From Helicobacteraceae bacterium (GTDB lineage: Bacteria; Campylobacterota; Campylobacteria; Campylobacterales; Sulfurimonadaceae), in assembly GCA_027063225.1 (NCBI GenBank), contig JAMOSG010000039.1, forward strand, positions 1-64,000: a DNA stretch of 64,000 bases, written 5' to 3'. Shown piece after piece: positions 1 to 64,000 of the stretch. The translations under genes and the position numbers were made by a program. Numbering within the stretch: the stretch's first letter is position 1; each line of letters starts with the position of its first letter. The notes below the pieces were generated by a model. That model saw only the letters and a list, made by a program, of their open reading frames with translations. It had not been told where the DNA came from and did not search any database.

Positions 1-567
1 CTCAATATCACTTAAAGCACCATCGTGTGTACACCAGTTTACCATATAGTTTCCACGAACAATAAGCCCTTCATTATAAAGGTTTACAAACGCCTCTTTT
101 ACAGCTTTTTGAAGCCCTTTATCCATAGTAAAACGCTCACGCTTCCACGCAGGAGAAACACCCATTTTGCGAAGTTGGCTTGTCATAATACCAGCAGATT
201 CCTCTTTCCACTTCCAAGCACGCTCTAAAAATGCTTCGCGTCCAATCTCCTCTTTTGTTTTACCTTCAGCTAAAATTTGTTTCTCAACAACATTTTGTGT
301 AGCAATACCAGCGTGGTCTGTTCCTGGTTGCCAAAGAGTTTTGTACCCATCCATTCTTTTATAACGAGTAATAATATCTTGAAGTGTAAAAGTAAGTGCA
401 TGTCCAATATGTAAACGCCCTGTTACATTTGGTGGTGGCATCATAATAGCAAATTTTTTATCTTCTTCTTGAATTGCTTTGTTACCATCTACTTCAAAGT
501 AGTCACGCTCTTCCCAAATTTTGTAATATTTATCTTCTATCTCTTGTGGATTGTATTTATTTGACAT
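1..567 (-). CDS. valS: Valine--tRNA ligase, N-terminal part (cut by window edge)
   Basis: Charges tRNA-Val with valine in the cytoplasm. Only about 189 N-terminal codons lie in the window; the rest continues beyond base 1. The class I signature is clear: PPPNVTG at residues 44-50 followed by HIGH at 53-56, then GTDHAGIATQ, which is typical of ValS. The start is the ATG at 565-567, preceded on the minus strand by AAGG. A good -10 box (TATAAT, 602-607 minus) between this gene and acpS suggests that it has its own promoter despite sharing orientation with acpS. Identity is near certain. Confidence 0.96.
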   Translation of the reverse strand, partial: MSNKYNPQEIEDKYYKIWEERDYFEVDGNKAIQEEDKKFAIMMPPPNVTGRLHIGHALTFTLQDIITRYKRMDGYKTLWQPGTDHAGIATQNVVEKQILAEGKTKEEIGREAFLERAWKWKEESAGIMTSQLRKMGVSPAWKRERFTMDKGLQKAVKEAFVNLYNEGLIVRGNYMVNWCTHDGALSDIE

Positions 568-601
568 AAAATAGCCTTGATTGTAAGTATGATTTTTCGC
601 G

Positions 602-607
602 ATTATA
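602..607 (-). promoter_or_regulatory. Putative -10 box for valS
   Basis: TATAAT on the minus strand, in the gap between the acpS stop and the valS start, about 35 nt upstream of the valS ATG. No clear -35 box is seen, as is usual in Campylobacterota. Confidence 0.5.
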
Positions 608-622
608 TCTAAAAGTCGCTTT

Positions 623-976
623 TTATGAGTTTAATTGTATTGCAACCACTGCAATAGCATACTCTCCATCGTGGGTGATGGAGAGGGAGGAGTCTTGAAT
701 ATTGAAATTTTCTATCAGTTTTTTAGAGAGTTTTAAGTAAGGTGCACCTTTTTTTGTTTTTGCGATTTCAATATCTAAAAAACTACACTCTGCACCAATA
801 CCAACGCCAAGAGCTTTTGAAGTTGCCTCTTTTGCTGCCCAAAAACCAGCAGCAGTTTTGTAATTTTTTACAAGTGCAATCTCCTCTTCATTTAAAAAGC
901 GTTTTAATGCTTTTTGCCCAAAATGCTCCATCATTTGTTGCATACGTGAAGTTTTTATTAAGTCTATTCCTATCAT
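623..976 (-). CDS. acpS: Holo-[acyl-carrier-protein] synthase
   Basis: Transfers 4'-phosphopantetheine from CoA to the serine of acyl carrier protein, activating it for fatty acid synthesis. The 117 residues match the usual AcpS length. The family motifs are present: GIDLI at the N-terminus with the metal-binding Asp, and FWAAKEATSKALG in the middle. The ATG overlaps the stop of ade by one base (TAATG), so the two are translationally coupled. This normally essential gene therefore sits at the end of a transcription unit that appears to begin with an accessory toxin-antitoxin module. Confidence 0.93.
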   Translation of the reverse strand: MIGIDLIKTSRMQQMMEHFGQKALKRFLNEEEIALVKNYKTAAGFWAAKEATSKALGVGIGAECSFLDIEIAKTKKGAPYLKLSKKLIENFNIQDSSLSITHDGEYAIAVVAIQLNS

Positions 977-2595
977 TATGCTTTCACACTACAAAAATCA
1001 AAAACTCTTCCATCAAAGAGTCCTTTATCACTTAGTTTTAGCTCTGGAATAACTAAAAGTGCCATAAAAGAGAGTGTCATAAAAGGGGCTTTGAGGGTTG
1101 AGCCTAAAGTTTGTTTTGCAAAATTATCTATTGCATCATATTTTTTTGCAACTTCAAAACCATCTTCATTGCTCATAATGCCACCAACACTTAGTGGAAG
1201 ATGTTTGGTTGTTGTTTTATTTAATGCACAAACACCACCTTGTGAATTTATAATAGTGTTGATAGCTTTTGAGATTGATTCATCATCAACACCAACAGCG
1301 ATAATATTGTGTGAATCGTGTGCAATACTTGAAGCGATTGCTCCCTCTTTTAATCCAAAACCATAAATAAACCCAATAGCAATAGGGGTATTTGCGTGGC
1401 GGTTAAGTACAGTGATTTTTAAAATATCCTCTTGTATATCGCTAGAGAAATTTCCTGTAATATTTGTTTGGTAGATTTTCTCTTTTGTAAAAAGCTCCCC
1501 ATCAAAAGCTTCTATAACACGAAGGGTGTCATTTTCTACAAAAAATTCTAAATCTTTAGGAGTTGTTTTTGTTGCGTGGAAATTGTTGATTGCTTTTTGC
1601 TCTATGTTTGGTAGGAGTGTTTTGCCATCTTGTGCAACAACTTCTCCTGCAATAACTGTTTGAAGCACCTCAAAATTTTCTAAATCTTTTACAAGAATAA
1701 AATCTGCACTATCTCCAACTTGCACTTTTCCAACATCTAAGTTGTAATACTCTATTGGGTTAAGTGAAGCGATACGAAGTGTATCAAATAAATCATATCC
1801 ATTAGCAATACTTCTTTTTACAAGTTCATTAATATGTCCATGCACTAAATCATTAGGGTGTTTATCATCTGAACAAAACATCAAATCATTTGGAAATTTT
1901 GCAATAAGAGGGTGGAGTGCTTCATAGTTTTTTGCAGCACTTCCTTCACGAATTAAAATTTTCATTCCACGCTCAATTTTCTCTTTTGCTTCTTCATAAG
2001 AGGAGGCTTCATGGTCTGTTGTTATTCCTGCATCTATATATTTTTGTAAATCTTCTCCACGTAGCATTGGAGCGTGACCATCTACAACTACACCAGCATC
2101 TTTTGCAGCTTTTATTTTAGCTAGGAGCTCCTCATCGCCATTTATTACATTTGGAAAAGCCATAACTTCCCCTAGATGGTTTATCTCTTTATGTTTTAGA
2201 AGTGTTTGTATCGCTTCTACATCAAGTGTAGCGCCACTACTCTCAAACGGAGTAGCTGGAACACAAGAAGATGCTCCAAAGAAGAAATGAAATGGAGTTT
2301 TATTTGCATTTGCAATCATAAACTCTACACCCTCTATGCCATTGACATTTGCTATTTCGTGTGGATCACTTACTGTTGCAACACTTCCATGCAACACGGC
2401 AACTCTTGCAAATTCTGAAGGGATAAGCATAGAGCTTTCTATGTGGATATGTGCATCAACAAATCCTGGTAAAATGTAGTTGTTACACTCTTTATCTATT
2501 TTAGTAATAGAGGCTATTTTATTGTTTTTGATCTCTATATGGGCAGGGTAGATTGTTTTGTTTTGGATATCTACATAATTTGCTTCTATTTGCAT
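976..2595 (-). CDS. ade: Adenine deaminase
   Basis: Converts adenine to hypoxanthine and ammonia for purine salvage. At 539 residues it has the usual length of Ade-type amidohydrolases. The metal-binding DAHIHIESS motif lies near residue 48, followed by the family-specific SDPHEIANV, HLGEVMAFP and later CSDDKHP. The start ATG is preceded by AAAGGAT and lies 10 nt inside the end of the upstream HepT gene, so translation is probably coupled to that toxin gene. acpS follows with a one-base overlap. Identity is secure. Confidence 0.93.
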   Translation of the reverse strand: MQIEANYVDIQNKTIYPAHIEIKNNKIASITKIDKECNNYILPGFVDAHIHIESSMLIPSEFARVAVLHGSVATVSDPHEIANVNGIEGVEFMIANANKTPFHFFFGASSCVPATPFESSGATLDVEAIQTLLKHKEINHLGEVMAFPNVINGDEELLAKIKAAKDAGVVVDGHAPMLRGEDLQKYIDAGITTDHEASSYEEAKEKIERGMKILIREGSAAKNYEALHPLIAKFPNDLMFCSDDKHPNDLVHGHINELVKRSIANGYDLFDTLRIASLNPIEYYNLDVGKVQVGDSADFILVKDLENFEVLQTVIAGEVVAQDGKTLLPNIEQKAINNFHATKTTPKDLEFFVENDTLRVIEAFDGELFTKEKIYQTNITGNFSSDIQEDILKITVLNRHANTPIAIGFIYGFGLKEGAIASSIAHDSHNIIAVGVDDESISKAINTIINSQGGVCALNKTTTKHLPLSVGGIMSNEDGFEVAKKYDAIDNFAKQTLGSTLKAPFMTLSFMALLVIPELKLSDKGLFDGRVFDFCSVKA

Positions 2596-3029
2596 TGTTT
2601 ATCCTTTATTATTTTGTGTAAGTAGTGTAAATCTTCATAATAGTAAGAGTTTAATGCTTCTTGAATATAGATTTCATAATTTTGAATTTTAGAAAGCATC
2701 TCTATAAGTAACTCTTTTAAAAGTGGTAAATACTCCGTAATAATTTCCCAAACCATATATTCGTCAATACCTCTATAATTATGAGATATTTTATCTCTCA
2801 TAGCAGAGATACTTTTCCAATCTAATTTTTGAGAAGTTTTTAAATTTTCATCAATTTTTTTATTCTCTTCCCCAATTGCTATGAGTAAATTTACAGAAGC
2901 ATTAAAATTTAACTGCTTATTAGCAAAATAGAATGTTTCGCTATCTTTAAAATCTTTACTATAAATAAAAATCTTTTCTATTGCTTCTAACATTGTAAGG
3001 ATATGCACAAGATTTTTTGAGTCAAACAT
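2586..3029 (-). CDS. hepT: HepT-like HEPN toxin (DUF86), type VII toxin-antitoxin
   Basis: A HEPN-fold RNase toxin of about 147 residues. The RX4HXY motif is visible as R78, H83 and Y85 in RDKISHNY; in characterised HepT proteins the arginine and histidine are catalytic and the tyrosine is AMPylated by MntA. A longer reading starting at 3050 is possible, but the ATG at 3027-3029 fits the family N-terminus (MFDSKNL). It overlaps the stop of the MntA gene by 8 nt, the typical arrangement for this pair, and its own end overlaps the start of ade. Toxicity is inferred from family and context. Confidence 0.85.
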   Translation of the reverse strand: MFDSKNLVHILTMLEAIEKIFIYSKDFKDSETFYFANKQLNFNASVNLLIAIGEENKKIDENLKTSQKLDWKSISAMRDKISHNYRGIDEYMVWEIITEYLPLLKELLIEMLSKIQNYEIYIQEALNSYYYEDLHYLHKIIKDKQCK

Positions 3030-3306
3030 AAATAAAACTATCCTTTGCATGAAGCTTAATAAGTGGATTAAATTTTTTATAGTTTAATAAATCTACTTTC
3101 TTTTGGAAGGTATCTTCTAACTCTTTTTCTAACTTTATATATTTTTCAAAGGAGAGCCTATGTGTTTCATCTTCTATATAAGCTATATCTATATCACTCT
3201 TTTCGTTTGCTTCATCTTTTGCAAATGAACCAAATAAAATAAAATGTTTTAAATGGTAAAATCTTTTTTTAGATTGTAATACTTCTAAAATTGTTTCTTT
3301 ATTCAT
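3022..3306 (-). CDS. mntA: MntA-like nucleotidyltransferase antitoxin
   Basis: A minimal nucleotidyltransferase of 94 residues. The active-site signature GSX10DXD is complete: G26-S27 and D38/D40 in GSFAKDEANEKSDID. MntA antitoxins neutralise HepT by AMPylating the tyrosine of its RX4HXY motif, and both partner motifs are intact here, so the pair looks functional. An upstream in-frame extension to 3396 exists but lies inside the preceding gene. The ATG at 3304-3306 gives the normal family length and overlaps that gene's stop by 8 nt, suggesting translational coupling. Confidence 0.87.
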   Translation of the reverse strand: MNKETILEVLQSKKRFYHLKHFILFGSFAKDEANEKSDIDIAYIEDETHRLSFEKYIKLEKELEDTFQKKVDLLNYKKFNPLIKLHAKDSFIYV

Positions 3307-4279
3307 AATTTTTCTTATCCTCATAAGGAATAAATTTTTCTTCACAATATTTTTCAATTTCAGAATCACTCGTAAAATAACTATCGCAAAAGTCACTTAA
3401 TTCTTTTTCAATCGATTTATAATTTCTTTCATCTATTGTTAAAATTCGCTCTATTAGTTCTATAAATTTCTCATATTTTTCATTTACCCTACAAAGTTTA
3501 TCAATAGTTTTAAAATCTAACTCTTTATATTTTGCTTGAAATAAAATTCTACTTTCATAAGGGTTCGATTTAAGTTCAATTATACCTATACCAAATGATT
3601 GATTAAGTCTTTCCATCTCATCTCTTAAATTATCACTAATTTCAAGAGCTACTAAGTAACCGTAGTTTGCCCAACTTGAATTTGAAACTGCTTGAAAATA
3701 GGACTTTTTAAGTTCATAATCTGTATTAATCTCTTTTTTTATTTCATAAGATGTTATTTTAAATGTGTCTGCTTTATTTAATATTTTCATAAAAGCTTTA
3801 TTAACTGGTGAAGTTAGTTGTAAAAACTCAATTCCTATCATGTCTGAATGTATCCATTTTTGATGGTCATCTTTAGAGTTTTTAGATTCTTCATGTAAAA
3901 TTGTTTTTGCATAAATATTTTGATTTTTCAAATAACTACTCAAAAGCTTATGTAAGTCTCTTTCATTGTATGAATTCTTCATTTTTTGTGATTTTTTAGT
4001 CTCTTTAGTTGATATTACATTTTCTTCAAAACTTATTTCATTTTCATACTTTGATAAGTAATATAAATAACCTCGACCTTTGATGTTTTTAATTCTTTTT
4101 ACTCTTGTATCATTATCTCGTATAAAATCACCAAGAAGTGCAGCTATTGTTGATTCTGGAGTCTTTCCTTTTGTAAAGATGTAATAGCTTTTTTCGATTA
4201 TATGCTTATAAATAATATTATGTGCTGAAGGAACTTTTAAATCTTCTAAACTTTTTAGTATTGCTTCTTTGATTGTCAT
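3299..4279 (-). CDS. HARE-HTH domain protein with restriction-endonuclease-like C-terminus
   Basis: A 326-residue protein. Residues about 1-75 resemble the HARE-HTH DNA-binding domain (also found in ASXL, HB1 and restriction enzymes), with TIAALLGDFIRDNDTRVKRI followed by GRGYLYYL. After a charged linker, residues about 105-325 look like the C-terminal region of COG2958-type proteins: an acidic-hydrophobic segment (HSDMIGIEF) followed by YEIKKEI, which could be a PD-(D/E)XK-like metal site. It heads the MntA-HepT operon and overlaps MntA by 8 nt. No methyltransferase is nearby, so it is not an ordinary restriction-modification enzyme. The domain calls are from memory and the function is inferred. 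Confidence 0.6.
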   Translation of the reverse strand: MTIKEAILKSLEDLKVPSAHNIIYKHIIEKSYYIFTKGKTPESTIAALLGDFIRDNDTRVKRIKNIKGRGYLYYLSKYENEISFEENVISTKETKKSQKMKNSYNERDLHKLLSSYLKNQNIYAKTILHEESKNSKDDHQKWIHSDMIGIEFLQLTSPVNKAFMKILNKADTFKITSYEIKKEINTDYELKKSYFQAVSNSSWANYGYLVALEISDNLRDEMERLNQSFGIGIIELKSNPYESRILFQAKYKELDFKTIDKLCRVNEKYEKFIELIERILTIDERNYKSIEKELSDFCDSYFTSDSEIEKYCEEKFIPYEDKKNYE

Positions 4280-4340
4280 TTTTTATCCTAGTATTACTCG
4301 CAATGTGAACATAATCGAATGATTTGAATAGTTTTATATT

Positions 4341-4497
4341 TTACCATTGATACTCTTCACATTCATCAAGTGGAGTATTAATACCATACTATAATACTTT
4401 CTCTTATATTTTGCATTGAAGTTAAATGGATTGCTTCTTCAATAAGTTGTAAAATATTTGTACTTGCTTGATTTGCTGAAATAGTTTTTTGTAACAT
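4341..4497 (-). pseudogene. Remnant of a YefM/Phd-family antitoxin gene
   Basis: The ATG lies 2 nt after the tgt stop with an in-place GAGGA ribosome site. The frame reads MLQKTISANQASTNILQLIE, which resembles the start of YefM/Phd antitoxins. It then jumps directly to EAIHLTSMQNIRESII, which resembles the C-terminal part of the same family, so the middle (about 35-40 residues) seems deleted. The frame stops at 4378-4380. A shift of one base restores the expected tail, GINTPLDECEEYQW, ending at 4341. No partner YoeB/Txe-like toxin is found. I read it as a decayed antitoxin with an internal deletion plus a frameshift. Confidence 0.65.
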
Positions 4498-4499
4498 TT

Positions 4500-7515
<3,016 letters not shown>

Positions 7516-7526
<11 letters not shown>

Positions 7527-8751
7527 TTTGCCCGTTTCCATAGATTTTAAATTTATAAGTTGTTAAACCCTCAATCCCCATAGGACCACGAGCGTGAAGT
7601 TTGTTGGTACTAATACCAACTTCTGCACCAAAACCGAATGCTCCACCATCTGTAAAACGAGTTGAGGCATTTACATAGAGTGCTGCTGCATCTATATTAT
7701 TTAAAAACTCCTCTGCTGTTTCAATATTTTGTGTAATGATAGCTTCAGAGTGACCTGATCCAAAACGTACAATATGCTCAATTGCACCATTTACACCATC
7801 TACAACGCGAATATTTAAAATATTTGCTAAATATTCTGTATCGAAATCCTCTTGCGTTGCATGTGCTACTTCAATGATTTCTTGAGTTGTATCACAACCT
7901 TTTAATGAAGTATGTGCCTCATCAAATGCGGTTTTAAGTTTTGGAAGAGCCTCTTTTGCAATAGCTTTATCTACTAAAAGTGTTTCCATTGCATTACAAA
8001 CACCTGGGCGTTGCACTTTTGCATTAAGTGCAATAGCAATAGCTTTTTCTAAGTTTGCATCTTTGTCAATGTATGTGTGACATTGCCCTTTATCGTGTTT
8101 TACAACACTTACAGTTGCATTTTGACTTACATAGCGAATAAGCCCTTCGCCTCCACGTGGAATAATTAAGTCCACATATTTATCCATTTTAATAAGTTTT
8201 GCAACACCTTCACGTGAAGTATCTGGAATAAGTGAAATTAACTCTTTTGGAAGGTTGTTTTTCTCTAGTGTTGTTTGTAAAACTTTTGCAATTGCTTTAT
8301 TTGAATTGTCTGCTTCTTTTCCACCTTTGAGTACACACACATTACCACTTTTAAAACAAAGTGCAGCTGTATCACTTGTTACATTTGGACGAGATTCATA
8401 GATAATTCCTATAACACCAATAGGGATAGAAACTTTTTCTATTTTTAGACCATCTTCTGTAACCCAACCATCTAATACTTTTCCAACAGGATCTTTCAGT
8501 GCTGCAATCTCCTCAATTGCTACAGCCATACCATCAATTCTTTTTTCATCTAAAAAGAGTCTGTCTTTTAGTGCAGAAGTGAGGTTGTTTGCATCTGCAT
8601 CTTGCATATCTTTTGCATTTGCTTCTAAAATAGTTGTTGTATTATCTCTAAGAGATTGAGCCATCTCTTTTAAAATTCTGTTTTTATCTGCTCCACTAAG
8701 AGAGTTTAAAACTCTACTTGCATCTTTTGCTTTTTGTAAAAATTGTTCCAT
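7516..8751 (-). CDS. proA: Gamma-glutamyl phosphate reductase
   Basis: Second step of proline synthesis: NADPH-dependent reduction of gamma-glutamyl phosphate to the semialdehyde. The length of 411 residues is typical. Family motifs include IGVIGIIYESRPNVT, LKGGKEADNSN, the active-site cysteine in QRPGVCNAMETLLV, and GPMGIEGLTTYK at the C-terminus. No proB is adjacent. The gene converges on the DUF342 gene with an 11 nt overlap of the 3' ends. Confidence 0.96.
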
Positions 8752-8790
8752 ATTTTTCCTTGTTTTTTTAGTTTAAATACTACTATTGTT

Positions 8791-9486
8791 TTAATGAGTC
8801 ATTGCTGAAATAGCCCAAATAGCTCCAAAAAATATAGGTTGATGAACAAGATAAATAAAAAGAGAATGTTTTCCTAAAAAAGCTATTTTTTTTGTAAAAT
8901 TATTTTCTATAAGAGGGAATAAGAAGAGTCTTTTTTCTCCTATAAATATACCAATTAAAACAACACCAAACCAAGGAGTAAGAGGTACTAAATCTTCTGT
9001 ACGATGAGGTAAGTTTAAATAGGGTGCTATAAAGTTAAAAATTGGATGCATTGAGATAATATCGAATTTATAAAGTAAAACGATACTAATTCCTAAGATA
9101 AGAGCGATATATTCATGTTTAAGAAAGGGTAATCCAAGTAATGTGGCAAGTGTAATAAAGTGTAAAACTCCAAAATAGATCCAAGAGTGAGGAAAAATAA
9201 AATAGGTTACTATTGAAATAACCAAAGAGGCTAAAGTAAGAGTGGACATTCTTTTTAAAAGTTTTTCATAATTTATACCATTTTGGTAACTTAAACTTAA
9301 AGAGATACCAACACTTACTAAAAAAAGTGTCACAATAATAAGTCGGAAATAGTACCAAAAATGGGAATGATGGTTGTAGATATCTATAGATATAAAATGA
9401 AAATTGTTCAAATCAAAGCTAACATGAAAAATTACCATTAAAATAATAGCAATACCACGAATCAAGTCAAGTTGTAAATAGCGCAT
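8791..9486 (-). CDS. Polytopic membrane protein, DUF1624 (heparan-alpha-glucosaminide acetyltransferase-like)
   Basis: A 231-residue inner-membrane protein with about seven hydrophobic segments. The N-terminus MRYLQLDLIRGIAIILMV carries the LDxxRGxAI signature of the acyltransferase-3/DUF1624 group, followed by MVIFHVSFDLN with a conserved His. The C-terminal GKHSLFIYLVHQPIF is also typical of this group. Substrate unknown; family members transfer acyl groups to sugars or act as membrane acyl carriers. It lies upstream of, and divergent from, efp. Confidence 0.7.
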   Translation of the reverse strand: MRYLQLDLIRGIAIILMVIFHVSFDLNNFHFISIDIYNHHSHFWYYFRLIIVTLFLVSVGISLSLSYQNGINYEKLLKRMSTLTLASLVISIVTYFIFPHSWIYFGVLHFITLATLLGLPFLKHEYIALILGISIVLLYKFDIISMHPIFNFIAPYLNLPHRTEDLVPLTPWFGVVLIGIFIGEKRLFLFPLIENNFTKKIAFLGKHSLFIYLVHQPIFFGAIWAISAMTH

Positions 9487-9505
9487 AATATCTTTTTTTA
9501 GATGT

Positions 9506-9511
9506 ATTATA
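9506..9511 (-). promoter_or_regulatory. Putative extended -10 box for the DUF1624 gene
   Basis: The minus strand shows TG-G-TATAAT about 20 nt upstream of the start codon. Confidence 0.45.
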
Positions 9512-9532
9512 CCATTCTAAGAACAAATAGTG

Positions 9533-9538
9533 TAAAAT
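9533..9538 (+). promoter_or_regulatory. Putative -10 box for efp
   Basis: TAAAAT preceded directly by TG, 28 nt upstream of the efp ATG. A clear AAAGG ribosome site follows at about 9556-9560. Confidence 0.4.
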
Positions 9539-9566
9539 GAAGTGAATTTTTTTATAAAGGTAAAAA

Positions 9567-10133
9567 ATGGCAACAATTGGTATGGGTGATATTAAGAAAA
9601 ATGTACGTTTAATCGTTGGAGATGTACCGTACAAAGTGGTTGAATTTCAACATGTTAAACCAGGTAAAGGTGCAGCATTTGTTAGAATGAAAATTAAAAG
9701 CTTTTTAAATGGTCGTGTAGTTGAGAAAACTGTTCATGCTGGAGATAAATTTGAAGTTCCAGAAATTACATATAAAACGATGCAATATCTTTATGATGAT
9801 GGTGAGATGTACCAATTTATGGATAATGAAACGTATGATCAATTAGGTCTTTCTTATGAGCAATGTGATGAAGCTTCAAAATGGTTCAAAGATGGTGTAA
9901 GTGCAGATATTATTTTCTATAAAGGAAATGCTATCTCTGTAGCTGTACCAGAAGTTATGGAATTTACAATTACAGATACTCCACCAAACTTTAAAGGTGA
10001 TACTTCAAGTGGAAGTAAAAAACCAGCAACACTCGAAACAGGTGCAGTAGTACAAGTTCCTTACCATGTATTAGAGGGTGATGTTATTAAAGTAAACACA
10101 GTAGAGGGTGAATACTTAGAAAAAGTAAAATAA
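9567..10133 (+). CDS. efp: Elongation factor P
   Basis: Binds the ribosome between the P and E sites and relieves stalling at consecutive prolines. At 188 residues it is full length with three beta-barrel domains. The loop that reaches the peptidyl-transferase centre is PGKG with lysine at position 34, the residue beta-lysylated in EpmA-type systems. The arginine form used with EarP is absent. The C-terminal [14 protein letters not shown] is typical. An ATP-grasp gene follows after 11 nt, so the two are probably cotranscribed. Confidence 0.97.
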
Positions 10134-10144
10134 AAGGATAAAAG

Positions 10145-11317
10145 ATGGGATTAAGCAATAAAGAGTTACCAAAAATAGGTTTGTTATATTTAGACCATGT
10201 ACTTCGTTTTTTTGACCGTTCTAATTTTAAAGGTTGGCCAAATAAGATAGATATAGTAACGTATCATTGGAAAAATGATAAAGAGAGGTTTATCAAAGAG
10301 GTAAAACGTAAAAAGATTGATGTTTTAATTGGTAATATTCCTGCAACTGCTTATGAAACATTTCGTGAGATTGCTCGTGAGCTTCCTCATGTAAGGTTTA
10401 TCCCATCTTTAGATACTCAATTTTCAAATAAATCAAAAGAGAATGTAACACGTTTTGCTTGGAAATATGATCTTCCAATACCAAAAACATATATCTACTA
10501 CGATCCAAAAGCAGCAGATAAATTTTTGAAAAAAACAAAATATCCAAAAATTGTAAAACGCTCTTATGGGGCATCAAACTATGGTGGGTATTTTGTACAT
10601 AAAGTAGATGATTATAAAGAAGCAAAAGAGCTTTTTGAAGAGAAAAAATACCATCCTGTCTATGTACAAGATTTTGTTCCAATGGAAGCAGATATTCGTG
10701 TAATGCTTATTGGGCATAAGCCAATTTGTGCATTTTGGCGTAGAGCACCAGAAGGGGAGTGGCTTACAAACACTTCTCAAGGTGGAAGTATGGATTATAT
10801 GGATGTTCCAAAATCTGTTCTTGATTTAGCAGTAGAGACTAGTAAAGCAGCTAAAGCTGAGTACTGGGCTTGTGATATTGCTTATGGTAAAGATGGCAAG
10901 GTGCGTATTTTAGAGTGTGCAACAGCTTTTGCAGCATTCCCTTATGTAAGAGATTGGATTGGGGCTTATTTAATGTGGCTTTTAAGTGATGGTCGTTTTA
11001 GAAAACCACATATTCCAATGTTTAACTGGGAAGAGTTAGGTAAAATTGATAGTTCACTTTTAAGAACAATGCGTCATATTCAGTTTGGTGCATATAGCCA
11101 AAGTTTTGATGGTGCTTACTTTGGTAAGAAGAAAAAGAACTTTGGTAAGAAAAAAGTATATCTTCATGAGCTAGATAAAAAGTACAAAATGAAAAAAGTT
11201 AAAGCTCGTAAAAAAGAGGAGTGGCCAAGTGAAATTTGGAATTATCAAGATAAATTGACTCCAAAAGTTGTTAAAAAAGCAAAGAAAAAAGATATTCCAA
11301 ACCCTACTAAAAATTAA
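10145..11317 (+). CDS. RimK-like ATP-grasp protein with basic C-terminus
   Basis: A 390-residue protein. Residues about 95-290 read as an ATP-grasp core: YPKIVKRSYGASNYGG (nucleotide-binding lysine and glycine-rich loop), VYVQDFVPMEADIRVMLIG, and WACDIAYGKDGKVRILE near the metal site. The usual asparagine of the E-x-N metal motif is not obvious; the sequence is ECATAF. The last 70 residues are strongly basic (many KKK/GKKK clusters), which hints at nucleic-acid or ribosome binding. It lies 11 nt after efp with its own AAAGGA site. Family members ligate amino or carboxyl groups using ATP; the substrate here is unknown. Confidence 0.7.
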   Translation: MGLSNKELPKIGLLYLDHVLRFFDRSNFKGWPNKIDIVTYHWKNDKERFIKEVKRKKIDVLIGNIPATAYETFREIARELPHVRFIPSLDTQFSNKSKENVTRFAWKYDLPIPKTYIYYDPKAADKFLKKTKYPKIVKRSYGASNYGGYFVHKVDDYKEAKELFEEKKYHPVYVQDFVPMEADIRVMLIGHKPICAFWRRAPEGEWLTNTSQGGSMDYMDVPKSVLDLAVETSKAAKAEYWACDIAYGKDGKVRILECATAFAAFPYVRDWIGAYLMWLLSDGRFRKPHIPMFNWEELGKIDSSLLRTMRHIQFGAYSQSFDGAYFGKKKKNFGKKKVYLHELDKKYKMKKVKARKKEEWPSEIWNYQDKLTPKVVKKAKKKDIPNPTKN

Positions 11318-11337
11318 AAAGGTTTAAAAACCTTTTT
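11316..11337. terminator. Bidirectional rho-independent terminator
   Basis: A perfect 10-bp inverted repeat (AAAAAGGTTT / AAACCTTTTT, 2-nt loop) sits exactly between the convergent ATP-grasp gene and the FIST kinase. The A and T runs in the arms provide a T-rich tail for both strands. Confidence 0.8.
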
Positions 11338-14300
11338 AATTTAAAAGCTTATCTGCTTGTGCTCTTAAATGTGAGAGTTGCTCAATAAGTAGGTCACACT
11401 TTTGAGTTACCTCTTGAGATATACGATTGTCTCTTTTTAATACTCTTTCAATCTCAATAGCATTTTTATATGTTCTATCAAAGTGTAAGCCACTTACCAT
11501 CCCTTTTATTTGATGAATTGTTTTTGCAAGTTCTTGTGCAGAGCTTAACTCCATCTCTTGAATAAGCATAGGTGTAATTGTATCTACTGAAAGGGAGAAT
11601 TGTTCTAAAAGCTTATGGACAGTATCTTTGTCATAAAGTTCAATAGCTTCCATAAGTGTTTCTAAGTTTATCTCATCGTAAAGAGTTTCATCTTCAGAAT
11701 AGTTTGTATTGTTTCCTAAGTATTGTATTAAGACTCTATTTAACTCTTTAATATCAATTGGTTTTGCTAAATAATCATCCATTCCAGAAGCATTATAAAG
11801 CATTTTATCACTCTCTATTACATTTGCAGTAAGTGCAATAATAGGTTTTGTATAGTTATTTGCACGTAACTCTTTTGTAGCACTTAAACCATCTTTTACA
11901 GGCATATTAATATCCATTAAGATGAGATCAAAATCCTCTTGTGTAGCCATCTCGTAAGCCTTTTCACCATTTTTTGCAATGGAGTAAGCGATCTCTCTTT
12001 CATCAAGTAGTGCACCAATAAGGAGTTGGTTTACAGTATTATCTTCTGCTATAAGAATTTTTGCTTTGAAATGGGGAGCTTGGTTCTCTTTATGTGTATA
12101 AAAATCGTAACTTTCTTCAGAAAAGATTGATACAAGTTCATTGTAAAGATCTGATGCAATAAGTGGTTGCTCTATAATATGAAAGTTTGGATATTTTTGC
12201 ATCCCTTCAAAACTCTTTTTTTGGTTGGATGTTATACAAAATACTTTTGCATTTGGTTGTTTTTTGGAGATATCTTTAATACAGTTTTGAGATAAAAATT
12301 TGTTGTATGTAAAGATAAGATCATATTGTGTTGAATCTTTTTGGAATTTTGTTGAGATTACATATGTAATATCCCATGAATCTAAGTATGCCTTTAAAAT
12401 ATTGTAAACATTTGATTCTTCTGGTTCATAAAGACAAACATTAAGGTTTTCAAACTGATTTTTTGCATTAATGTACTGTGCATCATCCACAATATCAAAC
12501 CAAAGTTCAAAGAAAAATTTACTTCCTTGTTGCTCTTTTGATTCTACATGAAGTTTTCCATTCATCATCTCTACAAATTTAGCACTAATTGGAAGTCCAA
12601 GTCCTGTTCCTCCAAACTCTCTACTAATAGAGTTATCTGCTTGTGTAAAAGAGTTAAAAATAGAACTTAAATTTTCCTCTTTAATCCCTATACCATTGTC
12701 ATTTACTTCAAAATAAAGGAGGAGTTGATTCTCTTTTTTCTCTTTTACTTTTATCTCTACATTAACCTCTCCATTTTGTGGAGTGAATTTAATAGCATTG
12801 CCAATGAGATTGCTAAGAACTTGTTTAAGACGTTGAGAATCACATTTAATTGTTTTTGAGATTTGAGGATCAATAAAAACATTGTACTCGATTTGTTTCT
12901 CTTTAGCTTTTGCAGCAAATATAGAAGCGATAGATTCTATCTCTGAACTTAGTTCTACATTGTGAAGGTCTAAATCCATTTGGCCACTTTCGATTTTTGA
13001 CATATCTAAGATATCATTTACAATCCCTAAGAGAGTTTCACCACTTTTACTTATAATGTTGAGGTAGTGTTTCTCTTTTTCACCTAAGTTATCGCTTTGG
13101 AGTAAAATATCTGTAAATCCTAAAATACCATTAAGAGGTGTTCTAATTTCATGAGACATATTTGCAACAAACATAGATTTTGCATGTTCTGAAAAGTGTG
13201 CTTTTAAAAGAGCTTCTTCAAGTTCTGTAATATCATCTAAACTAATAACAGCTTTATCATCAAAAGCATTTACTTTTAAAGAGAAAGTTCTTACTTTTCC
13301 AAATTTGTCTCTCATTTTTACTTTGTGTTTCTCTTTTGGTCTCTTTGAAACAAAGTCAAGCCAATTTACTTTAGAGGTAGGGTAGATATAGCCATCTTCT
13401 TCTATAAAAAGTTCACAAATACAGTTGTATTTTTGTTTAAAATCTTTCATATCTGTAAAATCGAAGAGCTCAAAAAATCTTCTATTTATATTAATAATAC
13501 CATCGTGAATACTTGTAAAAATAACAACTGATTCTTGGTTGTCAAAAATTGCTTGCAAAATAGATTCACTCGATTTTATCTTTTTTTGATGTTTAATCTG
13601 TTTTGTAATATCTTGACGTAGAGCCATATATTCTATAATATTATGTTGCTTATCAAATAGAGGTAAAATTGTTGCATCTACATAGTAAGATTTACCATTT
13701 TTTGAAAGATTTTCAACAACACCTCTCCAGATTTTTCCACTAGAGATTGTTTTCCAAAGATCTTTAAAAATTTTAGATTGATCTTTGGGGTGTTTAATGA
13801 TATTGTGCTTTGCACCAATGAGCTCTTCTTTGGAGTAACCACTTACTTTTATAAAGTTATCATTTACATAGGTGATAATCCCTTTTTTATCTGTTTTAGA
13901 GATAAGCAAAGATTCATCTATCGCTTTTTTGTACTGATCTAGCAGTGTCATTTGCTCTTGAAGCTCATTTGTTGTTTGGGAGATAAAATATAAAAGAGAT
14001 TCAAAAGTATTCTCACCAAGTTTAAATTGAGAATGTTCCTTAAGCTCTTGATGTTTTTTCTTTACTTTTGTACTTTCTGAGAGTATAAGCATAGTAGTAG
14101 TACAGTTTAAAAGTGCATTGTTTTGGTCTGTTTTGTAGTATTCACCATAAGTTAAAAAGCCAATAGTAGGTGCTAAAGATTCAAATCTTGAAATCTCATC
14201 TTCTAAATACTCTCCAAGAAGAGCTTTACGTGCGATACATGAAAAAATAAAAATAGTTTGTGCAGGTTGTTTTGCTATTTCGTGTTTTAAATTTGTTGCA

Positions 14301-15163
14301 TTAGAAAGAAGTGTTTGAGCATTGGAAAAACCAAACTGTACTTGTTGCCCCTCTTGAATTGGTGCAGCAAAAATAAGGGTATCTCCATCTCTTGCCATTG
14401 GAGTTCTAGCAACTGTAGTGTTTCCATCTTGAAATAGGAGTTGAAACTCTAAAAGGGAATTTGGGAGTTTTTCAAAAACAGATTTACCAAGATATTTTTC
14501 ATAAAAAGTAGCAGCTGGAATGTTGTCTATTTCATAAACAGTTGCTCCTTTTGCTTTTGTGATTGTAAACTCTTTCCCTATTGGGTACCAACTAAGAGTG
14601 TATTGGTTATCTGCAAAAAGTTTTTTACTACTAAAAGATACAGCTAAAGAGCCTTCATGGTAAAATTTATCTTGTAAAATAATAAATGTTTTTTGGAGTT
14701 TAAAGTTATCTCCTGCTAATCCACCAGAAACAATAAGATCTTTTTTATAGTTGTTAAATTCTTCTAAAAATGGTTGATGTTCACCACATAAACCATTGCT
14801 TAATAAAATAGCAGCTTTAATATTTTTATGGTCTATTTTTTTTATAAGTTTTTTTGCATGTTTTGCATCCGTTTTTGGAACATAGGCAGCTTTAAGTTTT
14901 GTTTTTCTAAAAGTTGAGAAGCCTATAATGATTTTATTTTCACTCACTTTTGCATTATGGATTTCACCTGCAGTTGATGCTCCAATAACAACTCCATGTG
15001 GTAGCTCTTTTAGAAGTGTATTTAAGATAGGTTGTAAAATTTTTTCATCTAAAATACCTGTATAGACCTGAATAAGAAGCGATTTATGCTCAATTTTTTT
15101 AACTTTTTGTATCTCTTTTTGTAACTCTTTTAGTGTTGAATATTCAATATAGTTTGTTTTCAT
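11336..15163 (-). CDS. FIST-domain hybrid sensor histidine kinase (FIST-PAS-PAS-HisKA-HATPase-REC-Hpt)
   Basis: A 1275-residue soluble sensor. Residues about 25-365 form FIST_N and FIST_C domains (GGLAGDN, VIGASTAGEI), thought to bind small ligands such as amino acids. Two PAS domains follow (about 405-520 with VSGYSKEELIG, and 540-640). The phosphoacceptor histidine lies in MSHEIRTPLNG, the ATP-binding N box in NLIGNAIKFTP, and the G boxes in NDNGIGI and GGTGLGL. A degenerate receiver comes next, then a complete REC (DLILMDINMPVKDG) and an Hpt domain (HQIKGMVSG). No transmembrane segment is evident. The start overlaps the upstream 114-residue membrane protein gene by 20 nt, so the pair is probably coupled. 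Confidence 0.9.
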   Translation of the reverse strand: MKTNYIEYSTLKELQKEIQKVKKIEHKSLLIQVYTGILDEKILQPILNTLLKELPHGVVIGASTAGEIHNAKVSENKIIIGFSTFRKTKLKAAYVPKTDAKHAKKLIKKIDHKNIKAAILLSNGLCGEHQPFLEEFNNYKKDLIVSGGLAGDNFKLQKTFIILQDKFYHEGSLAVSFSSKKLFADNQYTLSWYPIGKEFTITKAKGATVYEIDNIPAATFYEKYLGKSVFEKLPNSLLEFQLLFQDGNTTVARTPMARDGDTLIFAAPIQEGQQVQFGFSNAQTLLSNATNLKHEIAKQPAQTIFIFSCIARKALLGEYLEDEISRFESLAPTIGFLTYGEYYKTDQNNALLNCTTTMLILSESTKVKKKHQELKEHSQFKLGENTFESLLYFISQTTNELQEQMTLLDQYKKAIDESLLISKTDKKGIITYVNDNFIKVSGYSKEELIGAKHNIIKHPKDQSKIFKDLWKTISSGKIWRGVVENLSKNGKSYYVDATILPLFDKQHNIIEYMALRQDITKQIKHQKKIKSSESILQAIFDNQESVVIFTSIHDGIININRRFFELFDFTDMKDFKQKYNCICELFIEEDGYIYPTSKVNWLDFVSKRPKEKHKVKMRDKFGKVRTFSLKVNAFDDKAVISLDDITELEEALLKAHFSEHAKSMFVANMSHEIRTPLNGILGFTDILLQSDNLGEKEKHYLNIISKSGETLLGIVNDILDMSKIESGQMDLDLHNVELSSEIESIASIFAAKAKEKQIEYNVFIDPQISKTIKCDSQRLKQVLSNLIGNAIKFTPQNGEVNVEIKVKEKKENQLLLYFEVNDNGIGIKEENLSSIFNSFTQADNSISREFGGTGLGLPISAKFVEMMNGKLHVESKEQQGSKFFFELWFDIVDDAQYINAKNQFENLNVCLYEPEESNVYNILKAYLDSWDITYVISTKFQKDSTQYDLIFTYNKFLSQNCIKDISKKQPNAKVFCITSNQKKSFEGMQKYPNFHIIEQPLIASDLYNELVSIFSEESYDFYTHKENQAPHFKAKILIAEDNTVNQLLIGALLDEREIAYSIAKNGEKAYEMATQEDFDLILMDINMPVKDGLSATKELRANNYTKPIIALTANVIESDKMLYNASGMDDYLAKPIDIKELNRVLIQYLGNNTNYSEDETLYDEINLETLMEAIELYDKDTVHKLLEQFSLSVDTITPMLIQEMELSSAQELAKTIHQIKGMVSGLHFDRTYKNAIEIERVLKRDNRISQEVTQKCDLLIEQLSHLRAQADKLLN

Positions 15164-15488
15164 CTTGTTCTTCTTTCAAATCTGTAAAACAGACCTCTTT
15201 AGCAACATACCATTGTGCTACCTCTTGGTCTGTGTAGTGATACTCTAGTTGTGTTGGTGCAATTGCAGCCCTGCTAAGACCTGAGCGTAAAACACCGATC
15301 ATAATAAAAGCAACAGCAGCAGATGCCAAGGCGATATAGTAGTTAAAAAAGTACCACCCTAAAAAACCAACAATAAATACTCCAAATTGTAACACACTTC
15401 TTATACTAAATGCTAGTATTTTACACCAGAGTGTAGAGAGTTGTGGTGTTGGTTCACGCATATCTATAATTGTAGTTTCATTTATCAT
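15144..15488 (-). CDS. Small membrane protein upstream of FIST kinase
   Basis: A 114-residue protein I do not recognise. It has two hydrophobic segments in the middle (SVLQFGVFIVGFLGWYFF and IALASAAVAFIMIGVL), a short cytoplasmic-looking N-terminus and a soluble C-terminus rich in acidic residues. It overlaps the FIST kinase start by 20 nt and shares its promoter region. An extended -10 (TG-C-TACAAT) ends 7 nt before the ATG and no ribosome site is seen, so the transcript may be nearly leaderless. A link to signalling by the kinase is only inferred from position. Confidence 0.7.
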   Translation of the reverse strand: MINETTIIDMREPTPQLSTLWCKILAFSIRSVLQFGVFIVGFLGWYFFNYYIALASAAVAFIMIGVLRSGLSRAAIAPTQLEYHYTDQEVAQWYVAKEVCFTDLKEEQDENKLY

Positions 15489-15495
15489 AAAAAAG

Positions 15496-15501
15496 ATTGT
15501 A
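15496..15501 (-). promoter_or_regulatory. Extended -10 box ending 7 nt before the ATG at 15488
   Basis: The minus strand reads TG-C-TACAAT, then 7 nt, then ATG. With normal spacing transcription would begin at or next to the start codon. Confidence 0.5.
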
Positions 15502-15556
15502 GCAAAGAAAAATTAATTTTTTTTAAAATTAAAAGAAGCTAAATAAAGTTTAGTCA

Positions 15557-15583
15557 TTAGCACTAAAGTTAATTGATAGTTTA
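15557..15583 (+). promoter_or_regulatory. Possible degenerate CIRCE-like operator upstream of htpG
   Basis: TTAGCACTA (8 of 9 matching the CIRCE left arm TTAGCACTC), exactly 9 nt of spacer, then GATAGTTTA (5 of 9 matching the right arm). It lies about 25 nt upstream of the probable htpG -10 box. A separate 9-bp inverted repeat (AAAGTTAAT at 15565-15573 and ATTAACTTT at 15592-15600) overlaps it. Weak evidence; it could be chance. Confidence 0.3.
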
Positions 15584-15607
15584 AATATTCTATTAACTTT
15601 CATTTGG

Positions 15608-15613
15608 TAAAAT
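15608..15613 (+). promoter_or_regulatory. Putative extended -10 box for htpG
   Basis: TG-G-TAAAAT ending 32 nt upstream of the htpG ATG. Confidence 0.45.
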
Positions 15614-15645
15614 TACGAAAAATTTAAACTAAAAAAGGATTGAAA

Positions 15646-17538
15646 ATGGCAAAACATCAATTTCAAACAGAAGTAAATCAAATGTTACACCTTATGATTC
15701 ACTCACTCTATTCAAACAAAGAAATCTTTATTCGTGAGTTGGTATCGAACGCTTCTGATGCGATGGATAAACTCAATATGCTAGTTTTAACAGATGAAAA
15801 ATATAAAAATATAACTTTTGATCCACGTATCGATATTAAAATAGATAAAGAAGTTAAAACATTAACTATTAGCGATACTGGTATTGGTATGAATGAGGAA
15901 GATCTCATTAATAACCTTGGTACTATTGCTCGTTCCGGTACAAAAGCGTTTATTGAAAACTTAACAGGAGATCAAAAACAAGATTCTAACCTTATTGGAC
16001 AATTTGGTGTTGGTTTTTACTCTTGTTTTATGGTAGCAGATAAAGTTGAAGTTACTACTAAAAAAGCAGGTGAAGAGCAAGCATATGTATGGAGAAGTAA
16101 TGGTGATGGTGAATTTGAAATAGAAGAGACTACAAAAGAGGGTCATGGAACTACTATTACAATGTATATTAAAGAGGAGGAGAGTGAGTATTTAGAAGAG
16201 TATAGAGTTGAAGCTATTATTAAAAAATACTCTAACCATATCCCTTTTCCTATTTTTATGGATAAAGAGAAACATATTCCAGCTAAAACAGATGATGATG
16301 GAAAAGAGATTGAACCAGCACGTACTGAGATTGAAAATGTGCAAATCAATAAAGCAAGTGCACTTTGGACACTTCCAAAAAGTGAAATTAGCGATGAAGA
16401 GTACAAAGACTTTTATGCAACACTTGCTCACTCAAATGAGGAACCACTTGCTTGGATTCATAACAAAGCTGAAGGTGCAGTTGAGTACACAACACTCTTT
16501 TATATCCCAAGTAAAGCACCAATGGATATGTACAGAGTAGATTACCAACCAGGTGTTAAACTCTATATTAACCGTGTATTTATCACAGATGATGAAAAAG
16601 AGCTTATGCCAACATATTTACGTTTCTTACGTGGTATTATTGATTCTAAAGATTTACCACTGAATGTTTCGCGTGAAATTTTACAATCTAATGCAGTTAT
16701 GGCAAAAATTAAAAATTCATCTGTAAAAAAAGTGCTTTCAGAACTTTCTAAAATGATGAAAAAACGTCCAGATGATTACAAAATTTTCCATAAAGAGTTT
16801 GGAAATGTGATTAAAGAGGGGCTTTATAGTGACTTTGCAAATCGTGAGAAGATTTTAGAACTTCTTTATTTTAATACACTCAATGGTACTGAGCCAACAA
16901 CAATTGAAGAGTTTGTTAAAAATGTAGATGAAGAAAAAAAAGAGATCTACTACATTACAGGTAAAAGCTCTTTAGATATGTTAAGACACTCTCCACTTCT
17001 TGAGAAATTTAAAGCACGTAATATTGATGTACTTTTACTCAATGAAGAGGTGGATACTATTGTATTTCCAATGGTAACTGAGTATAAAGAGTATAAATTT
17101 GTTAATGTTACAGATGCAAAACTAGAAGATGATGAGAAAACTCAAGAAGATAAAGAGCAAATCACTAAAGAGTTTGAATCTCTTGTAAAAGAGGTAAAAG
17201 ATACTTTAGGTGAAGACGTTAAAGATGTTGAGGTAACGTTTGACCTTGTTGAATCTCCAGTAGCTCTTAAAGTAGATAAAGAGGACCCTGCATATATGAT
17301 GGCACAAATGATGCGTCAGATGGGTCAAACACAAGATATTGAAGAGCCTGCACCAATTTTACAGATTAACCCTAATCATGAGCTTATTAAAAAGCTTAAA
17401 GATTCAGCAGATAAAAACTTAATAGATGACGCAGCAGCGGTACTTCTTGATCAAGCAAAACTGTTTGATGGTAGAGAGTTAGATAATACTGTAGAGTTTA
17501 TTGAAAAACTTAACCGTATTATGTTAAAAGCACTTTAG
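15646..17538 (+). CDS. htpG: Molecular chaperone HtpG (Hsp90)
   Basis: ATP-dependent Hsp90-family chaperone. It has 630 residues from the ATG at 15646, which is placed well after AAAGGAT; the in-frame TTG at 15640 abuts the ribosome site and is rejected. The N-terminal GHKL ATPase is clear: ELVSNASDAMDKL, DTGIGM, GTIARSGTKAF and GQFGVGFYSCFMVADKV. The middle domain has LPLNVSREILQ. A degenerate CIRCE-like sequence upstream may indicate heat-shock control. The 3' end is followed by two hairpins before the convergent sorB. Confidence 0.97.
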   Translation: MAKHQFQTEVNQMLHLMIHSLYSNKEIFIRELVSNASDAMDKLNMLVLTDEKYKNITFDPRIDIKIDKEVKTLTISDTGIGMNEEDLINNLGTIARSGTKAFIENLTGDQKQDSNLIGQFGVGFYSCFMVADKVEVTTKKAGEEQAYVWRSNGDGEFEIEETTKEGHGTTITMYIKEEESEYLEEYRVEAIIKKYSNHIPFPIFMDKEKHIPAKTDDDGKEIEPARTEIENVQINKASALWTLPKSEISDEEYKDFYATLAHSNEEPLAWIHNKAEGAVEYTTLFYIPSKAPMDMYRVDYQPGVKLYINRVFITDDEKELMPTYLRFLRGIIDSKDLPLNVSREILQSNAVMAKIKNSSVKKVLSELSKMMKKRPDDYKIFHKEFGNVIKEGLYSDFANREKILELLYFNTLNGTEPTTIEEFVKNVDEEKKEIYYITGKSSLDMLRHSPLLEKFKARNIDVLLLNEEVDTIVFPMVTEYKEYKFVNVTDAKLEDDEKTQEDKEQITKEFESLVKEVKDTLGEDVKDVEVTFDLVESPVALKVDKEDPAYMMAQMMRQMGQTQDIEEPAPILQINPNHELIKKLKDSADKNLIDDAAAVLLDQAKLFDGRELDNTVEFIEKLNRIMLKAL

Positions 17539-17544
17539 TGCTTT
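17527..17544. terminator. Hairpin overlapping the htpG stop
   Basis: Inverted repeat AAAGCACT / AGTGCTTT with a 2-nt loop covering the htpG stop codon; one of two tandem hairpins between the convergent genes. Confidence 0.5.
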
Positions 17545-17545
17545 A

Positions 17546-17572
17546 AAAGTAGAGGAATCTCTCCTCTACTTT
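17546..17572. terminator. Bidirectional terminator between htpG and sorB
   Basis: A perfect 11-bp stem (AAAGTAGAGGA / TCCTCTACTTT) with a 5-nt loop, overlapping the end of sorB and lying 8 nt after the htpG stop. Confidence 0.7.
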
Positions 17573-17874
17573 AGCTTACCATTTCCATAGTTAGCAAACA
17601 TATAATCTGCAATTTTATTTACATCTTCATCAGGAATCGGTGCTTTAAAAGCGTGTTTCATTTTCATAACTTTTTTATACCAAAAGTCGCGTGATTGTGC
17701 TCCTTGATTTTCCATATAACCAAAAGAGTGACACATAAAACAGTTTGCTTCTACAACCTCTTTATTTTTACCATCTTTTAGTTTGTAGTCGATGTAAGGA
17801 ACTTCTATTTTTCCATTAACTTGTGCAAATGCAGAACCAACTAATAAACTTGTAATTAATAATATTTTTTTCAT
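17566..17874 (-). CDS. sorB: Monohaem cytochrome c subunit of sulfite dehydrogenase (SorB-like)
   Basis: A periplasmic cytochrome c of 102 residues. It has a cleavable signal peptide ending near AFA|Q and a single haem site CFMCH at residues 45-49, with a plausible distal Met in the C-terminal half (VMKMKHAF). It would accept electrons from SorA and pass them to the respiratory chain. The layout matches the Campylobacter jejuni sulfite:cytochrome c oxidoreductase (Cj0004c/Cj0005c). The ATG at 17872-17874 is preferred over an upstream TTG because GGGG just upstream gives normal spacing. It starts 10 nt after the sorA stop. Confidence 0.85.
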   Translation of the reverse strand: MKKILLITSLLVGSAFAQVNGKIEVPYIDYKLKDGKNKEVVEANCFMCHSFGYMENQGAQSRDFWYKKVMKMKHAFKAPIPDEDVNKIADYMFANYGNGKLK

Positions 17875-17883
17875 CTTCAACCC

Positions 17884-19086
17884 CTAGATAACTTCAACTG
17901 TTACTTCATCGATACCATTATATTTGTATCCACCATGGTTCCATAAAACATCTTTAGCAAATGGTTGTTCTTCACCTAAAACATTAGTAGCTTTTGCCAT
18001 AAATGTTAGCTTACCTTTTTGTGTAGGTTTGTAAGTGAATCTAAACTCTGTATAAGCGTAGCGTCCATTTTCTTGTTTAAGTTGTGCTTCTTGCCAAGTT
18101 TTTCCATTATCTGTTGAGATAGAAACACTTTTAATCCCTGTTCCATCATCAAATGCAACACCACGTACAACTACGTGAGAGTTTAAGTTGAGTTTTGAAC
18201 CATTTTGTGGGTAACCAATAAGAGATTTTACATTCATAGTTGTAATTGGTTTTGTAGGTTTATAGTGTTTTTCTGGAGTTTCACTCTCTGTGTCATTATC
18301 TGGAATACGGTAACCATGATCCATATAAAAATAAGATTTATATTTATTTGTTACTGTAATATTGCTAAGCATTTTCATCCAGCTATCAGAGTAGTATCCT
18401 GGCATTACTAAACGAACAGGGTAACCATTAAGGTATGGTAAATCTTCACCATTCATCTCATACGCTAAAATGAAGTTATCTTCAATCTCTTCAAGTGAGA
18501 GTTCACGAATAAACTTAGGTGCTTCGTAGTATGCTGGTTTATCTTTACCATTAAAACCAATCCAGTGTGCATCTTTATGAAGACCTGCTTTTTTAAGCAC
18601 ATCCATAAGTCGTACACCTTTCCATTTTGCACAACCCATAGCACCACTTCCCCATTGGATACCTCCAACTGTTGGGTGAAATGCAGAGCGTGAGTTACCA
18701 CCACACTGTAATACTGCTGTGATTTCAACTTGCTCAAAATCATTTTTGAGTTGGTCAATTGTGATGTTGATCTCTTTTTTAACTAAACCATTAATACTAA
18801 TAGTATAAGAGTTTAGATCTATTTGCGTTGGAATTTCTGGAAGGTGCCATCTTACAAAGAACTCATCATTTTGTGTAATACCTTTAGCAAAAGTTTCTCT
18901 TGGTGATTCTAAAAGGGGTGGTCTATCAGAATATGTAATGAGTGGTCTTTTTTCTGGAAACGCAACATCTCCTATTTTTCTATTGTCTATTGGTGGCGAT
19001 TGTAACTCTTTTGCACTTAAAGAGCTAGAACCTAAAATTGCAGCAGAAGCTACAAAAGAAGTTTTAAAAAAATCTCTTCTTTTCAT
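17884..19086 (-). CDS. sorA: Sulfite dehydrogenase, molybdopterin subunit (SorA-like)
   Basis: Periplasmic sulfite oxidation to sulfate at a molybdenum cofactor. A Tat signal opens the protein (RRDFFK at residues 3-8, then a hydrophobic stretch and an SLSA site). The sulfite-oxidase fold is indicated by the molybdenum-ligand cysteine C128 in LQCGGNSRS, GAMGCAKWKGV, GYPVRLVMPGYYSDSWMKML, and a C-terminal Mo-co dimerisation domain (VRGVAFDDGTGIKSVSISTDNGKTW). The order sorA-sorB agrees with the C. jejuni locus. Fits a sulfur-oxidising lifestyle; the related YedY group is less likely given the adjacent cytochrome. Confidence 0.88.
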   Translation of the reverse strand: MKRRDFFKTSFVASAAILGSSSLSAKELQSPPIDNRKIGDVAFPEKRPLITYSDRPPLLESPRETFAKGITQNDEFFVRWHLPEIPTQIDLNSYTISINGLVKKEINITIDQLKNDFEQVEITAVLQCGGNSRSAFHPTVGGIQWGSGAMGCAKWKGVRLMDVLKKAGLHKDAHWIGFNGKDKPAYYEAPKFIRELSLEEIEDNFILAYEMNGEDLPYLNGYPVRLVMPGYYSDSWMKMLSNITVTNKYKSYFYMDHGYRIPDNDTESETPEKHYKPTKPITTMNVKSLIGYPQNGSKLNLNSHVVVRGVAFDDGTGIKSVSISTDNGKTWQEAQLKQENGRYAYTEFRFTYKPTQKGKLTFMAKATNVLGEEQPFAKDVLWNHGGYKYNGIDEVTVEVI

Positions 19087-19299
19087 AATCTTTCCTTATG
19101 TTCGTTGGTTTGAAGTAATATTACGATAATTTATATTTAAGAAAACTTAAAAGATTAGATTTTCTAATAATTCTTAATGTTGAAATCTTGTTTTTTGTAT
19201 AATTAATAATTATAATTAAAAATTCTTATAGAGAAAATTAAGATTAAATAAGTGAAAAAATATTATTTTATAGTTCAGTTTAAAATCAAGCAAGTATGG

Positions 19300-19305
19300 T
19301 AAAAT
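19300..19305 (+). promoter_or_regulatory. Extended -10 box ending 6 nt before the ATG at 19312
   Basis: TG-G-TAAAAT followed by 6 nt and then ATG, with no ribosome-binding site. Suggests a leaderless transcript. Confidence 0.5.
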
Positions 19306-19311
19306 AGCATT

Positions 19312-19845
19312 ATGTTTAAATTTACTTTTTCAGAAGAATTAACAAAAGAACAAGAGATACAAAAAGTGCTTCAGGAGTTAGAAGAGTTGTGTCAAGAGGA
19401 TGATGTATTGCAATCTTTAGAGATTTGTGATTATCGTTATACTCTTGATGAAGCTGTAGAGGAACTTTGTATAGATGAAGAGATGATAGATATTATGCTT
19501 CATGAGTATATTAAGCAAATTTTTGAAGCCTTGTTTGTGTTTGATATTATGGTAAGACGGTTAGAGCTTGATGCGTCACTTGGCAAGGAGCTTGATTTTT
19601 CTATGTTAAGTGACTTAGCTCATAAAAATTTAGGTGTTGCAAGAAATTTACGTGTAAAAGATGGTCAAAAATTACTTTATGAAATTATGCATACAGAAGA
19701 TATTGAATATATAGAACATTGTTTAGAGTTGCTTGAGTATGTAACTATTAAACTTGACCCAGATAAAGCGTACGATTTTGTGCAAGAGGTTGTAGAAAAA
19801 GGGTTTGACCCAGAAGCTCAAAAATATCTCTTGGCAGAGATTTAA
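19312..19845 (+). CDS. Acidic helical protein of unknown function
   Basis: A 177-residue, strongly acidic, probably all-helical soluble protein that I do not recognise. The N-terminal 45 residues are rich in Glu/Gln (ELTKEQEIQKVLQELEEL); the rest is made of alternating acidic and hydrophobic helices without cysteines in metal-like patterns. It stands alone in a 225-nt upstream gap. The -10 box ends 6 nt before the ATG and there is no ribosome site, so translation may be leaderless. Confidence 0.65.
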   Translation: MFKFTFSEELTKEQEIQKVLQELEELCQEDDVLQSLEICDYRYTLDEAVEELCIDEEMIDIMLHEYIKQIFEALFVFDIMVRRLELDASLGKELDFSMLSDLAHKNLGVARNLRVKDGQKLLYEIMHTEDIEYIEHCLELLEYVTIKLDPDKAYDFVQEVVEKGFDPEAQKYLLAEI

Positions 19846-19848
19846 TCT

Positions 19849-20022
19849 TTATTCTTTAAAAGATTTAGAGATTTTTTCAAGCCTGTTTGTAGGTTTTTTA
19901 AAGATTATTTTTGGCTCTTTTTTCTCTTTAAATGGGAGAGTAAGAGCTAAAATAATAAAAATAAAAGCAAAAATAGTCCCACTTAAAAAAGCAAGAAGTA
20001 GTTTTAAATTAAAATCTTTCAT
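19849..20022 (-). CDS. Small single-pass membrane protein (57 aa)
   Basis: A short reading frame of 57 codons: a basic N-terminus (MKDFNLK), one hydrophobic helix (residues about 8-30) and a lysine-rich C-terminal tail. Its ATG overlaps the stop of the upstream 98-residue membrane protein gene by one base (TAATG), the mark of a coupled pair. It nearly abuts the convergent gene ending at 19845. Function unknown. Confidence 0.6.
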   Translation of the reverse strand: MKDFNLKLLLAFLSGTIFAFIFIILALTLPFKEKKEPKIIFKKPTNRLEKISKSFKE

Positions 20023-20318
20023 TATTCTCTTTCATGAGTCAGATAGATCCAAAAATCTTTGTGAGAATACCCTTTATTTAAAAAGTAAAATTGTAAAATA
20101 GAAACACGATAAAGTGTTACAGCCATTTTAGCGTAAGGAATAAGTAAACTAAGTGAAACAAGTAGAGGTTGTTTTTTATCACCTTTAGATTGTATCATCT
20201 CCTCCATACCTATATTTTTTGTAAGATAAATACCAAATAAGATAGAAAAAACAAAATTTAAAACAAGCCCAAAAATAATATATGCTGCAAAATCTTGCTC
20301 AGAAATACCATTTATCAT
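20022..20318 (-). CDS. Small membrane protein of unknown function
   Basis: 98 residues with an N-terminal hydrophobic segment (YIIFGLVLNFVFSILFGIYL), a charged loop, then a weaker hydrophobic stretch (LLVSLSLLIPYAKMAVTLYRV). The C-terminus ends in charged residues. It is divergent from the LplT-PlsC fusion gene and coupled to a second small membrane protein downstream. I do not recognise the family. Confidence 0.55.
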   Translation of the reverse strand: MINGISEQDFAAYIIFGLVLNFVFSILFGIYLTKNIGMEEMIQSKGDKKQPLLVSLSLLIPYAKMAVTLYRVSILQFYFLNKGYSHKDFWIYLTHERE

Positions 20319-20390
20319 ATCTTTTATTCCTTAGAGAGAAAGTATAGGGTGTATTTTACCAAAAAGTTGCTTGTTTTATACAAAATATGG

Positions 20391-20396
20391 AATAAT
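20391..20396 (+). promoter_or_regulatory. Extended -10 box ending 6 nt before the ATG at 20403
   Basis: TG-G-AATAAT, 6 nt, then ATG, without a convincing ribosome site. Suggests a leaderless transcript. Confidence 0.45.
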
Positions 20397-20402
20397 AGTG
20401 TT

Positions 20403-22238
20403 ATGAAAAATGAAAAATTCTTTGCAATTGCTGGGCTTATTAACTATTTGGTTGTTGTGTTTTTAAATGCTTTTACAGATTTAGGGCATAAAATTCTTAT
20501 TCAAAATACTATATTTAAAATTTATGATGGTCAAACACAGATTATTTTAACTGCGATTATTAATGCACTTATATTACTCCCTTTTATTTTGGTGTTTTCT
20601 CCATCAGGTTTTTTAGCAGATAGATTTGCAAAAACTTCTATTATGAAATATTCTGCACTTTTTGCTATTGTTATTACATTAGGTATTACATTTGCGTATT
20701 ATCATGGGATGTTTTACTTTGCTTTTGGGATGACCTTTTTACTAGCACTTCAGAGTGCTATTTATGCTCCTGCAAAATATGGTTACATTAAAGAGTTAGT
20801 GGGTGATAAATTTATAAGTAGTGGAAATGGAGCAGTACAAGCTGTAACAACAGTTGCTATTTTGGGTGGTATTATCTTTTATAGTGCACTTTTTGAGAAC
20901 TCTTTGGTTGGTGAGTATCATACCAAAGAGGATGTTTTATATATGATAGCACCTCTTGGTTGGTTTTTGGTTGGTGGTTCTGTTTTAGAGTGGTTTTTAG
21001 CTTCACGTTTACCAAATAAACTTCAAGAGGTTAAACATAAAAAAGTGTTTAATCTCAAAAGATATATAAGTGGATTTTATTTGCGTAAAAATCTTTTAAT
21101 GGTTAGTAGAAAAAAAGAGATTTTATTTGCTATTTTGGCTCTAAGTATTTTTTGGTCTATATCTCAAGTTGTTTTAGCTGTATTTGGGGAGTATGCAAAA
21201 AATACTTTAGGGGTTGGTAATGCTCTTTTAGTGCAAGGTGTTATGGCTCTTGCTGGTATTGGGATAGTTTTTGGATCTATTTTAGCTGCTAAACTCTCGA
21301 AATACTTTGTTCATTTGGGCTTAAGTAGTATTGGTGCATTTGGTATTGCTATACTTTTAGTGATACTGCCATTTTTAGATTCTATGGAGATAGTTGCTGT
21401 TTTATTTTTACTCTTTGGTGTTTTTTCTGGGTTTATTTTAGTTCCACTCAATGCTCACATTCAAGAGGTAGCACCCCATGTGCATTTAGGGACAATTTTA
21501 GCTGGGAACAATTTTATTCAAAATATTTTTATGTTTACATTTTTGGTGCTTACAGTTGTGTTTGCATACTATGGTTTAGATGCACAGTTACTACTTTATA
21601 CAATGGCAGTGGTTGCTTTATTTTTAGCATTTTTACTTTTACGTAGATATTTTGTAGAGAGTATATGGAGCTTTTTAGAGATTTTACTTACGCTACGTTA
21701 CAAAGTTAATTATTATGGACTGGAAAATATTCCACAAAATCAAGCAGTACTTTTAGTTGGAAATCATGTAAGTTGGCTAGATTGGCTTTTGTTGCAGCTT
21801 CCAATTCAAAGAAGAATTAATTACTTAATTAATAAAGAGGTTTACAACTGGAAATGGTTTCATCCATTTGCAAAAAAAGCGCAAACTATTCCGGTATCTC
21901 CCAAAGCTTCAAAAGAGGCTTTAAAAGAGGCTACAAAAAGGTTACAACAACAAAAAGTTGTTGCTTTATTTGGTGAGGGTGGTATAACACCAGATTGTGA
22001 AATAAAACCATTTAAAAAAGGGTATGAACATATTGTAGCTGGGCAAAATATTGTTATAATTGCATTTTATATAGAGGGGATGTTTGGAAGTTTATTTTCT
22101 ATTTGTAAAAATGGTAAAAAATTTCCATTTTTAAAAAGGAAAGTTAATATTTACTTTTCAAAACCTTTACCTGCAACTATTAAAGCAGAAGATTTACGTA
22201 AAAAAGTTTTAGATTTAAAGGGAGAGTATGAAGCTTAA
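20403..22238 (+). CDS. LplT-like MFS transporter fused to PlsC-type acyltransferase
   Basis: A 611-residue fusion. Residues about 1-420 form a 12-helix MFS transporter resembling the lysophospholipid flippase LplT (FSPSGFLADRFAKTSIMKY). Residues about 425-611 form a PlsC-type acyltransferase with the HX4D motif in NHVSWLDWL and a FGEGGI block equivalent to FPEGT. It likely imports and reacylates lysophospholipids, or makes phosphatidate. In the related Aas system an acyl-ACP synthetase domain is added; it is absent here. The start at 20403 is chosen because the longer frame to 20295 runs through the promoter. dgkA overlaps its end by 11 nt. Confidence 0.85.
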   Translation: MKNEKFFAIAGLINYLVVVFLNAFTDLGHKILIQNTIFKIYDGQTQIILTAIINALILLPFILVFSPSGFLADRFAKTSIMKYSALFAIVITLGITFAYYHGMFYFAFGMTFLLALQSAIYAPAKYGYIKELVGDKFISSGNGAVQAVTTVAILGGIIFYSALFENSLVGEYHTKEDVLYMIAPLGWFLVGGSVLEWFLASRLPNKLQEVKHKKVFNLKRYISGFYLRKNLLMVSRKKEILFAILALSIFWSISQVVLAVFGEYAKNTLGVGNALLVQGVMALAGIGIVFGSILAAKLSKYFVHLGLSSIGAFGIAILLVILPFLDSMEIVAVLFLLFGVFSGFILVPLNAHIQEVAPHVHLGTILAGNNFIQNIFMFTFLVLTVVFAYYGLDAQLLLYTMAVVALFLAFLLLRRYFVESIWSFLEILLTLRYKVNYYGLENIPQNQAVLLVGNHVSWLDWLLLQLPIQRRINYLINKEVYNWKWFHPFAKKAQTIPVSPKASKEALKEATKRLQQQKVVALFGEGGITPDCEIKPFKKGYEHIVAGQNIVIIAFYIEGMFGSLFSICKNGKKFPFLKRKVNIYFSKPLPATIKAEDLRKKVLDLKGEYEA

Positions 22239-22599
22239 TAAACCAAAATATTCATTATTTAAAAATGGAATGTATGCCTTAGAAGGGTTTGTAGATATTA
22301 CAAAAAATGAGAGTTCATTTAAGTTACAACTCTTAGGTTTTTTTGTTTTTAGCATTGTGGCATGGAACTTACCAATTTCGTTTGGGTATGCTTCTATTTT
22401 ATTTTTGTCTTTATTTATCCCTGTTATGGCAGAGGTTATTAACAGCTCAATTGAGCGAACAGTAGATTTGGTAACAACGGAGTATCATATACTTGCAAAA
22501 AAAGCAAAAGATGCTGGAGCAACATTTGTTCTTTTAAGTATTATTGTAACAGCACTTATTTGGGGAAGTACACTTTTAGTAGCGTTTGAGGTGGTATAG
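22228..22599 (+). CDS. dgkA: Diacylglycerol kinase
   Basis: Phosphorylates diacylglycerol to phosphatidate in the inner membrane. It has 123 residues with three hydrophobic helices. The family signature is in EVINSSIERTVDLV followed by AKDAGATFVLLS, and an N-terminal ALEGF segment fits. It overlaps the LplT-PlsC gene by 11 nt, linking two routes that feed phosphatidate into phospholipid synthesis. Confidence 0.93.
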   Translation: MKLNKPKYSLFKNGMYALEGFVDITKNESSFKLQLLGFFVFSIVAWNLPISFGYASILFLSLFIPVMAEVINSSIERTVDLVTTEYHILAKKAKDAGATFVLLSIIVTALIWGSTLLVAFEVV

Positions 22600-22848
22600 A
22601 TGGCAAAGATAGTTTTAGATGTGCAAGAGAAAGATTTAGGAACTGTTATAACAGTGCTTAACTCTCTTAAAGAGGGGCTTATTGCAAAAATGGAAGTAAA
22701 CTCCCAAGGTTCTGAGTTTAAGCAAAAAGCAACAAGATATCAACCAAAGACACAAAGAGTTATTTATGAACAAGAGCAATCAGAATTGCAAAAAATGGGA
22801 AAATATATAGACCCAAAAGAGTTTAAAAGAAGGTTGCATCAAAAATGA
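22600..22848 (+). CDS. Small conserved-looking protein of unknown function
   Basis: 82 residues: a predicted beta/alpha N-terminal half (MAKIVLDVQEKDLGTVITVL) and a Lys/Gln-rich helical C-terminal half. It starts directly after the dgkA stop (TAGATG) and its stop overlaps the glutathione-peroxidase start (ATGA), so it is embedded in the operon and probably translated. I do not recognise the family. The size and the N-terminal strand would fit a small antitoxin-like or regulatory protein, but nothing supports that further. Confidence 0.55.
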   Translation: MAKIVLDVQEKDLGTVITVLNSLKEGLIAKMEVNSQGSEFKQKATRYQPKTQRVIYEQEQSELQKMGKYIDPKEFKRRLHQK

Positions 22849-23318
22849 CTCTTTATGATTTTAACGTAGAAACAATTGATGGTAAAAAAGTTTCACTCTC
22901 TACATATAAAAATAAAGTTTTGCTTATTGTAAATGTAGCTAGTGAGTGTGGTTTTACTCCGCAATATAAAGAGTTACAAGAACTTTATGAGCGTTATAGC
23001 TCCAAAGGGTTTGAGATTTTAGCTTTTCCGTGTAATCAGTTTAGAGATCAAGAGCCAAAATCTAATGGTGAGATTAAAATATTTTGTCAAGAAAATTACA
23101 ATGTTACTTTTGATCTTTTTGCAAAGATAGATGTAAATGGTAAGAATGCAGCACCACTGTATAAATTTTTAAAAGAGCAACAAGGTGGTTTTTTAACAGA
23201 TGAAATAAAATGGAATTTCACGAAGTTTTTGATAGATAGAGAGGGGAATGTTCTAAAACGTTACGCACCCATAACAAACCCTAGTAGTATTGTTAAAGAT
23301 ATTGAGAAACTTTTATAA
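22845..23318 (+). CDS. Glutathione peroxidase family (thiol peroxidase)
   Basis: Reduces hydrogen or lipid peroxides. The 157-residue thioredoxin-fold protein has the peroxidatic cysteine in NVASECGFTPQY, the FPCNQF block with glutamine, and the WNFTKFLID block with tryptophan and asparagine: the complete Cys-Gln-Trp-Asn tetrad. As in most bacteria the selenocysteine is replaced by Cys, and a thioredoxin-type reductant is likely. It is coupled to the upstream 82-residue gene. Confidence 0.92.
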   Translation: MTLYDFNVETIDGKKVSLSTYKNKVLLIVNVASECGFTPQYKELQELYERYSSKGFEILAFPCNQFRDQEPKSNGEIKIFCQENYNVTFDLFAKIDVNGKNAAPLYKFLKEQQGGFLTDEIKWNFTKFLIDREGNVLKRYAPITNPSSIVKDIEKLL

Positions 23319-23362
23319 AAAATAACTATAATATCGCATAAATTTTTTTAAAGGATACTTTG

Positions 23363-23872
23363 ATGATAAAAAAGATGCCATGGTGGCTTGGTGGGATTTT
23401 AATGGCTTTGTTACTTTTGTTTACCTTTTCTATTTTTGGTGCAGATAGACCAATTGGGGCTTCAACATATGTGCCTTATTTTGCAGGAATTATTTTTGAT
23501 TTAGATCCTCAAAAATATACATATTTACAAAAAATAGAAGCACCAGGTGCATGGGAAGGCGTTTTACTTTTAGGCGTATTGACAGGTGCATTTTTAAATG
23601 CTATTTTTGTTACAAAAACATTTCGTTTTACAATTGTTCCAGATGCTTGGAAAAGATACAAAAATAACTCTATTCTTTCAAGACTTTTTTGGAGTTTTGT
23701 TGGTGGTTTTTTTCTTATTATTGGTGCAAGATTAGCTGGTGGATGTACAAGTGGACACTTTCTAAGTGGTATGGCACAAACAGCTGTAAGTAGTATTATT
23801 TTTGGAGCAGTTGTTTTAGTAAGTCTTATAGTAACAGGAAAAAGATTTTACAAAGGTGATGCAAATGAATGA
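23363..23872 (+). CDS. YeeE/YedE family sulfur-transport-like membrane protein, first of pair
   Basis: 169 residues with four or so hydrophobic segments. It carries the YeeE/YedE (DUF395) signature GARLAGGCTSGHFLSGMA with a single cysteine, equivalent to the thiosulfate-handling cysteine region of TsuA. The ATG at 23363 is preferred over a TTG at 23360 because AAGGA is then 7 nt upstream. The second half-size member overlaps its end by 8 nt, so the two probably assemble into one two-part transporter or sulfur-handling unit. Confidence 0.8.
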   Translation: MIKKMPWWLGGILMALLLLFTFSIFGADRPIGASTYVPYFAGIIFDLDPQKYTYLQKIEAPGAWEGVLLLGVLTGAFLNAIFVTKTFRFTIVPDAWKRYKNNSILSRLFWSFVGGFFLIIGARLAGGCTSGHFLSGMAQTAVSSIIFGAVVLVSLIVTGKRFYKGDANE

Positions 23873-24488
23873 GATGATGTTTCAAAAAATGTTAGAGAGA
23901 ATGGAGGGGATGTTCCATACTGTACAAGAGGAGGGGCATGGTGCTGTTGCTCTTGTTTTCATTATAGGTATGGTTTTTGGTTCACTCATTCAATATACAA
24001 AAGTGCATAAGTTTGAAAAAATTGCAGGTTTTGCAATGCTTAAAGATACTGTTGTACCAAAAATGTTATTTTTAGCTATTGGTCTTGCGAGTATTGGGCT
24101 CTTTTTTATGATTCAAATGGGTTGGGCATCGTACCATGTTAAGCCTATTATGCTTGGTGGGCTTATTCTAGGTGGTGCTATTTTTGGTGCATCTATGGCT
24201 ATTTTTGGAAAATGTCCTGGAACTGGACCAATCTCTGTTGCAGAGGGTAGAATCGACATTATGGTTGGTGCTATTGGTGGAATTTTAGGTGGGGCATTTT
24301 TTACAATTTTTTATGATTACTTTCATATTTTTATGGGGCCAGACTTTGGAAAAATTTCATTAAGTGGTTACTTTGAAGATACAGAGGGAACAGTAGCACT
24401 TATTTTTGGTCTTATTTTAGTAGCTATAAGTATTGCAATTCCTCTAAAAGAGGAGATAGATAAAGATGATGTGGGTTATCAATCTTAA
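23865..24488 (+). CDS. YeeE/YedE family membrane protein, second of pair
   Basis: 207 residues with a short amphipathic Met-rich N-terminus and five or so hydrophobic helices. The DUF395 signature appears as FGKCPGTGPISVAEGR with the single conserved cysteine. It overlaps the first member by 8 nt. The ATG at 23865 follows AAAGG with normal spacing; two upstream in-frame starts are possible. Half-size YeeE pairs are known in sulfur oxidisers; substrate (thiosulfate, sulfide or persulfide) cannot be told from sequence. Confidence 0.8.
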   Translation: MNEMMFQKMLERMEGMFHTVQEEGHGAVALVFIIGMVFGSLIQYTKVHKFEKIAGFAMLKDTVVPKMLFLAIGLASIGLFFMIQMGWASYHVKPIMLGGLILGGAIFGASMAIFGKCPGTGPISVAEGRIDIMVGAIGGILGGAFFTIFYDYFHIFMGPDFGKISLSGYFEDTEGTVALIFGLILVAISIAIPLKEEIDKDDVGYQS

Positions 24489-24497
24489 AGGAGCTTA

Positions 24498-25679
24498 ATG
24501 ATGAAAACAACTATTATTATTGGTGCTGGTGGCGTTGGGCGTGTTGTTACACATAAATGTGTACAAAACAAAGATACTTTTGGCAGAATTATTTTAGCAA
24601 GTAGAACACTAAGTAAGTGCAAAGAGATTCAAAGTGAACTTCCTCAAGGTTCACTAGAAGTAGATACAGTAGATGCAGATAACACGCAAAATGTTATAGA
24701 TCTTATTCAAAAATATGATGCAGATATTGTTATAAATGTTGCACTGCCATATCAGGACTTAACAATTATGGACGCATGTGTTGCTACAAAAACAGATTAT
24801 TTAGATACAGCAAACTATGAACACCCAGATGAAGCGAAATTTGAGTATAAATTGCAATGGCAAAGAGATGAAGCTTTTAAAGAAGCGGGTGTTATGGCAC
24901 TTTTAGGGAGTGGATTTGATCCTGGTGTTACAAATGTATTTTGTGCATATGCGCAAAAACACTATTTTGATGAGATACATACTATTGATATTTTAGATTG
25001 TAATGCAGGGGATCATGGCTATGCGTTTGCAACAAATTTTAATCCTGAGATTAATCTACGTGAAGTGAGTGCAAAAGGGCGTTATTGGGAAAATGGAGAG
25101 TGGATAGAGACTGAACCAATGGAGATAAAAATGGTTTGGGATTATCCTGAAGTTGGACCAAAAGATAGTTACTTACTTTACCATGAAGAGATGGAATCGC
25201 TTGTAAAACACATAAAAGGTTTAAAAAGAATACGCTTTTTTATGACTTTTGGTGAGAGTTACTTGACTCACATGAAATGTTTAGAGAATGTTGGAATGTT
25301 AGGTATTGAGCCAATAGAGCATCAAGGGCAAAAAATAGTACCGATTGAGTTTTTAAAAACATTGTTACCTGACCCAGCATCTCTTGGACCTCACACAAAA
25401 GGGAAAACTAACATTGGAATTGTTGCAGAGGGTATAAAAGATGGCAAGAAGAAAAAAATTTATATCTATCAAGTAAGCGATCATGAAGCGTGTTACAAAG
25501 AGGTAAAAAGTCAAGCAGTTTCATACACAACGGGTGTTCCTGCAATGATTGGTGCAAAACTTATGCTAGAGAAAAAATGGTATAAAGAGGGTGTGTGGAA
25601 TATGGAAGAGTTCGATCCAGATCCTTTTATGGAAGAGCTTAATAAACAAGGGCTTCCTTGGAAAATTCAAGAGCTCTAA
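24498..25679 (+). CDS. Carboxy(nor)spermidine dehydrogenase (saccharopine dehydrogenase family)
   Basis: Condenses aspartate semialdehyde with putrescine to carboxyspermidine using NADPH, the first step of the alternative spermidine route used by Campylobacter. It has 393 residues with an N-terminal Rossmann motif (IIGAGGVGRVV), GSGFDPGVTNVFCAYA in the middle and the catalytic-domain block DHEACYKEV. The link to polyamines is supported by the carboxyspermidine decarboxylase about 1.1 kb downstream on the same strand. AAAGGAG precedes tandem ATGs at 24498 and 24501. Confidence 0.9.
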   Translation: MMKTTIIIGAGGVGRVVTHKCVQNKDTFGRIILASRTLSKCKEIQSELPQGSLEVDTVDADNTQNVIDLIQKYDADIVINVALPYQDLTIMDACVATKTDYLDTANYEHPDEAKFEYKLQWQRDEAFKEAGVMALLGSGFDPGVTNVFCAYAQKHYFDEIHTIDILDCNAGDHGYAFATNFNPEINLREVSAKGRYWENGEWIETEPMEIKMVWDYPEVGPKDSYLLYHEEMESLVKHIKGLKRIRFFMTFGESYLTHMKCLENVGMLGIEPIEHQGQKIVPIEFLKTLLPDPASLGPHTKGKTNIGIVAEGIKDGKKKKIYIYQVSDHEACYKEVKSQAVSYTTGVPAMIGAKLMLEKKWYKEGVWNMEEFDPDPFMEELNKQGLPWKIQEL

Positions 25680-25690
25680 AGGTATTGTAG

Positions 25691-26419
25691 TTGAAACTTT
25701 TAGGAATAGACCCAGCTCCATCAAAACAAAGTGTTGTTTTTGATGGAGAGCAATTTTTCTCTTTAGAACCATTTGCACTCAAACCATTTTTAGAAGATGT
25801 TGTAGATAACAACACTTTTATTTCATGGGATGCTCCTTTGGGAGATGATTTTAGTGCAAGCCTTTCATATAAACCAATAGAGAAAATTTTAAATACAAAA
25901 AACTCCTATATAGATGGTAAAAAACCTCCACGTGGAATCTCTACACTCCCTTTTGCCTCATGTCCTCACTGGAGTATTTCACAATATGTTTTGGGGTATC
26001 CCATAGTAAATAATGAGCTTATAAATAAAGAAAAACTTAAATACCGTCTTGTGCAAAGTAATGATGATACAACAAAAGAAAAACCAAACCTTTTTGAAAC
26101 ACATCCAGCATACTCACTTTGGGTATTTTTAAAAGATGATTTAGAGAATTTTAAATACAAAGGTTCAAAAGAGTCAAAGTTGATTTTTGAGCAAATAAAA
26201 GAGATTCTTTTTGAAAAAGAGGTTTTTAAAAAATATAGTTATATAAAAAATTATATAGATAATGATGATAAACTCGATAGCTTTTTGGCCTATGTTAATT
26301 TGGAACTTTTTTTAGAAAAAAGGGCTTTTGTGTATGGCAGTGCTACTATGGGTGCAATGCTTTTGCCATTGCTTGATGGGGTTTTAAAGAAAAAAGTTTT
26401 AAAGAATATGTTAAATTGA
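25691..26419 (+). CDS. Possible DUF429-like RNase H-fold protein
   Basis: 242 residues starting at a TTG preceded by AAAGG. It opens with LLGIDPAPSKQSVVF and has a second acidic site in ISWDAPL, a third block in NLFETHPAYSLW, and DDKLDSFLAYV near the end. This spacing recalls DUF429 proteins, which share the RNase H-like fold. It lies 11 nt after the carboxyspermidine dehydrogenase gene, but no polyamine role is evident. Family assignment is tentative. Confidence 0.5.
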   Translation: MKLLGIDPAPSKQSVVFDGEQFFSLEPFALKPFLEDVVDNNTFISWDAPLGDDFSASLSYKPIEKILNTKNSYIDGKKPPRGISTLPFASCPHWSISQYVLGYPIVNNELINKEKLKYRLVQSNDDTTKEKPNLFETHPAYSLWVFLKDDLENFKYKGSKESKLIFEQIKEILFEKEVFKKYSYIKNYIDNDDKLDSFLAYVNLELFLEKRAFVYGSATMGAMLLPLLDGVLKKKVLKNMLN

Positions 26420-26479
26420 GATTATATTTTAAGTTTTTTCTTTTATAATTGTTTACAAACTATAAGGATAATATAAAAC

Positions 26480-26788
26480 ATGATAGAACAAGATAAAGAG
26501 ATTGAAAAGGTAAAAATAAGAGTTCCAAAATGGTTTAAAAACAAAAATCAGATTAATAGTAGAATTCTTTTAAGTTTTTTAGAATTATATGAAGAAGATG
26601 GTAGTGTCATGATTGAGAATGTTGAGCATAGATGTGGTGTGAAAACTTTTAAAACAAATTTTCAGCAGATGCATAATTTTGGTAAAAGAAATCATGCAAA
26701 AGTTTTTGAAATTGAAGAGAATAATGTTTATTTATGGGAACCCGTTAAGGAATTTATTTTAAACGAATATAGAAGTTCAAAATTATAG
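26480..26788 (+). CDS. Small protein of unknown function
   Basis: 102 residues, basic N-terminal third (KIRVPKWFKNKNQINSRILL) and a C-terminal half that could form a winged helix (VEHRCGVKTFKTNFQQMHNFG). It is unusually AT-rich compared with its neighbours and interrupts the spacing between the two polyamine genes. AAGGA lies upstream. I do not recognise it; a DNA-binding role is a guess. Confidence 0.5.
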   Translation: MIEQDKEIEKVKIRVPKWFKNKNQINSRILLSFLELYEEDGSVMIENVEHRCGVKTFKTNFQQMHNFGKRNHAKVFEIEENNVYLWEPVKEFILNEYRSSKL

Positions 26789-26830
26789 AGCTTACATTTT
26801 TAAAAAGTTATTTTAAATTAGGAAAAAATT

Positions 26831-27958
26831 ATGCAAAACCTACAAACACCATACTACCTTTGTGAAGAGGAACTTTTAGAGAAAAATTTACAGCTTTTAG
26901 ATTATGTGCAACAACAAAGTGGCGCAAAGATTATTTTAGCACTTAAAGGGTTTGCTATGTTTGCAACTTTTCCTTTGGTGCGTAAGTACCTCAAAGGGTG
27001 TACTGCAAGTGGTTTGCATGAGGCAAAATTAGCATACGAAACATTTGGTAAAGAGGTACATACATACTCTCCAGCGTTTAAAGCAGAAGATATTGATGAG
27101 ATTGCAAAAATATCTAATGATATTGTCTTTAACTCTCCGTCGCAACTTTTACGCTTTAAAGATAGGGTAAAAAAGATAAATCCAGATATTAAAATCTCTT
27201 TGCGTGTAAATCCTGAAGTTTCTGCTTCTCCTGTAGATATTTACAACCCTTGTGGACTTTACTCTCGACTAGGAACAACACTTAAGAATTTTGATGAGTC
27301 TGTTGTCCCATTTTTAGATGGGCTTAATTTTCATGCACTGTGTGAGCAAGATGCAGATGCTTTGCAAGAGGTATTAGAGAGTTTTGAGCAGAAGTTTGCA
27401 AAATATTTTACAAATTTAAAATATGTTAATTTTGGGGGAGGACATCATATTACACGTAAAGGGTATGATGTGCAAAAGCTTATAAAACTTATACAAGATT
27501 TTAAAAAGCGATACCCACATTTAGATGTTTATTTAGAACCTGGTGAAGCTGTTGGTTGGGAAGTTGGATATTTAGTAAGTGAAGTGTTAGATGTTTTTGA
27601 AAACGGTATGTACGTAGCTATTTTAGATACTTCTGCAGAAGCACATATGCCTGATACTTTGGCGATGCCATATCGTGCAGAAGTTAGAGGTTCTGCCAAA
27701 GTAGGGGAAAAACCTTACACATACCGCTTAGGTGGGAACACTTGTTTAGCTGGGGACATTATGGGAGATTACTCTTTTGATGAGCCTTTAAAAATTGGAG
27801 ATAAGATAATTTTTGAAGACCAAATTCATTACACATTTGTAAAAAGTACAACATTCAATGGCATTAAACTACCATCACTTGCCATAAAGAAAAAAGATGG
27901 AACAATAGAGCTTATAAAAGAGTTTGGGTATGAGGAGTATAAAAGAAGATTATCTTAA
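26831..27958 (+). CDS. nspC: Carboxy(nor)spermidine decarboxylase
   Basis: PLP-dependent removal of CO2 from carboxyspermidine to give spermidine. A 375-residue alanine-racemase-fold enzyme. The PLP lysine lies in ILALKGFAMF, the HALCEQDAD block and the glycine-rich phosphate site in YVNFGGGHHITR follow, and the C-terminal beta domain contains LGGNTCLAGDIMGDYSF with the catalytic cysteine. It pairs functionally with the dehydrogenase at 24498. Confidence 0.94.
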   Translation: MQNLQTPYYLCEEELLEKNLQLLDYVQQQSGAKIILALKGFAMFATFPLVRKYLKGCTASGLHEAKLAYETFGKEVHTYSPAFKAEDIDEIAKISNDIVFNSPSQLLRFKDRVKKINPDIKISLRVNPEVSASPVDIYNPCGLYSRLGTTLKNFDESVVPFLDGLNFHALCEQDADALQEVLESFEQKFAKYFTNLKYVNFGGGHHITRKGYDVQKLIKLIQDFKKRYPHLDVYLEPGEAVGWEVGYLVSEVLDVFENGMYVAILDTSAEAHMPDTLAMPYRAEVRGSAKVGEKPYTYRLGGNTCLAGDIMGDYSFDEPLKIGDKIIFEDQIHYTFVKSTTFNGIKLPSLAIKKKDGTIELIKEFGYEEYKRRLS

Positions 27959-27963
27959 GTAGT

Positions 27964-27984
27964 AAACCCCTAAAAAAGGGGTTT
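27964..27984. terminator. Hairpin between nspC and the superoxide reductase gene
   Basis: AAACCCC / GGGGTTT, 7-bp stem with a 7-nt A-rich loop, between two convergent genes. The T run lies in the loop rather than after the stem, so efficiency is uncertain. Confidence 0.5.
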
Positions 27985-27994
27985 AAAAGAGGGC

Positions 27995-28381
27995 TTATTC
28001 AGCTACTTCAACTTCTACTGGAGTAGATTCCCAAATTCCGTGTTTAGTACAATAACCATGAGCTACAAGGTTAAGTTTTTTCTTCATTGGACGGATGTTA
28101 AAAGTTACTTCTGCATGAGATTTTTCATTTCCAAGTGTACCTGGAACAAATGTTGCCATTGCAAGTTTAGTATCACCATCAAAAAGAGTGATAGACTCAA
28201 TGTAATGATCAAAATCATCTGGGTGAGTATACTCGTTACCCATTTTAACATTTACTTTAAGCATTTCACCTTTTTTAGCTTCATCTTCTACTGTAATAAA
28301 TGGTGAGTGACGGTCAATTAAATCTTTTTTAGCTTCACGCTCTACTGTATCGATATCAACATATTTATTGATTTTTGGCAT
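27995..28381 (-). CDS. Superoxide reductase (class II, neelaredoxin-like)
   Basis: Reduces superoxide to peroxide without producing oxygen. 128 residues without the N-terminal desulforedoxin domain. The Fe(His)4(Cys) centre ligands are recognisable: H25 in DRHSPFI, the histidines of TH-P-DDFDHYI, and the C-terminal CTKHGIW with cysteine and histidine. The lysine of the usual EKH loop is not seen. A plausible -10 box (TATAAT, 28416-28421 minus) lies 35 nt upstream. Confidence 0.8.
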   Translation of the reverse strand: MPKINKYVDIDTVEREAKKDLIDRHSPFITVEDEAKKGEMLKVNVKMGNEYTHPDDFDHYIESITLFDGDTKLAMATFVPGTLGNEKSHAEVTFNIRPMKKKLNLVAHGYCTKHGIWESTPVEVEVAE

Positions 28382-28415
28382 ATTAAATCCTTGTATTTAA
28401 AATTTTTATAAGTGT

Positions 28416-28421
28416 ATTATA
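28416..28421 (-). promoter_or_regulatory. Putative -10 box for the superoxide reductase gene
   Basis: TATAAT on the minus strand 35 nt upstream of the ATG, followed by an AAGGA ribosome site. Confidence 0.45.
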
Positions 28422-28485
28422 GCTGAAAAATTTGAACTAACTATAAAAAAGAAAAAAGTAAAAGTTGTTTAAGATAGCATTTAGA

Positions 28486-28506
28486 TAGTAGGCAAAAAGC
28501 CTACTA
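28486..28506 (-). terminator. Hairpin downstream of sdhE
   Basis: TAGTAGGC / GCCTACTA, 8-bp stem with a 5-nt loop, about 12 nt after the sdhE stop. The tail is only weakly T-rich. Confidence 0.5.
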
Positions 28507-28518
28507 ATAAGGAGTTAT

Positions 28519-29388
28519 TTATTTTGTAAAGTTTACATCAACTACATGGTGTTGTAAACCTAACTCTTCTGGTGAACAACCAAGAGCAAGTCCTACCATT
28601 TGTTGCATATGAAGTACAGGCATATCAAACTCACGTCCAACAGCTTCACCTGCATGTTCTGCTTGAGTATCTAGTTTAAGGTGACATAATGGACAAGGAG
28701 TTACCATCATATCTGCATTGTTATCTGTTGCACCAGCAATAGCATTACCACTAAGTGTTGCAGCAGTTTTTGGTGCTTGAAGTTCTACATGGAAACCACA
28801 ACATTTATTTTTCTCTTCATAATCAACACTTTCTCCACCACAAGCGATGATTAAGTCATCAAGTGAAGTAGGGTTATAAGGGTTGTCTTTTTTGTGTAAT
28901 TCTGAAGGGCGAATATTGTGACAACCATAAAATGGTGCAATATTAAATTCGCTAAGTGGTTTTACAACCATCTCTTTGATTTTATCTAAACCAAAATCAT
29001 CAATAATTGCATAAAGGAAATGTACAATTTCAGAAGTTCCTTTGTACTCTAAACCAACTTCAGCTAGTTTTTCATTTACTCTAGCTTTAAGTTCTGGGTC
29101 ATTATCTAAACGGTGTTTAGTCATTGCAGAGTTAAGTTGACAAGTATTACAGATAGTAACCATTGTTAAACCTTTTTGCTCTGCATAAGCAATATTACGT
29201 GCATTTAAAACTACCGATAAAAAGTCATCATAATCTTGAAGGTGAGAAGCACCACAACATGATGCTTCTGTAAGCTCAATAAGTTCAATACCAAGTTTTT
29301 TAGCAACTGCCATTGTTGACATCATCTGCTCAGGAGTACTTTGTTTTGCTGTACAACCTGTAAAAAGTGCATATTTTAATTTTTCCAT
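28519..29388 (-). CDS. sdhE: Succinate dehydrogenase/fumarate reductase subunit E (CCG-domain protein)
   Basis: A 289-residue protein of the heterodisulfide-reductase subunit B type. Two cysteine-rich CCG modules are visible: TGCTAKQ, ASCCGASH and CNTC in the N-terminal half; YGCHN, NKCCGFH and CPLCH in the C-terminal half. In the non-classical (type E) succinate:quinone reductases this subunit replaces the haem b membrane anchor and takes electrons to or from quinone. No transmembrane helix is present. The order sdhA-sdhB-sdhE is the expected one. This is not the flavinylation factor also called SdhE. Confidence 0.88.
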   Translation of the reverse strand: MEKLKYALFTGCTAKQSTPEQMMSTMAVAKKLGIELIELTEASCCGASHLQDYDDFLSVVLNARNIAYAEQKGLTMVTICNTCQLNSAMTKHRLDNDPELKARVNEKLAEVGLEYKGTSEIVHFLYAIIDDFGLDKIKEMVVKPLSEFNIAPFYGCHNIRPSELHKKDNPYNPTSLDDLIIACGGESVDYEEKNKCCGFHVELQAPKTAATLSGNAIAGATDNNADMMVTPCPLCHLKLDTQAEHAGEAVGREFDMPVLHMQQMVGLALGCSPEELGLQHHVVDVNFTK

Positions 29389-29398
29389 CTTTATACTC

Positions 29399-30382
29399 CT
29401 AGAATCTGTCTTTTACAGTTGATGAAGATGCAATAAGTTTTTTGATCTCATCCATATTGTCTGATGTTGGAATGTTCCATGGCATTGTAATTTTACCTTT
29501 TTTGAACATTTTAAATGCAACAGGTACATGTTTAACAATTTTTGTACCTTCAGAGTAAAGTACAAGTCCACCCTCATCAAGTACACCACGTTTTGCAATA
29601 GAGTGTTTAAATCCAACAGCATGACGTGTTGCTACATTGCTTTGTACTACATTTTCTTTAAATAACATTTGGTGAAGTTTAGTGATTTTGTCAATTGGAT
29701 TTACATCTTTTGGACAAACCTCTGCACATTCGTAACATTTTACACAATCCCAAACACCTTTATTCTCTTCACCAAGAAGTTTTAAACGTGAAGTGTGTGC
29801 ATCATCACGAACATCTGCTTCAAAACGGTAAGCTTTTGCAAATGCAGCTGGACCAAAGAATTCATCATTTGCCTCTACAACTGGACAAGCATAGTGACAA
29901 GCACCACATTGAATACAAAGGTCAGCTTCATTAAGCTCTTCAGCTTCCTCTGGAGTTACAAGGTGTTCATGCTCTGGATGCTCTTCTACATCAGAAATAA
30001 GGTAAGGATGAATCTCCTCATGTTTATCCCAGAAGTCTGTTTTATCGATAATCATATCTTTAACAGCACGTTTTTTGCTAAGTGGCTCAATAATAAGCTC
30101 GTTACCAAACCATTCAAGCATAGTATTCATACTCTCTTTACAAGCAAGAGTACTTCTACCATTTACTTTAATAGCACATGCTCCACAGATACCATGACGA
30201 CAACTTCTTCTGTAAGAAAAACTTCCATCATGGTCCCATTTAATTCTATTTAAAATATCTAAAACAACTTCTTCAGAAGTTACTTCCATTGTATAATCTT
30301 CATAATATGGAAGATAATCTTCATCAGCATTAAAACGAAATACTTTGAAGTTTACTTTTTGTGTTGTAATATTTGTACTCAT
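29399..30382 (-). CDS. sdhB: Succinate dehydrogenase/fumarate reductase iron-sulfur subunit
   Basis: Carries three iron-sulfur clusters between the flavin and the quinone side. 327 residues, longer than classical SdhB. The [2Fe-2S] ligands are in SCRHGICGACAIKVNG...LAC, the second cluster in CIQCGACHYACP and the third in CVKCYECAEVCPKDVNP. The gap to sdhE is 10 nt and to sdhA 9 nt, so it is one operon. Confidence 0.93.
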   Translation of the reverse strand: MSTNITTQKVNFKVFRFNADEDYLPYYEDYTMEVTSEEVVLDILNRIKWDHDGSFSYRRSCRHGICGACAIKVNGRSTLACKESMNTMLEWFGNELIIEPLSKKRAVKDMIIDKTDFWDKHEEIHPYLISDVEEHPEHEHLVTPEEAEELNEADLCIQCGACHYACPVVEANDEFFGPAAFAKAYRFEADVRDDAHTSRLKLLGEENKGVWDCVKCYECAEVCPKDVNPIDKITKLHQMLFKENVVQSNVATRHAVGFKHSIAKRGVLDEGGLVLYSEGTKIVKHVPVAFKMFKKGKITMPWNIPTSDNMDEIKKLIASSSTVKDRF

Positions 30383-30391
30383 AAGTTTCCC

Positions 30392-32104
30392 TTAGTAGTT
30401 TCTTGCTTTTAGTTCATGTTTACCAAGAACAACATCCATATAGTCTAGTTTAATGTTACCATCTTCATCCATATATGCCATTGTGTGTTTTAAGAAGTTT
30501 TTATCATCTCTTTCTTGGAAATCTTCACGGTAGTGAGCACCACGACTCTCATTTCTTGGAATAGCACTCTCAACAATAAATAAAGAGTAGTCTAACATAT
30601 GTCCAAGCTCAATTGCTTCTTGAAGTTCAGTATTAAATACTTTAGATTTATCTTTAATACGGATATTTTTAAATCTTTCTCTTAGTTCTTTTACTACTTT
30701 TGTAGCTTCTTCTAAAGTTTCTTTAGTTCTAAATGCACCAGCGTTTGCACTCATAGTTTGTTGTAACTCTTCACGAATTTGAGTTACACTTTCATCACCA
30801 TTGTTGTTAAGTACAAAGTTAATCTCATCTAGTGCACGTTGGGCATCCTCTTGTGTAGCTGGACGAAGTTCGATATCATCAATCTCTTCTACCATTGTCT
30901 TACCAACAAATCTACCAAAAAGTAATGCTTCAAGTACAGAGTTTGCACCAAGGCGGTTTGCACCATGAACAGATACACAAGCACACTCACCAGCAGCATA
31001 GAAGCCTTCTACAAACTCTTCATTATTCTTACGAACATGCCCTGGAATATCAACAGGAATACCACCCATAGAGTAGTGTGCAGTTGCAGAGATTAAGATA
31101 GGCTCTTTAATCATATCAAGCCCTAAGAAAGTCATAGCAAGTTCACGAAGCTCAGGAAGTTTTTGCATAATAAGCTCTTCACCAAGGTGTGTTACATCTA
31201 AGTAAACTGCATCTTTACGTGGACCAACACCGCGTCCCTCTCTAATCTCATTTAAAATAGCACGAGAAACAACATCACGTGAAGCAAGTTCAAGTGCATT
31301 TGGTGCATATTTTTCCATAAAACGCTCACCCTTAGAGTTAAAAAGGCGTCCACCTTCACCACGAGCCGCTTCAGAGATAAGTACACCATTTCCACTAAGT
31401 CCAGATGGGTGGAATTGAACAAATTCCATATCTTCTAAAGGAAGACCATGACGAGCAACAATACTTAAACCATCACCAGTATTTGCATGAGCATTTGAGT
31501 TGATTTTGTAAGAACGTGCATAACCACCAGTTGCAAACATTACAGATTTTGCATTAAAAATAGCAGTTTTCATATTGCGAATATTAAATGCAACAACACC
31601 ACTTACTTTACCATCTTTGTAAAGGATATCTGCAGCATACCACTCATCCCAAAATTTTACACCAGCACGATGTGCTTGCTCATAAATTGTTTGAAGAAGA
31701 GTTAATCCTGTTCTATCTTTTGCAAAACAAGCACGAGGTGAGCTTTGTCCACCAAATGGACGTTGAGCAATCTTACCATCTTCAGTACGACTAAATGCTG
31801 CACCCATTCTTTCAGCCCAGCGGATTGTTTCTGGTGCTTTTTGACACATAAATTCAACAGCATCTTGGTCTGCTAAATAATCTGAACCCTTTACTGTATC
31901 AAACTCGTGAAGTTCAACACTATCCTCATCACTAAATGCCGCATTTACACCACCTTGAGCCGCACCTGAGTGGCTTCTTAAAGGATGTAACTTTGTAATA
32001 ACAGCAACTTTTTTTCCTGCATTTTGCAACTCTCTTGCTGCTGCACATCCCGCAAGACCAGCACCAACAACGATTGCATCGTAAGTATAAATAGGAATAC
32101 TCAT
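30392..32104 (-). CDS. sdhA: Succinate dehydrogenase/fumarate reductase flavoprotein subunit
   Basis: Oxidises succinate or reduces fumarate with covalently bound FAD. 570 residues from the ATG at 32102-32104. The FAD-binding GAGLAGCAAAREL, the flavinylated histidine region RSHSGAAQGGVNAAF, the catalytic block HPSGLSGNGVLISEAARGEGG and HYSMGGIPVD are all present. No Tat signal precedes the flavin domain, unlike the periplasmic methylmenaquinol:fumarate reductase MfrA of Wolinella, so a cytoplasmic enzyme is inferred. A longer frame to 32191 crosses the promoter and is rejected; AAGGAAAG precedes the chosen start. Confidence 0.94.
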   Translation of the reverse strand: MSIPIYTYDAIVVGAGLAGCAAARELQNAGKKVAVITKLHPLRSHSGAAQGGVNAAFSDEDSVELHEFDTVKGSDYLADQDAVEFMCQKAPETIRWAERMGAAFSRTEDGKIAQRPFGGQSSPRACFAKDRTGLTLLQTIYEQAHRAGVKFWDEWYAADILYKDGKVSGVVAFNIRNMKTAIFNAKSVMFATGGYARSYKINSNAHANTGDGLSIVARHGLPLEDMEFVQFHPSGLSGNGVLISEAARGEGGRLFNSKGERFMEKYAPNALELASRDVVSRAILNEIREGRGVGPRKDAVYLDVTHLGEELIMQKLPELRELAMTFLGLDMIKEPILISATAHYSMGGIPVDIPGHVRKNNEEFVEGFYAAGECACVSVHGANRLGANSVLEALLFGRFVGKTMVEEIDDIELRPATQEDAQRALDEINFVLNNNGDESVTQIREELQQTMSANAGAFRTKETLEEATKVVKELRERFKNIRIKDKSKVFNTELQEAIELGHMLDYSLFIVESAIPRNESRGAHYREDFQERDDKNFLKHTMAYMDEDGNIKLDYMDVVLGKHELKARNY

Positions 32105-32140
32105 TAACTTTCCTTCAATTGTAGAACTAAAATAATGCCC

Positions 32141-32146
32141 ATTATA
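32141..32146 (-). promoter_or_regulatory. Putative -10 box for sdhABE
   Basis: TATAAT on the minus strand preceded directly by TG, 37 nt upstream of the sdhA start. Confidence 0.5.
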
Positions 32147-32230
32147 CATTAACTTGGCTTTGTATAGGTTAAAATTATAATTAAATAGCATTAACTTCTA
32201 TTTTGTTACGATTTTGGACATATTATATAG

Positions 32231-32236
32231 TATAAT
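32231..32236 (+). promoter_or_regulatory. -10 box ending 6 nt before the thiL ATG
   Basis: Consensus TATAAT, 6 nt, then ATG; no ribosome-binding site upstream. Predicts a leaderless thiL transcript. Confidence 0.55.
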
Positions 32237-32242
32237 AAATTT

Positions 32243-33067
32243 ATGAATTTAGAAAACTATTTTATTCAAACCTTAAAAAATAGTCACATTGGAGATGATG
32301 GAGCATTAATGGGTGATGGGTATGTTTACTCAAAGGATGCTTTTTTTGAAAATGTCCATTTTAAGAGGGAGTGGCTTACATTATATGATATTGCTAAAAA
32401 AGCTATGGTGGTAAATATTTCTGATGCAATTGCTATGAATGCAATACCAAAATATGCACTTTTAGCAGTAGCTATGCCAAAACATTTTACAAAACAAGAG
32501 GCTCAAGAGTTAAGTAGAGGTTTTTATGAAACTGCAAAAGAGTATAACGTAGAGATAATAGGTGGAGATACATTAAGCAATACAAAGGTAGATATTAGTG
32601 TTACTATTATTAGTAAAACAAAAAAACCACTTCTACGTAAAGGTATAAAAGAGGGGTATCTTTTAGCTTATACAGGGGAACTTGGTAGAAGTAAAAAAGA
32701 GTTACAAAAACTTTTTAGAGGTGGAAAAATTCATAAAAAATCTAAGTTTATCAACATCACTTTACGTCAAAAGTTTATTGCAAACTCTATACGTTTTTTA
32801 AAAAGTGGTATGGATATTTCAGATGGTTTATTGAGTGACTTAGAAAAATTGGCAAATGTAAATAAGATAGGATTTAGGTTTTTAACAAAAATAGAAAAAA
32901 ATGTAGGTTGCAGTGGTGAAGAGTACGAGATGTTAATAGCTTTTGACAGACGCAATAAAAAAGCGTTACTTCGTCACTCAAAGCAAACGCGGACACCTTT
33001 ACATATTTTTGCACAAGCTACAAAACAAAAAAGATATATAAACAGGTGTAAAGCACACCATTTTTAA
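32243..33067 (+). CDS. thiL: Thiamine-monophosphate kinase
   Basis: Phosphorylates thiamine monophosphate to the active cofactor thiamine diphosphate. 274 residues. The PurM-like fold is indicated by IGDDGAL near the start, AKKAMVVNISDAIAMNAIP, IIGGDTLS and the C-terminal GMDISDGLLSDLEKL with the metal-binding Asp residues. It is shorter than E. coli ThiL (about 325) but contains all blocks. No ribosome site precedes the ATG and a -10 box sits 6 nt upstream. Confidence 0.9.
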   Translation: MNLENYFIQTLKNSHIGDDGALMGDGYVYSKDAFFENVHFKREWLTLYDIAKKAMVVNISDAIAMNAIPKYALLAVAMPKHFTKQEAQELSRGFYETAKEYNVEIIGGDTLSNTKVDISVTIISKTKKPLLRKGIKEGYLLAYTGELGRSKKELQKLFRGGKIHKKSKFINITLRQKFIANSIRFLKSGMDISDGLLSDLEKLANVNKIGFRFLTKIEKNVGCSGEEYEMLIAFDRRNKKALLRHSKQTRTPLHIFAQATKQKRYINRCKAHHF

Positions 33068-33082
33068 AAAAAGAGAGACATA

Positions 33083-34156
33083 ATGGATAGATTTTATTTT
33101 TTAATGCATGCAAGCATAGATTTTTACTTTAAACAATCTCCACGTGATTTTGTGGTTGAGGAGATACCACTTTATGAATTTAGCGGTGAAGGGGAGCATT
33201 TAGTTTTATTTATACGTAAAAAAAATCTTTCAACTCCAGAGATGATAGGAAAAATTGCAAGATATTTGGGAATTAAAAATAAAGAGATAGGGTATGCAGG
33301 ACTTAAAGATAAACATGCAATGACAAAGCAGTACATCTCTTTACATAAAAAATATGAGCAGCAGCTAGAGGGATTTGATGCACCAGATATTAAGATTTTA
33401 TCTAAAACGTATCATAACAATAAAATTCGTATAGGGCATCTTAAAGGGAATAAATTCTATATTCGTCTTAAAAAAGTAAATAAAACAGATGCACTCAAAA
33501 TTGACCAAGCATTACAAAATATTGAAAAGCAGGGGATACCAAACTATTTTGGTTATCAACGTTTTGGTAATGATCAAGACAACCATATTTTAGGGCAAAA
33601 AATTGTAGAAGGGAGACATAAAGAGCGTAACCCTAGAGTAAAAAGATTACTTATTAATGCTTACCAATCACACCTTTTTAATTTATGGCTTAGTAAACGT
33701 TTAGAGATGAGTACACTTGTTGCAAATTTTAGTGAAAATGAGTTGGAAAGTTTACTTAATTTACCAAAAGGGCAAATAAAATCTTTAAAAAACCAACAAC
33801 ATTTCTTTAAGCTTTTAGATGGTGATGTTATGGAGCACTATCCGTATGGAAAATTATTTCATTTTGAGGGGGAAAGTGCCGATATAGAGAGATTCAATAA
33901 CAGAGATATAACAGTTACTGGTCTTTTAAGTGGAAAAAGAGCAAAAACAGCACTCTCAATAGCTAGAGATATTGAAAAAGATTATGATGTTATTACAAAT
34001 GAAGATGGAGCACGCCGTTTTGCATGGATTTATCCAACAGATATAGAGGGAAAACATAATCCAGTAGAGGCACATTATGAGCTTCATTTTACGCTGCCAA
34101 AAGGCTCTTATGCAACAGTACTTGTAGAAGAGTTAGCAAAGAAAAAATTAATATAA
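33083..34156 (+). CDS. truD: tRNA pseudouridine-13 synthase
   Basis: Makes pseudouridine 13 in tRNA-Glu. 357 residues. The TruD catalytic block is GYAGLKDKHAMTKQYIS with the active-site Asp; PNYFGYQRFG and RLLINAYQSHLFNLWL are also family-specific. AGAGAG precedes the ATG at 33083; an internal ATG at 33104 is an alternative. It follows thiL by 15 nt. Confidence 0.95.
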   Translation: MDRFYFLMHASIDFYFKQSPRDFVVEEIPLYEFSGEGEHLVLFIRKKNLSTPEMIGKIARYLGIKNKEIGYAGLKDKHAMTKQYISLHKKYEQQLEGFDAPDIKILSKTYHNNKIRIGHLKGNKFYIRLKKVNKTDALKIDQALQNIEKQGIPNYFGYQRFGNDQDNHILGQKIVEGRHKERNPRVKRLLINAYQSHLFNLWLSKRLEMSTLVANFSENELESLLNLPKGQIKSLKNQQHFFKLLDGDVMEHYPYGKLFHFEGESADIERFNNRDITVTGLLSGKRAKTALSIARDIEKDYDVITNEDGARRFAWIYPTDIEGKHNPVEAHYELHFTLPKGSYATVLVEELAKKKLI

Positions 34157-34166
34157 GAGGTATTGA

Positions 34167-34994
34167 ATGGAAAAAAGACATATAACATCTGCGATTTCAC
34201 AACTTTTTGGAAAGTTTGCATCAAAAGAGTTTCCAAAGTGGTTTCAAGTTATAGTGAATCAATCGTATGTTTCACTTATGGGATTAGATATGAGTGAGTT
34301 TCAATCACCATCTTCATATAAATCTTTAAATGCACTTTTTACAAGAAGACTCAATAAAGATAGAGAGTTTTCAAAAGACCCAAAAGATTTTATAGCTCCA
34401 TGTGACTCATGGGTATCTGAGCTTGGTCCAATTCGTGATGATTATGCATTGCAAATTAAGGGGATGCGTTATAAGTGTAGTGATTTAATTGGAAATAAAT
34501 TTAGTGACAAAGAGAAAAATATTATTCGTGATGGAGAGTTTATAAACTTTTATCTTTCACCTAAAGATTACCATCGCTACCATATGCCAACAGATGCAAA
34601 AATTTTAAAAGCAGTACATATTCCTGGAAAATTTTACCCTGTAAATGTTCCATCACTTAAAAAGAAACTCAATCTTTTTGTAGAGAATGAAAGAGTTGTA
34701 ATTTTTTGTGAGACAATGCAAGGTAAGAAGTTTTATATGGTACTTGTGAGTGCTTTAAATGTTGGTGTTATGAAAGTGAGTTTTGATCCTAGAATTCAGA
34801 CAAATGCAAGTGCTACAACTCCACAAGTGTATGAATTTGAAAACCTTACACTTAAAAAAGGGGAAGATTTTGGTTGTTTTGAGATGGGTTCAACAATAGT
34901 GTTACTTGCTCAAAAAGATATGTTTGCAGATATTCATATTGAGCAAAATGAGCATATTAAGTATGCTCAAACTATTGGGCATTTAAAGTTATAA
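34167..34994 (+). CDS. psd: Phosphatidylserine decarboxylase proenzyme
   Basis: Converts phosphatidylserine to phosphatidylethanolamine at the inner membrane. 275 residues. The autocleavage site appears as MGST (LGST in most relatives), whose serine becomes the pyruvoyl group. Other blocks are ALFTRRLN, the CDSWVSE region, and YHRYHMP with the catalytic His. It follows truD after 10 nt. Its stop codon lies inside a strong hairpin shared with the convergent gene. Confidence 0.95.
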   Translation: MEKRHITSAISQLFGKFASKEFPKWFQVIVNQSYVSLMGLDMSEFQSPSSYKSLNALFTRRLNKDREFSKDPKDFIAPCDSWVSELGPIRDDYALQIKGMRYKCSDLIGNKFSDKEKNIIRDGEFINFYLSPKDYHRYHMPTDAKILKAVHIPGKFYPVNVPSLKKKLNLFVENERVVIFCETMQGKKFYMVLVSALNVGVMKVSFDPRIQTNASATTPQVYEFENLTLKKGEDFGCFEMGSTIVLLAQKDMFADIHIEQNEHIKYAQTIGHLKL

Positions 34995-35017
34995 ACACTA
35001 TTTTTTAGTGTTTATAA
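34989..35017. terminator. Bidirectional terminator overlapping two stop codons
   Basis: A perfect 12-bp stem (TTATAAACACTA / TAGTGTTTATAA) with a 5-nt T loop. It includes the psd stop and the stop of the convergent 202-residue gene, which end only 3 nt apart. Confidence 0.65.
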
Positions 35018-35606
35018 CTTGTAGTTTTACAAAAAGTTGTCCATCTTGTGCATAAATATCGATGCGGGTGTCGATTGGAAATTTTTGTTGAAGCAATACA
35101 CCCTGAATAGAGTGTAAAACATGGTAAAAACTTTGATACATTGGAGCAATAATATGATCAAGATTGTCTTTTTTTACAAGGTTTGCTAATTTTTCTATAA
35201 CACAATAGTAAACACTTTTATTTACTGAACGTTGAATAAGATAGTCTCTCATAATTTCTATGTTTGTTTCTAAAACATCTTTTTCATCTTCATTAAGAAT
35301 TTTATTCTCATGTGCTCGTTTTAAGTTTTCATCTATCTCATGTTCAATAATATGATTTTCTCTATCCATAAGTTCATCAAGATTTGGACAAATCTTGTAA
35401 AGTTCATCCATTAAATCATCAGAAGATAATCTTCTTGCTTCTACATTGTAAACATAAGTTTTATCTTCAAAATATTCATGGTCAAGTGCTTTAACGAGTT
35501 GTACAGCAATATTGAGATATTTGTATTTATCCTCTTTATTGTTATCGAACTCTATTCCTGTATGGGAGATGATAGGTTTTGGTCCTACATATTGTACTTT
35601 ATTCAT
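34998..35606 (-). CDS. Conserved-looking helical protein of unknown function
   Basis: 202 residues, mainly acidic and helical, with no membrane segment. It begins MNKVQYVGPKPIISHTGIEFD, which recalls short conserved proteins of Campylobacterota that I cannot name. The C-terminus (IDIYAQDGQLFVKLQVI) looks like a beta hairpin. It lies 18 nt downstream of ychF on the same strand and is probably cotranscribed with it. Confidence 0.65.
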   Translation of the reverse strand: MNKVQYVGPKPIISHTGIEFDNNKEDKYKYLNIAVQLVKALDHEYFEDKTYVYNVEARRLSSDDLMDELYKICPNLDELMDRENHIIEHEIDENLKRAHENKILNEDEKDVLETNIEIMRDYLIQRSVNKSVYYCVIEKLANLVKKDNLDHIIAPMYQSFYHVLHSIQGVLLQQKFPIDTRIDIYAQDGQLFVKLQVINTKK

Positions 35607-35624
35607 AAAGATAAAACCTTTTAT

Positions 35625-36725
35625 TTATACGTTAAATCTAAAATGCATTACATCGCCATCTTGAACAATATAATCTTTACCTTCAAGACGCATTTTACCA
35701 GCCTCTTTTGCTTTTGCTTCACCACCATATTTTATGAAATCTTCATAAGAGATAACCTCTGCACGGATAAACCCTTTTTCAAAATCGTTGTGGATTGCAG
35801 CAGCAGCACGTGGAGCAGTTGAGTTTTTCTTAATAGTCCATGAACGAACCTCTTTTACACCTGCAGTGAAGTAGCTCATAAGTCCTAGTTTATCAAAACC
35901 TTTATGGATGATTTGTGCAAGACCAGACTCTTTTACACCTAACTCTTCTAAAAATTCAGCCGCTTCATCATCCTCTAAACCAATAAGCTCCTCTTCAACT
36001 TTAGCACAAAGTTTAATAAGCTCACAATTATTTTTTTGTGCATGTTCACGTAGAGCTTTTACATATTTGTTATCTTCTAAAAGTCCATCTTCATCTGTAT
36101 TTGCACCATACATAATCTCTTTATCTGTTAAAAGGCGAATTTCACGGTTAAGTTGTTTATATTCATCTGAATCTGCTTTTTCAAAGTTACGTGCTAAGTT
36201 ACCATCTGCTAAAAATTCTAAAAGTTCCTCTGCAACCTCTAATGAAGCTTTTGCACTTTTGTCTGCTTTTGCTTGTTTTTTAAGGCGTTCAACTCTGTTT
36301 GAAAGTACTTCAATATCTGCTAAGATAAGCTCACCTTCAATAATCTCAACATCACGTAAAGGGTCAATGCTTCCTTCGTTATGAACAATATTTTCATCAT
36401 CGAAACAACGAACAATTTGTAAAATAACTTCAGTTTCACGGATGTTAGATAAAAATTTATTCCCTAAACCTTCCCCTTTAGAAGCACCTTTTACAAGACC
36501 TGCAATGTCTACAAAATCAAGCGTAGAGTATTGAATACGCTCTGGATTAACGATTTTTGCTAACTCTTTTAAACGCTCATCTGGAACTGGAACTACTGCT
36601 TTGTTTGGCTCAATTGTACAAAACGGATAGTTTGCTGCTTCTGCATTTTGTGCTTTTGTTAGTGCATTAAAAGTTGTTGATTTACCTACGTTTGGAAGTC
36701 CCACAAGACCTATTGCTAAACCCAT
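35625..36725 (-). CDS. ychF: Ribosome-binding ATPase YchF
   Basis: Obg-family P-loop ATPase that binds the large ribosomal subunit and affects oxidative-stress responses. 366 residues. Walker A is in [15 protein letters not shown]3 in [20 protein letters not shown], and the C-terminal TGS domain ends in [15 protein letters not shown] precedes the ATG. Its -10 box overlaps that of the divergent small membrane protein gene. Confidence 0.95.
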
Positions 36726-36749
36726 ATCTTACCTTTTAGAAAGTTTTTG

Positions 36750-36759
36750 TATAATTATA
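36750..36759. promoter_or_regulatory. Palindromic, overlapping divergent -10 boxes
   Basis: TATAATTATA reads as TATAAT on both strands (36750-36755 plus and 36754-36759 minus), between ychF (minus) and the small membrane protein gene (plus). Confidence 0.5.
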
Positions 36760-36783
36760 GCTAAAAAATTGGAGATAATTTTA

Positions 36784-36957
36784 ATGTGCCTTATTGTTGC
36801 CATTGTAGCATTGATGTTAGCGTATAACTTTTTTATGTTAGGGGAATATCTCCAAGGTTTAGGAAGTGTGGCAGTAGCTATCTTCTTTTTCTGGCTTATG
36901 ATACGAAATATTCAATATGTAAAAAAATTAAAACAAGAGAAGAAAAATGATAATTGA
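36784..36957 (+). CDS. Small membrane protein (57 aa)
   Basis: 57 residues with two hydrophobic segments (IVAIVALMLAYNFFMLG and GLGSVAVAIFFFWLMI) and a short lysine-rich tail. The ATG at 36784 is preferred over a TTG at 36769 because GGAG lies 9 nt upstream. It overlaps tatD by 11 nt and may be the first gene of the long envelope operon. Function unknown. Confidence 0.65.
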   Translation: MCLIVAIVALMLAYNFFMLGEYLQGLGSVAVAIFFFWLMIRNIQYVKKLKQEKKNDN

Positions 36958-37726
36958 TACACATATACATTTAGATGATAAAAGATATGAAGAGGATTTA
37001 GAAGAGGTTCTAAACAGAGCAAGAGAAGGGGGAGTAAAGCGTTTTATTATCCCTGGGGCTGATCCAAAAACACTTCCACGTGCAGTTGAGATTGCACAAA
37101 AATATGATGATGTTTATTTTGCAGTTGGTGTACACCCTTACGATTTAGAAAGTTTTAAAACTTTAGATTTTGAAGCATACTTACAACACACAAAATGTGT
37201 AGCAGTTGGAGAATGTGGGCTTGATTATTATCGCCTAGAGGGAAGTGATGAGGAGAAAGAGGCTATAAAAAAACAGCAAAAAGAGGTTTTTATTGCACAA
37301 ATAGAATTAGCAAAAAAGTATAAAAAGCCTTTAATTGTGCATATTCGTGATGCTTCAAATGATGCAAAAGAGGTTTTACTTCAAAATAATGCAGGTGAAG
37401 TTGGTGGAGTACTTCATTGTTTTAATGCAGATGAGCAGCTCTTAAGTTTAGCAAATGAGAACTTTTACTTTGGAATAGGGGGAGTAGTTACTTTTAAAAA
37501 TGCTAAAAAGCTTGTAAATGTTCTTCCAAAAATTCCAAAAGAGAAGTTAGTAGTTGAAACAGATGGTCCATACTTAACACCAACTCCCCACAGAGGGGAG
37601 CGTAATGAACCATTTTATACAACATTTGTTGTGAAAAAAATGGGTGAAATTTTAGAAAAAGATGAAAAAGAGTTAGAAGATTTAACAACTTTTAATGCGA
37701 AAAAGCTCTTTAATATAGAGTTTTAA
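36947..37726 (+). CDS. tatD: TatD-family metal-dependent deoxyribonuclease
   Basis: 259 residues with the TIM-barrel metallohydrolase pattern: DTHIHLDD (metal-binding histidines), AVGECGLDYYRLE, KPLIVHIRDA, LHCFNAD and VETDGPYLTP. Family members have 3'-5' exonuclease activity on DNA and may act in repair. It follows the small membrane gene with an 11-nt overlap. Confidence 0.93.
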   Translation: MIIDTHIHLDDKRYEEDLEEVLNRAREGGVKRFIIPGADPKTLPRAVEIAQKYDDVYFAVGVHPYDLESFKTLDFEAYLQHTKCVAVGECGLDYYRLEGSDEEKEAIKKQQKEVFIAQIELAKKYKKPLIVHIRDASNDAKEVLLQNNAGEVGGVLHCFNADEQLLSLANENFYFGIGGVVTFKNAKKLVNVLPKIPKEKLVVETDGPYLTPTPHRGERNEPFYTTFVVKKMGEILEKDEKELEDLTTFNAKKLFNIEF

Positions 37727-37774
37727 TTTAGTTTTTGGTAGAATCAGGCAAAAAATTATAAGAAGTTATCTATT

Positions 37775-38899
37775 TTGAAATCTATTATTTTACTATTTTT
37801 ATTTCCTTTTTTGCTTTTAGCAAATGTAAATTATATGTCTAATTACAACAAAGAGTTAGCCCTTTTAGAGTCCTTAGATATAGAACCATCTTTTTTATAT
37901 GACCCTTTGATGGAGAATATTCGTATATCAAATAGCTCTGAAGATAAAAACAAATATTTCTTCGATGCATTTGATAGTGCGTACCTTTTTATTCCAACAA
38001 TTAAAAATATTTTAGTAAAAAATGGGATTCCAAAAGAGTTTTTATATTTAGCTATGACAGAATCTAACTTCTCTGCAAAAGCACACTCTAACAAAAAAGC
38101 AGCTGGACTTTGGCAGTTTATGCCAGCAACAGCAAAAGATTATGGATTAAAAATTAACACTTATGTAGATGAAAGAAGAGATCTTATTAAATCTACAAAA
38201 GCAGCAGCAAAGTTTTTGAATCAACTTCATAAACAATTTGGAAAGTGGTATTTAGCTGCTATTGCCTATAACTGTGGGGCTGGAAGGCTTTCAAGAGCTA
38301 TTAAAAAAGCGGGAAGTGATGATATTCGTGTGTTACTAGATGAAAAGAAAAAATATATTCCACGTGAAAGTCGTAACTACATACGTAAGATTGTTGCATT
38401 TGCTTTAATGGGGAACGACGAAGAGTTTTTACTCTCTAGCCGTTATGAGCACCTTTTAAATGTTGCGAACACTTACAATGTAACAACACTCTCTTTACCA
38501 GCTGGTGTTTCTTTGGCATATTTAGCAGATATTTTAGATATGCCACTAGAGGAGCTTAAAAAGCTTAATAGACATTTGAGATATGGCTTTGTTCCACCAA
38601 ATGTAAAAAGTTATTCTGTTTATATCCCTTATGAAAAACTTTCTTTATTTAAACGTCGTTATGAAAATAAAAAAATAAGAAACTTTTATTATGTTCATGA
38701 GGTTAAGTCTGGTGAAAACTTAAGTATATTAGCAAGACGTTATGGTGTACCATATAAAGCTATTATGCGTTTTAACCATTTAAAATCTACTTTTTTAAGA
38801 GTAAAACAAAAGCTTGTTATTCCTGTAGTGAAAAAAGTTTCTTCATCAAAAGTTGGAAAAAGAAAAAATGTAAATTATTATGTTAGGAATGAGATTTAA
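37775..38899 (+). CDS. mltD: Membrane-bound lytic murein transglycosylase D-like, with LysM
   Basis: Cleaves peptidoglycan glycan strands. 374 residues with a TTG start. It has an N-terminal signal sequence ending near LLLANV, an SLT domain (residues about 70-200) with the catalytic glutamate in TESNFSAKAHS and the GLWQFMPATAKDYG block, and a C-terminal LysM domain (about 310-355, VKSGENLSILARRYGV). Its final base overlaps the ATG of rlpA, so translation is coupled. Confidence 0.9.
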   Translation: MKSIILLFLFPFLLLANVNYMSNYNKELALLESLDIEPSFLYDPLMENIRISNSSEDKNKYFFDAFDSAYLFIPTIKNILVKNGIPKEFLYLAMTESNFSAKAHSNKKAAGLWQFMPATAKDYGLKINTYVDERRDLIKSTKAAAKFLNQLHKQFGKWYLAAIAYNCGAGRLSRAIKKAGSDDIRVLLDEKKKYIPRESRNYIRKIVAFALMGNDEEFLLSSRYEHLLNVANTYNVTTLSLPAGVSLAYLADILDMPLEELKKLNRHLRYGFVPPNVKSYSVYIPYEKLSLFKRRYENKKIRNFYYVHEVKSGENLSILARRYGVPYKAIMRFNHLKSTFLRVKQKLVIPVVKKVSSSKVGKRKNVNYYVRNEI

Positions 38900-39738
38900 T
38901 GAAGCTTTTTTTTGTTGCATTATTGATAAGTTCTTTGTTTATTGGGTGTAGTACACGTGGAAAAGGAGTGTATAAAGTTCATTATGATGATATAGATAGA
39001 TTTTATGATGATGAAACACCAAACAATAAAGAGTACTCACACTATACAATGAGACCATATACAATTAAAGGTGTACGCTATTATCCAACACCTGTAAATA
39101 TTGGGGATATTTTTTATGGTCGTGCTAGTTGGTATGGTCCAGATTTTCATGGTAAGTTAACATCAAATGGTGAGAAGTACAATATGTACTCTATGACAGC
39201 AGCACATAAAACTTTACCAATGAATACGATAGTAGAAGTAACAAACAGAGCCAATGGTAGAAAGGTTCGAGTGCGTATTAATGACCGTGGACCATTTGTA
39301 GCAAGTCGTATTATTGACCTTTCTAAAGCAGCAGCAAGAAAGTTAGATATGATAAAAACAGGGACTGCCTCCGTAAAATTAAAGGTGGTAGGGTTTGCAA
39401 AGAAAAAATCAACAAAAAAAAGTTCACGCAAACGTGTTGTGCATAAAAAAAGAGTCACGAAAAATCGTTATACTTATAAAAAACCAGTAAAAAAGGTACA
39501 AAGAGGGAACTATGCTTTACAAATTGCCTCTTTTTCAAGAATTGATGGTGCACTTGCAATGCAAGAGCGTTACAATGGGATAGATGGTTATAAAACGGTT
39601 ATTAAAGATGTAGAAGATGAGTATGGACGTATTTTTAAAGTGATTTTAAAAGGTTTTAAGTCAAGACAAGAGGCATTAAACTATAGAGATAAATCAGATT
39701 TTCGCTATGCTTTTGTAATTAGAGAGGATGAAGAATGA
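38899..39738 (+). CDS. rlpA: Septal ring lytic transglycosylase RlpA-like lipoprotein
   Basis: A 279-residue lipoprotein: lipobox LFIGC with acylated C17, a double-psi beta-barrel domain (residues about 75-165) with GRASWYGPDFHGKLTSNGE and RINDRGPF, a lysine-rich linker, and a C-terminal SPOR domain (about 205-275, YALQIASFSRIDGA) that binds denuded glycan at the septum. RlpA cleaves stem-peptide-free glycan in Pseudomonas. It is coupled to mltD upstream and hisB downstream. Confidence 0.92.
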   Translation: MKLFFVALLISSLFIGCSTRGKGVYKVHYDDIDRFYDDETPNNKEYSHYTMRPYTIKGVRYYPTPVNIGDIFYGRASWYGPDFHGKLTSNGEKYNMYSMTAAHKTLPMNTIVEVTNRANGRKVRVRINDRGPFVASRIIDLSKAAARKLDMIKTGTASVKLKVVGFAKKKSTKKSSRKRVVHKKRVTKNRYTYKKPVKKVQRGNYALQIASFSRIDGALAMQERYNGIDGYKTVIKDVEDEYGRIFKVILKGFKSRQEALNYRDKSDFRYAFVIREDEE

Positions 39739-40307
39739 GAACAAAAACAAGAACAACTAAAGAGACAGATATTACTATTTCATTGGAGCTTTTTGGAACG
39801 GGTAAGAGTAAAATTAACAGTGGTGTAGGTTTTTTAGATCATATGCTTGAGAGTTTTGCAAAACATTCACTTATAGATTTAGAGATAACTTGTAAAGGTG
39901 ATACACACATAGATGATCATCACAGTGTAGAAGATATTGGGATTGTACTTGGAAGTTTATTTGCAGAGGTTATCTACCCTGTAAAAGAGATGGAGCGTTT
40001 TGGAAGTGCAAATTTAGTGATGGATGAAGCGTGTGTAAGTTGTGACTTAGACTTAAGTAACCGTCCATTTATTGTTTTTGAACTTAATTTACAAGGGAAA
40101 GTTGGCAATTTCGATACTGAACTTGTAGAGGAATTTTTTAGAGCATTTGTTCTTAATGCAAAAATTAGTGCACATATTATTCAGCTACGTGGAAAAAATC
40201 AGCACCACATTATAGAGGCAGCTTTTAAAGCTTTAGCGGTAGCATTACGTCGTGCAACTACAAAGAATGAGCGTATAGGGATCCCTAGTACGAAAGATGT
40301 ATTATGA
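39735..40307 (+). CDS. hisB: Imidazoleglycerol-phosphate dehydratase
   Basis: Sixth step of histidine synthesis. 190 residues, monofunctional (no N-terminal phosphatase as in E. coli). The metal sites are FLDHMLESFAKHS, DTHIDDHHSVEDIGI and AHIIQLRGKNQHHIIEAAFK. It overlaps both neighbours by 4 nt, so it is embedded in an envelope-biogenesis operon rather than a histidine operon. Confidence 0.96.
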   Translation: MRTKTRTTKETDITISLELFGTGKSKINSGVGFLDHMLESFAKHSLIDLEITCKGDTHIDDHHSVEDIGIVLGSLFAEVIYPVKEMERFGSANLVMDEACVSCDLDLSNRPFIVFELNLQGKVGNFDTELVEEFFRAFVLNAKISAHIIQLRGKNQHHIIEAAFKALAVALRRATTKNERIGIPSTKDVL

Positions 40308-40798
40308 TTAAATTACTTGTTTTAGATGTAGATGGGTGTATGACAGATGGAAAAATTGTTTATGATGCTAATGGTGTAGAGAGTAAAAGTTTTAACGTTA
40401 AAGATGGTTTAGCTATTACTACATGGATAAAAATGGGTAATGATGTAGCTATTATCACTGGCAGAAAATCAACTATTGTAGAAAAAAGAGCAAAAGAGTT
40501 GGGGATTGTTCATCTGTTTCAAGGTGTAAAAGATAAACAAAAAGTTTTAGAAAAACTTTTACATGCACTACAGATAAAACTTAGTGAAGTAGCAGCAATA
40601 GGGGATGATTTAAATGATTACCATATGCTTCAAAGTGTTGCTAAGAGTTTTACACCAAATAATGGTGTAAAAGAGATTAGAGAGATTGTAGATGTTGTAC
40701 TTCAAGCCAAAGGTGGTGAGGGTGCAGTTCGTGAGATGATAGACTCAATAGTTGAGCAAAACAATCAAAAAGAGGCATTTTTAGCACACTGGTTATGA
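40304..40798 (+). CDS. kdsC: 3-deoxy-D-manno-octulosonate 8-phosphate phosphatase
   Basis: Releases phosphate from KDO-8-P for lipopolysaccharide core synthesis. 164 residues, C0-type HAD fold. The nucleophile is in LLVLDVDGCMTDGKI (DxD with the conserved CMTDG), AIITGR is motif II, and GDDLNDYHML carries the metal-binding Asp residues. Overlaps hisB and lptC by 4 nt, next to other LPS genes, as in E. coli (kdsC-lptC-lptA). Confidence 0.94.
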   Translation: MIKLLVLDVDGCMTDGKIVYDANGVESKSFNVKDGLAITTWIKMGNDVAIITGRKSTIVEKRAKELGIVHLFQGVKDKQKVLEKLLHALQIKLSEVAAIGDDLNDYHMLQSVAKSFTPNNGVKEIREIVDVVLQAKGGEGAVREMIDSIVEQNNQKEAFLAHWL

Positions 40799-41313
40799 AT
40801 ATAAATATATTTTTTCTCTTCATTATTACTGTTTTATTTGGTGTTTATTTTGGTTTTAAACCTTTAGATATAGCATTGAAAAAGCAGGAGCAACTACCAC
40901 TTGTAGAGTTAAGTAATTTTACACTTTATGAGGTAGATAGAGTAAAGTTAAGAACACAATTAACAGCTAAAGATGCAAAAAAATTTGAAGATCGTTATGA
41001 GATTCAAAATATAGATTATACAGATAACAAAAAAGATTTTTTAGTAAATATTCAAGCTCAAAAGGCTATCTATAAAGATAACAATATCTTTTTAAACGGG
41101 GATATCTCTTTTGTACGTGAAGATGGTTTTACTTTTCATACCCAATCGGCAAAATATGAAAAAAAAGATGATCTTCTTACAATAAAAGGGAAGTTTTTTG
41201 CGAAAAATAAAGATAGCAATATGAGTGGAGAAAACCTTTTATATAAAATCGATGATGAAGTTGTAGAGTCTAGAAATATAAAAATAGTTTATGATTTGAA
41301 AGAGAGTTTATAG
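40795..41313 (+). CDS. lptC: LPS export protein LptC
   Basis: Inner-membrane-anchored periplasmic protein that passes lipopolysaccharide from LptB2FG to LptA. 172 residues with one N-terminal membrane helix (IFFLFIITVLFGVYFGF) and a beta-jellyroll region containing ELSNFTLYEVD-like and GDISFVREDGFTFHTQSAKYE segments. Assignment rests on topology, size and position between kdsC and lptA. Confidence 0.82.
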   Translation: MNINIFFLFIITVLFGVYFGFKPLDIALKKQEQLPLVELSNFTLYEVDRVKLRTQLTAKDAKKFEDRYEIQNIDYTDNKKDFLVNIQAQKAIYKDNNIFLNGDISFVREDGFTFHTQSAKYEKKDDLLTIKGKFFAKNKDSNMSGENLLYKIDDEVVESRNIKIVYDLKESL

Positions 41314-41315
41314 GT

Positions 41316-41774
41316 ATGAGATGGTTTTTATTATTATCTTTATTGAGTGTTTTTGTGGTGGCACAAGAGTTAAAAATAGAGGCAGAGTTTTTTAAAGTAG
41401 ATGAGAAAAAAGGGGTTTCTTTTTTTCGTGGGAATGTGCATATTAAAAAACAAAATGATGAGTTAAATGCTTCAGAGGTATATATTTATACAGATAAAAA
41501 CCATAAACCTACAAAATTTCAAGCACAGGGTGATGTTTCCTTTGCTATTGAAACAAAAAAACATGAAAAATACAGAGGCAAAGCACAAAAGGTTATTTAT
41601 ATTCCAAAAACAAAAGCGTATTCATTCTTTGGAGATGTACACCTTATGCAGGTAGATAAACAAAAAGAGATAAAAGGTGATGAAGTGGTTTTACAAACAG
41701 TAGATGGTAAAGCGTATGCAAAGGGTAAAAAAAGTGGCCCTGTTATAATGATATTTGATATAGGTGAGGAGTAA
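41316..41774 (+). CDS. lptA: LPS transport periplasmic protein LptA
   Basis: Periplasmic bridge protein carrying lipopolysaccharide to the outer membrane. 152 residues with a cleavable signal (ending near VVAQE) and an OstA/LptA beta-jellyroll: FFKVDEKKGVSFFRGNV, YIYTDKNHKPTKFQAQG, GDEVVLQTVDGKAYAKG. It starts 2 nt after lptC. Confidence 0.85.
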   Translation: MRWFLLLSLLSVFVVAQELKIEAEFFKVDEKKGVSFFRGNVHIKKQNDELNASEVYIYTDKNHKPTKFQAQGDVSFAIETKKHEKYRGKAQKVIYIPKTKAYSFFGDVHLMQVDKQKEIKGDEVVLQTVDGKAYAKGKKSGPVIMIFDIGEE

Positions 41775-41776
41775 AA

Positions 41777-42412
41777 ATGGTAGAGATTGTAGATGCGAAG
41801 TTTATAACATCAGCACCAAATGTAAAGTTAGCACCACCTTCAGATGAACAAAATGAAGTTGCTTTTATGGCAAGATCGAATGTTGGTAAAAGTTCATTAC
41901 TTAATGCTCTTACTAATCATAAAAATTTAGCAAAAGTTTCTTCAACACCAGGAAAAACAAAACTGATTAACTATTTTGATGTTACATTTTTAAATAGAGA
42001 AGATTCTTCAAAAACAATAGCGAAATTTGTAGATTTACCAGGATTTGGTTATGCAAAGGTTTCAAAGTCTCAAAAGCATGACTGGGAAAAAAACTTAACA
42101 GATTATATTACAAAACGTAAAAATATTAAGATTTTTATTCACCTTATAGATTCTCGCCATCCTCATTTAGAGATAGATAGAGATGTTGCAGAGTTTTTGG
42201 TAAACAATGCAGATGAGAGTCAATATATTGTACAAATTTTTACAAAAATAGATAAACTCAATCAAAAAGAGCAAAATGCTCTAAGACGTGAATTTCCAAA
42301 TGCTTTAATGGTTTCTAGTGCAAAAAAGAGGGGTTTACACAAGGTAATACAACTTATTTATGATATTTTGCATGAAGAAGAGATTCAAGAGGAAGTAGAT
42401 GAAGCTCTGTAG
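41777..42412 (+). CDS. engB: Ribosome biogenesis GTPase YihA/EngB
   Basis: GTPase for large ribosomal subunit assembly. 211 residues. G1 is in ARSNVGKSSLLNAL, G2/G3 region in STPGKTKLINYF and DLPGFGYAKVS, G4 in FTKIDK and G5 in VSSAKKRG. It starts 2 nt after lptA and overlaps the next gene by 14 nt. Confidence 0.95.
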   Translation: MVEIVDAKFITSAPNVKLAPPSDEQNEVAFMARSNVGKSSLLNALTNHKNLAKVSSTPGKTKLINYFDVTFLNREDSSKTIAKFVDLPGFGYAKVSKSQKHDWEKNLTDYITKRKNIKIFIHLIDSRHPHLEIDRDVAEFLVNNADESQYIVQIFTKIDKLNQKEQNALRREFPNALMVSSAKKRGLHKVIQLIYDILHEEEIQEEVDEAL

Positions 42413-42854
42413 TGCAAAACTTAGTGATATTGGTGCTATTCAAAAACTAGTTGCTCAAGAGGTGGAGAGTGGTGTACTTTTACCTAGAAGCGATGATGAA
42501 ATAGCAACAAATATTCGCTCTTATATTCTAGCTTATGAGCAGGAGCGTTTAGTTGGGCTTTGTGCTTTACATATCCACACCCAAGAGTTAGCGGAGATTC
42601 GCTCATTAATTGTAGATAAAGATTTCCGCTGTGCTGGTATTGGGAAAGAGTTGGTTTTAAAAAGTATAGCAAATGCACAAAAGTTAGGGTTAAAACGTCT
42701 TCTTTGTTTAACATATCAAGATCAGTTTTTTAAACTTTTAGGGTTTGAAGAGATTCCAAAAGAATCGATTCCTGAACATAAAATTTGGGCAGATTGCATC
42801 AAATGTAAACATTTTCCTATATGCAACGAAATATCTCTGATAAAAAAACTTTAA
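42399..42854 (+). CDS. GNAT acetyltransferase, short ArgA-like
   Basis: 151 residues with a GNAT fold. The acetyl-CoA loop is RCAGIGKELV (Q/RxxGxG/A), preceded by LAEIRSLIVDKDF. A C-terminal cysteine cluster (C-x2-C-x5-C in DCIKCKHFPIC) is typical of the short N-acetylglutamate synthases of many bacteria, so a role in arginine synthesis is likely but unproven. It overlaps engB by 14 nt and the mreD-like gene by 34 nt. Confidence 0.78.
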   Translation: MKLCSAKLSDIGAIQKLVAQEVESGVLLPRSDDEIATNIRSYILAYEQERLVGLCALHIHTQELAEIRSLIVDKDFRCAGIGKELVLKSIANAQKLGLKRLLCLTYQDQFFKLLGFEEIPKESIPEHKIWADCIKCKHFPICNEISLIKKL

Positions 42855-43273
42855 AACAAATTGGATATCTTTTTGCTTTTATTCTCTATGAGAGTTTAAG
42901 TAGTATCTATCTTTTTTTACCACCCCTTTTTTCTGTACTTTTTTTCCTTTATGTAAGTGCATTGAAACAACATAAAAACTTCACACTTTTTTTGATTATT
43001 TTGGCACTTTTATTTTTTGAAGCAGATAAAGGTTACACAGCATTTAGTTCCATTTTGTATTTTACACTGATTGCAAAGTTTGTAATGCCAAAAGTTGTAC
43101 AAAATTTTGGATGTAGTGGGTGTATTCGCTTTAGTTATGTATTTTTTGCATATATTGGGTTTTATTTTGTCTCTTTATTCCTTGCAAATATTTTTATGGC
43201 ACAGCCTCCAGAGTTTAGTTATTATATAATTTACTATATAGTAGTAGAATTCTTTTTTGTGAGCTTATTATGA
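42821..43273 (+). CDS. Membrane protein in the position of MreD
   Basis: 150 residues with about five hydrophobic helices and little else. It sits directly before mrdA (4-nt overlap), where rod-shape protein MreD is often found, and has the size of MreD. Sequence similarity cannot be judged by eye, and mreB and mreC are not in the window. The start overlaps the GNAT gene by 34 nt; a later start may be used. Confidence 0.5.
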   Translation: MQRNISDKKTLKQIGYLFAFILYESLSSIYLFLPPLFSVLFFLYVSALKQHKNFTLFLIILALLFFEADKGYTAFSSILYFTLIAKFVMPKVVQNFGCSGCIRFSYVFFAYIGFYFVSLFLANIFMAQPPEFSYYIIYYIVVEFFFVSLL

Positions 43274-45054
43274 GATTACGTATTTTACTTTTTATCTTTT
43301 TTTCTGTTTGGATAGCTCTTTTGGTAAGAGTTTTTAATTTAGCTATTGAATCAAATAGTTATTATGAAAAACTAAGTCTTAACAATACGATTAAAATAGA
43401 GAAAATTGCACCTGTAAGAGGGGAAATACTCGATAGAAACAATAAACCTATTGCTATTAATCAGTTAGGTTTTAAAATACAGTTAAAACCTCATCTTCGT
43501 TCAAAACGTAAAATAAAAGAGTTTCAAAAAGAGGTGGATCTTTTAGTTCACTATTTTCCTGAACTTAAGAAAGAGAAAATTATTAAAAACTATAAGAAAA
43601 AAGACTCTTTTTATAATCATAATTTTATAGATGTTGTTAGTTTTATCCCCTATAAAAAAATGATGCCTGTCTATTCTCTTTTAAATCTACGTGAAAATAT
43701 TAAGATTGTTTCTGCACCAAAACGTTATTACCCTTATGGGCATATAGGTGCTCATATGATAGGCTACGTTGCACGTGCAAATCGACGTGATATTGGAGAT
43801 GATGAGCTTTTAGAGCTTATTGGGCATATTGGAAAAACAGGTTTAGAAAAATATTATAACACTTACTTGCAAGGGGAAGCAGGTTATAGAAAAATAAAAG
43901 TAAATGCAAGTAACCAAGAGATAGAGGAACTCTCAAGTAAAGACCCAATAGAAAATAGAAAACTAAAACTAACACTCGATATGGAACTTGAAAAGTATAT
44001 AGATAAACTTTTTAAGAAAAAATCGGGTGCAGTTGTAGTTATGGGTGTTGATGGTTCGATTTTAGCTGCAAGCAGTTACCCTAATTATGATTTAAATATT
44101 TTTGTAAATGGAATGTCTTATAAGATGTACAATGACTTAGCAACAAACCCTGAACACCCCTTTACAAACAAACTTGTTCATGGGCTTTATCCACCTGGTT
44201 CTACCATAAAAACTGGTTTGGGACTTTTGTATATTACAACAAAGTTAAATGAGAAATGGAGTGTTTATTGTAAGTCTAATTTTCCAATGAGTGGAAGGAT
44301 ATTTCGTTGTTGGAAAAAAAGAGGACATGGAAGAACAAATGTTGTAAAAGCGATACGTGAGAGTTGTGATGACTATTTTTACAAAGGGAGTGTAGAGATA
44401 GGGAATATGGCAATGAGCAAAGCTTTGAAGAGATATGGTCTTGGTAAAAAAACAGGTATAGATTTACCAAATGAGTTTATTGGTGTTGTTCCTTCACGTG
44501 AATGGAAAATGAGAAAGTATAATCGTGCTTGGAATATTGGAGAAACACTTAATACTGCCATTGGGCAGGGGGATTTTTTGGTAACACCTATTCAAATTGC
44601 ACAATTTACTGCTTTGTTAGCAACAGGAAAACTTCCACGTCCCCATTTTGCTAAAGAGATAGGCTCAAAAGAGGTAAAAGCAGAATATGAAGATGTTTTA
44701 ACGCCAAAAGAGAAGAAAAAACTTCCTATTATTCAAAAAGCGATGTATCAAGTGTGTAATTCTCCACATGGAACAGCGCACCATTATCTCTCTTTAGATG
44801 GGATGAAAATAGCAGGTAAAACAGGAACAGCACAGGTTATTGGGATTAAGCAAGATATTAAAAAAAGAAAGTTAGAGCATGAACTTGCATACTATAAACG
44901 CTCCCACGCATGGTTTACAACCTATGGACCATACAAAAATCCACAATATATTGTTCTTGTAATGGTAGAACATGGTGGGCATGGTGGACATGCAGCAGGA
45001 GCTATAGTTTCAAAGATATATAAAAAGTTAAGAGAACTTCATTATATTAAATAG
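43270..45054 (+). CDS. mrdA: Penicillin-binding protein 2
   Basis: Peptidoglycan transpeptidase of the elongasome. 594 residues: one N-terminal membrane helix, a PBP dimerisation domain with APVRGEILDRNNKPIA, and the transpeptidase domain. The active-site motifs are STIK (near residue 310, in PPGSTIKTG), SCD-type in RESCDDYF and KTG in AGKTGTAQ. It closes the envelope operon and overlaps the mreD-like gene by 4 nt. Confidence 0.95.
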   Translation: MRLRILLFIFFSVWIALLVRVFNLAIESNSYYEKLSLNNTIKIEKIAPVRGEILDRNNKPIAINQLGFKIQLKPHLRSKRKIKEFQKEVDLLVHYFPELKKEKIIKNYKKKDSFYNHNFIDVVSFIPYKKMMPVYSLLNLRENIKIVSAPKRYYPYGHIGAHMIGYVARANRRDIGDDELLELIGHIGKTGLEKYYNTYLQGEAGYRKIKVNASNQEIEELSSKDPIENRKLKLTLDMELEKYIDKLFKKKSGAVVVMGVDGSILAASSYPNYDLNIFVNGMSYKMYNDLATNPEHPFTNKLVHGLYPPGSTIKTGLGLLYITTKLNEKWSVYCKSNFPMSGRIFRCWKKRGHGRTNVVKAIRESCDDYFYKGSVEIGNMAMSKALKRYGLGKKTGIDLPNEFIGVVPSREWKMRKYNRAWNIGETLNTAIGQGDFLVTPIQIAQFTALLATGKLPRPHFAKEIGSKEVKAEYEDVLTPKEKKKLPIIQKAMYQVCNSPHGTAHHYLSLDGMKIAGKTGTAQVIGIKQDIKKRKLEHELAYYKRSHAWFTTYGPYKNPQYIVLVMVEHGGHGGHAAGAIVSKIYKKLRELHYIK

Positions 45055-45060
45055 ATTTGC

Positions 45061-45066
45061 TATAAT
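45061..45066 (+). promoter_or_regulatory. Putative extended -10 box for yebC
   Basis: TG-C-TATAAT 32 nt upstream of the yebC ATG and immediately after mrdA. Confidence 0.5.
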
Positions 45067-45098
45067 TGCAAAAGAAAATCATTCAAGGAAAGAATTTT

Positions 45099-45809
45099 AT
45101 GGGTAGAGCGTTTGAATATAGAAAAGCAGCGAAACTAAAAAGATGGGGAAATATGTCTAAACTTTTCCCAAAACATGCTAAAAAAATCACTATTGCAGCA
45201 AAAGATGGTGGGGGTGATCCTGAGTCTAATGCAAAGTTAAGAACAGCTATTTTAAATGCAAAGAGTGACAACGTTCCAAAAGATGTTATTGAAAAGGCTA
45301 TAAAAAGAGCAGCTGGTAAAGATGCTAAAGATATTTTAGAAGTAAACTTTGAAGCAAAAGCACCACATGGTGTTTTACTTTTTATTGAGTGTGCAACAGA
45401 TAACAATACGCGTACAGTTGCAAATGTAAAAAGTATTTTAAACAAAAATGGTGGAGAGCTTTTAACAAATGGTTCACTTGACTTTATGTTCTCAAGAAAA
45501 GCTATTTTTGAGTTTAAATTACCAGAGGGTGTAGATATTGAGGAGCTAGAATTAGAGCTTATTGATGCTGGACTTGAAGAGATTGAAGCCGAAGATGGTG
45601 AGGTTATTGTAACAACTGATTATACTGATTTTGGAAATATGCAAAAAGCACTTGAAGAGCAAGGGATTGAACTTGACAAAGCTGAGCTTCAACGTGTTCC
45701 AAACACTCCTGTAACAATTAGTGAAGAGCAACAAGAGGAAGTTGATAAAATCATAGAAAAACTTGAAGATGATGAAGATGTACAACACGTCTTTACAAAT
45801 ATAGAATAA
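45099..45809 (+). CDS. yebC: YebC/PmpR family translation/transcription factor
   Basis: 236 residues. The N-terminus MGRAFEYRKAAKLKRWG and GGGDPESNAKLRTAI are diagnostic of the YebC/TACO1 family, as is EALAPHGV-like EAKAPHGVLLFIECATDN. Members act in translation of poly-proline stretches and have also been described as transcription factors. The ATG at 45099 follows AAGGAA; a TTG further upstream overlaps the promoter. Confidence 0.94.
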   Translation: MGRAFEYRKAAKLKRWGNMSKLFPKHAKKITIAAKDGGGDPESNAKLRTAILNAKSDNVPKDVIEKAIKRAAGKDAKDILEVNFEAKAPHGVLLFIECATDNNTRTVANVKSILNKNGGELLTNGSLDFMFSRKAIFEFKLPEGVDIEELELELIDAGLEEIEAEDGEVIVTTDYTDFGNMQKALEEQGIELDKAELQRVPNTPVTISEEQQEEVDKIIEKLEDDEDVQHVFTNIE

Positions 45810-45829
45810 TCTCCACAAATTTGTGGAGA
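45810..45829 (+). promoter_or_regulatory. Perfect hairpin covering the yigZ ribosome-binding site
   Basis: TCTCCACAAA / TTTGTGGAGA is a perfect 20-nt inverted repeat starting 1 nt after the yebC stop. Its right arm contains GGAG, the only ribosome-binding site for the ATG at 45836. It is not followed by a T run, so it is not a clear terminator. Confidence 0.55.
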
Positions 45830-45835
45830 GATTTT

Positions 45836-46402
45836 ATGTTTACACTAACTAAAGAGACTTCAACACTTCTTGAAGTAAAACAATCAAAATTTATAGCCCA
45901 TTTAGTTCCATATAGTAACTACGAAGAAACACTCAAACACCTCAAAGCACAACATCCAAAAGCAAGACATTTTGTAGTAGCGTATCGCTATCTTAATGAG
46001 TATGACCAAATAGTGGAACACTCAAGTGATGATGGTGAACCAAAAGGGACATCAGGCAAACCCTCTTTAATGGCACTTAGTGGTGCAGAGCTTATAAATG
46101 TAGGTGTTATCGTAGTTCGTTACTTTGGTGGTACAAAACTAGGTACTGGAGGGCTTGTAAGAGCTTATAGTGATGCGGTAAATTTAGCAATAAATGAAGC
46201 CAATCTTGTTGAGTATGTAAAAACATTTCAAAAGAGCATAGAGATTGCGTATGCGGATGAGCGTTATGTAACATATGAGGCTGAAGCATTTAATGTAAGA
46301 GTGTTAAATAAAGAGTTTGGAAATAATGTTGTTTTTACACTAGAGGCTTCTAAAGAGGAGTTAGAAGCACTTTTGCAAAAGCTAGAGAGGGTTGTGCTTT
46401 AG
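45836..46402 (+). CDS. yigZ: YigZ/IMPACT family protein
   Basis: 188 residues from the ATG at 45836. The UPF0029/IMPACT N-terminal domain is recognised by KQSKFIAHL, DDGEPKGTSGKPSL and VIVVRYFGGTKLGTGGLVRAY; a small ferredoxin-like C-terminal domain follows. The molecular role in bacteria is unsettled; the eukaryotic relative IMPACT acts in translational control. The ribosome site lies in a perfect hairpin between yebC and this gene. Confidence 0.92.
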   Translation: MFTLTKETSTLLEVKQSKFIAHLVPYSNYEETLKHLKAQHPKARHFVVAYRYLNEYDQIVEHSSDDGEPKGTSGKPSLMALSGAELINVGVIVVRYFGGTKLGTGGLVRAYSDAVNLAINEANLVEYVKTFQKSIEIAYADERYVTYEAEAFNVRVLNKEFGNNVVFTLEASKEELEALLQKLERVVL

Positions 46403-46887
46403 CGGTGCTTTCTATGCTTTTGTCTATCTGCTCTTACTGAGCGTTCCCAAAGATAATTTACAAGTAAATACCCACCAATAGAAACTACAACAGAATAAAA
46501 TGCCGTTCCTACATAAAGTGGGATAAAAATATTGTCTATATTGTTTGTAAACCACTCCATTGAGATCTCAACCTCTTCAATTTTAGTGCCTAGAAAAAAT
46601 GAACCTGTTAAATACTCAATATAGTAAAGTGGAGGCATCGTAAAAGGGTTTGTAAGCCAACACATAGCTAAAGCTATTGGGACATTAAACTTCAAAAGTG
46701 GCATCATCGTAATAACAGCTGCCATCTGCATAGGCATAGGGATCATCGCAATAAAAAGACCAACAAAAACAGCATTACTCACCATACGTCTATTGGTTGA
46801 GAGGTATTCAGGGGAGATATGATATTTTTTAATAAATTGTTGGAGCTTTTTATTTTTGCTAACTTTTTTAAGGGCTTTTCGAATCAT
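46399..46887 (-). CDS. DUF2062 membrane protein
   Basis: 162 residues with three hydrophobic segments. The block MIPMPMQMAAV, AMCWLTNPFTMPPLYY is characteristic of DUF2062. Function unknown; relatives are often near glycosyltransferases, which are absent here. It ends 4 nt inside the convergent yigZ. A -10 box (TATAAT, 46910-46915 minus) lies upstream. Confidence 0.82.
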   Translation of the reverse strand: MIRKALKKVSKNKKLQQFIKKYHISPEYLSTNRRMVSNAVFVGLFIAMIPMPMQMAAVITMMPLLKFNVPIALAMCWLTNPFTMPPLYYIEYLTGSFFLGTKIEEVEISMEWFTNNIDNIFIPLYVGTAFYSVVVSIGGYLLVNYLWERSVRADRQKHRKHR

Positions 46888-46909
46888 TATTCAACCAAAT
46901 TTTTTTGTG

Positions 46910-46915
46910 ATTATA
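46910..46915 (-). promoter_or_regulatory. Putative -10 box for DUF2062 gene
   Basis: TATAAT on the minus strand, 23 nt upstream of the start. Confidence 0.4.
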
Positions 46916-46977
46916 GCAATATTTTTAAGGAAATGCTAGAAACGAGTTTTTATTTTGTGAACTTGAGTTTGTTGTGA

Positions 46978-46983
46978 TATAAT
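46978..46983 (+). promoter_or_regulatory. Putative extended -10 box for the DUF262 gene
   Basis: TG-A-TATAAT, about 72 nt upstream of the ATG at 47056. Confidence 0.45.
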
Positions 46984-47055
46984 GTTTTTGGAATAAATAT
47001 TTAGGTTGGGTAGTTTTAGTTTAATGTTTAGAATAAAATGTAAGAAGAGATAAGT

Positions 47056-48852
47056 ATGATAGATAATGTAATAACAACAAATTTTAGAGAATTATTTAAG
47101 AATAGGATACAGTTTATTATTCCTTTTTTTCAAAGGGGTTATGCTTGGGATAAATCTCAATGGAAGCAATTATTTGAAGATATAGAAAATGAAATTATAA
47201 GTGAGATTGATAAGTATAGTAAATATTATGAATTTGAACATTTTTTTAGTTCAATTGTTGTGATGCCAAAAAATAATAGTACTTTAAATGGAATACAAAA
47301 GTTTGATATTATTGATGGGCAACAGAGGATCACTACAATATATTTATTATTAGCAGTTATTAAAAATATATTACAAGAACGAGGAAATGAATCAATAGAA
47401 GCTAAAAATTATGCAGTAGAATTAAATCAATATCTTGAAAATAATTTAAATTTTGGCGAAGAAGGTGATTATAAAAAATTAAAAGTTTTTAGTAGTAAAG
47501 GTGATAGACTTTCAACTTATAAAATTGTATTTAATACAGACCCTCAAGATAATTTAGTAAGACTTGATAATCAATTTATAAATCATATCAGCAAAGTTAC
47601 ATTATTTGAAAAATGGCTGTATGGTACAAGTAATACTAAACACAAATTAATTAAAAAGACAACAGAAGAATTAGTATTACTATCAAATATATTGCTAGAT
47701 TGTCTAAAAATTGTATGGATACCACTTGCACCAGATTCAAATAATGCACAAGCAATATTTGAAAGTTTAAATGCAAGAGGAACTCCTCTTAGTGCTTCAG
47801 AGTTATTGTGTAATTATATTTTTAGAGGATTTGAAAATCTTAGTAATGAAACAATAGAAGAACTTCATAATGATTATTGGTTATATATTGCTAATAAAGA
47901 AAATATTAAATTTGATAACTACTTAATGCACTTATTTTCAATAGGAGAATCTAAAAATATTGGTAAAGGTCATAAAATATATACTTTTTTTAAAAAACAT
48001 TATCCAATAATAAATGAAAAAAATAGTTTAAATCATTTACAAAGAATTAAAGATTATTTTATATATTATGATTTGATTATAAATCCTAGAAATATGCAAG
48101 GTGTTGATAGTAAAATTATAAATATACTAAAAGATATAAACACAACTTCTATGGATTCAGCTACTCCATTTTTAATGGAAATTTTAAAAGATTATATTGA
48201 TAGTAATATTAATCTCAATGAATTACTATTAGTGTTAAATGAAGTTTTAACTATGATAATTAGAGTAAAAATTGTTGGTCAATATACTGCTCAAATAAGT
48301 AATTTATTTCCAAATTTATATTCATATATAAAAAATAAAGAAAATAAAATTGAAATTTTACATCAACGATTTAGAGAATTTGACTATTTTATATCTGATG
48401 AAGATTTTGAAAATGCTTTTGTAAATAATAAGTTATATGCCAACAATAACCAAAATTTTACAAGAATGATTTTGATAAAAATTGATAAATTACAACATTC
48501 TTTTGGACAATATCCAGATTATTCAACATTAAATACAATTGAACATATTTGCCCACAAAATGGTAGAGATGAAACGGGTTGGACTAAATATTTAGAATAT
48601 GATGCTCAGAATGAAGAATTGTTGAAAGTAATTCACACGATGGGTAATCTTCTTTTATTAAGTCGACCAGCAAATTCACATGCAAGTAACAATCCATTTA
48701 AGGAAAAAGTTTTAACATATCATAAATTAACTTATCTAAATAAAGATATAATACAAAGATATGAAAATGGTATTACATGGAATATTGAAGCAATCAAAAA
48801 TCGTTCAAAAGATTTAGCAAAAATTGCTTTATCCGTATGGAAATGGACATAA
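47056..48852 (+). CDS. DUF262/DUF1524 (GmrSD-like) restriction-type protein
   Basis: 598 residues. The N-terminal DUF262 domain has IPFFQRGYAWDKSQW and the nucleotide-binding/hydrolysis motif DGQQRITT near residue 94; FESLNARGTPLS is also typical. The C-terminal DUF1524 region has HNH-nuclease features: EHICPQN (H-x2-P) and NLLLLSRPANSHASNNPF. Single-chain GmrSD relatives are type IV restriction enzymes that attack modified phage DNA. It is more AT-rich than its neighbours, lies alone between housekeeping genes, and is followed by a DUF4160/DUF2442 pair, which suggests horizontal gain. Phage defence is inferred. Confidence 0.85.
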   Translation: MIDNVITTNFRELFKNRIQFIIPFFQRGYAWDKSQWKQLFEDIENEIISEIDKYSKYYEFEHFFSSIVVMPKNNSTLNGIQKFDIIDGQQRITTIYLLLAVIKNILQERGNESIEAKNYAVELNQYLENNLNFGEEGDYKKLKVFSSKGDRLSTYKIVFNTDPQDNLVRLDNQFINHISKVTLFEKWLYGTSNTKHKLIKKTTEELVLLSNILLDCLKIVWIPLAPDSNNAQAIFESLNARGTPLSASELLCNYIFRGFENLSNETIEELHNDYWLYIANKENIKFDNYLMHLFSIGESKNIGKGHKIYTFFKKHYPIINEKNSLNHLQRIKDYFIYYDLIINPRNMQGVDSKIINILKDINTTSMDSATPFLMEILKDYIDSNINLNELLLVLNEVLTMIIRVKIVGQYTAQISNLFPNLYSYIKNKENKIEILHQRFREFDYFISDEDFENAFVNNKLYANNNQNFTRMILIKIDKLQHSFGQYPDYSTLNTIEHICPQNGRDETGWTKYLEYDAQNEELLKVIHTMGNLLLLSRPANSHASNNPFKEKVLTYHKLTYLNKDIIQRYENGITWNIEAIKNRSKDLAKIALSVWKWT

Positions 48853-48874
48853 ATTAAAAAAAGGAATAAACAAG

Positions 48875-49144
48875 ATGGCGATAATATCAATGTTTTACGG
48901 AATTATTATCTCTATGTATTATTTTGATAATAAACAACATAAAATTCCACATATTCATGTGAAATATCAGGGAGAAGAAGCAGTTTTTTCAATATCAGAT
49001 GGAGAGATTTTAGAAGGTAATATGAAATCAAGTAAGAAAAAGCTTGTAGAAGCTTGGATTTTAATCCATGAAGATGAGCTTATGGCAGACTGGGAATTAG
49101 CAATCAATGGTGAAGAGATATTTAAAATAGATCCATTAAAATAG
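48875..49144 (+). CDS. DUF4160 protein
   Basis: 89 residues from the ATG at 48875, after AAGGAAT. The DUF4160 signature is IPHIHVKYQGEEAVFSISDG with paired histidines. It is followed after 11 nt by a DUF2442 gene; the two families recur together and are sometimes listed as a putative toxin-antitoxin pair, without firm proof of activity. A reading from 48824 overlaps the upstream gene and is less likely. Confidence 0.8.
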   Translation: MAIISMFYGIIISMYYFDNKQHKIPHIHVKYQGEEAVFSISDGEILEGNMKSSKKKLVEAWILIHEDELMADWELAINGEEIFKIDPLK

Positions 49145-49155
49145 GAGGTAATTAT

Positions 49156-49410
49156 ATGTATCCAAGAGTTAAAGATGTCCAGCCAACTGATGATTATAAA
49201 TTAATTTTAACTTTTACAAATGGAGAAACCAAAATATTTGATGTAACACCATATCTTGATAAAGGATTTTTTAAACAACTAAAGGATAAAAGTTATTTTA
49301 AAAGTGTAAAACCTTTTATGGATAGTGTGCAGTGGCAAAATGGACAAGATTTTTGTCCTGACACGCTATATTTGGATAGTCAAAACCTAACAAATCAGAG
49401 AAGCTCATAA
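49156..49410 (+). CDS. DUF2442 protein
   Basis: 84 residues, close to the family norm. MYPRVKDVQPTDDYKLILTF and IFDVTPYLDKGFFKQL are the diagnostic segments. It is preceded by AGGAGG with good spacing and is coupled in position with the DUF4160 gene. The last ten or so residues (NLTNQRSS) diverge from what I recall of the family and may be a small 3' change. Confidence 0.8.
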   Translation: MYPRVKDVQPTDDYKLILTFTNGETKIFDVTPYLDKGFFKQLKDKSYFKSVKPFMDSVQWQNGQDFCPDTLYLDSQNLTNQRSS

Positions 49411-49561
49411 TCTTTAAGGTTAAATTATAGCTTACTTTTACTGTTAAAAGATATAGCATAAAAGCTTGGAATTGATAGATAATTAATTTTCATTAAAGAT
49501 TGTACTTTAAGAGATTTTGTGCCATAATCTTTACACTATAGACTTCAAAGGAAAATAAAGA

Positions 49562-50821
49562 ATGTCATTTCAAAAACTTGGTGTATTTCAACCACTTTTA
49601 GATGCTATAGAAGCATTAAACTACAAAGAACCAACACTTATTCAAACAAGAGCTATCCCTCTTGTTCTTGCAAAAAAAGATGTTTTTGCAACAGCACAAA
49701 CTGGAACGGGAAAAACAGCTGCTTTTGGTTTGCCACTTCTGCAGCGTTTAAAAAAGCATAATCCAAAAGGTGTTAGAGCTATCATTCTCTCTCCTACGCG
49801 TGAACTTACAATTCAAATTTATGAAGATTTAACGGCGTATGCAAAAAACTTAGATTTAAAAATAGAAGTAGTAGTAAGTGGAAAAGATATAGACAAACAA
49901 AGAAAAAGGGTGCGTCAAAGTGATGTTGTTATTGCAACTCCAGGAAGACTGCGTGAACTTACAACAAGTGGCTTAGTGCTAGATAATATTGAGATATTTG
50001 TTTTAGATGAAGCAGATAGAATGTTAGATATGGGATTTTCTAACGATATTAAGGCAATAGATAAACTCCTACCAAAACACCAAACACTTTTATTTGCTGC
50101 AACATTTAGTGACAAGGTGAGAAAACTCTCAAAACTAATTTTACGCAAACCCGCATTTATTGAAACTGCAAAAAGAAACACAACGGTAGATACAATTAAC
50201 CAAATAGCTTACGAAGTAGATGCCGATAAAAAAGCATCGCTTCTTGCATATCTTATAGGTTCACGCAACTTTGAACAAGTGCTTGTTTTTACACGTACAA
50301 AAGCAAGTGCAGATATTTTAGCACAAGAGCTACCAAAAGATGGATTAAAGTGTGGTGTTATTCATGGCGATAAAACAAAAGCAAGTCGTTTAAAAACATT
50401 ACAACAGTTTAAAGAGAAAAAAATAAAAGTACTTATTGCAACAGATATCGCTTCACGTGGATTAGATATAGAGAATCTTCCTTATGTTATAAACTATGAA
50501 CTTCCAGCAGTTGCAGAGGATTATGTACATAGAGTTGGAAGAACTGGTCGTGCTGGAAAACATGGGGAGGCTATATCACTTTTAGATGTTTATGAGAAGC
50601 ATGAAATCAAAACAATTGAACGTTACATTGGGCAAAAGATACCAAAAGAGGTTGTAGAGGGGTTTGAACCAGATCCAAATATACGTAGAAAAGATAAAGA
50701 GGAAGTGAAACTAAAATCTGAGCATAAAGTGGTTGTTCAAAAACCTAAAAAGAAAAAGCAGCCATTTTCAAAGTCACAAGCAAAAACAAATAAAAAAAGA
50801 AAAACAACCAAAAGGGGTTAA
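49562..50821 (+). CDS. rhlE: DEAD-box RNA helicase, RhlE-like
   Basis: ATP-dependent RNA helicase likely acting in ribosome assembly or RNA decay. 419 residues. All motifs are present: Q motif before TQTRAIP, Walker A AQTGTGKTAAFGLP, PTREL, TPGRL, DEAD in VLDEADRMLDMGF, SAT-equivalent AAT, and HRVGRTGRAGK. The C-terminal 55 residues are a basic lysine-rich tail. Its stop overlaps the stop of the convergent cold-shock gene. Confidence 0.94.
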   Translation: MSFQKLGVFQPLLDAIEALNYKEPTLIQTRAIPLVLAKKDVFATAQTGTGKTAAFGLPLLQRLKKHNPKGVRAIILSPTRELTIQIYEDLTAYAKNLDLKIEVVVSGKDIDKQRKRVRQSDVVIATPGRLRELTTSGLVLDNIEIFVLDEADRMLDMGFSNDIKAIDKLLPKHQTLLFAATFSDKVRKLSKLILRKPAFIETAKRNTTVDTINQIAYEVDADKKASLLAYLIGSRNFEQVLVFTRTKASADILAQELPKDGLKCGVIHGDKTKASRLKTLQQFKEKKIKVLIATDIASRGLDIENLPYVINYELPAVAEDYVHRVGRTGRAGKHGEAISLLDVYEKHEIKTIERYIGQKIPKEVVEGFEPDPNIRRKDKEEVKLKSEHKVVVQKPKKKKQPFSKSQAKTNKKRKTTKRG

Positions 50822-51033
50822 AGAGGTGTTACCTCACTAGCATAAAGACCTTTTGGTCCCTCTTTTACCTCAAAGCTTACACGCTGGTTTGGTTGAAGTT
50901 CTACACGTAAATCATCTATAAATACAACATTTTTAAAATGTACAAAAATATCCTCTTCGTTATTATCACGCCCTATAAAACCATACCCTTTAACAGGATT
51001 GTACCACTTTACAGTTCCTAATTCTTTTTGCAT
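50818..51033 (-). CDS. Cold-shock domain protein
   Basis: 71 residues with RNP1 KGYGFIGRD and RNP2 IFVHF, the single-stranded nucleic acid binding motifs of CspA-type proteins. It is slightly longer than CspA and lacks a tail. An adjacent TTG at 51036 is an alternative start. It converges with rhlE with a 4-nt overlap; functional partnership between cold-shock proteins and RNA helicases is common but here only positional. A -10 box lies at 51060-51065 (minus). Confidence 0.92.
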   Translation of the reverse strand: MQKELGTVKWYNPVKGYGFIGRDNNEEDIFVHFKNVVFIDDLRVELQPNQRVSFEVKEGPKGLYASEVTPL

Positions 51034-51059
51034 CAACTCTACTTTTTAATTTTTTTGCG

Positions 51060-51065
51060 ATTATA
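51060..51065 (-). promoter_or_regulatory. Putative -10 box for the cold-shock gene
   Basis: TATAAT on the minus strand, 27 nt upstream of the cold-shock start, 12 nt from the divergent -10 box of the pseudouridine synthase gene. Confidence 0.45.
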
Positions 51066-51077
51066 GCCAAATAATGT

Positions 51078-51083
51078 TACTAT
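51078..51083 (+). promoter_or_regulatory. Extended -10 box ending 6 nt before the ATG at 51090
   Basis: TG-T-TACTAT, 6 nt, then ATG; no ribosome site. Suggests a leaderless transcript. Confidence 0.45.
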
Positions 51084-51089
51084 TTTGTT

Positions 51090-51815
51090 ATGTTTAAAGA
51101 TTATCAATTAGAAATTTTATATCAAGATGAATATATAGTAGTTATAAATAAACCCTCAGGGATGTTGGTGCATAAATCTCCGATAGATAAAAATGAAATT
51201 TATTATGCTATGAAGATTTTACGTGACCAAATTGGGCAATGGGTTTATCCAATACATAGGTTAGATAAGCCAACCTCTGGAGTGCTTTTGTTTGCACTAG
51301 ATTCAAAAACAGCAAGAATTTTAAGTGAAGATTTTAAAGCACATAATATAGAAAAGAAGTATATTGCTATTGTAAGGGGTTATACAGAGCAAGAGGGGTT
51401 TATAGATTACCCATTAAGTGTAAAAAATGATAAAATAGCCGATAAAAATGCAAAAGAAAAAGAGGCTCAAGAGGCACAAACACACTACAAAACTTTAGCT
51501 CATGTGGAACTTGATTTTAGTGTTGGAAAGTATGCAAAAACTCGCTATAGTGTAGTGGAACTTACACCAAAAACAGGAAGAAAACACCAACTTCGTCGCC
51601 ATATGAAGCATATCTCTCACCATATTTTAGGAGATACAAAGTACGGTAGAGGAGAACACAATAAATTTATACGTAAAGAGTTTGGATGTCACAGACTTTT
51701 ACTCCATGCTAAAACACTTTGTTTTTACCATCCAAAAACAAAAGAGTATCTCACATTTCAAGCCAAAGAAGATGAAACATTTCAAAGTTTTTTGGAACTA
51801 TTTAATTTAAAATAG
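51090..51815 (+). CDS. RluA-family pseudouridine synthase (TruC-like)
   Basis: 241 residues. The catalytic block HRLDKPTSGVLLFAL holds the active-site Asp; VVINKPSGMLVHKS, KTGRKHQLRRHMKHISHHILGD and CHRLLLHA follow. No S4 domain is present, and the length fits TruC (tRNA uridine 65) better than RluC/D; the exact target cannot be fixed from sequence. A -10 box ends 6 nt before the ATG and no ribosome site is seen. Confidence 0.88.
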   Translation: MFKDYQLEILYQDEYIVVINKPSGMLVHKSPIDKNEIYYAMKILRDQIGQWVYPIHRLDKPTSGVLLFALDSKTARILSEDFKAHNIEKKYIAIVRGYTEQEGFIDYPLSVKNDKIADKNAKEKEAQEAQTHYKTLAHVELDFSVGKYAKTRYSVVELTPKTGRKHQLRRHMKHISHHILGDTKYGRGEHNKFIRKEFGCHRLLLHAKTLCFYHPKTKEYLTFQAKEDETFQSFLELFNLK

Positions 51816-51858
51816 GGTAAAATAGCACAATTAATAATCCATTCACTCAAGGAAATCT

Positions 51859-53286
51859 ATGTTTGAAGTAGTTATAGGGCTTGAGGTCCATGTACAGTTA
51901 AACACAAAAACAAAACTTTTTTGCTCGTGTCCAACGAGTTTTAATCATAAACAAAATGTAAACACTTGTCCAACTTGTTTAGCACTTCCAGGAGCTTTGC
52001 CTGTTTTTAACAAAGAGGTTTTACATAAGTCTATTATGTTTGGAACAGCGATTGATGCAACAATAAATGAAGTTTCCTATTTTGATAGAAAATCTTACTT
52101 TTATCCAGATTCTCCATCTGCATATCAAATTACACAACTTTATACTCCTGTTGTAGAGCATGGAAAATTAACAATAGATTTTGAAGATGGTTCAAATAAA
52201 ACTATTAGAATCAACCGTGCACATATTGAAGCAGATGCAGGAAAAAATATTCACGATGGAGATATCTCTAAAGTTGATTTAAACCGTGCAGGAACACCAC
52301 TTCTTGAGATTGTAAGTGAACCAGATATGCGTAGCGCAGATGAGGCTATTTTATACCTTAAAAAGCTTCACTCTATTATTCGTTATTTAGATATTGGTGA
52401 TGCAAATATGCAAGAGGGGAGTTTTAGAGTAGATGTTAATGTTTCTATTCGCCCTAAAGGTGATGAAAAACTTTATACTCGTGTAGAGATTAAAAATATT
52501 AACTCATTTAAGTTTATCCAAAAAGCGATAGAGGTTGAGGTAGCTCGCCAAATAGATGCTTGGGAAGATGGTATTTATGATGATGAGATTGTACAAGAAA
52601 CACGCCTTTTTGACCAAGTAAAACAAGAAACTAGAAGTATGCGTGGAAAAGAGGAAGCTGCAGATTACAGATACTTCCCAGAACCAGACCTACTTAAAGT
52701 TGTTGCTACAAAAGAGATGTTAGAGAAATATTCTCAAATTCCAGAGTTACCAGATGCTAAAAAAGAGCGTTTTATTAATGAATATAAAATGAATGAATAT
52801 AACGCTTCTGTAATTACATCAAGTGTTGAGATGGCAAACTTTTTTGAAACTATGATGAGTTTAGAGGGTGTTACACCAAAAACTGCAACTTCACTTTTAA
52901 CAGTTGAATTTTTAGGACGTCTAAAAGGGGAGCAAACACTTACAAACTCTTTAGTAGATGCACTCAAACTTGGAAAATTAGCACAAAGAGTAGATGATAA
53001 AACTATCTCAGGAAAAGCTGCTAAAGAGGTTTTAGATTACCTTATGGAAAATGAAGCAGATGTTGATGATGTTATTGAGAAACTAGGGCTTAAGCAAGTA
53101 ACAGACACAGGTGCAATTGAAGTGATGTGTGATGAAGTGATAAATGCAAACCCAGAAAAAGTTGAGCAATACCAAGGTGGAAAAGAGAAACTCTTTGGTT
53201 TCTTTGTAGGGCAGGTGATGAAAGCAAGCAAAGGAAGTGCAAATCCACAAGTTGTAAATGAAATTTTAAAAGCTAAACTAGGGTAG
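51859..53286 (+). CDS. gatB: Aspartyl/glutamyl-tRNA(Asn/Gln) amidotransferase subunit B
   Basis: Part of GatCAB, which converts misacylated Glu-tRNA-Gln and Asp-tRNA-Asn. 475 residues. Key segments are [45 protein letters not shown] and [12 protein letters not shown]-like [11 protein letters not shown]. The C-terminal YqeY-like domain is complete. AAGGAAA precedes the ATG. gatA and gatC are not in the window. Confidence 0.97.
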
Positions 53287-53289
53287 GGT

Positions 53290-54846
53290 ATGTTTAAAGA
53301 TTGGATAGTTGATGCGGCATATGCTTTACAAACATCCAATCGTTACCAAAAAACACGGAAGTTTTTTTACAATCTTTTAGAGAATAGTAGTTTTCAATAT
53401 AAACGTTATTTTGATATTACTATGGTTGTACTCATTATTGTGAGTGTAACTATTTTAATTCGTGAAGTAAAACATGATGTTCCATCTTATATAGTTGATT
53501 TAAATACATACTTCATCTCTTTTATTTTTTTTATTGAATACTTGTTACGTTTATGGATTAGTAGTAGTGTTTCAAAAACAATTATTGAGCATAAAGAAAA
53601 AGATACTTTATTAGAGAGAGATTTTAATTTATCGTTAGCATTTTGGCGTATTGTTCAAGATAAATTAAAATATATGACCTCTATCACAGCTATTATCGAT
53701 CTTCTTGCAATTTTACCATTTTTCCATCAACTAAGACTTTTACGTATTTTTATTTTATTTCGTGTTTTTAAACTTTTTCGTTATGCAAGAAGTGTACAAA
53801 CATTTGCTTCTGTTTTAATTAGTAAAAAATTTGAATTTTTTACACTTTTTATTTTCTCTTCTATTATTATTTTTGTATCTTCTGTTTTAATCTACATTAT
53901 GGAGGCTAATAACCCTAATTCTGCAGTTAATACTTTATATGAAGCTTTTTATTGGTCTATTGTAACAATCTCTACTGTAGGATATGGAGATATTACACCA
54001 ACAAGTACAGAGTCTCGTTTTGTAGCTATGTTGGTTATTACAGCGGGAATAGCAGTTCTTGCATTTACAACTTCTTTAGTGGTATCAGCATTTACAGAGA
54101 AGTTAGATGAGATTAAAGAGCTTAAAAGTATAGATGATTTAGCAAAAATTGAAGAGTTTTATATTATTTGTGGATATGAAAAAATAGCTCAAGAGGTATG
54201 TAAAAATTTAGTAAAGAACAATAAGCTTCTTATTTTAGATGAAGATCCTCTACGTATAGAACAAGCCCATAAAGATGGTTTTGAGGCACTTAATTATGAT
54301 CCAGGAAGTATTGAGAGTTATAAAAGATTACATATCGATATGAATAAGCAAGTAAAAGCAATTTTATGTTTACGTGAAAGTGATGTTGAGAATGTTTACA
54401 CAACATTGACGGTTCGTTCTTTTAATAAAAAAGTTTCTATATTATCCCTTTTAATAAATAATAATAATAGAAAAAAATTGGAATTCGCAGGAGTAAATGA
54501 GATTCTTTATTCAAAAGAGTTAGTAGGACTTGTAGCACGTGAATTTGTTGGAAAACCTGTTGCATTTGAAGCTATTCATGCACTTCGTTCAGAACTTAAC
54601 AATATTAATATAGATGAACTTTTAGTAACACAGAGAATAGCACAAAATTTTACTTTTGTAGAGGAGTTAGTACATAGAAAATATCGATTACTTCTGCTTG
54701 GAATTTATAAAAAATCTCATAAGCATTTCTTTTTTAATCCAATGGGTTCTATGGTTTTAGAAGAGGGTGATGTTTTATTGATTATTGGGAATGTTATGTT
54801 TATGAAAGAGTTTGAACAATATCTCAATAAAAAGCGAGTTAAATAG
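53290..54846 (+). CDS. Voltage-gated-type potassium channel with RCK (TrkA-N/C) domains
   Basis: 518 residues. The first 270 or so form a six-helix Kv-like channel: an S4-like segment with spaced arginines (LRLLRIFILFRVFKLFRYAR, about 148-167) and the selectivity filter TVGYGD near residue 230. The remainder is an RCK regulatory module with TrkA-N (FYIICGYEKIAQEV) and a TrkA-C end. It starts 3 nt after gatB and its stop abuts the next RCK gene. Gating ligand unknown. Confidence 0.9.
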   Translation: MFKDWIVDAAYALQTSNRYQKTRKFFYNLLENSSFQYKRYFDITMVVLIIVSVTILIREVKHDVPSYIVDLNTYFISFIFFIEYLLRLWISSSVSKTIIEHKEKDTLLERDFNLSLAFWRIVQDKLKYMTSITAIIDLLAILPFFHQLRLLRIFILFRVFKLFRYARSVQTFASVLISKKFEFFTLFIFSSIIIFVSSVLIYIMEANNPNSAVNTLYEAFYWSIVTISTVGYGDITPTSTESRFVAMLVITAGIAVLAFTTSLVVSAFTEKLDEIKELKSIDDLAKIEEFYIICGYEKIAQEVCKNLVKNNKLLILDEDPLRIEQAHKDGFEALNYDPGSIESYKRLHIDMNKQVKAILCLRESDVENVYTTLTVRSFNKKVSILSLLINNNNRKKLEFAGVNEILYSKELVGLVAREFVGKPVAFEAIHALRSELNNINIDELLVTQRIAQNFTFVEELVHRKYRLLLLGIYKKSHKHFFFNPMGSMVLEEGDVLLIIGNVMFMKEFEQYLNKKRVK

Positions 54847-55542
54847 ATGAAGCAAGTAGCACTTATTTTTGGATATAACGATTATGGATCACAAATAGCA
54901 AAAAATATTATACAAAAATATAAAGAGGTTATAATTTTTAAATTGGATGATGATGAACTTCGTAGTGATATGCAAGAGCATATTATTGAAAGTTTTGATT
55001 TAAGCGATGAGTGGAGTTCCATTGAAAAAAAGTATGATCTCAATGAGTGTGTAGCTTTTTGTGTTTTAGAGGATGATGCAGAAAATATTTTTTTAACAAT
55101 ATCTTTGCGTTCACAGTTTAAAGATTTAATGATAATAGCACTCTCAAGCGATAAAGAGAGTGCTAATAAGCTTTCTATGGCTGGTGCAAATAAAGTAATA
55201 CCTGTTGTGCAAACAACAGCTCAAATGATTTCAGATATACTAGATAAGCCAGTAGTTACGGAAGTTTTACACAGTTTATTATATGAACAAAGTAATTTAA
55301 AAGTAGCTGAAATTAAACTTGAAGATGCAAGTTATTTTAAAGGGGAGTTTCCAACACAAGTAAAATGGGAATTAGATTATAATATAATGCTTTTATCTGT
55401 TATACATACAAATGGAAATAATGAATTTTTATATTCTTCTAAAGAGCGTCATCATCCCTTAGAAGATGGAGATAGTTTAGTGGTTGTTGGATATGAAGCA
55501 GATATTGAGTTGTTTAAAAAACGTATAGGAGTGGTAAAATGA
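54847..55542 (+). CDS. TrkA-type (RCK) regulatory protein
   Basis: 231 residues: TrkA-N Rossmann domain (ALIFGYNDYGSQIAKNI) and a C-terminal TrkA-C-like domain. The nucleotide-binding glycine motif is altered (GYNDYGSQ). It starts immediately after the channel stop and probably assembles with the channel into a hetero-ring. It overlaps gpsA by 4 nt. Confidence 0.82.
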   Translation: MKQVALIFGYNDYGSQIAKNIIQKYKEVIIFKLDDDELRSDMQEHIIESFDLSDEWSSIEKKYDLNECVAFCVLEDDAENIFLTISLRSQFKDLMIIALSSDKESANKLSMAGANKVIPVVQTTAQMISDILDKPVVTEVLHSLLYEQSNLKVAEIKLEDASYFKGEFPTQVKWELDYNIMLLSVIHTNGNNEFLYSSKERHHPLEDGDSLVVVGYEADIELFKKRIGVVK

Positions 55543-56420
55543 AAATAGGAATTATTGGAGCAGGAGCATGGGGAAGTGCTTTAGCATTTGCATTTTCACA
55601 GAAAAATGATGTTGTTATCACTTCACGTAGAAAAAGAGATCTTCCAAATTTTGTACCATTACAAGAGGCTTTAGAGTGTGAGTATTTAGTTATTACTGTA
55701 CCTGCTCAAGAGGTTGCTGCTTGGTTGGAGAATAATTTTGTTTTTAAAAATCAAAAAATTTTAGTAGCTTCTAAAGGTATCGAAGCAAAAACAGGAAGAT
55801 TTTTAAATGAGATATATACACAATATATTCCAGAGGAAAACTTAGCATATCTCTCAGGGCCCTCTTTTGCAAAAGAGGTAAAACAAGCACTTCCAACTGC
55901 ACTTGTTGTAAGCTCTACCAATGAGACTCTAACTAAAGAGTTTGTATCTTTTTTACCAGATTTTATTAAAGGTTATACCTCAGATGATGTTGTAGGTGCA
56001 GAGATAGCAGGGGCATATAAAAATGTTATAGCTATTGCTGCTGGTGTAGCACAAGGATTAAATCTTGGACAAAATGCAAGTGCGGCACTTATTTCACGTG
56101 GACTTGTGGAGATGCACCGTTTTGCAAAAGCTTATGGGGCTAAAGATGAAACTTTTATTGGGCTTGGAGGGGCTGGAGATCTTTTTTTAACAGCTTCTTC
56201 AACAATGAGTCGTAATTTTCGTGTAGGGCTTGGTTTGGCAAAAGGGCAAACAAAAGAGGAGATTGTTCAAGAGTTAGGAGAGGTTGCAGAGGGAATAGGA
56301 ACTGCGTATGCACTTCATAGTATTGCTAAAGATTTACATAAACCAATTGCAACAGAGGTGTATAAACTTTTAGAGGGGAAAAATCCTCAAGAATCTTTAG
56401 TAGATTTATTAAAATCGTAA
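55539..56420 (+). CDS. gpsA: Glycerol-3-phosphate dehydrogenase [NAD(P)+]
   Basis: Makes sn-glycerol-3-phosphate for phospholipids. 293 residues, on the short side of the family. The NAD(P) motif GIIGAGAWGSALA, the SGPSFAKEV block and the catalytic-lysine region EIAGAYKNVIAIAAG are present, as is GLGGAGDLFLTASS. It overlaps the RCK gene by 4 nt. Confidence 0.96.
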   Translation: MKIGIIGAGAWGSALAFAFSQKNDVVITSRRKRDLPNFVPLQEALECEYLVITVPAQEVAAWLENNFVFKNQKILVASKGIEAKTGRFLNEIYTQYIPEENLAYLSGPSFAKEVKQALPTALVVSSTNETLTKEFVSFLPDFIKGYTSDDVVGAEIAGAYKNVIAIAAGVAQGLNLGQNASAALISRGLVEMHRFAKAYGAKDETFIGLGGAGDLFLTASSTMSRNFRVGLGLAKGQTKEEIVQELGEVAEGIGTAYALHSIAKDLHKPIATEVYKLLEGKNPQESLVDLLKS

Positions 56421-56429
56421 AGGTTTTTT

Positions 56430-57776
56430 ATGCAAAATCAAATTTTTAAAATAGCTCTTGGCTTTGGAGTGGGTGGGGTTGTTTTTGCAATTTCACTTTT
56501 ACTTTTTAACCAAACACAAGCAACTCTTTTAGGGCTTATTGGTTTTTTAGTGACACTTTGGAGTAATGAAGCACTACCTTTGGGAGTAGTTTCACTTTTA
56601 CCAATTGTTTTGTTTCCAGCATTTGGAGTTTTAGGTACTAAAGCAACTTCTATTAATTATTCTCACCCCATAATTTACCTTTTTTTAGGTGGTTTTTTAC
56701 TTGCTATTGCAGTAGAGAAGACAAATCTTCATACATACATAGCAGATAAAATATTATCTTTATTTCCAAATACTCCAAAAGGTATGATATTTTCTTTAAC
56801 ACTCACTTCTGGAATTTTAAGTTCAATTCTTTCAAATACAACCACAACGCTACTTTTAATGTCTATTGCACTTTTTATTACAGATAAAACAGATTTAAAA
56901 ATGCGTTTTGCCTTAGCTATTGCTTATGGAGCAAGTGTGGGAGGGATTATCACTCCAATTGGTACACCACCTAATCTTATTTTACTTGGTATTATGAGTG
57001 ATCATAACCTTGAAGCACTACCATTTTTTCAGTGGGTTTATATGGTTGCACCTCTTGCGTTTATGATGTTTGTAAGTGTTGCTTATATTTTGGGATTAGG
57101 AGTAGATAATACTCCACTCTCTACACATATTGAACAAGATGATTTAACATTTGATCAAAAAAAAGTTTTATTTGTGCTTCTTGGATTAATTACAGTTTTG
57201 TTTGTTAACGCTCCTATTAAATCATTTTGGAGTGGGCTAGGGCTTAGTGAAGCTGGAGTTTTACTTGCTGCTGGACTTTTACTTTTTATGCCACCCTTTT
57301 CTATTTTAGAATGGGAGGAAGATAAAGCAAAAGTTCCTTATAAAATTATGTTTTTATTTGGTGCAGGTTTTTCTATTGCAAAAGCATTTAGTGTTACAGG
57401 GCTTGCAGATGAAGTTGCATCTTACCTTTTAGCTCTTACAACTTTACCACCAATGCTTTTACTTTTAAGCATCGCAGCCCTTGTTGTTTTTACAACTGAA
57501 ATTACATCAAACACAGCACTTACAGCTATTATTTTACCTGTAATTTACTCTGTAACAATTCAAGCAGACTTAAATACAATGCTATTTATGATGGTTGCTA
57601 CAATCGCTTCAAGTTATGCTTTTATGTTGCCAATAGCAACTGCACCAAATGCTATAGCTATGAGTAGTGGGGCAGTGCGTATTAAAGATATGGCAAAATA
57701 TGGACTTATTTTAAATATAGTAGGTCTTTTTTATATTGTACTTTTTGCTGAGTTTTTTTGGAAAGCTATTTTGTAG
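56430..57776 (+). CDS. DASS/SLC13-family anion symporter
   Basis: 448 residues with about 11 hydrophobic helices. The two SNT motifs of the family are SNTTTTLL and TSNTALTAI, with TPIGTPPNLILLG and LPIATAPNAIAMS as the Na+/substrate loops. Likely substrates are dicarboxylates, sulfate or phosphate; the sequence does not decide. It follows gpsA by 9 nt. Confidence 0.9.
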   Translation: MQNQIFKIALGFGVGGVVFAISLLLFNQTQATLLGLIGFLVTLWSNEALPLGVVSLLPIVLFPAFGVLGTKATSINYSHPIIYLFLGGFLLAIAVEKTNLHTYIADKILSLFPNTPKGMIFSLTLTSGILSSILSNTTTTLLLMSIALFITDKTDLKMRFALAIAYGASVGGIITPIGTPPNLILLGIMSDHNLEALPFFQWVYMVAPLAFMMFVSVAYILGLGVDNTPLSTHIEQDDLTFDQKKVLFVLLGLITVLFVNAPIKSFWSGLGLSEAGVLLAAGLLLFMPPFSILEWEEDKAKVPYKIMFLFGAGFSIAKAFSVTGLADEVASYLLALTTLPPMLLLLSIAALVVFTTEITSNTALTAIILPVIYSVTIQADLNTMLFMMVATIASSYAFMLPIATAPNAIAMSSGAVRIKDMAKYGLILNIVGLFYIVLFAEFFWKAIL

Positions 57777-57969
57777 AATCTCTTTTACGTAGTAGCATAT
57801 AAAAATCTTTAAAAATTAAAAAAAGACAATAAAACCAAAGTGCATTTAAAATTGGGTTATTATTTAACCCATGGTTGTAAAGGTAAATAAAACCTAAAAA
57901 ATAGGGCCACTTTAAAAAATAAAAAAATAAAATTCCAGCTCCGTAGAGTTCACGTAAAGTTCTTTTCAT
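57766..57969 (-). CDS. Small two-helix membrane protein
   Basis: 67 residues with two hydrophobic stretches (GAGILFFYFLKWPYFLGFIYLY and ILNALWFYCLFLIF) and charged ends. It follows the lipase gene by 2 nt on the same strand and overlaps the convergent DASS gene by 11 nt. I do not recognise it; a role as partner of the lipase is only positional. Confidence 0.55.
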   Translation of the reverse strand: MKRTLRELYGAGILFFYFLKWPYFLGFIYLYNHGLNNNPILNALWFYCLFLIFKDFYMLLRKRDSTK

Positions 57970-57971
57970 AA

Positions 57972-59087
57972 CTATTTCTCCTGTTTTGCAATAGCATCTA
58001 TGATATTATCAATATATCCATCACAGGTGTGTATTTCCCCTTCATTTGATTTTAGCACAATTTTTTCTCCAAAATGGGAAAGTTTTGTAATTTTATCGAG
58101 TTTTGGGACAATATCATCTTCATTTACAATTCTAAAAAGTTTAATCTTTGATTCATATTCTTGAACAAATTGTTTTGTACCAATAGGGGGAGCACCAAAT
58201 GTATAGATTTCAAAATTTTCTTTTGCTAATCCTTTTTCATAAAGGTAGCAACCAAGAAGTGTTGCAAGAGCTCCACCTAAGCTATGTCCAGCAATAAGAA
58301 ATTTTGCATCTTTTAACTCTTGAATGTCATGAAGAAACTCTTTATTTTTTAAAATTTTCTTTTTTGTCTTTAATGTATGGAAAAAGAGTGTTAAAGCTTT
58401 ATAAAACCCACCATGAACTTTTCCTTTTTTTTGATTATTTAAAAAAAGTTGATATTTAAGGGAAAAATTTGTAATCCAGTCTTGAGGCTCTTGTGAACCT
58501 CTAAATATAATAGTATATGTTGTTATATTTGTAGTTTTGTCTTTTTTAGAAAGAATTAAAAATTGTAAATCTACAAGAGGAGCATTTCTTTTAAAAAATG
58601 CAAAAATCGATTTAAACCATCCAAAATCTTTAAAAAGTGTGTAGTTTTGTTTTGAGTAGTATTCAAAATGATCAAAATCATAATTTTCTTTTAATATTTT
58701 TTCAACAACATTTTTATCTTCATAAACCAAACTAGAGAGTTGTGCTAAAAGAAGAGCTTCATTAAGTTGAAATCCTTTTCTAAAAATTGGATTATAAAGC
58801 TTTAACCCACTATAACTTTTAAAAGAGATATCCCATATAATTTCTATCTCTCTTTTAAGGGTTAAACGTAAAGTTGTAAGGGGTTTTAGTTTTTTATAGT
58901 GTTTTGAAACTGAAAAATTATTATTTTGGAAATAAATTTTTTCTTTATATTTCCACTCCTCATTCTCTAAGAGTTCTATTGTTGAACCTGACATCTCTTT
59001 TGGAAAAATCTCATCTAAATCTACAGGTCTCCCAGATGGAATAGAGATAATATGTGTTCCAGTAGTAAGTGTTTTTTTTATTTTCAT
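57972..59087 (-). CDS. Class 3 lipase-like alpha/beta hydrolase
   Basis: 371 residues without a clear signal peptide. The nucleophile elbow GHSLGGALATLLG lies near residue 268, preceded by VHGGFYKAL and IIFRGSQEPQDW (oxyanion region). The catalytic Asp is likely in NEDDIVPK and the His in GEIHTCDGY. It is an intracellular lipase/phospholipase or membrane-associated hydrolase by family. It is divergent from the TerB-like operon with only 68 nt between the starts. Confidence 0.85.
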   Translation of the reverse strand: MKIKKTLTTGTHIISIPSGRPVDLDEIFPKEMSGSTIELLENEEWKYKEKIYFQNNNFSVSKHYKKLKPLTTLRLTLKREIEIIWDISFKSYSGLKLYNPIFRKGFQLNEALLLAQLSSLVYEDKNVVEKILKENYDFDHFEYYSKQNYTLFKDFGWFKSIFAFFKRNAPLVDLQFLILSKKDKTTNITTYTIIFRGSQEPQDWITNFSLKYQLFLNNQKKGKVHGGFYKALTLFFHTLKTKKKILKNKEFLHDIQELKDAKFLIAGHSLGGALATLLGCYLYEKGLAKENFEIYTFGAPPIGTKQFVQEYESKIKLFRIVNEDDIVPKLDKITKLSHFGEKIVLKSNEGEIHTCDGYIDNIIDAIAKQEK

Positions 59088-59121
59088 CTTTTTATTCTTT
59101 GTAATGAAAGTATCATTCCGT

Positions 59122-59137
59122 TATAATAGCATATAAT
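59122..59137 (+). promoter_or_regulatory. Tandem -10 boxes for the 59156 operon
   Basis: Two TATAAT hexamers (59122-59127 and 59132-59137) in the short divergent gap; AAGGA follows before the ATG at 59156. Confidence 0.45.
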
Positions 59138-59155
59138 TTAACGAAGGATTAAAAA

Positions 59156-59554
59156 ATGTTTTTAAATCAACTTAAAAAGAAACAAAAAAAAGCTTTTTTA
59201 CAATTAGCACATCATATTGCCCGTAGTGATAGCGATTTTTCTTTATCTCAAAGGGATATTATATCTCAGTATTGTTTAGAGATGCAGATAAAAGATATTA
59301 CATTCAAAGAGGAGAAGTTTAATCTTAAAAAAACTCTTGCTAAATTTGATACAAAACAGAGTCAAAAAATTGTATTACTAGAGATTATGGCTCTTATTTA
59401 TTCTGATAACTATTTGCATAAAGAGGAGAAAAAAATTTTAGATACAATGATTAAAAGTTTTAAACTCAATGAATCTTTAAGTGTTATTTATGCACAGTGG
59501 AGTAAATCTATTTTAGCACTTTATGTTCAAGGGCAAGCATTAATAGATCTATAA
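59156..59554 (+). CDS. TerB-like helical protein (tentative)
   Basis: 132 residues, all helical. FLQLAHHIARSDSDFSLSQRDIISQYC and EIMALIYSDNYLHKEEKKILDTM show the two acidic EF-hand-like turns typical of TerB-like folds, with DSDF and YSDNYLHKEE as candidate metal sites. It begins a tightly packed operon; its stop shares a base with the next ATG (TAATG). Assignment is by pattern and may be wrong. Confidence 0.5.
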   Translation: MFLNQLKKKQKKAFLQLAHHIARSDSDFSLSQRDIISQYCLEMQIKDITFKEEKFNLKKTLAKFDTKQSQKIVLLEIMALIYSDNYLHKEEKKILDTMIKSFKLNESLSVIYAQWSKSILALYVQGQALIDL

Positions 59555-59847
59555 TGTTTCCTTGTAGTGAATGTGGATTATGTTGTCAAAATATTGCGGG
59601 GATTGAGGAGTTAAAATCTTTTGATCTTGGTAATGGTGTATGTAAACATTACAACACAGTAACAAAAAAATGTAATATATATGATACAAGACCAGAAATT
59701 TGTAACATTGAGAAGATGTTTGAAAGAAAATATAAGCAATTTTTTTCTAAAAAAGAGTTTTTTATAGAAAATGCAAAGGTATGCAATTTGTTGCAAGAGA
59801 AATATCAACTCGATAAGAGTTTTAGAGTAATAATAGGAGATATGTAG
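59554..59847 (+). CDS. YkgJ-like cysteine cluster protein
   Basis: 97 residues. Cysteines are placed as in the YkgJ/UPF0153 zinc or iron-sulfur cluster family: FPCSECGLCC at the start, then VCKHY, KCNIYDTRPEIC. Members often act in metal handling but the exact role is unknown. It is coupled to the genes on both sides (TAATG before, TAGATG after). Confidence 0.85.
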   Translation: MFPCSECGLCCQNIAGIEELKSFDLGNGVCKHYNTVTKKCNIYDTRPEICNIEKMFERKYKQFFSKKEFFIENAKVCNLLQEKYQLDKSFRVIIGDM

Positions 59848-60792
59848 ATGCCAATTCCTTTCATTTTAGGTGGATTAGCACTTGCTGCTGGTGGTTATGG
59901 AGTAAAAAAGGGTTTAGATGCTTCAGAGAAAAATGATAAAGCAAAAAGAATTATAAAACGTGCAAAGCGTCGTTATAATGAGTCTAAAGAGACTTTAGAG
60001 CAAAAACAAGAGTTTACAAATAGTAAACTTGAAGATCTTGGTAGATTAAAAGTGGAAATTTTTACACATCAAATTAAAGATTTTATAGAACTTATTAATA
60101 AGTGTAAAAAGGGAGATTCTATTTATGAAGATAAAAGATATTTAACACAAAATGAGGTAAAAGATCTTGTTGTAGCTGTAGATAATTCTTTGGAAATATC
60201 ATCAGGGCTTCTTAGTGGAGCAACTGCTGGTGCACTTACTGGTATGGGTGCTTATGGTGCAGTAGGAATGTTAGCTTCTGCTTCAACTGGAACTGCAATT
60301 AGTACACTTAGTGGTGCTGCTGCAACAAATGCAACATTAGCTTGGCTTGGTGGAGGTTCTTTAGCATCAGGTGGACTTGGAATGGTAGGTGGAACAGCTG
60401 TTTTAGGTGGTTTAGTTGCTGGCCCATTATTGGCTGTTGGTGGAATGTTTTTGGATACTAAAGCAGAAGAGAATTTAACTCAAGCAAGAGAACAAGAAGC
60501 AGAGGTTGATATTGCCGTAGAGCAAATGGATTTAGTAGTGATAAGTTTAGATGGTATAGTTTTAAGAGTAGATGAACTTCAAGATGTTCTTATAAGTACA
60601 AGAAAGCGTTTTAATAAAATGTTAAAGAATTTACCATCATCAAATTATTGTAAATCAGAAGAGTTTAAAAGATTAATGATAACTGCAAAAATATTAAAAA
60701 ATTTACTTGATATCCCTGTTTTAAATAAAAAAGGGGAAGCGAATGCAAAAGTAACACAAAAAATTGAAAAAACTTTAAAACTTGGAGCATAA
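59848..60792 (+). CDS. Glycine-rich membrane-inserting protein
   Basis: 314 residues. A short hydrophobic N-terminus (IPFILGGLALAAGGYGV), a long charged coiled coil (about 25-115), then a Gly/Ala-rich stretch (about 120-205: GALTGMGAYGAVG, LAWLGGGSLASGG, AVLGGLVAGPLLAVGG) resembling glycine zippers that insert as hairpins in membranes. A second coiled coil (about 210-310) follows. I recall this GG-rich block in uncharacterised proteins of other bacteria but cannot name the family. It starts right after the ykgJ-like stop. Confidence 0.6.
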   Translation: MPIPFILGGLALAAGGYGVKKGLDASEKNDKAKRIIKRAKRRYNESKETLEQKQEFTNSKLEDLGRLKVEIFTHQIKDFIELINKCKKGDSIYEDKRYLTQNEVKDLVVAVDNSLEISSGLLSGATAGALTGMGAYGAVGMLASASTGTAISTLSGAAATNATLAWLGGGSLASGGLGMVGGTAVLGGLVAGPLLAVGGMFLDTKAEENLTQAREQEAEVDIAVEQMDLVVISLDGIVLRVDELQDVLISTRKRFNKMLKNLPSSNYCKSEEFKRLMITAKILKNLLDIPVLNKKGEANAKVTQKIEKTLKLGA

Positions 60793-60795
60793 ACT

Positions 60796-61188
60796 ATGAA
60801 AAAGAAAATAATCCCAAAACCAACACCAGCACAAGCTTTAGAGGGTTTTAAGATATTGACAGAAGCATATCAAAAAAACCATCAAGTTACAGAGCAAGAG
60901 AAAACTAAGCGTGAACAAATAGCAGCTTATAAAGAGGTGGAGCTTGCAAAAATCTCTTCACAAAAAGAGATTTTGCAAGCTTACTTATCCAATATTTTTG
61001 CTGAACGTAAAGAGGTGATTCATAAATTGTTTGATACTTTAGATCAAGGGATACAAAAGGGTGATACAACATTAATTCAACAAAGTTTAGCTGGTGTAGT
61101 TGCAATCGCTAAAGAATCTCCACTCTCAGGAGTTCAGTCTTTATTGAACGATTATGAAGATGAGAGTGTTCAAAGTATCACTATTTAA
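60796..61188 (+). CDS. Small helical protein of unknown function
   Basis: 130 residues, mainly a charged coiled coil (EQEKTKREQIAAYKEVELAKI) and a C-terminal LAGVVAIAKESPLSGVQSLL helix. It starts 3 nt after the glycine-rich gene, completing the four-gene operon. Its final bases overlap the convergent channel gene by 4 nt. No family name known to me; likely a partner of the preceding protein. Confidence 0.6.
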   Translation: MKKKIIPKPTPAQALEGFKILTEAYQKNHQVTEQEKTKREQIAAYKEVELAKISSQKEILQAYLSNIFAERKEVIHKLFDTLDQGIQKGDTTLIQQSLAGVVAIAKESPLSGVQSLLNDYEDESVQSITI

Positions 61189-62948
61189 ATTTCTCCTGTA
61201 CTAATAACTACAATCTCTTTAGCATTTTCTAGGGATGAAGATTCAATCGAGATGGAATGATTTTTATTGATTGTCCCTAGAAATGTGAGATTGTTTTGAG
61301 CGAGATGAAATTTTAATTTTTCAATATTTGTTTGTAACGATTTATCAAGATTTGAGAGTGTTATAGTATTTATTTCGGCATCTTCTGTAACAAATAGATT
61401 TTGAAAAAGTTTATGTAAAGAGATTTGATTTGCGACTTGAACAACATATTTAGCAAGTAGTTGATTAGAGATGATTACATTTGAGAGTTCCATTTTTTTA
61501 ATTTGCGATGCTATTGTTGCATCTTCTACTAAAAATACAAATTTTTGTAGTTGAATTTCACTATAGTACATACGTAGATAAAGTGCTATTCTATAGATTA
61601 GCTCATTTTCTAAATTTAGTATGATAATATCGTAATTATTTAAATGGTTAGAGAAAAACTCTTTTTCTAAAAGTTCTTTTGTAGATGGATTTATGTTATG
61701 AATAATTGAATTCTCAAAGTCTAAAAACTCTTTTGTTTCAACTGCTCTTTTGTCCCCAACAATAAGAATATTCCTTTGAAAAAGATCAGCTGGTTGCTCA
61801 ATGTTAATTGTTTCTTTATAATGATAAGATATTTTTTTCAAAGATATATTTTCTTTACTTTTTGCTGCAAAAATGAGCCAATCAGATTTTTGAATAACAG
61901 TGTCAAAAACGTTAATCTGTATATCAAAATCGCCATTATTTGCTCTACTAATACCAAATAAAATGCCATTTTGCTGAGCAGCTACAATTTCTCTGTATGT
62001 TTTTCCAACAACATTGAGCTGTTTTGGATCAAGAAAATAAAACTGATAGCTCTCAAATGAGAGAAGTAAAGACCATATATTATAAAAATTAACATCTATC
62101 ATTGAGATATTTAAAAGACTATTTAAAATATTTTTAGGGGTAATAGCAAAAAAGTGATTATTTGTAAGGTTGTTAGTGAGTTTTCCAAAATCATTTTCTT
62201 TTTGTGATGAAAAAACTACAACTATTTTCATAGGATTAAGTTGTTGACGTTTTTGTTCTAGTTTATTTTTAAAAGCTTTATCTTGGTAAAGTGTATTGAT
62301 GATTTTAAGATTATGATTATCTTTTAAAAAATCATTTTCAAAACTTTGATCATTTAAAATAATAAGAGAATGAGCATCTAAAATAGAGATTTGTTTATAT
62401 TTATTTATATCATATAAATCTCCTATACGTACACGAATTGTAAGGGCATTATAATCTTTTGATGTTATTTTTTCCAAAAAAAGTTGTGTTTCTTCATAGT
62501 GATGTAGCAGTAAAATAACTTCATGAGATTCTTTTTTAGAGTTATAAAGATGGTTGAGTTCCTCTAAAATATTAAAAATCGTTTCATTATAATTTATAAT
62601 TATTGTGTGATTTTCTCCTAAAAAGTTAAGTTTCCCTAGTCTAATATCACGCAAAATTTCCTCTAAAAAAGTGGTTAATACTGAGACTACAAAAGATAAA
62701 ATGACCACACCAACAATCATTAAAACTAAAGAGAAAAATAATGTTGCGTTTGACTGTTTTGCAATAAATAAAGAAGCTGGATCAACAAAAATTGTGTAAG
62801 TATCTTCAATAGAACCTATAAAAAAGCTACTAGATACGATAAGTAAAAGTGAAAATAAAATGATGATACTAACTTGAATAAAAATAGGCTGTAAAACAAA
62901 CCATTCTTTGAAGTTATTAAATTTTTTAAAAAACATTTTATTTAACAT
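61185..62948 (-). CDS. CASTOR/POLLUX-like ion channel with RCK domains
   Basis: 587 residues. Two N-terminal membrane helices (IQVSIIILFSLLLIVSSSFFI and LFFSLVLMIVGVVILSFVVSVL) flank a non-canonical pore region without TVGYGD. The first cytoplasmic domain opens HTIIINYN-x-TIFNILEEL, and DAHSLIILND and NVVGKTYREI resemble the RCK-type domains of DMI1/CASTOR/POLLUX ion channels. A second Rossmann-like region begins near ILIVGDKRAVET. The ion and role in bacteria are unknown. It converges with the 59156 operon. Confidence 0.65.
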   Translation of the reverse strand: MLNKMFFKKFNNFKEWFVLQPIFIQVSIIILFSLLLIVSSSFFIGSIEDTYTIFVDPASLFIAKQSNATLFFSLVLMIVGVVILSFVVSVLTTFLEEILRDIRLGKLNFLGENHTIIINYNETIFNILEELNHLYNSKKESHEVILLLHHYEETQLFLEKITSKDYNALTIRVRIGDLYDINKYKQISILDAHSLIILNDQSFENDFLKDNHNLKIINTLYQDKAFKNKLEQKRQQLNPMKIVVVFSSQKENDFGKLTNNLTNNHFFAITPKNILNSLLNISMIDVNFYNIWSLLLSFESYQFYFLDPKQLNVVGKTYREIVAAQQNGILFGISRANNGDFDIQINVFDTVIQKSDWLIFAAKSKENISLKKISYHYKETINIEQPADLFQRNILIVGDKRAVETKEFLDFENSIIHNINPSTKELLEKEFFSNHLNNYDIIILNLENELIYRIALYLRMYYSEIQLQKFVFLVEDATIASQIKKMELSNVIISNQLLAKYVVQVANQISLHKLFQNLFVTEDAEINTITLSNLDKSLQTNIEKLKFHLAQNNLTFLGTINKNHSISIESSSLENAKEIVVISTGEI

Positions 62949-63019
62949 TTTTGCAAACCTTTTTTGTGGAATCTTAACATATTTTTTTTGAGAAATTTAG
63001 ATTTTAAGAGTTATGAAGT

Positions 63020-63025
63020 TATAAT
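63020..63025 (+). promoter_or_regulatory. Putative -10 box for the Dabb gene
   Basis: TATAAT 25 nt upstream of the ATG at 63051, with AAAGG between. Confidence 0.4.
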
Positions 63026-63050
63026 TTTAAAAATTTAATAAAGGTTTTGA

Positions 63051-63341
63051 ATGATAGTACATATTGTAATGTTTAAATTTAACGATGAAAACAAAGCACA
63101 AAATTTAAAAAAAGTAAAAGGGATGTTAGAAGCACTTCCAAGTAAAATTGATCCACTTTTGAGTATGGAAGTTGGGATAGATTTTAACCAAAGTGAAAGA
63201 GCTTTTGATTTAGCACTTTATTCAACTTTTGAAACAAAAGAGGGTTTAAAAGAGTATGCAGTAGATCCTGCACATTTAGAAGTTGTTGAATTTATTAAAA
63301 AAGTAACATCTGAGTCAAAAGTTGTTGATTATATAAAATAA
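63051..63341 (+). CDS. Dabb-family (stress-responsive A/B barrel) protein
   Basis: 96 residues. The dimeric alpha/beta barrel signature is IVHIVMFKFND at the start, DFNQSERAFDLALYSTFETKEGLKEYAVDPAHLEVVEFI in the second half (shown here in part: LALYSTF and YAVDPAHLEV). Members act as small enzymes or stress proteins. AAAGG precedes the ATG. Stands alone. Confidence 0.85.
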   Translation: MIVHIVMFKFNDENKAQNLKKVKGMLEALPSKIDPLLSMEVGIDFNQSERAFDLALYSTFETKEGLKEYAVDPAHLEVVEFIKKVTSESKVVDYIK

Positions 63342-63368
63342 CAGTGTTTGTTTTTACTATATGTTAGA

Positions 63369-63374
63369 TACAAT
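63369..63374 (+). promoter_or_regulatory. Putative -10 box for the second FIST gene
   Basis: TACAAT about 33 nt upstream of the ATG at 63408. Confidence 0.35.
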
Positions 63375-63407
63375 CATAGCAGAACTTTAAAAAATTGAAA
63401 GACTTGA

Positions 63408-64000
63408 ATGATGAGAACTTATAATACTCTACTTACAACACTTGATGATTTAGAAGGTTTTATTAGAGAAAATAAAATAGAAACATCTAAAAATGTTTTA
63501 GTTCAAATCTTTACAGGTCTTGTTGATGAAATTTTTATTCAACATCTTGTAGATTCTTTAAAAAAGATTATTCCACATATCCAAATTATTGGTTCTACTA
63601 CAGATGGTGAAATTTTAGATGGTCAAGTTAAAGAACTCTCTACTGTGCTTTCTTTTTCTACTTTTGAAAAAACACAACTTCAAACCTACTATCAACCTTA
63701 TGAAAACTCTCCTAAGCTATTAGCAAAAAAACTTTACAAACAATTTTCTTCTACAGAAAATAAAAGGCTTTTTCTAACTTTTATAGATGGTTTAAATATT
63801 AATGGTGAAGAGTATATTAAGGAGTTTGGAGCTCTTAATAATGACGTGATTATTGCAGGTGGTTTGGCTGGTGATAATGCCCATTTTCAAAAAACGTATG
63901 TTTTTACGCAAGATACTATTTTGGAAAAAGGTGCTGTTGGTGTTTTGTTAAACTCTACAGAGCTTTTAGTTGGAACAAATTTAAGTTTTGGTTGGAATAG
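63408..64000 (+). CDS. FIST-domain protein, N-terminal part (cut by window edge)
   Basis: At least 197 codons, open to the window end. The sequence shows a FIST_N domain: QIFTGLVDE, IGSTTDGEIL, FIDGLNINGEEY and GGLAGDN, closely paralleling the FIST kinase at 11336-15163 (which has VIGASTAGEI and GGLAGDN). It is therefore probably a second FIST-type sensor, with kinase, cyclase or chemoreceptor output domains beyond the window. Tandem ATGs at 63408 and 63411. Confidence 0.88.
   Translation, partial: MMRTYNTLLTTLDDLEGFIRENKIETSKNVLVQIFTGLVDEIFIQHLVDSLKKIIPHIQIIGSTTDGEILDGQVKELSTVLSFSTFEKTQLQTYYQPYENSPKLLAKKLYKQFSSTENKRLFLTFIDGLNINGEEYIKEFGALNNDVIIAGGLAGDNAHFQKTYVFTQDTILEKGAVGVLLNSTELLVGTNLSFGWN

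What the first reader, a model, noticed from the sequence alone, without database searches (positions are those of the whole stretch)
4341..4497. Decayed YefM/Phd antitoxin with internal deletion and frameshift
A short frame directly after tgt begins like a YefM antitoxin, jumps to its C-terminal part, and the expected tail (ending DECEEYQW) is found one base out of frame. No toxin partner remains. It shows that this spot between tgt and ade has hosted more than one toxin-antitoxin module.
Basis: partly seen in the sequence, partly recalled or inferred. Interest (0 to 1): 0.5.

Follow-up and report, generated by a model that had tools for sequence, protein, structure and literature searches.

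The report
Shrunken remains of a yefM-yoeB operon
Just after the tgt gene lie the shrunken remains of a common bacterial toxin-antitoxin gene pair; both genes, the toxin included, have lost their middles but keep their ends, which makes it an ordinary dead gene pair.

Summary
On the minus strand, 4497-4341 reads a YefM-like start (residues 1-22), jumps over about 30 residues to the C-terminal part, and continues one base out of frame into GINTPLDECEEYQW-stop. Each piece is the best-scoring site for its part of YefM among about 128,000 six-frame positions of the window. An intact relative from the same order (L160) starts MLQKAI and ends EGINTPLEECEEYQW.

The usual yefM/yoeB overlap (ATGGTAA) is still there at 4347. 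From it runs a 17-codon frame, MVKYK-TIQIIRLCSHCE-stop (4347-4294): the first 5 and last 12 residues of YoeB (L062: MVKYK...TIKIIRMWSHYE) with about 71 residues missing in frame. The operon is 204 bp, against 509 bp in L062.

No relative has yefM or yoeB behind tgt (0 of 59 assessable), so the module probably arrived in this lineage. A separate HEPN/MNT pair lies nearby (3306-2586), so a second toxin-antitoxin module does sit between tgt and ade. This is an ordinary decayed chromosomal type II module, of low interest.

The parts
4378..4497 (-). yefM remnant, first frame: 39 codons plus stop = YefM residues 1-22 joined to residues about 53-66, then out-of-frame VWY
   Evidence: N part and C part each rank first in the window against YefM matrices; aligns to L062 and L160 with 30 codons missing
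4341..4385 (-). yefM remnant, tail in the next frame: GINTPLDECEEYQW plus stop
   Evidence: tail ranks first in the window; L160 ends EGINTPLEECEEYQW
4294..4347 (-). yoeB remnant: MVKYK (first 5 residues) joined in frame to TIQIIRLCSHCE (last 12) plus stop; about 71 codons (213 bp) missing
   Evidence: frame visible; start overlaps the antitoxin stop as in intact pairs (55 of 59 pairs have the same offset); C-terminal block ranks first of 127,930 positions in the window; 1 of 20,000 dinucleotide shuffles reached the score
4500..5615 (-). tgt (queuine tRNA-ribosyltransferase), intact; its stop codon is 2 bases before the yefM remnant's ATG
   Evidence: Pfam PF01702, E 2.5e-155
3299..4279 (-). 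326-aa HARE-HTH-like gene starting 14 bases after the yoeB remnant's stop; accessory gene, matched in 12 of 228 family genomes
   Evidence: PF05066 below cut-off, E 0.025
3022..3306 (-). MNT (MntA-like) nucleotidyltransferase antitoxin, second module of the tgt-ade interval
   Evidence: PF18765 E 3.6e-16; NF047752 57.1 bits against cut-off 60
2586..3050 (-). HEPN (HepT-like) toxin, partner of the MNT gene
   Evidence: PF01934 E 5.4e-12; NF047751 below cut-off

Best explanation
Positions 4497-4294 (minus strand) are a dead yefM-yoeB operon, a type II toxin-antitoxin module. When intact it made an 81-82 residue YefM antitoxin that binds and silences YoeB, a small mRNA-cutting toxin that works on the ribosome (function from established knowledge of the family). 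Here the toxin has lost about 71 of 88 codons, and the antitoxin about 30 codons plus a one-base frameshift. Shown: both genes keep their natural start and end, their order and their start-stop overlap, and both lack their middles. Inferred: neutral decay by deletion. The antitoxin junction falls where the intact L062 gene carries a short direct repeat (the codons for EET at 20-22 and QET at 50-52), so slippage between short repeats is a likely cause of that deletion. Inferred: the toxin was lost before or together with the antitoxin, since losing the antitoxin first would leave a free toxin. The site makes no working antitoxin or toxin now.
For: The frames exist as described. Relatives: 59 YefM loci, each with a YoeB match beside it, 55 of 59 with the same overlap offset and 57 of 59 antitoxins ending in W. 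Four pieces of the remnant, in order, each rank first in the window against matrices of the family. L160 shares MLQK at the start and 13 of the last 14 residues; L062 shares ATGGTAAAATATAA at the overlap. Read through, the remnant matches L160's contig with E 5.9e-14 in a set of 14 loci and L062 with E 2e-10 among candidate stretches. Lengths add up: L062's operon is 509 bp, the remnant 204 bp; 305 = 90 + 213 + 3 - 1. In L062 7 of 7 bases (AAGAGAC) repeat across the antitoxin junction; the match is shorter in the five others shown. The toxin remnant has C where 55 of 56 relatives with a complete end have W, and C where 55 of 56 have the last Y (read; L080 has L, L079 has C; 3 of 59 broken or cut by a contig end). 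Other YoeB loci of the family are broken too: in-frame stop (G011) and frameshift (G152), both beside an intact antitoxin; both genes broken (G129); toxin fragment only (G155); toxin without start or antitoxin (G059).
Against: Family libraries do not recognise the 39-aa or 51-aa sequences, and PF02604 finds nothing in the genome. The toxin piece is only 17 codons; its start overlaps the antitoxin stop and is only partly independent evidence; a search of the own genome with L062's YoeB did not list it. The C part of the antitoxin alone ranks only narrowly first. Microhomology at the toxin junction is weak in the six intact genes compared. Both deletions being in frame would occur by chance about 1 time in 9 and could hint at some constraint. 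The segments for the matrices were chosen knowing the remnant. No close sister genome with an intact locus after tgt was found.
Confidence: 0.93

Rival explanations
1. One reading: only the antitoxin survives in pieces; what follows is unrelated intergenic DNA.
For: Family libraries see no toxin; the piece is short, and the own-genome search with L062's YoeB did not list it.
Against: The frame begins at the exact conserved overlap, its last 12 residues are the best match to the YoeB C-terminus in the window, and a stop follows at once where YoeB stops.
Confidence: 0.04
2. Assembly or sequencing artefact in an incomplete draft genome: the real operon is intact.
For: The genome is a 39-contig draft at 76.66% completeness; a one-base shift is a common error type.
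Against: Two clean internal deletions of 90 and 213 bp, plus changes at two residues kept in 55 of 56 relatives each, do not look like read errors; no PhdYefM match stands elsewhere in the assembly.
Confidence: 0.03
3. A functional miniature: the short frames are kept as translated spacers that couple the downstream HARE-HTH-like and HEPN/MNT genes to tgt.
For: The start is 2 bases after the tgt stop with AGAGGA upstream; both deletions are in frame; the next gene starts 14 bases after the toxin remnant's stop; no terminator-like site and no excess of promoter-like sites in 4200-4620.
Against: The frameshift breaks the antitoxin chain and puts its first stop 37 bases ahead of the tail's stop; the product matched in 1 of 228 family genomes, its own; tight spacing is ordinary in such genomes (general knowledge).
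Confidence: 0.03

Closest known systems
YefM-YoeB type II toxin-antitoxin module (Phd/YefM antitoxin PF02604/TIGR01552; Txe/YoeB toxin TIGR02116)
   Same: Gene order, start-stop overlap, N-terminal and C-terminal sequence blocks of both proteins
   Different: Middle of both genes gone, antitoxin frameshifted, conserved W and Y of the toxin's end replaced; not expected to function
Decayed chromosomal modules such as ccdO157 in Escherichia coli and truncated toxin genes in Pseudomonas (PMC7280312, Discussion read; the ccdO157 paper itself is not held)
   Same: Chromosomal module with a broken toxin, read as relaxed selection
   Different: Here both genes are shortened internally while all four gene ends survive

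Membership tests
Phd/YefM antitoxin | Passes the Pfam PF02604 or an NCBIfam family model | tested here: not met
   no hit for the 39-aa frame (Pfam), the 51-aa read-through (Pfam, NCBIfam) or the own genome (PF02604)
Phd/YefM antitoxin | Sequence homology of the surviving parts to intact YefM | tested here: met
Phd/YefM antitoxin | Complete N-terminal DNA-binding domain followed in frame by the toxin-binding tail | tested here: not met
   About 30 codons missing and a one-base shift before the tail
Txe/YoeB toxin | Full-length chain with its catalytic residues (which residues is recalled, not from a call) | tested here: not met
   17 residues remain against 88 in L062
Txe/YoeB toxin | Homology of surviving ends and position right after yefM | tested here: met
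Functional type II toxin-antitoxin module | Toxin inhibits growth and antitoxin relieves it | not testable with these tools
   Needs expression; both genes are broken, so none is expected
HEPN/MNT (type VII) module at 2586-3306 | Adjacent HEPN and MNT genes passing the family models | tested here: inconclusive
   Both pass Pfam cut-offs; both below the NCBIfam equivalog cut-offs

The most novel reading that the evidence does not exclude
The two deletions were kept in frame because the short frames still act as translated spacers that couple the downstream accessory genes (HARE-HTH-like, MNT, HEPN) to the housekeeping gene tgt, so a dead addiction module was turned into an expression linker.
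Probability: 0.04. Interest if true: 0.35.

Novelty: new member of a known kind. Interest (0 to 1): 0.15.

Why it matters
It shows that a toxin-antitoxin module can shrink inside while both genes keep their ends, so that family models see nothing; such remnants are found by aligning the ends to intact relatives. It also corrects the reading that the toxin had vanished. For this genome it is most likely a neutral relic.

Tried and rejected
Family models and solved structures on the remnant gave nothing of use. Plasmid and phage searches with the 39-aa frame gave no match or chance matches; the read-through gave three plasmid records (Halomonas, Acetoanaerobium, Geminocystis), each holding a yefM-yoeB pair. 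A viral-contig scan found none. Weak DNA matches of the intergenic stretch in other genomes: two were followed and are unrelated. An intact yefM-yoeB after tgt in relatives: none in 59 assessable of 60 fetched; L158 had no tgt anchor, and four of the 59 had under 600 bases of flank. Rfam: nothing at 2500-5800. A chance origin of the toxin piece was rejected.

Limits: the 59 pairs were found by antitoxin searches, so antitoxin loss is under-counted there; some searches looked from the toxin side. One search used 32 toxin ends typed (two broken toxins of 34 left out); one search recomputed from the loci with 54 of 59 antitoxins and 52 of 59 toxins (the others differ in length or lack the end motif). 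Because required the end motif, the W and Y counts come from the unfiltered list; the automatic tally in that call misplaced the motif in many rows, so I read the printed ends by eye.

Full report
What is there. The window belongs to a draft genome of 1,422,909 bases in 39 contigs, 76.66% complete. A genome of the same order (G229) carries a YefM 100% identical to that of locus L062, whose record is titled an uncultured Campylobacterales bacterium, so the host is in that order by inference. On the minus strand tgt ends at 4500. Two bases later, at 4497, a 39-codon frame begins: YefM-like for 22 residues, then IHLTSMQNIRESII, then VWY-stop. In the next frame stands GINTPLDECEEYQW-stop, ending at 4341. 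Reading one four-base step gives the 51-residue chain MLQKTISANQASTNILQLIEEAIHLTSMQNIRESIIYGINTPLDECEEYQW.

The toxin is there too. In L062 the antitoxin gene (3001-3249) and the YoeB gene (3243-3509) overlap in gaATGGTAAAATATAA. The window has caATGGTAAAATATAA at the same point. From that ATG (4347) runs MVKYKTIQIIRLCSHCE-stop, to 4294. The first five residues equal the start of L062's YoeB, MVKYK, and the last twelve align with its end TIKIIRMWSHYE, 8 of 12 identical. A matrix from 52 of 59 toxins puts this block first among 127,930 six-frame positions of the window (14.0; next 9.0). An earlier matrix from 32 ends gave 13.5, next 12.8, and 1 of 20,000 dinucleotide shuffles of the 62-base region reached it. 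The start and the stop are where YoeB's would be.

Chance and homology of the antitoxin pieces. Against matrices from 54 of 59 antitoxins the N part (23.8; next 5.3), the C part (14.7; next 13.0) and the tail (23.2; next 11.8) each rank first in the window; the C part alone would not convince. The nearest relative by these parts is L160 (26 of 46 compared positions), which reads MLQKAIPISQARANIF...SSMPEVRQSIIEGINTPLEECEEYQW and whose toxin starts MVKYKL but is cut by the contig end. NCBIfam calls L062's proteins a prevent-host-death family antitoxin (TIGR01552) and a Txe/YoeB toxin (TIGR02116, 90.8 bits, cut-off 51.8); solved relatives include RelJ, YefM and YoeB.

How it came about. Relative to L062's operon of 509 bp the remnant's 204 bp lack 305: 90 in the antitoxin, 213 in the toxin, 3 for a one-codon difference in the tail, less 1 for the extra base at the shift. 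In L062 AAGAGAC stands at codons 20-22 and again at 50-52, the two sides of the antitoxin junction; five other genes show shorter matches there. This suggests slippage between short repeats. At the toxin junction six intact genes show no strong repeat. That the toxin died first or together with the antitoxin is inference. In line with it, G011 and G152 keep the antitoxin beside a broken toxin; G129 has both broken; G155 holds a toxin fragment without antitoxin; G059 holds a toxin frame without start and without antitoxin. Draft errors could explain some of these. Among the 24 loci, every full-length toxin without a normal YefM, apart from G059's, has another short frame ending at or near the toxin start.

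Residue changes. Of 59 toxins 56 have a complete end; 55 of 56 have W and 55 of 56 the last Y at the places where the remnant has C; L080 has L for W and L079 has C for Y (read).

The site. tgt is found in 206 of 228 family genomes. I fetched downstream DNA for 60 of these; in the 59 with a recognisable tgt end nothing matches yefM, yoeB, MNT or the HARE-HTH-like gene at E 0.1 or better; two marginal matches (HEPN E 0.024 in L104, ade E 0.019 in L106) look like chance. So the module probably arrived after tgt in this lineage, or its intermediates are not among the genomes held. None of the 34 antitoxin loci tested (L062-L095) has tgt near by. The 39-aa product matched in 1 of 228 family genomes, the window's own. 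The wider interval holds a HARE-HTH-like gene (weak Pfam match; 12 of 228 family genomes) and a HEPN/MNT pair, so the interval has held two modules.

Literature. Decayed chromosomal modules are known. PMC7280312 (Discussion read; [quoted passage not shown] coli, citing Mine et al. 2009, which is not held. PMC2701414 (passages seen) notes that pseudogenes and truncations are hard to detect given the small size of these genes. The listings showed no title describing this locus; that is not proof of absence.

Verdict. A dead, internally shortened yefM-yoeB operon, 4497-4294. Ordinary in kind.

Noticed in passing
L231, L233, L234 (genomes G098, G205, G100): Full-length YoeB frames preceded, in the usual overlap, by a 57-63 residue antitoxin-like frame that keeps a YefM-like C-terminal part (YLNSIP...FSEEIEW) but lacks the N-terminal YefM domain; similar in three genomes, so perhaps a real short antitoxin.
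   Followed up: no
L236, L238-L248; L232 and L237: YoeB-like toxins paired with two other short antitoxin types (71-84 residue frames with MQT[VI]TL...; 70-residue frames ending PLNECSKKIEW), in the same or a similar position and ending in W.
   Followed up: no
L230 (G059), L235 (G129), L249 (G155), L078 (G011), L069 (G152): Other broken yefM-yoeB loci in the same family of genomes: toxin without start, both genes broken, toxin fragment, toxin with stop, toxin frameshifted.
   Followed up: partly
window 3299-4279: 326-aa HARE-HTH-like gene, patchy in the family (12 of 228); in other genomes it stands next to a YoeB pair (L194) or an MNT-like gene (L196, L198), so it may travel with toxin-antitoxin modules.
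   Followed up: partly
window 2586-3306: HEPN/MNT pair; the MNT protein also matches PADLOC candidate PDC-S09 (E 8.6e-20).
   Followed up: no
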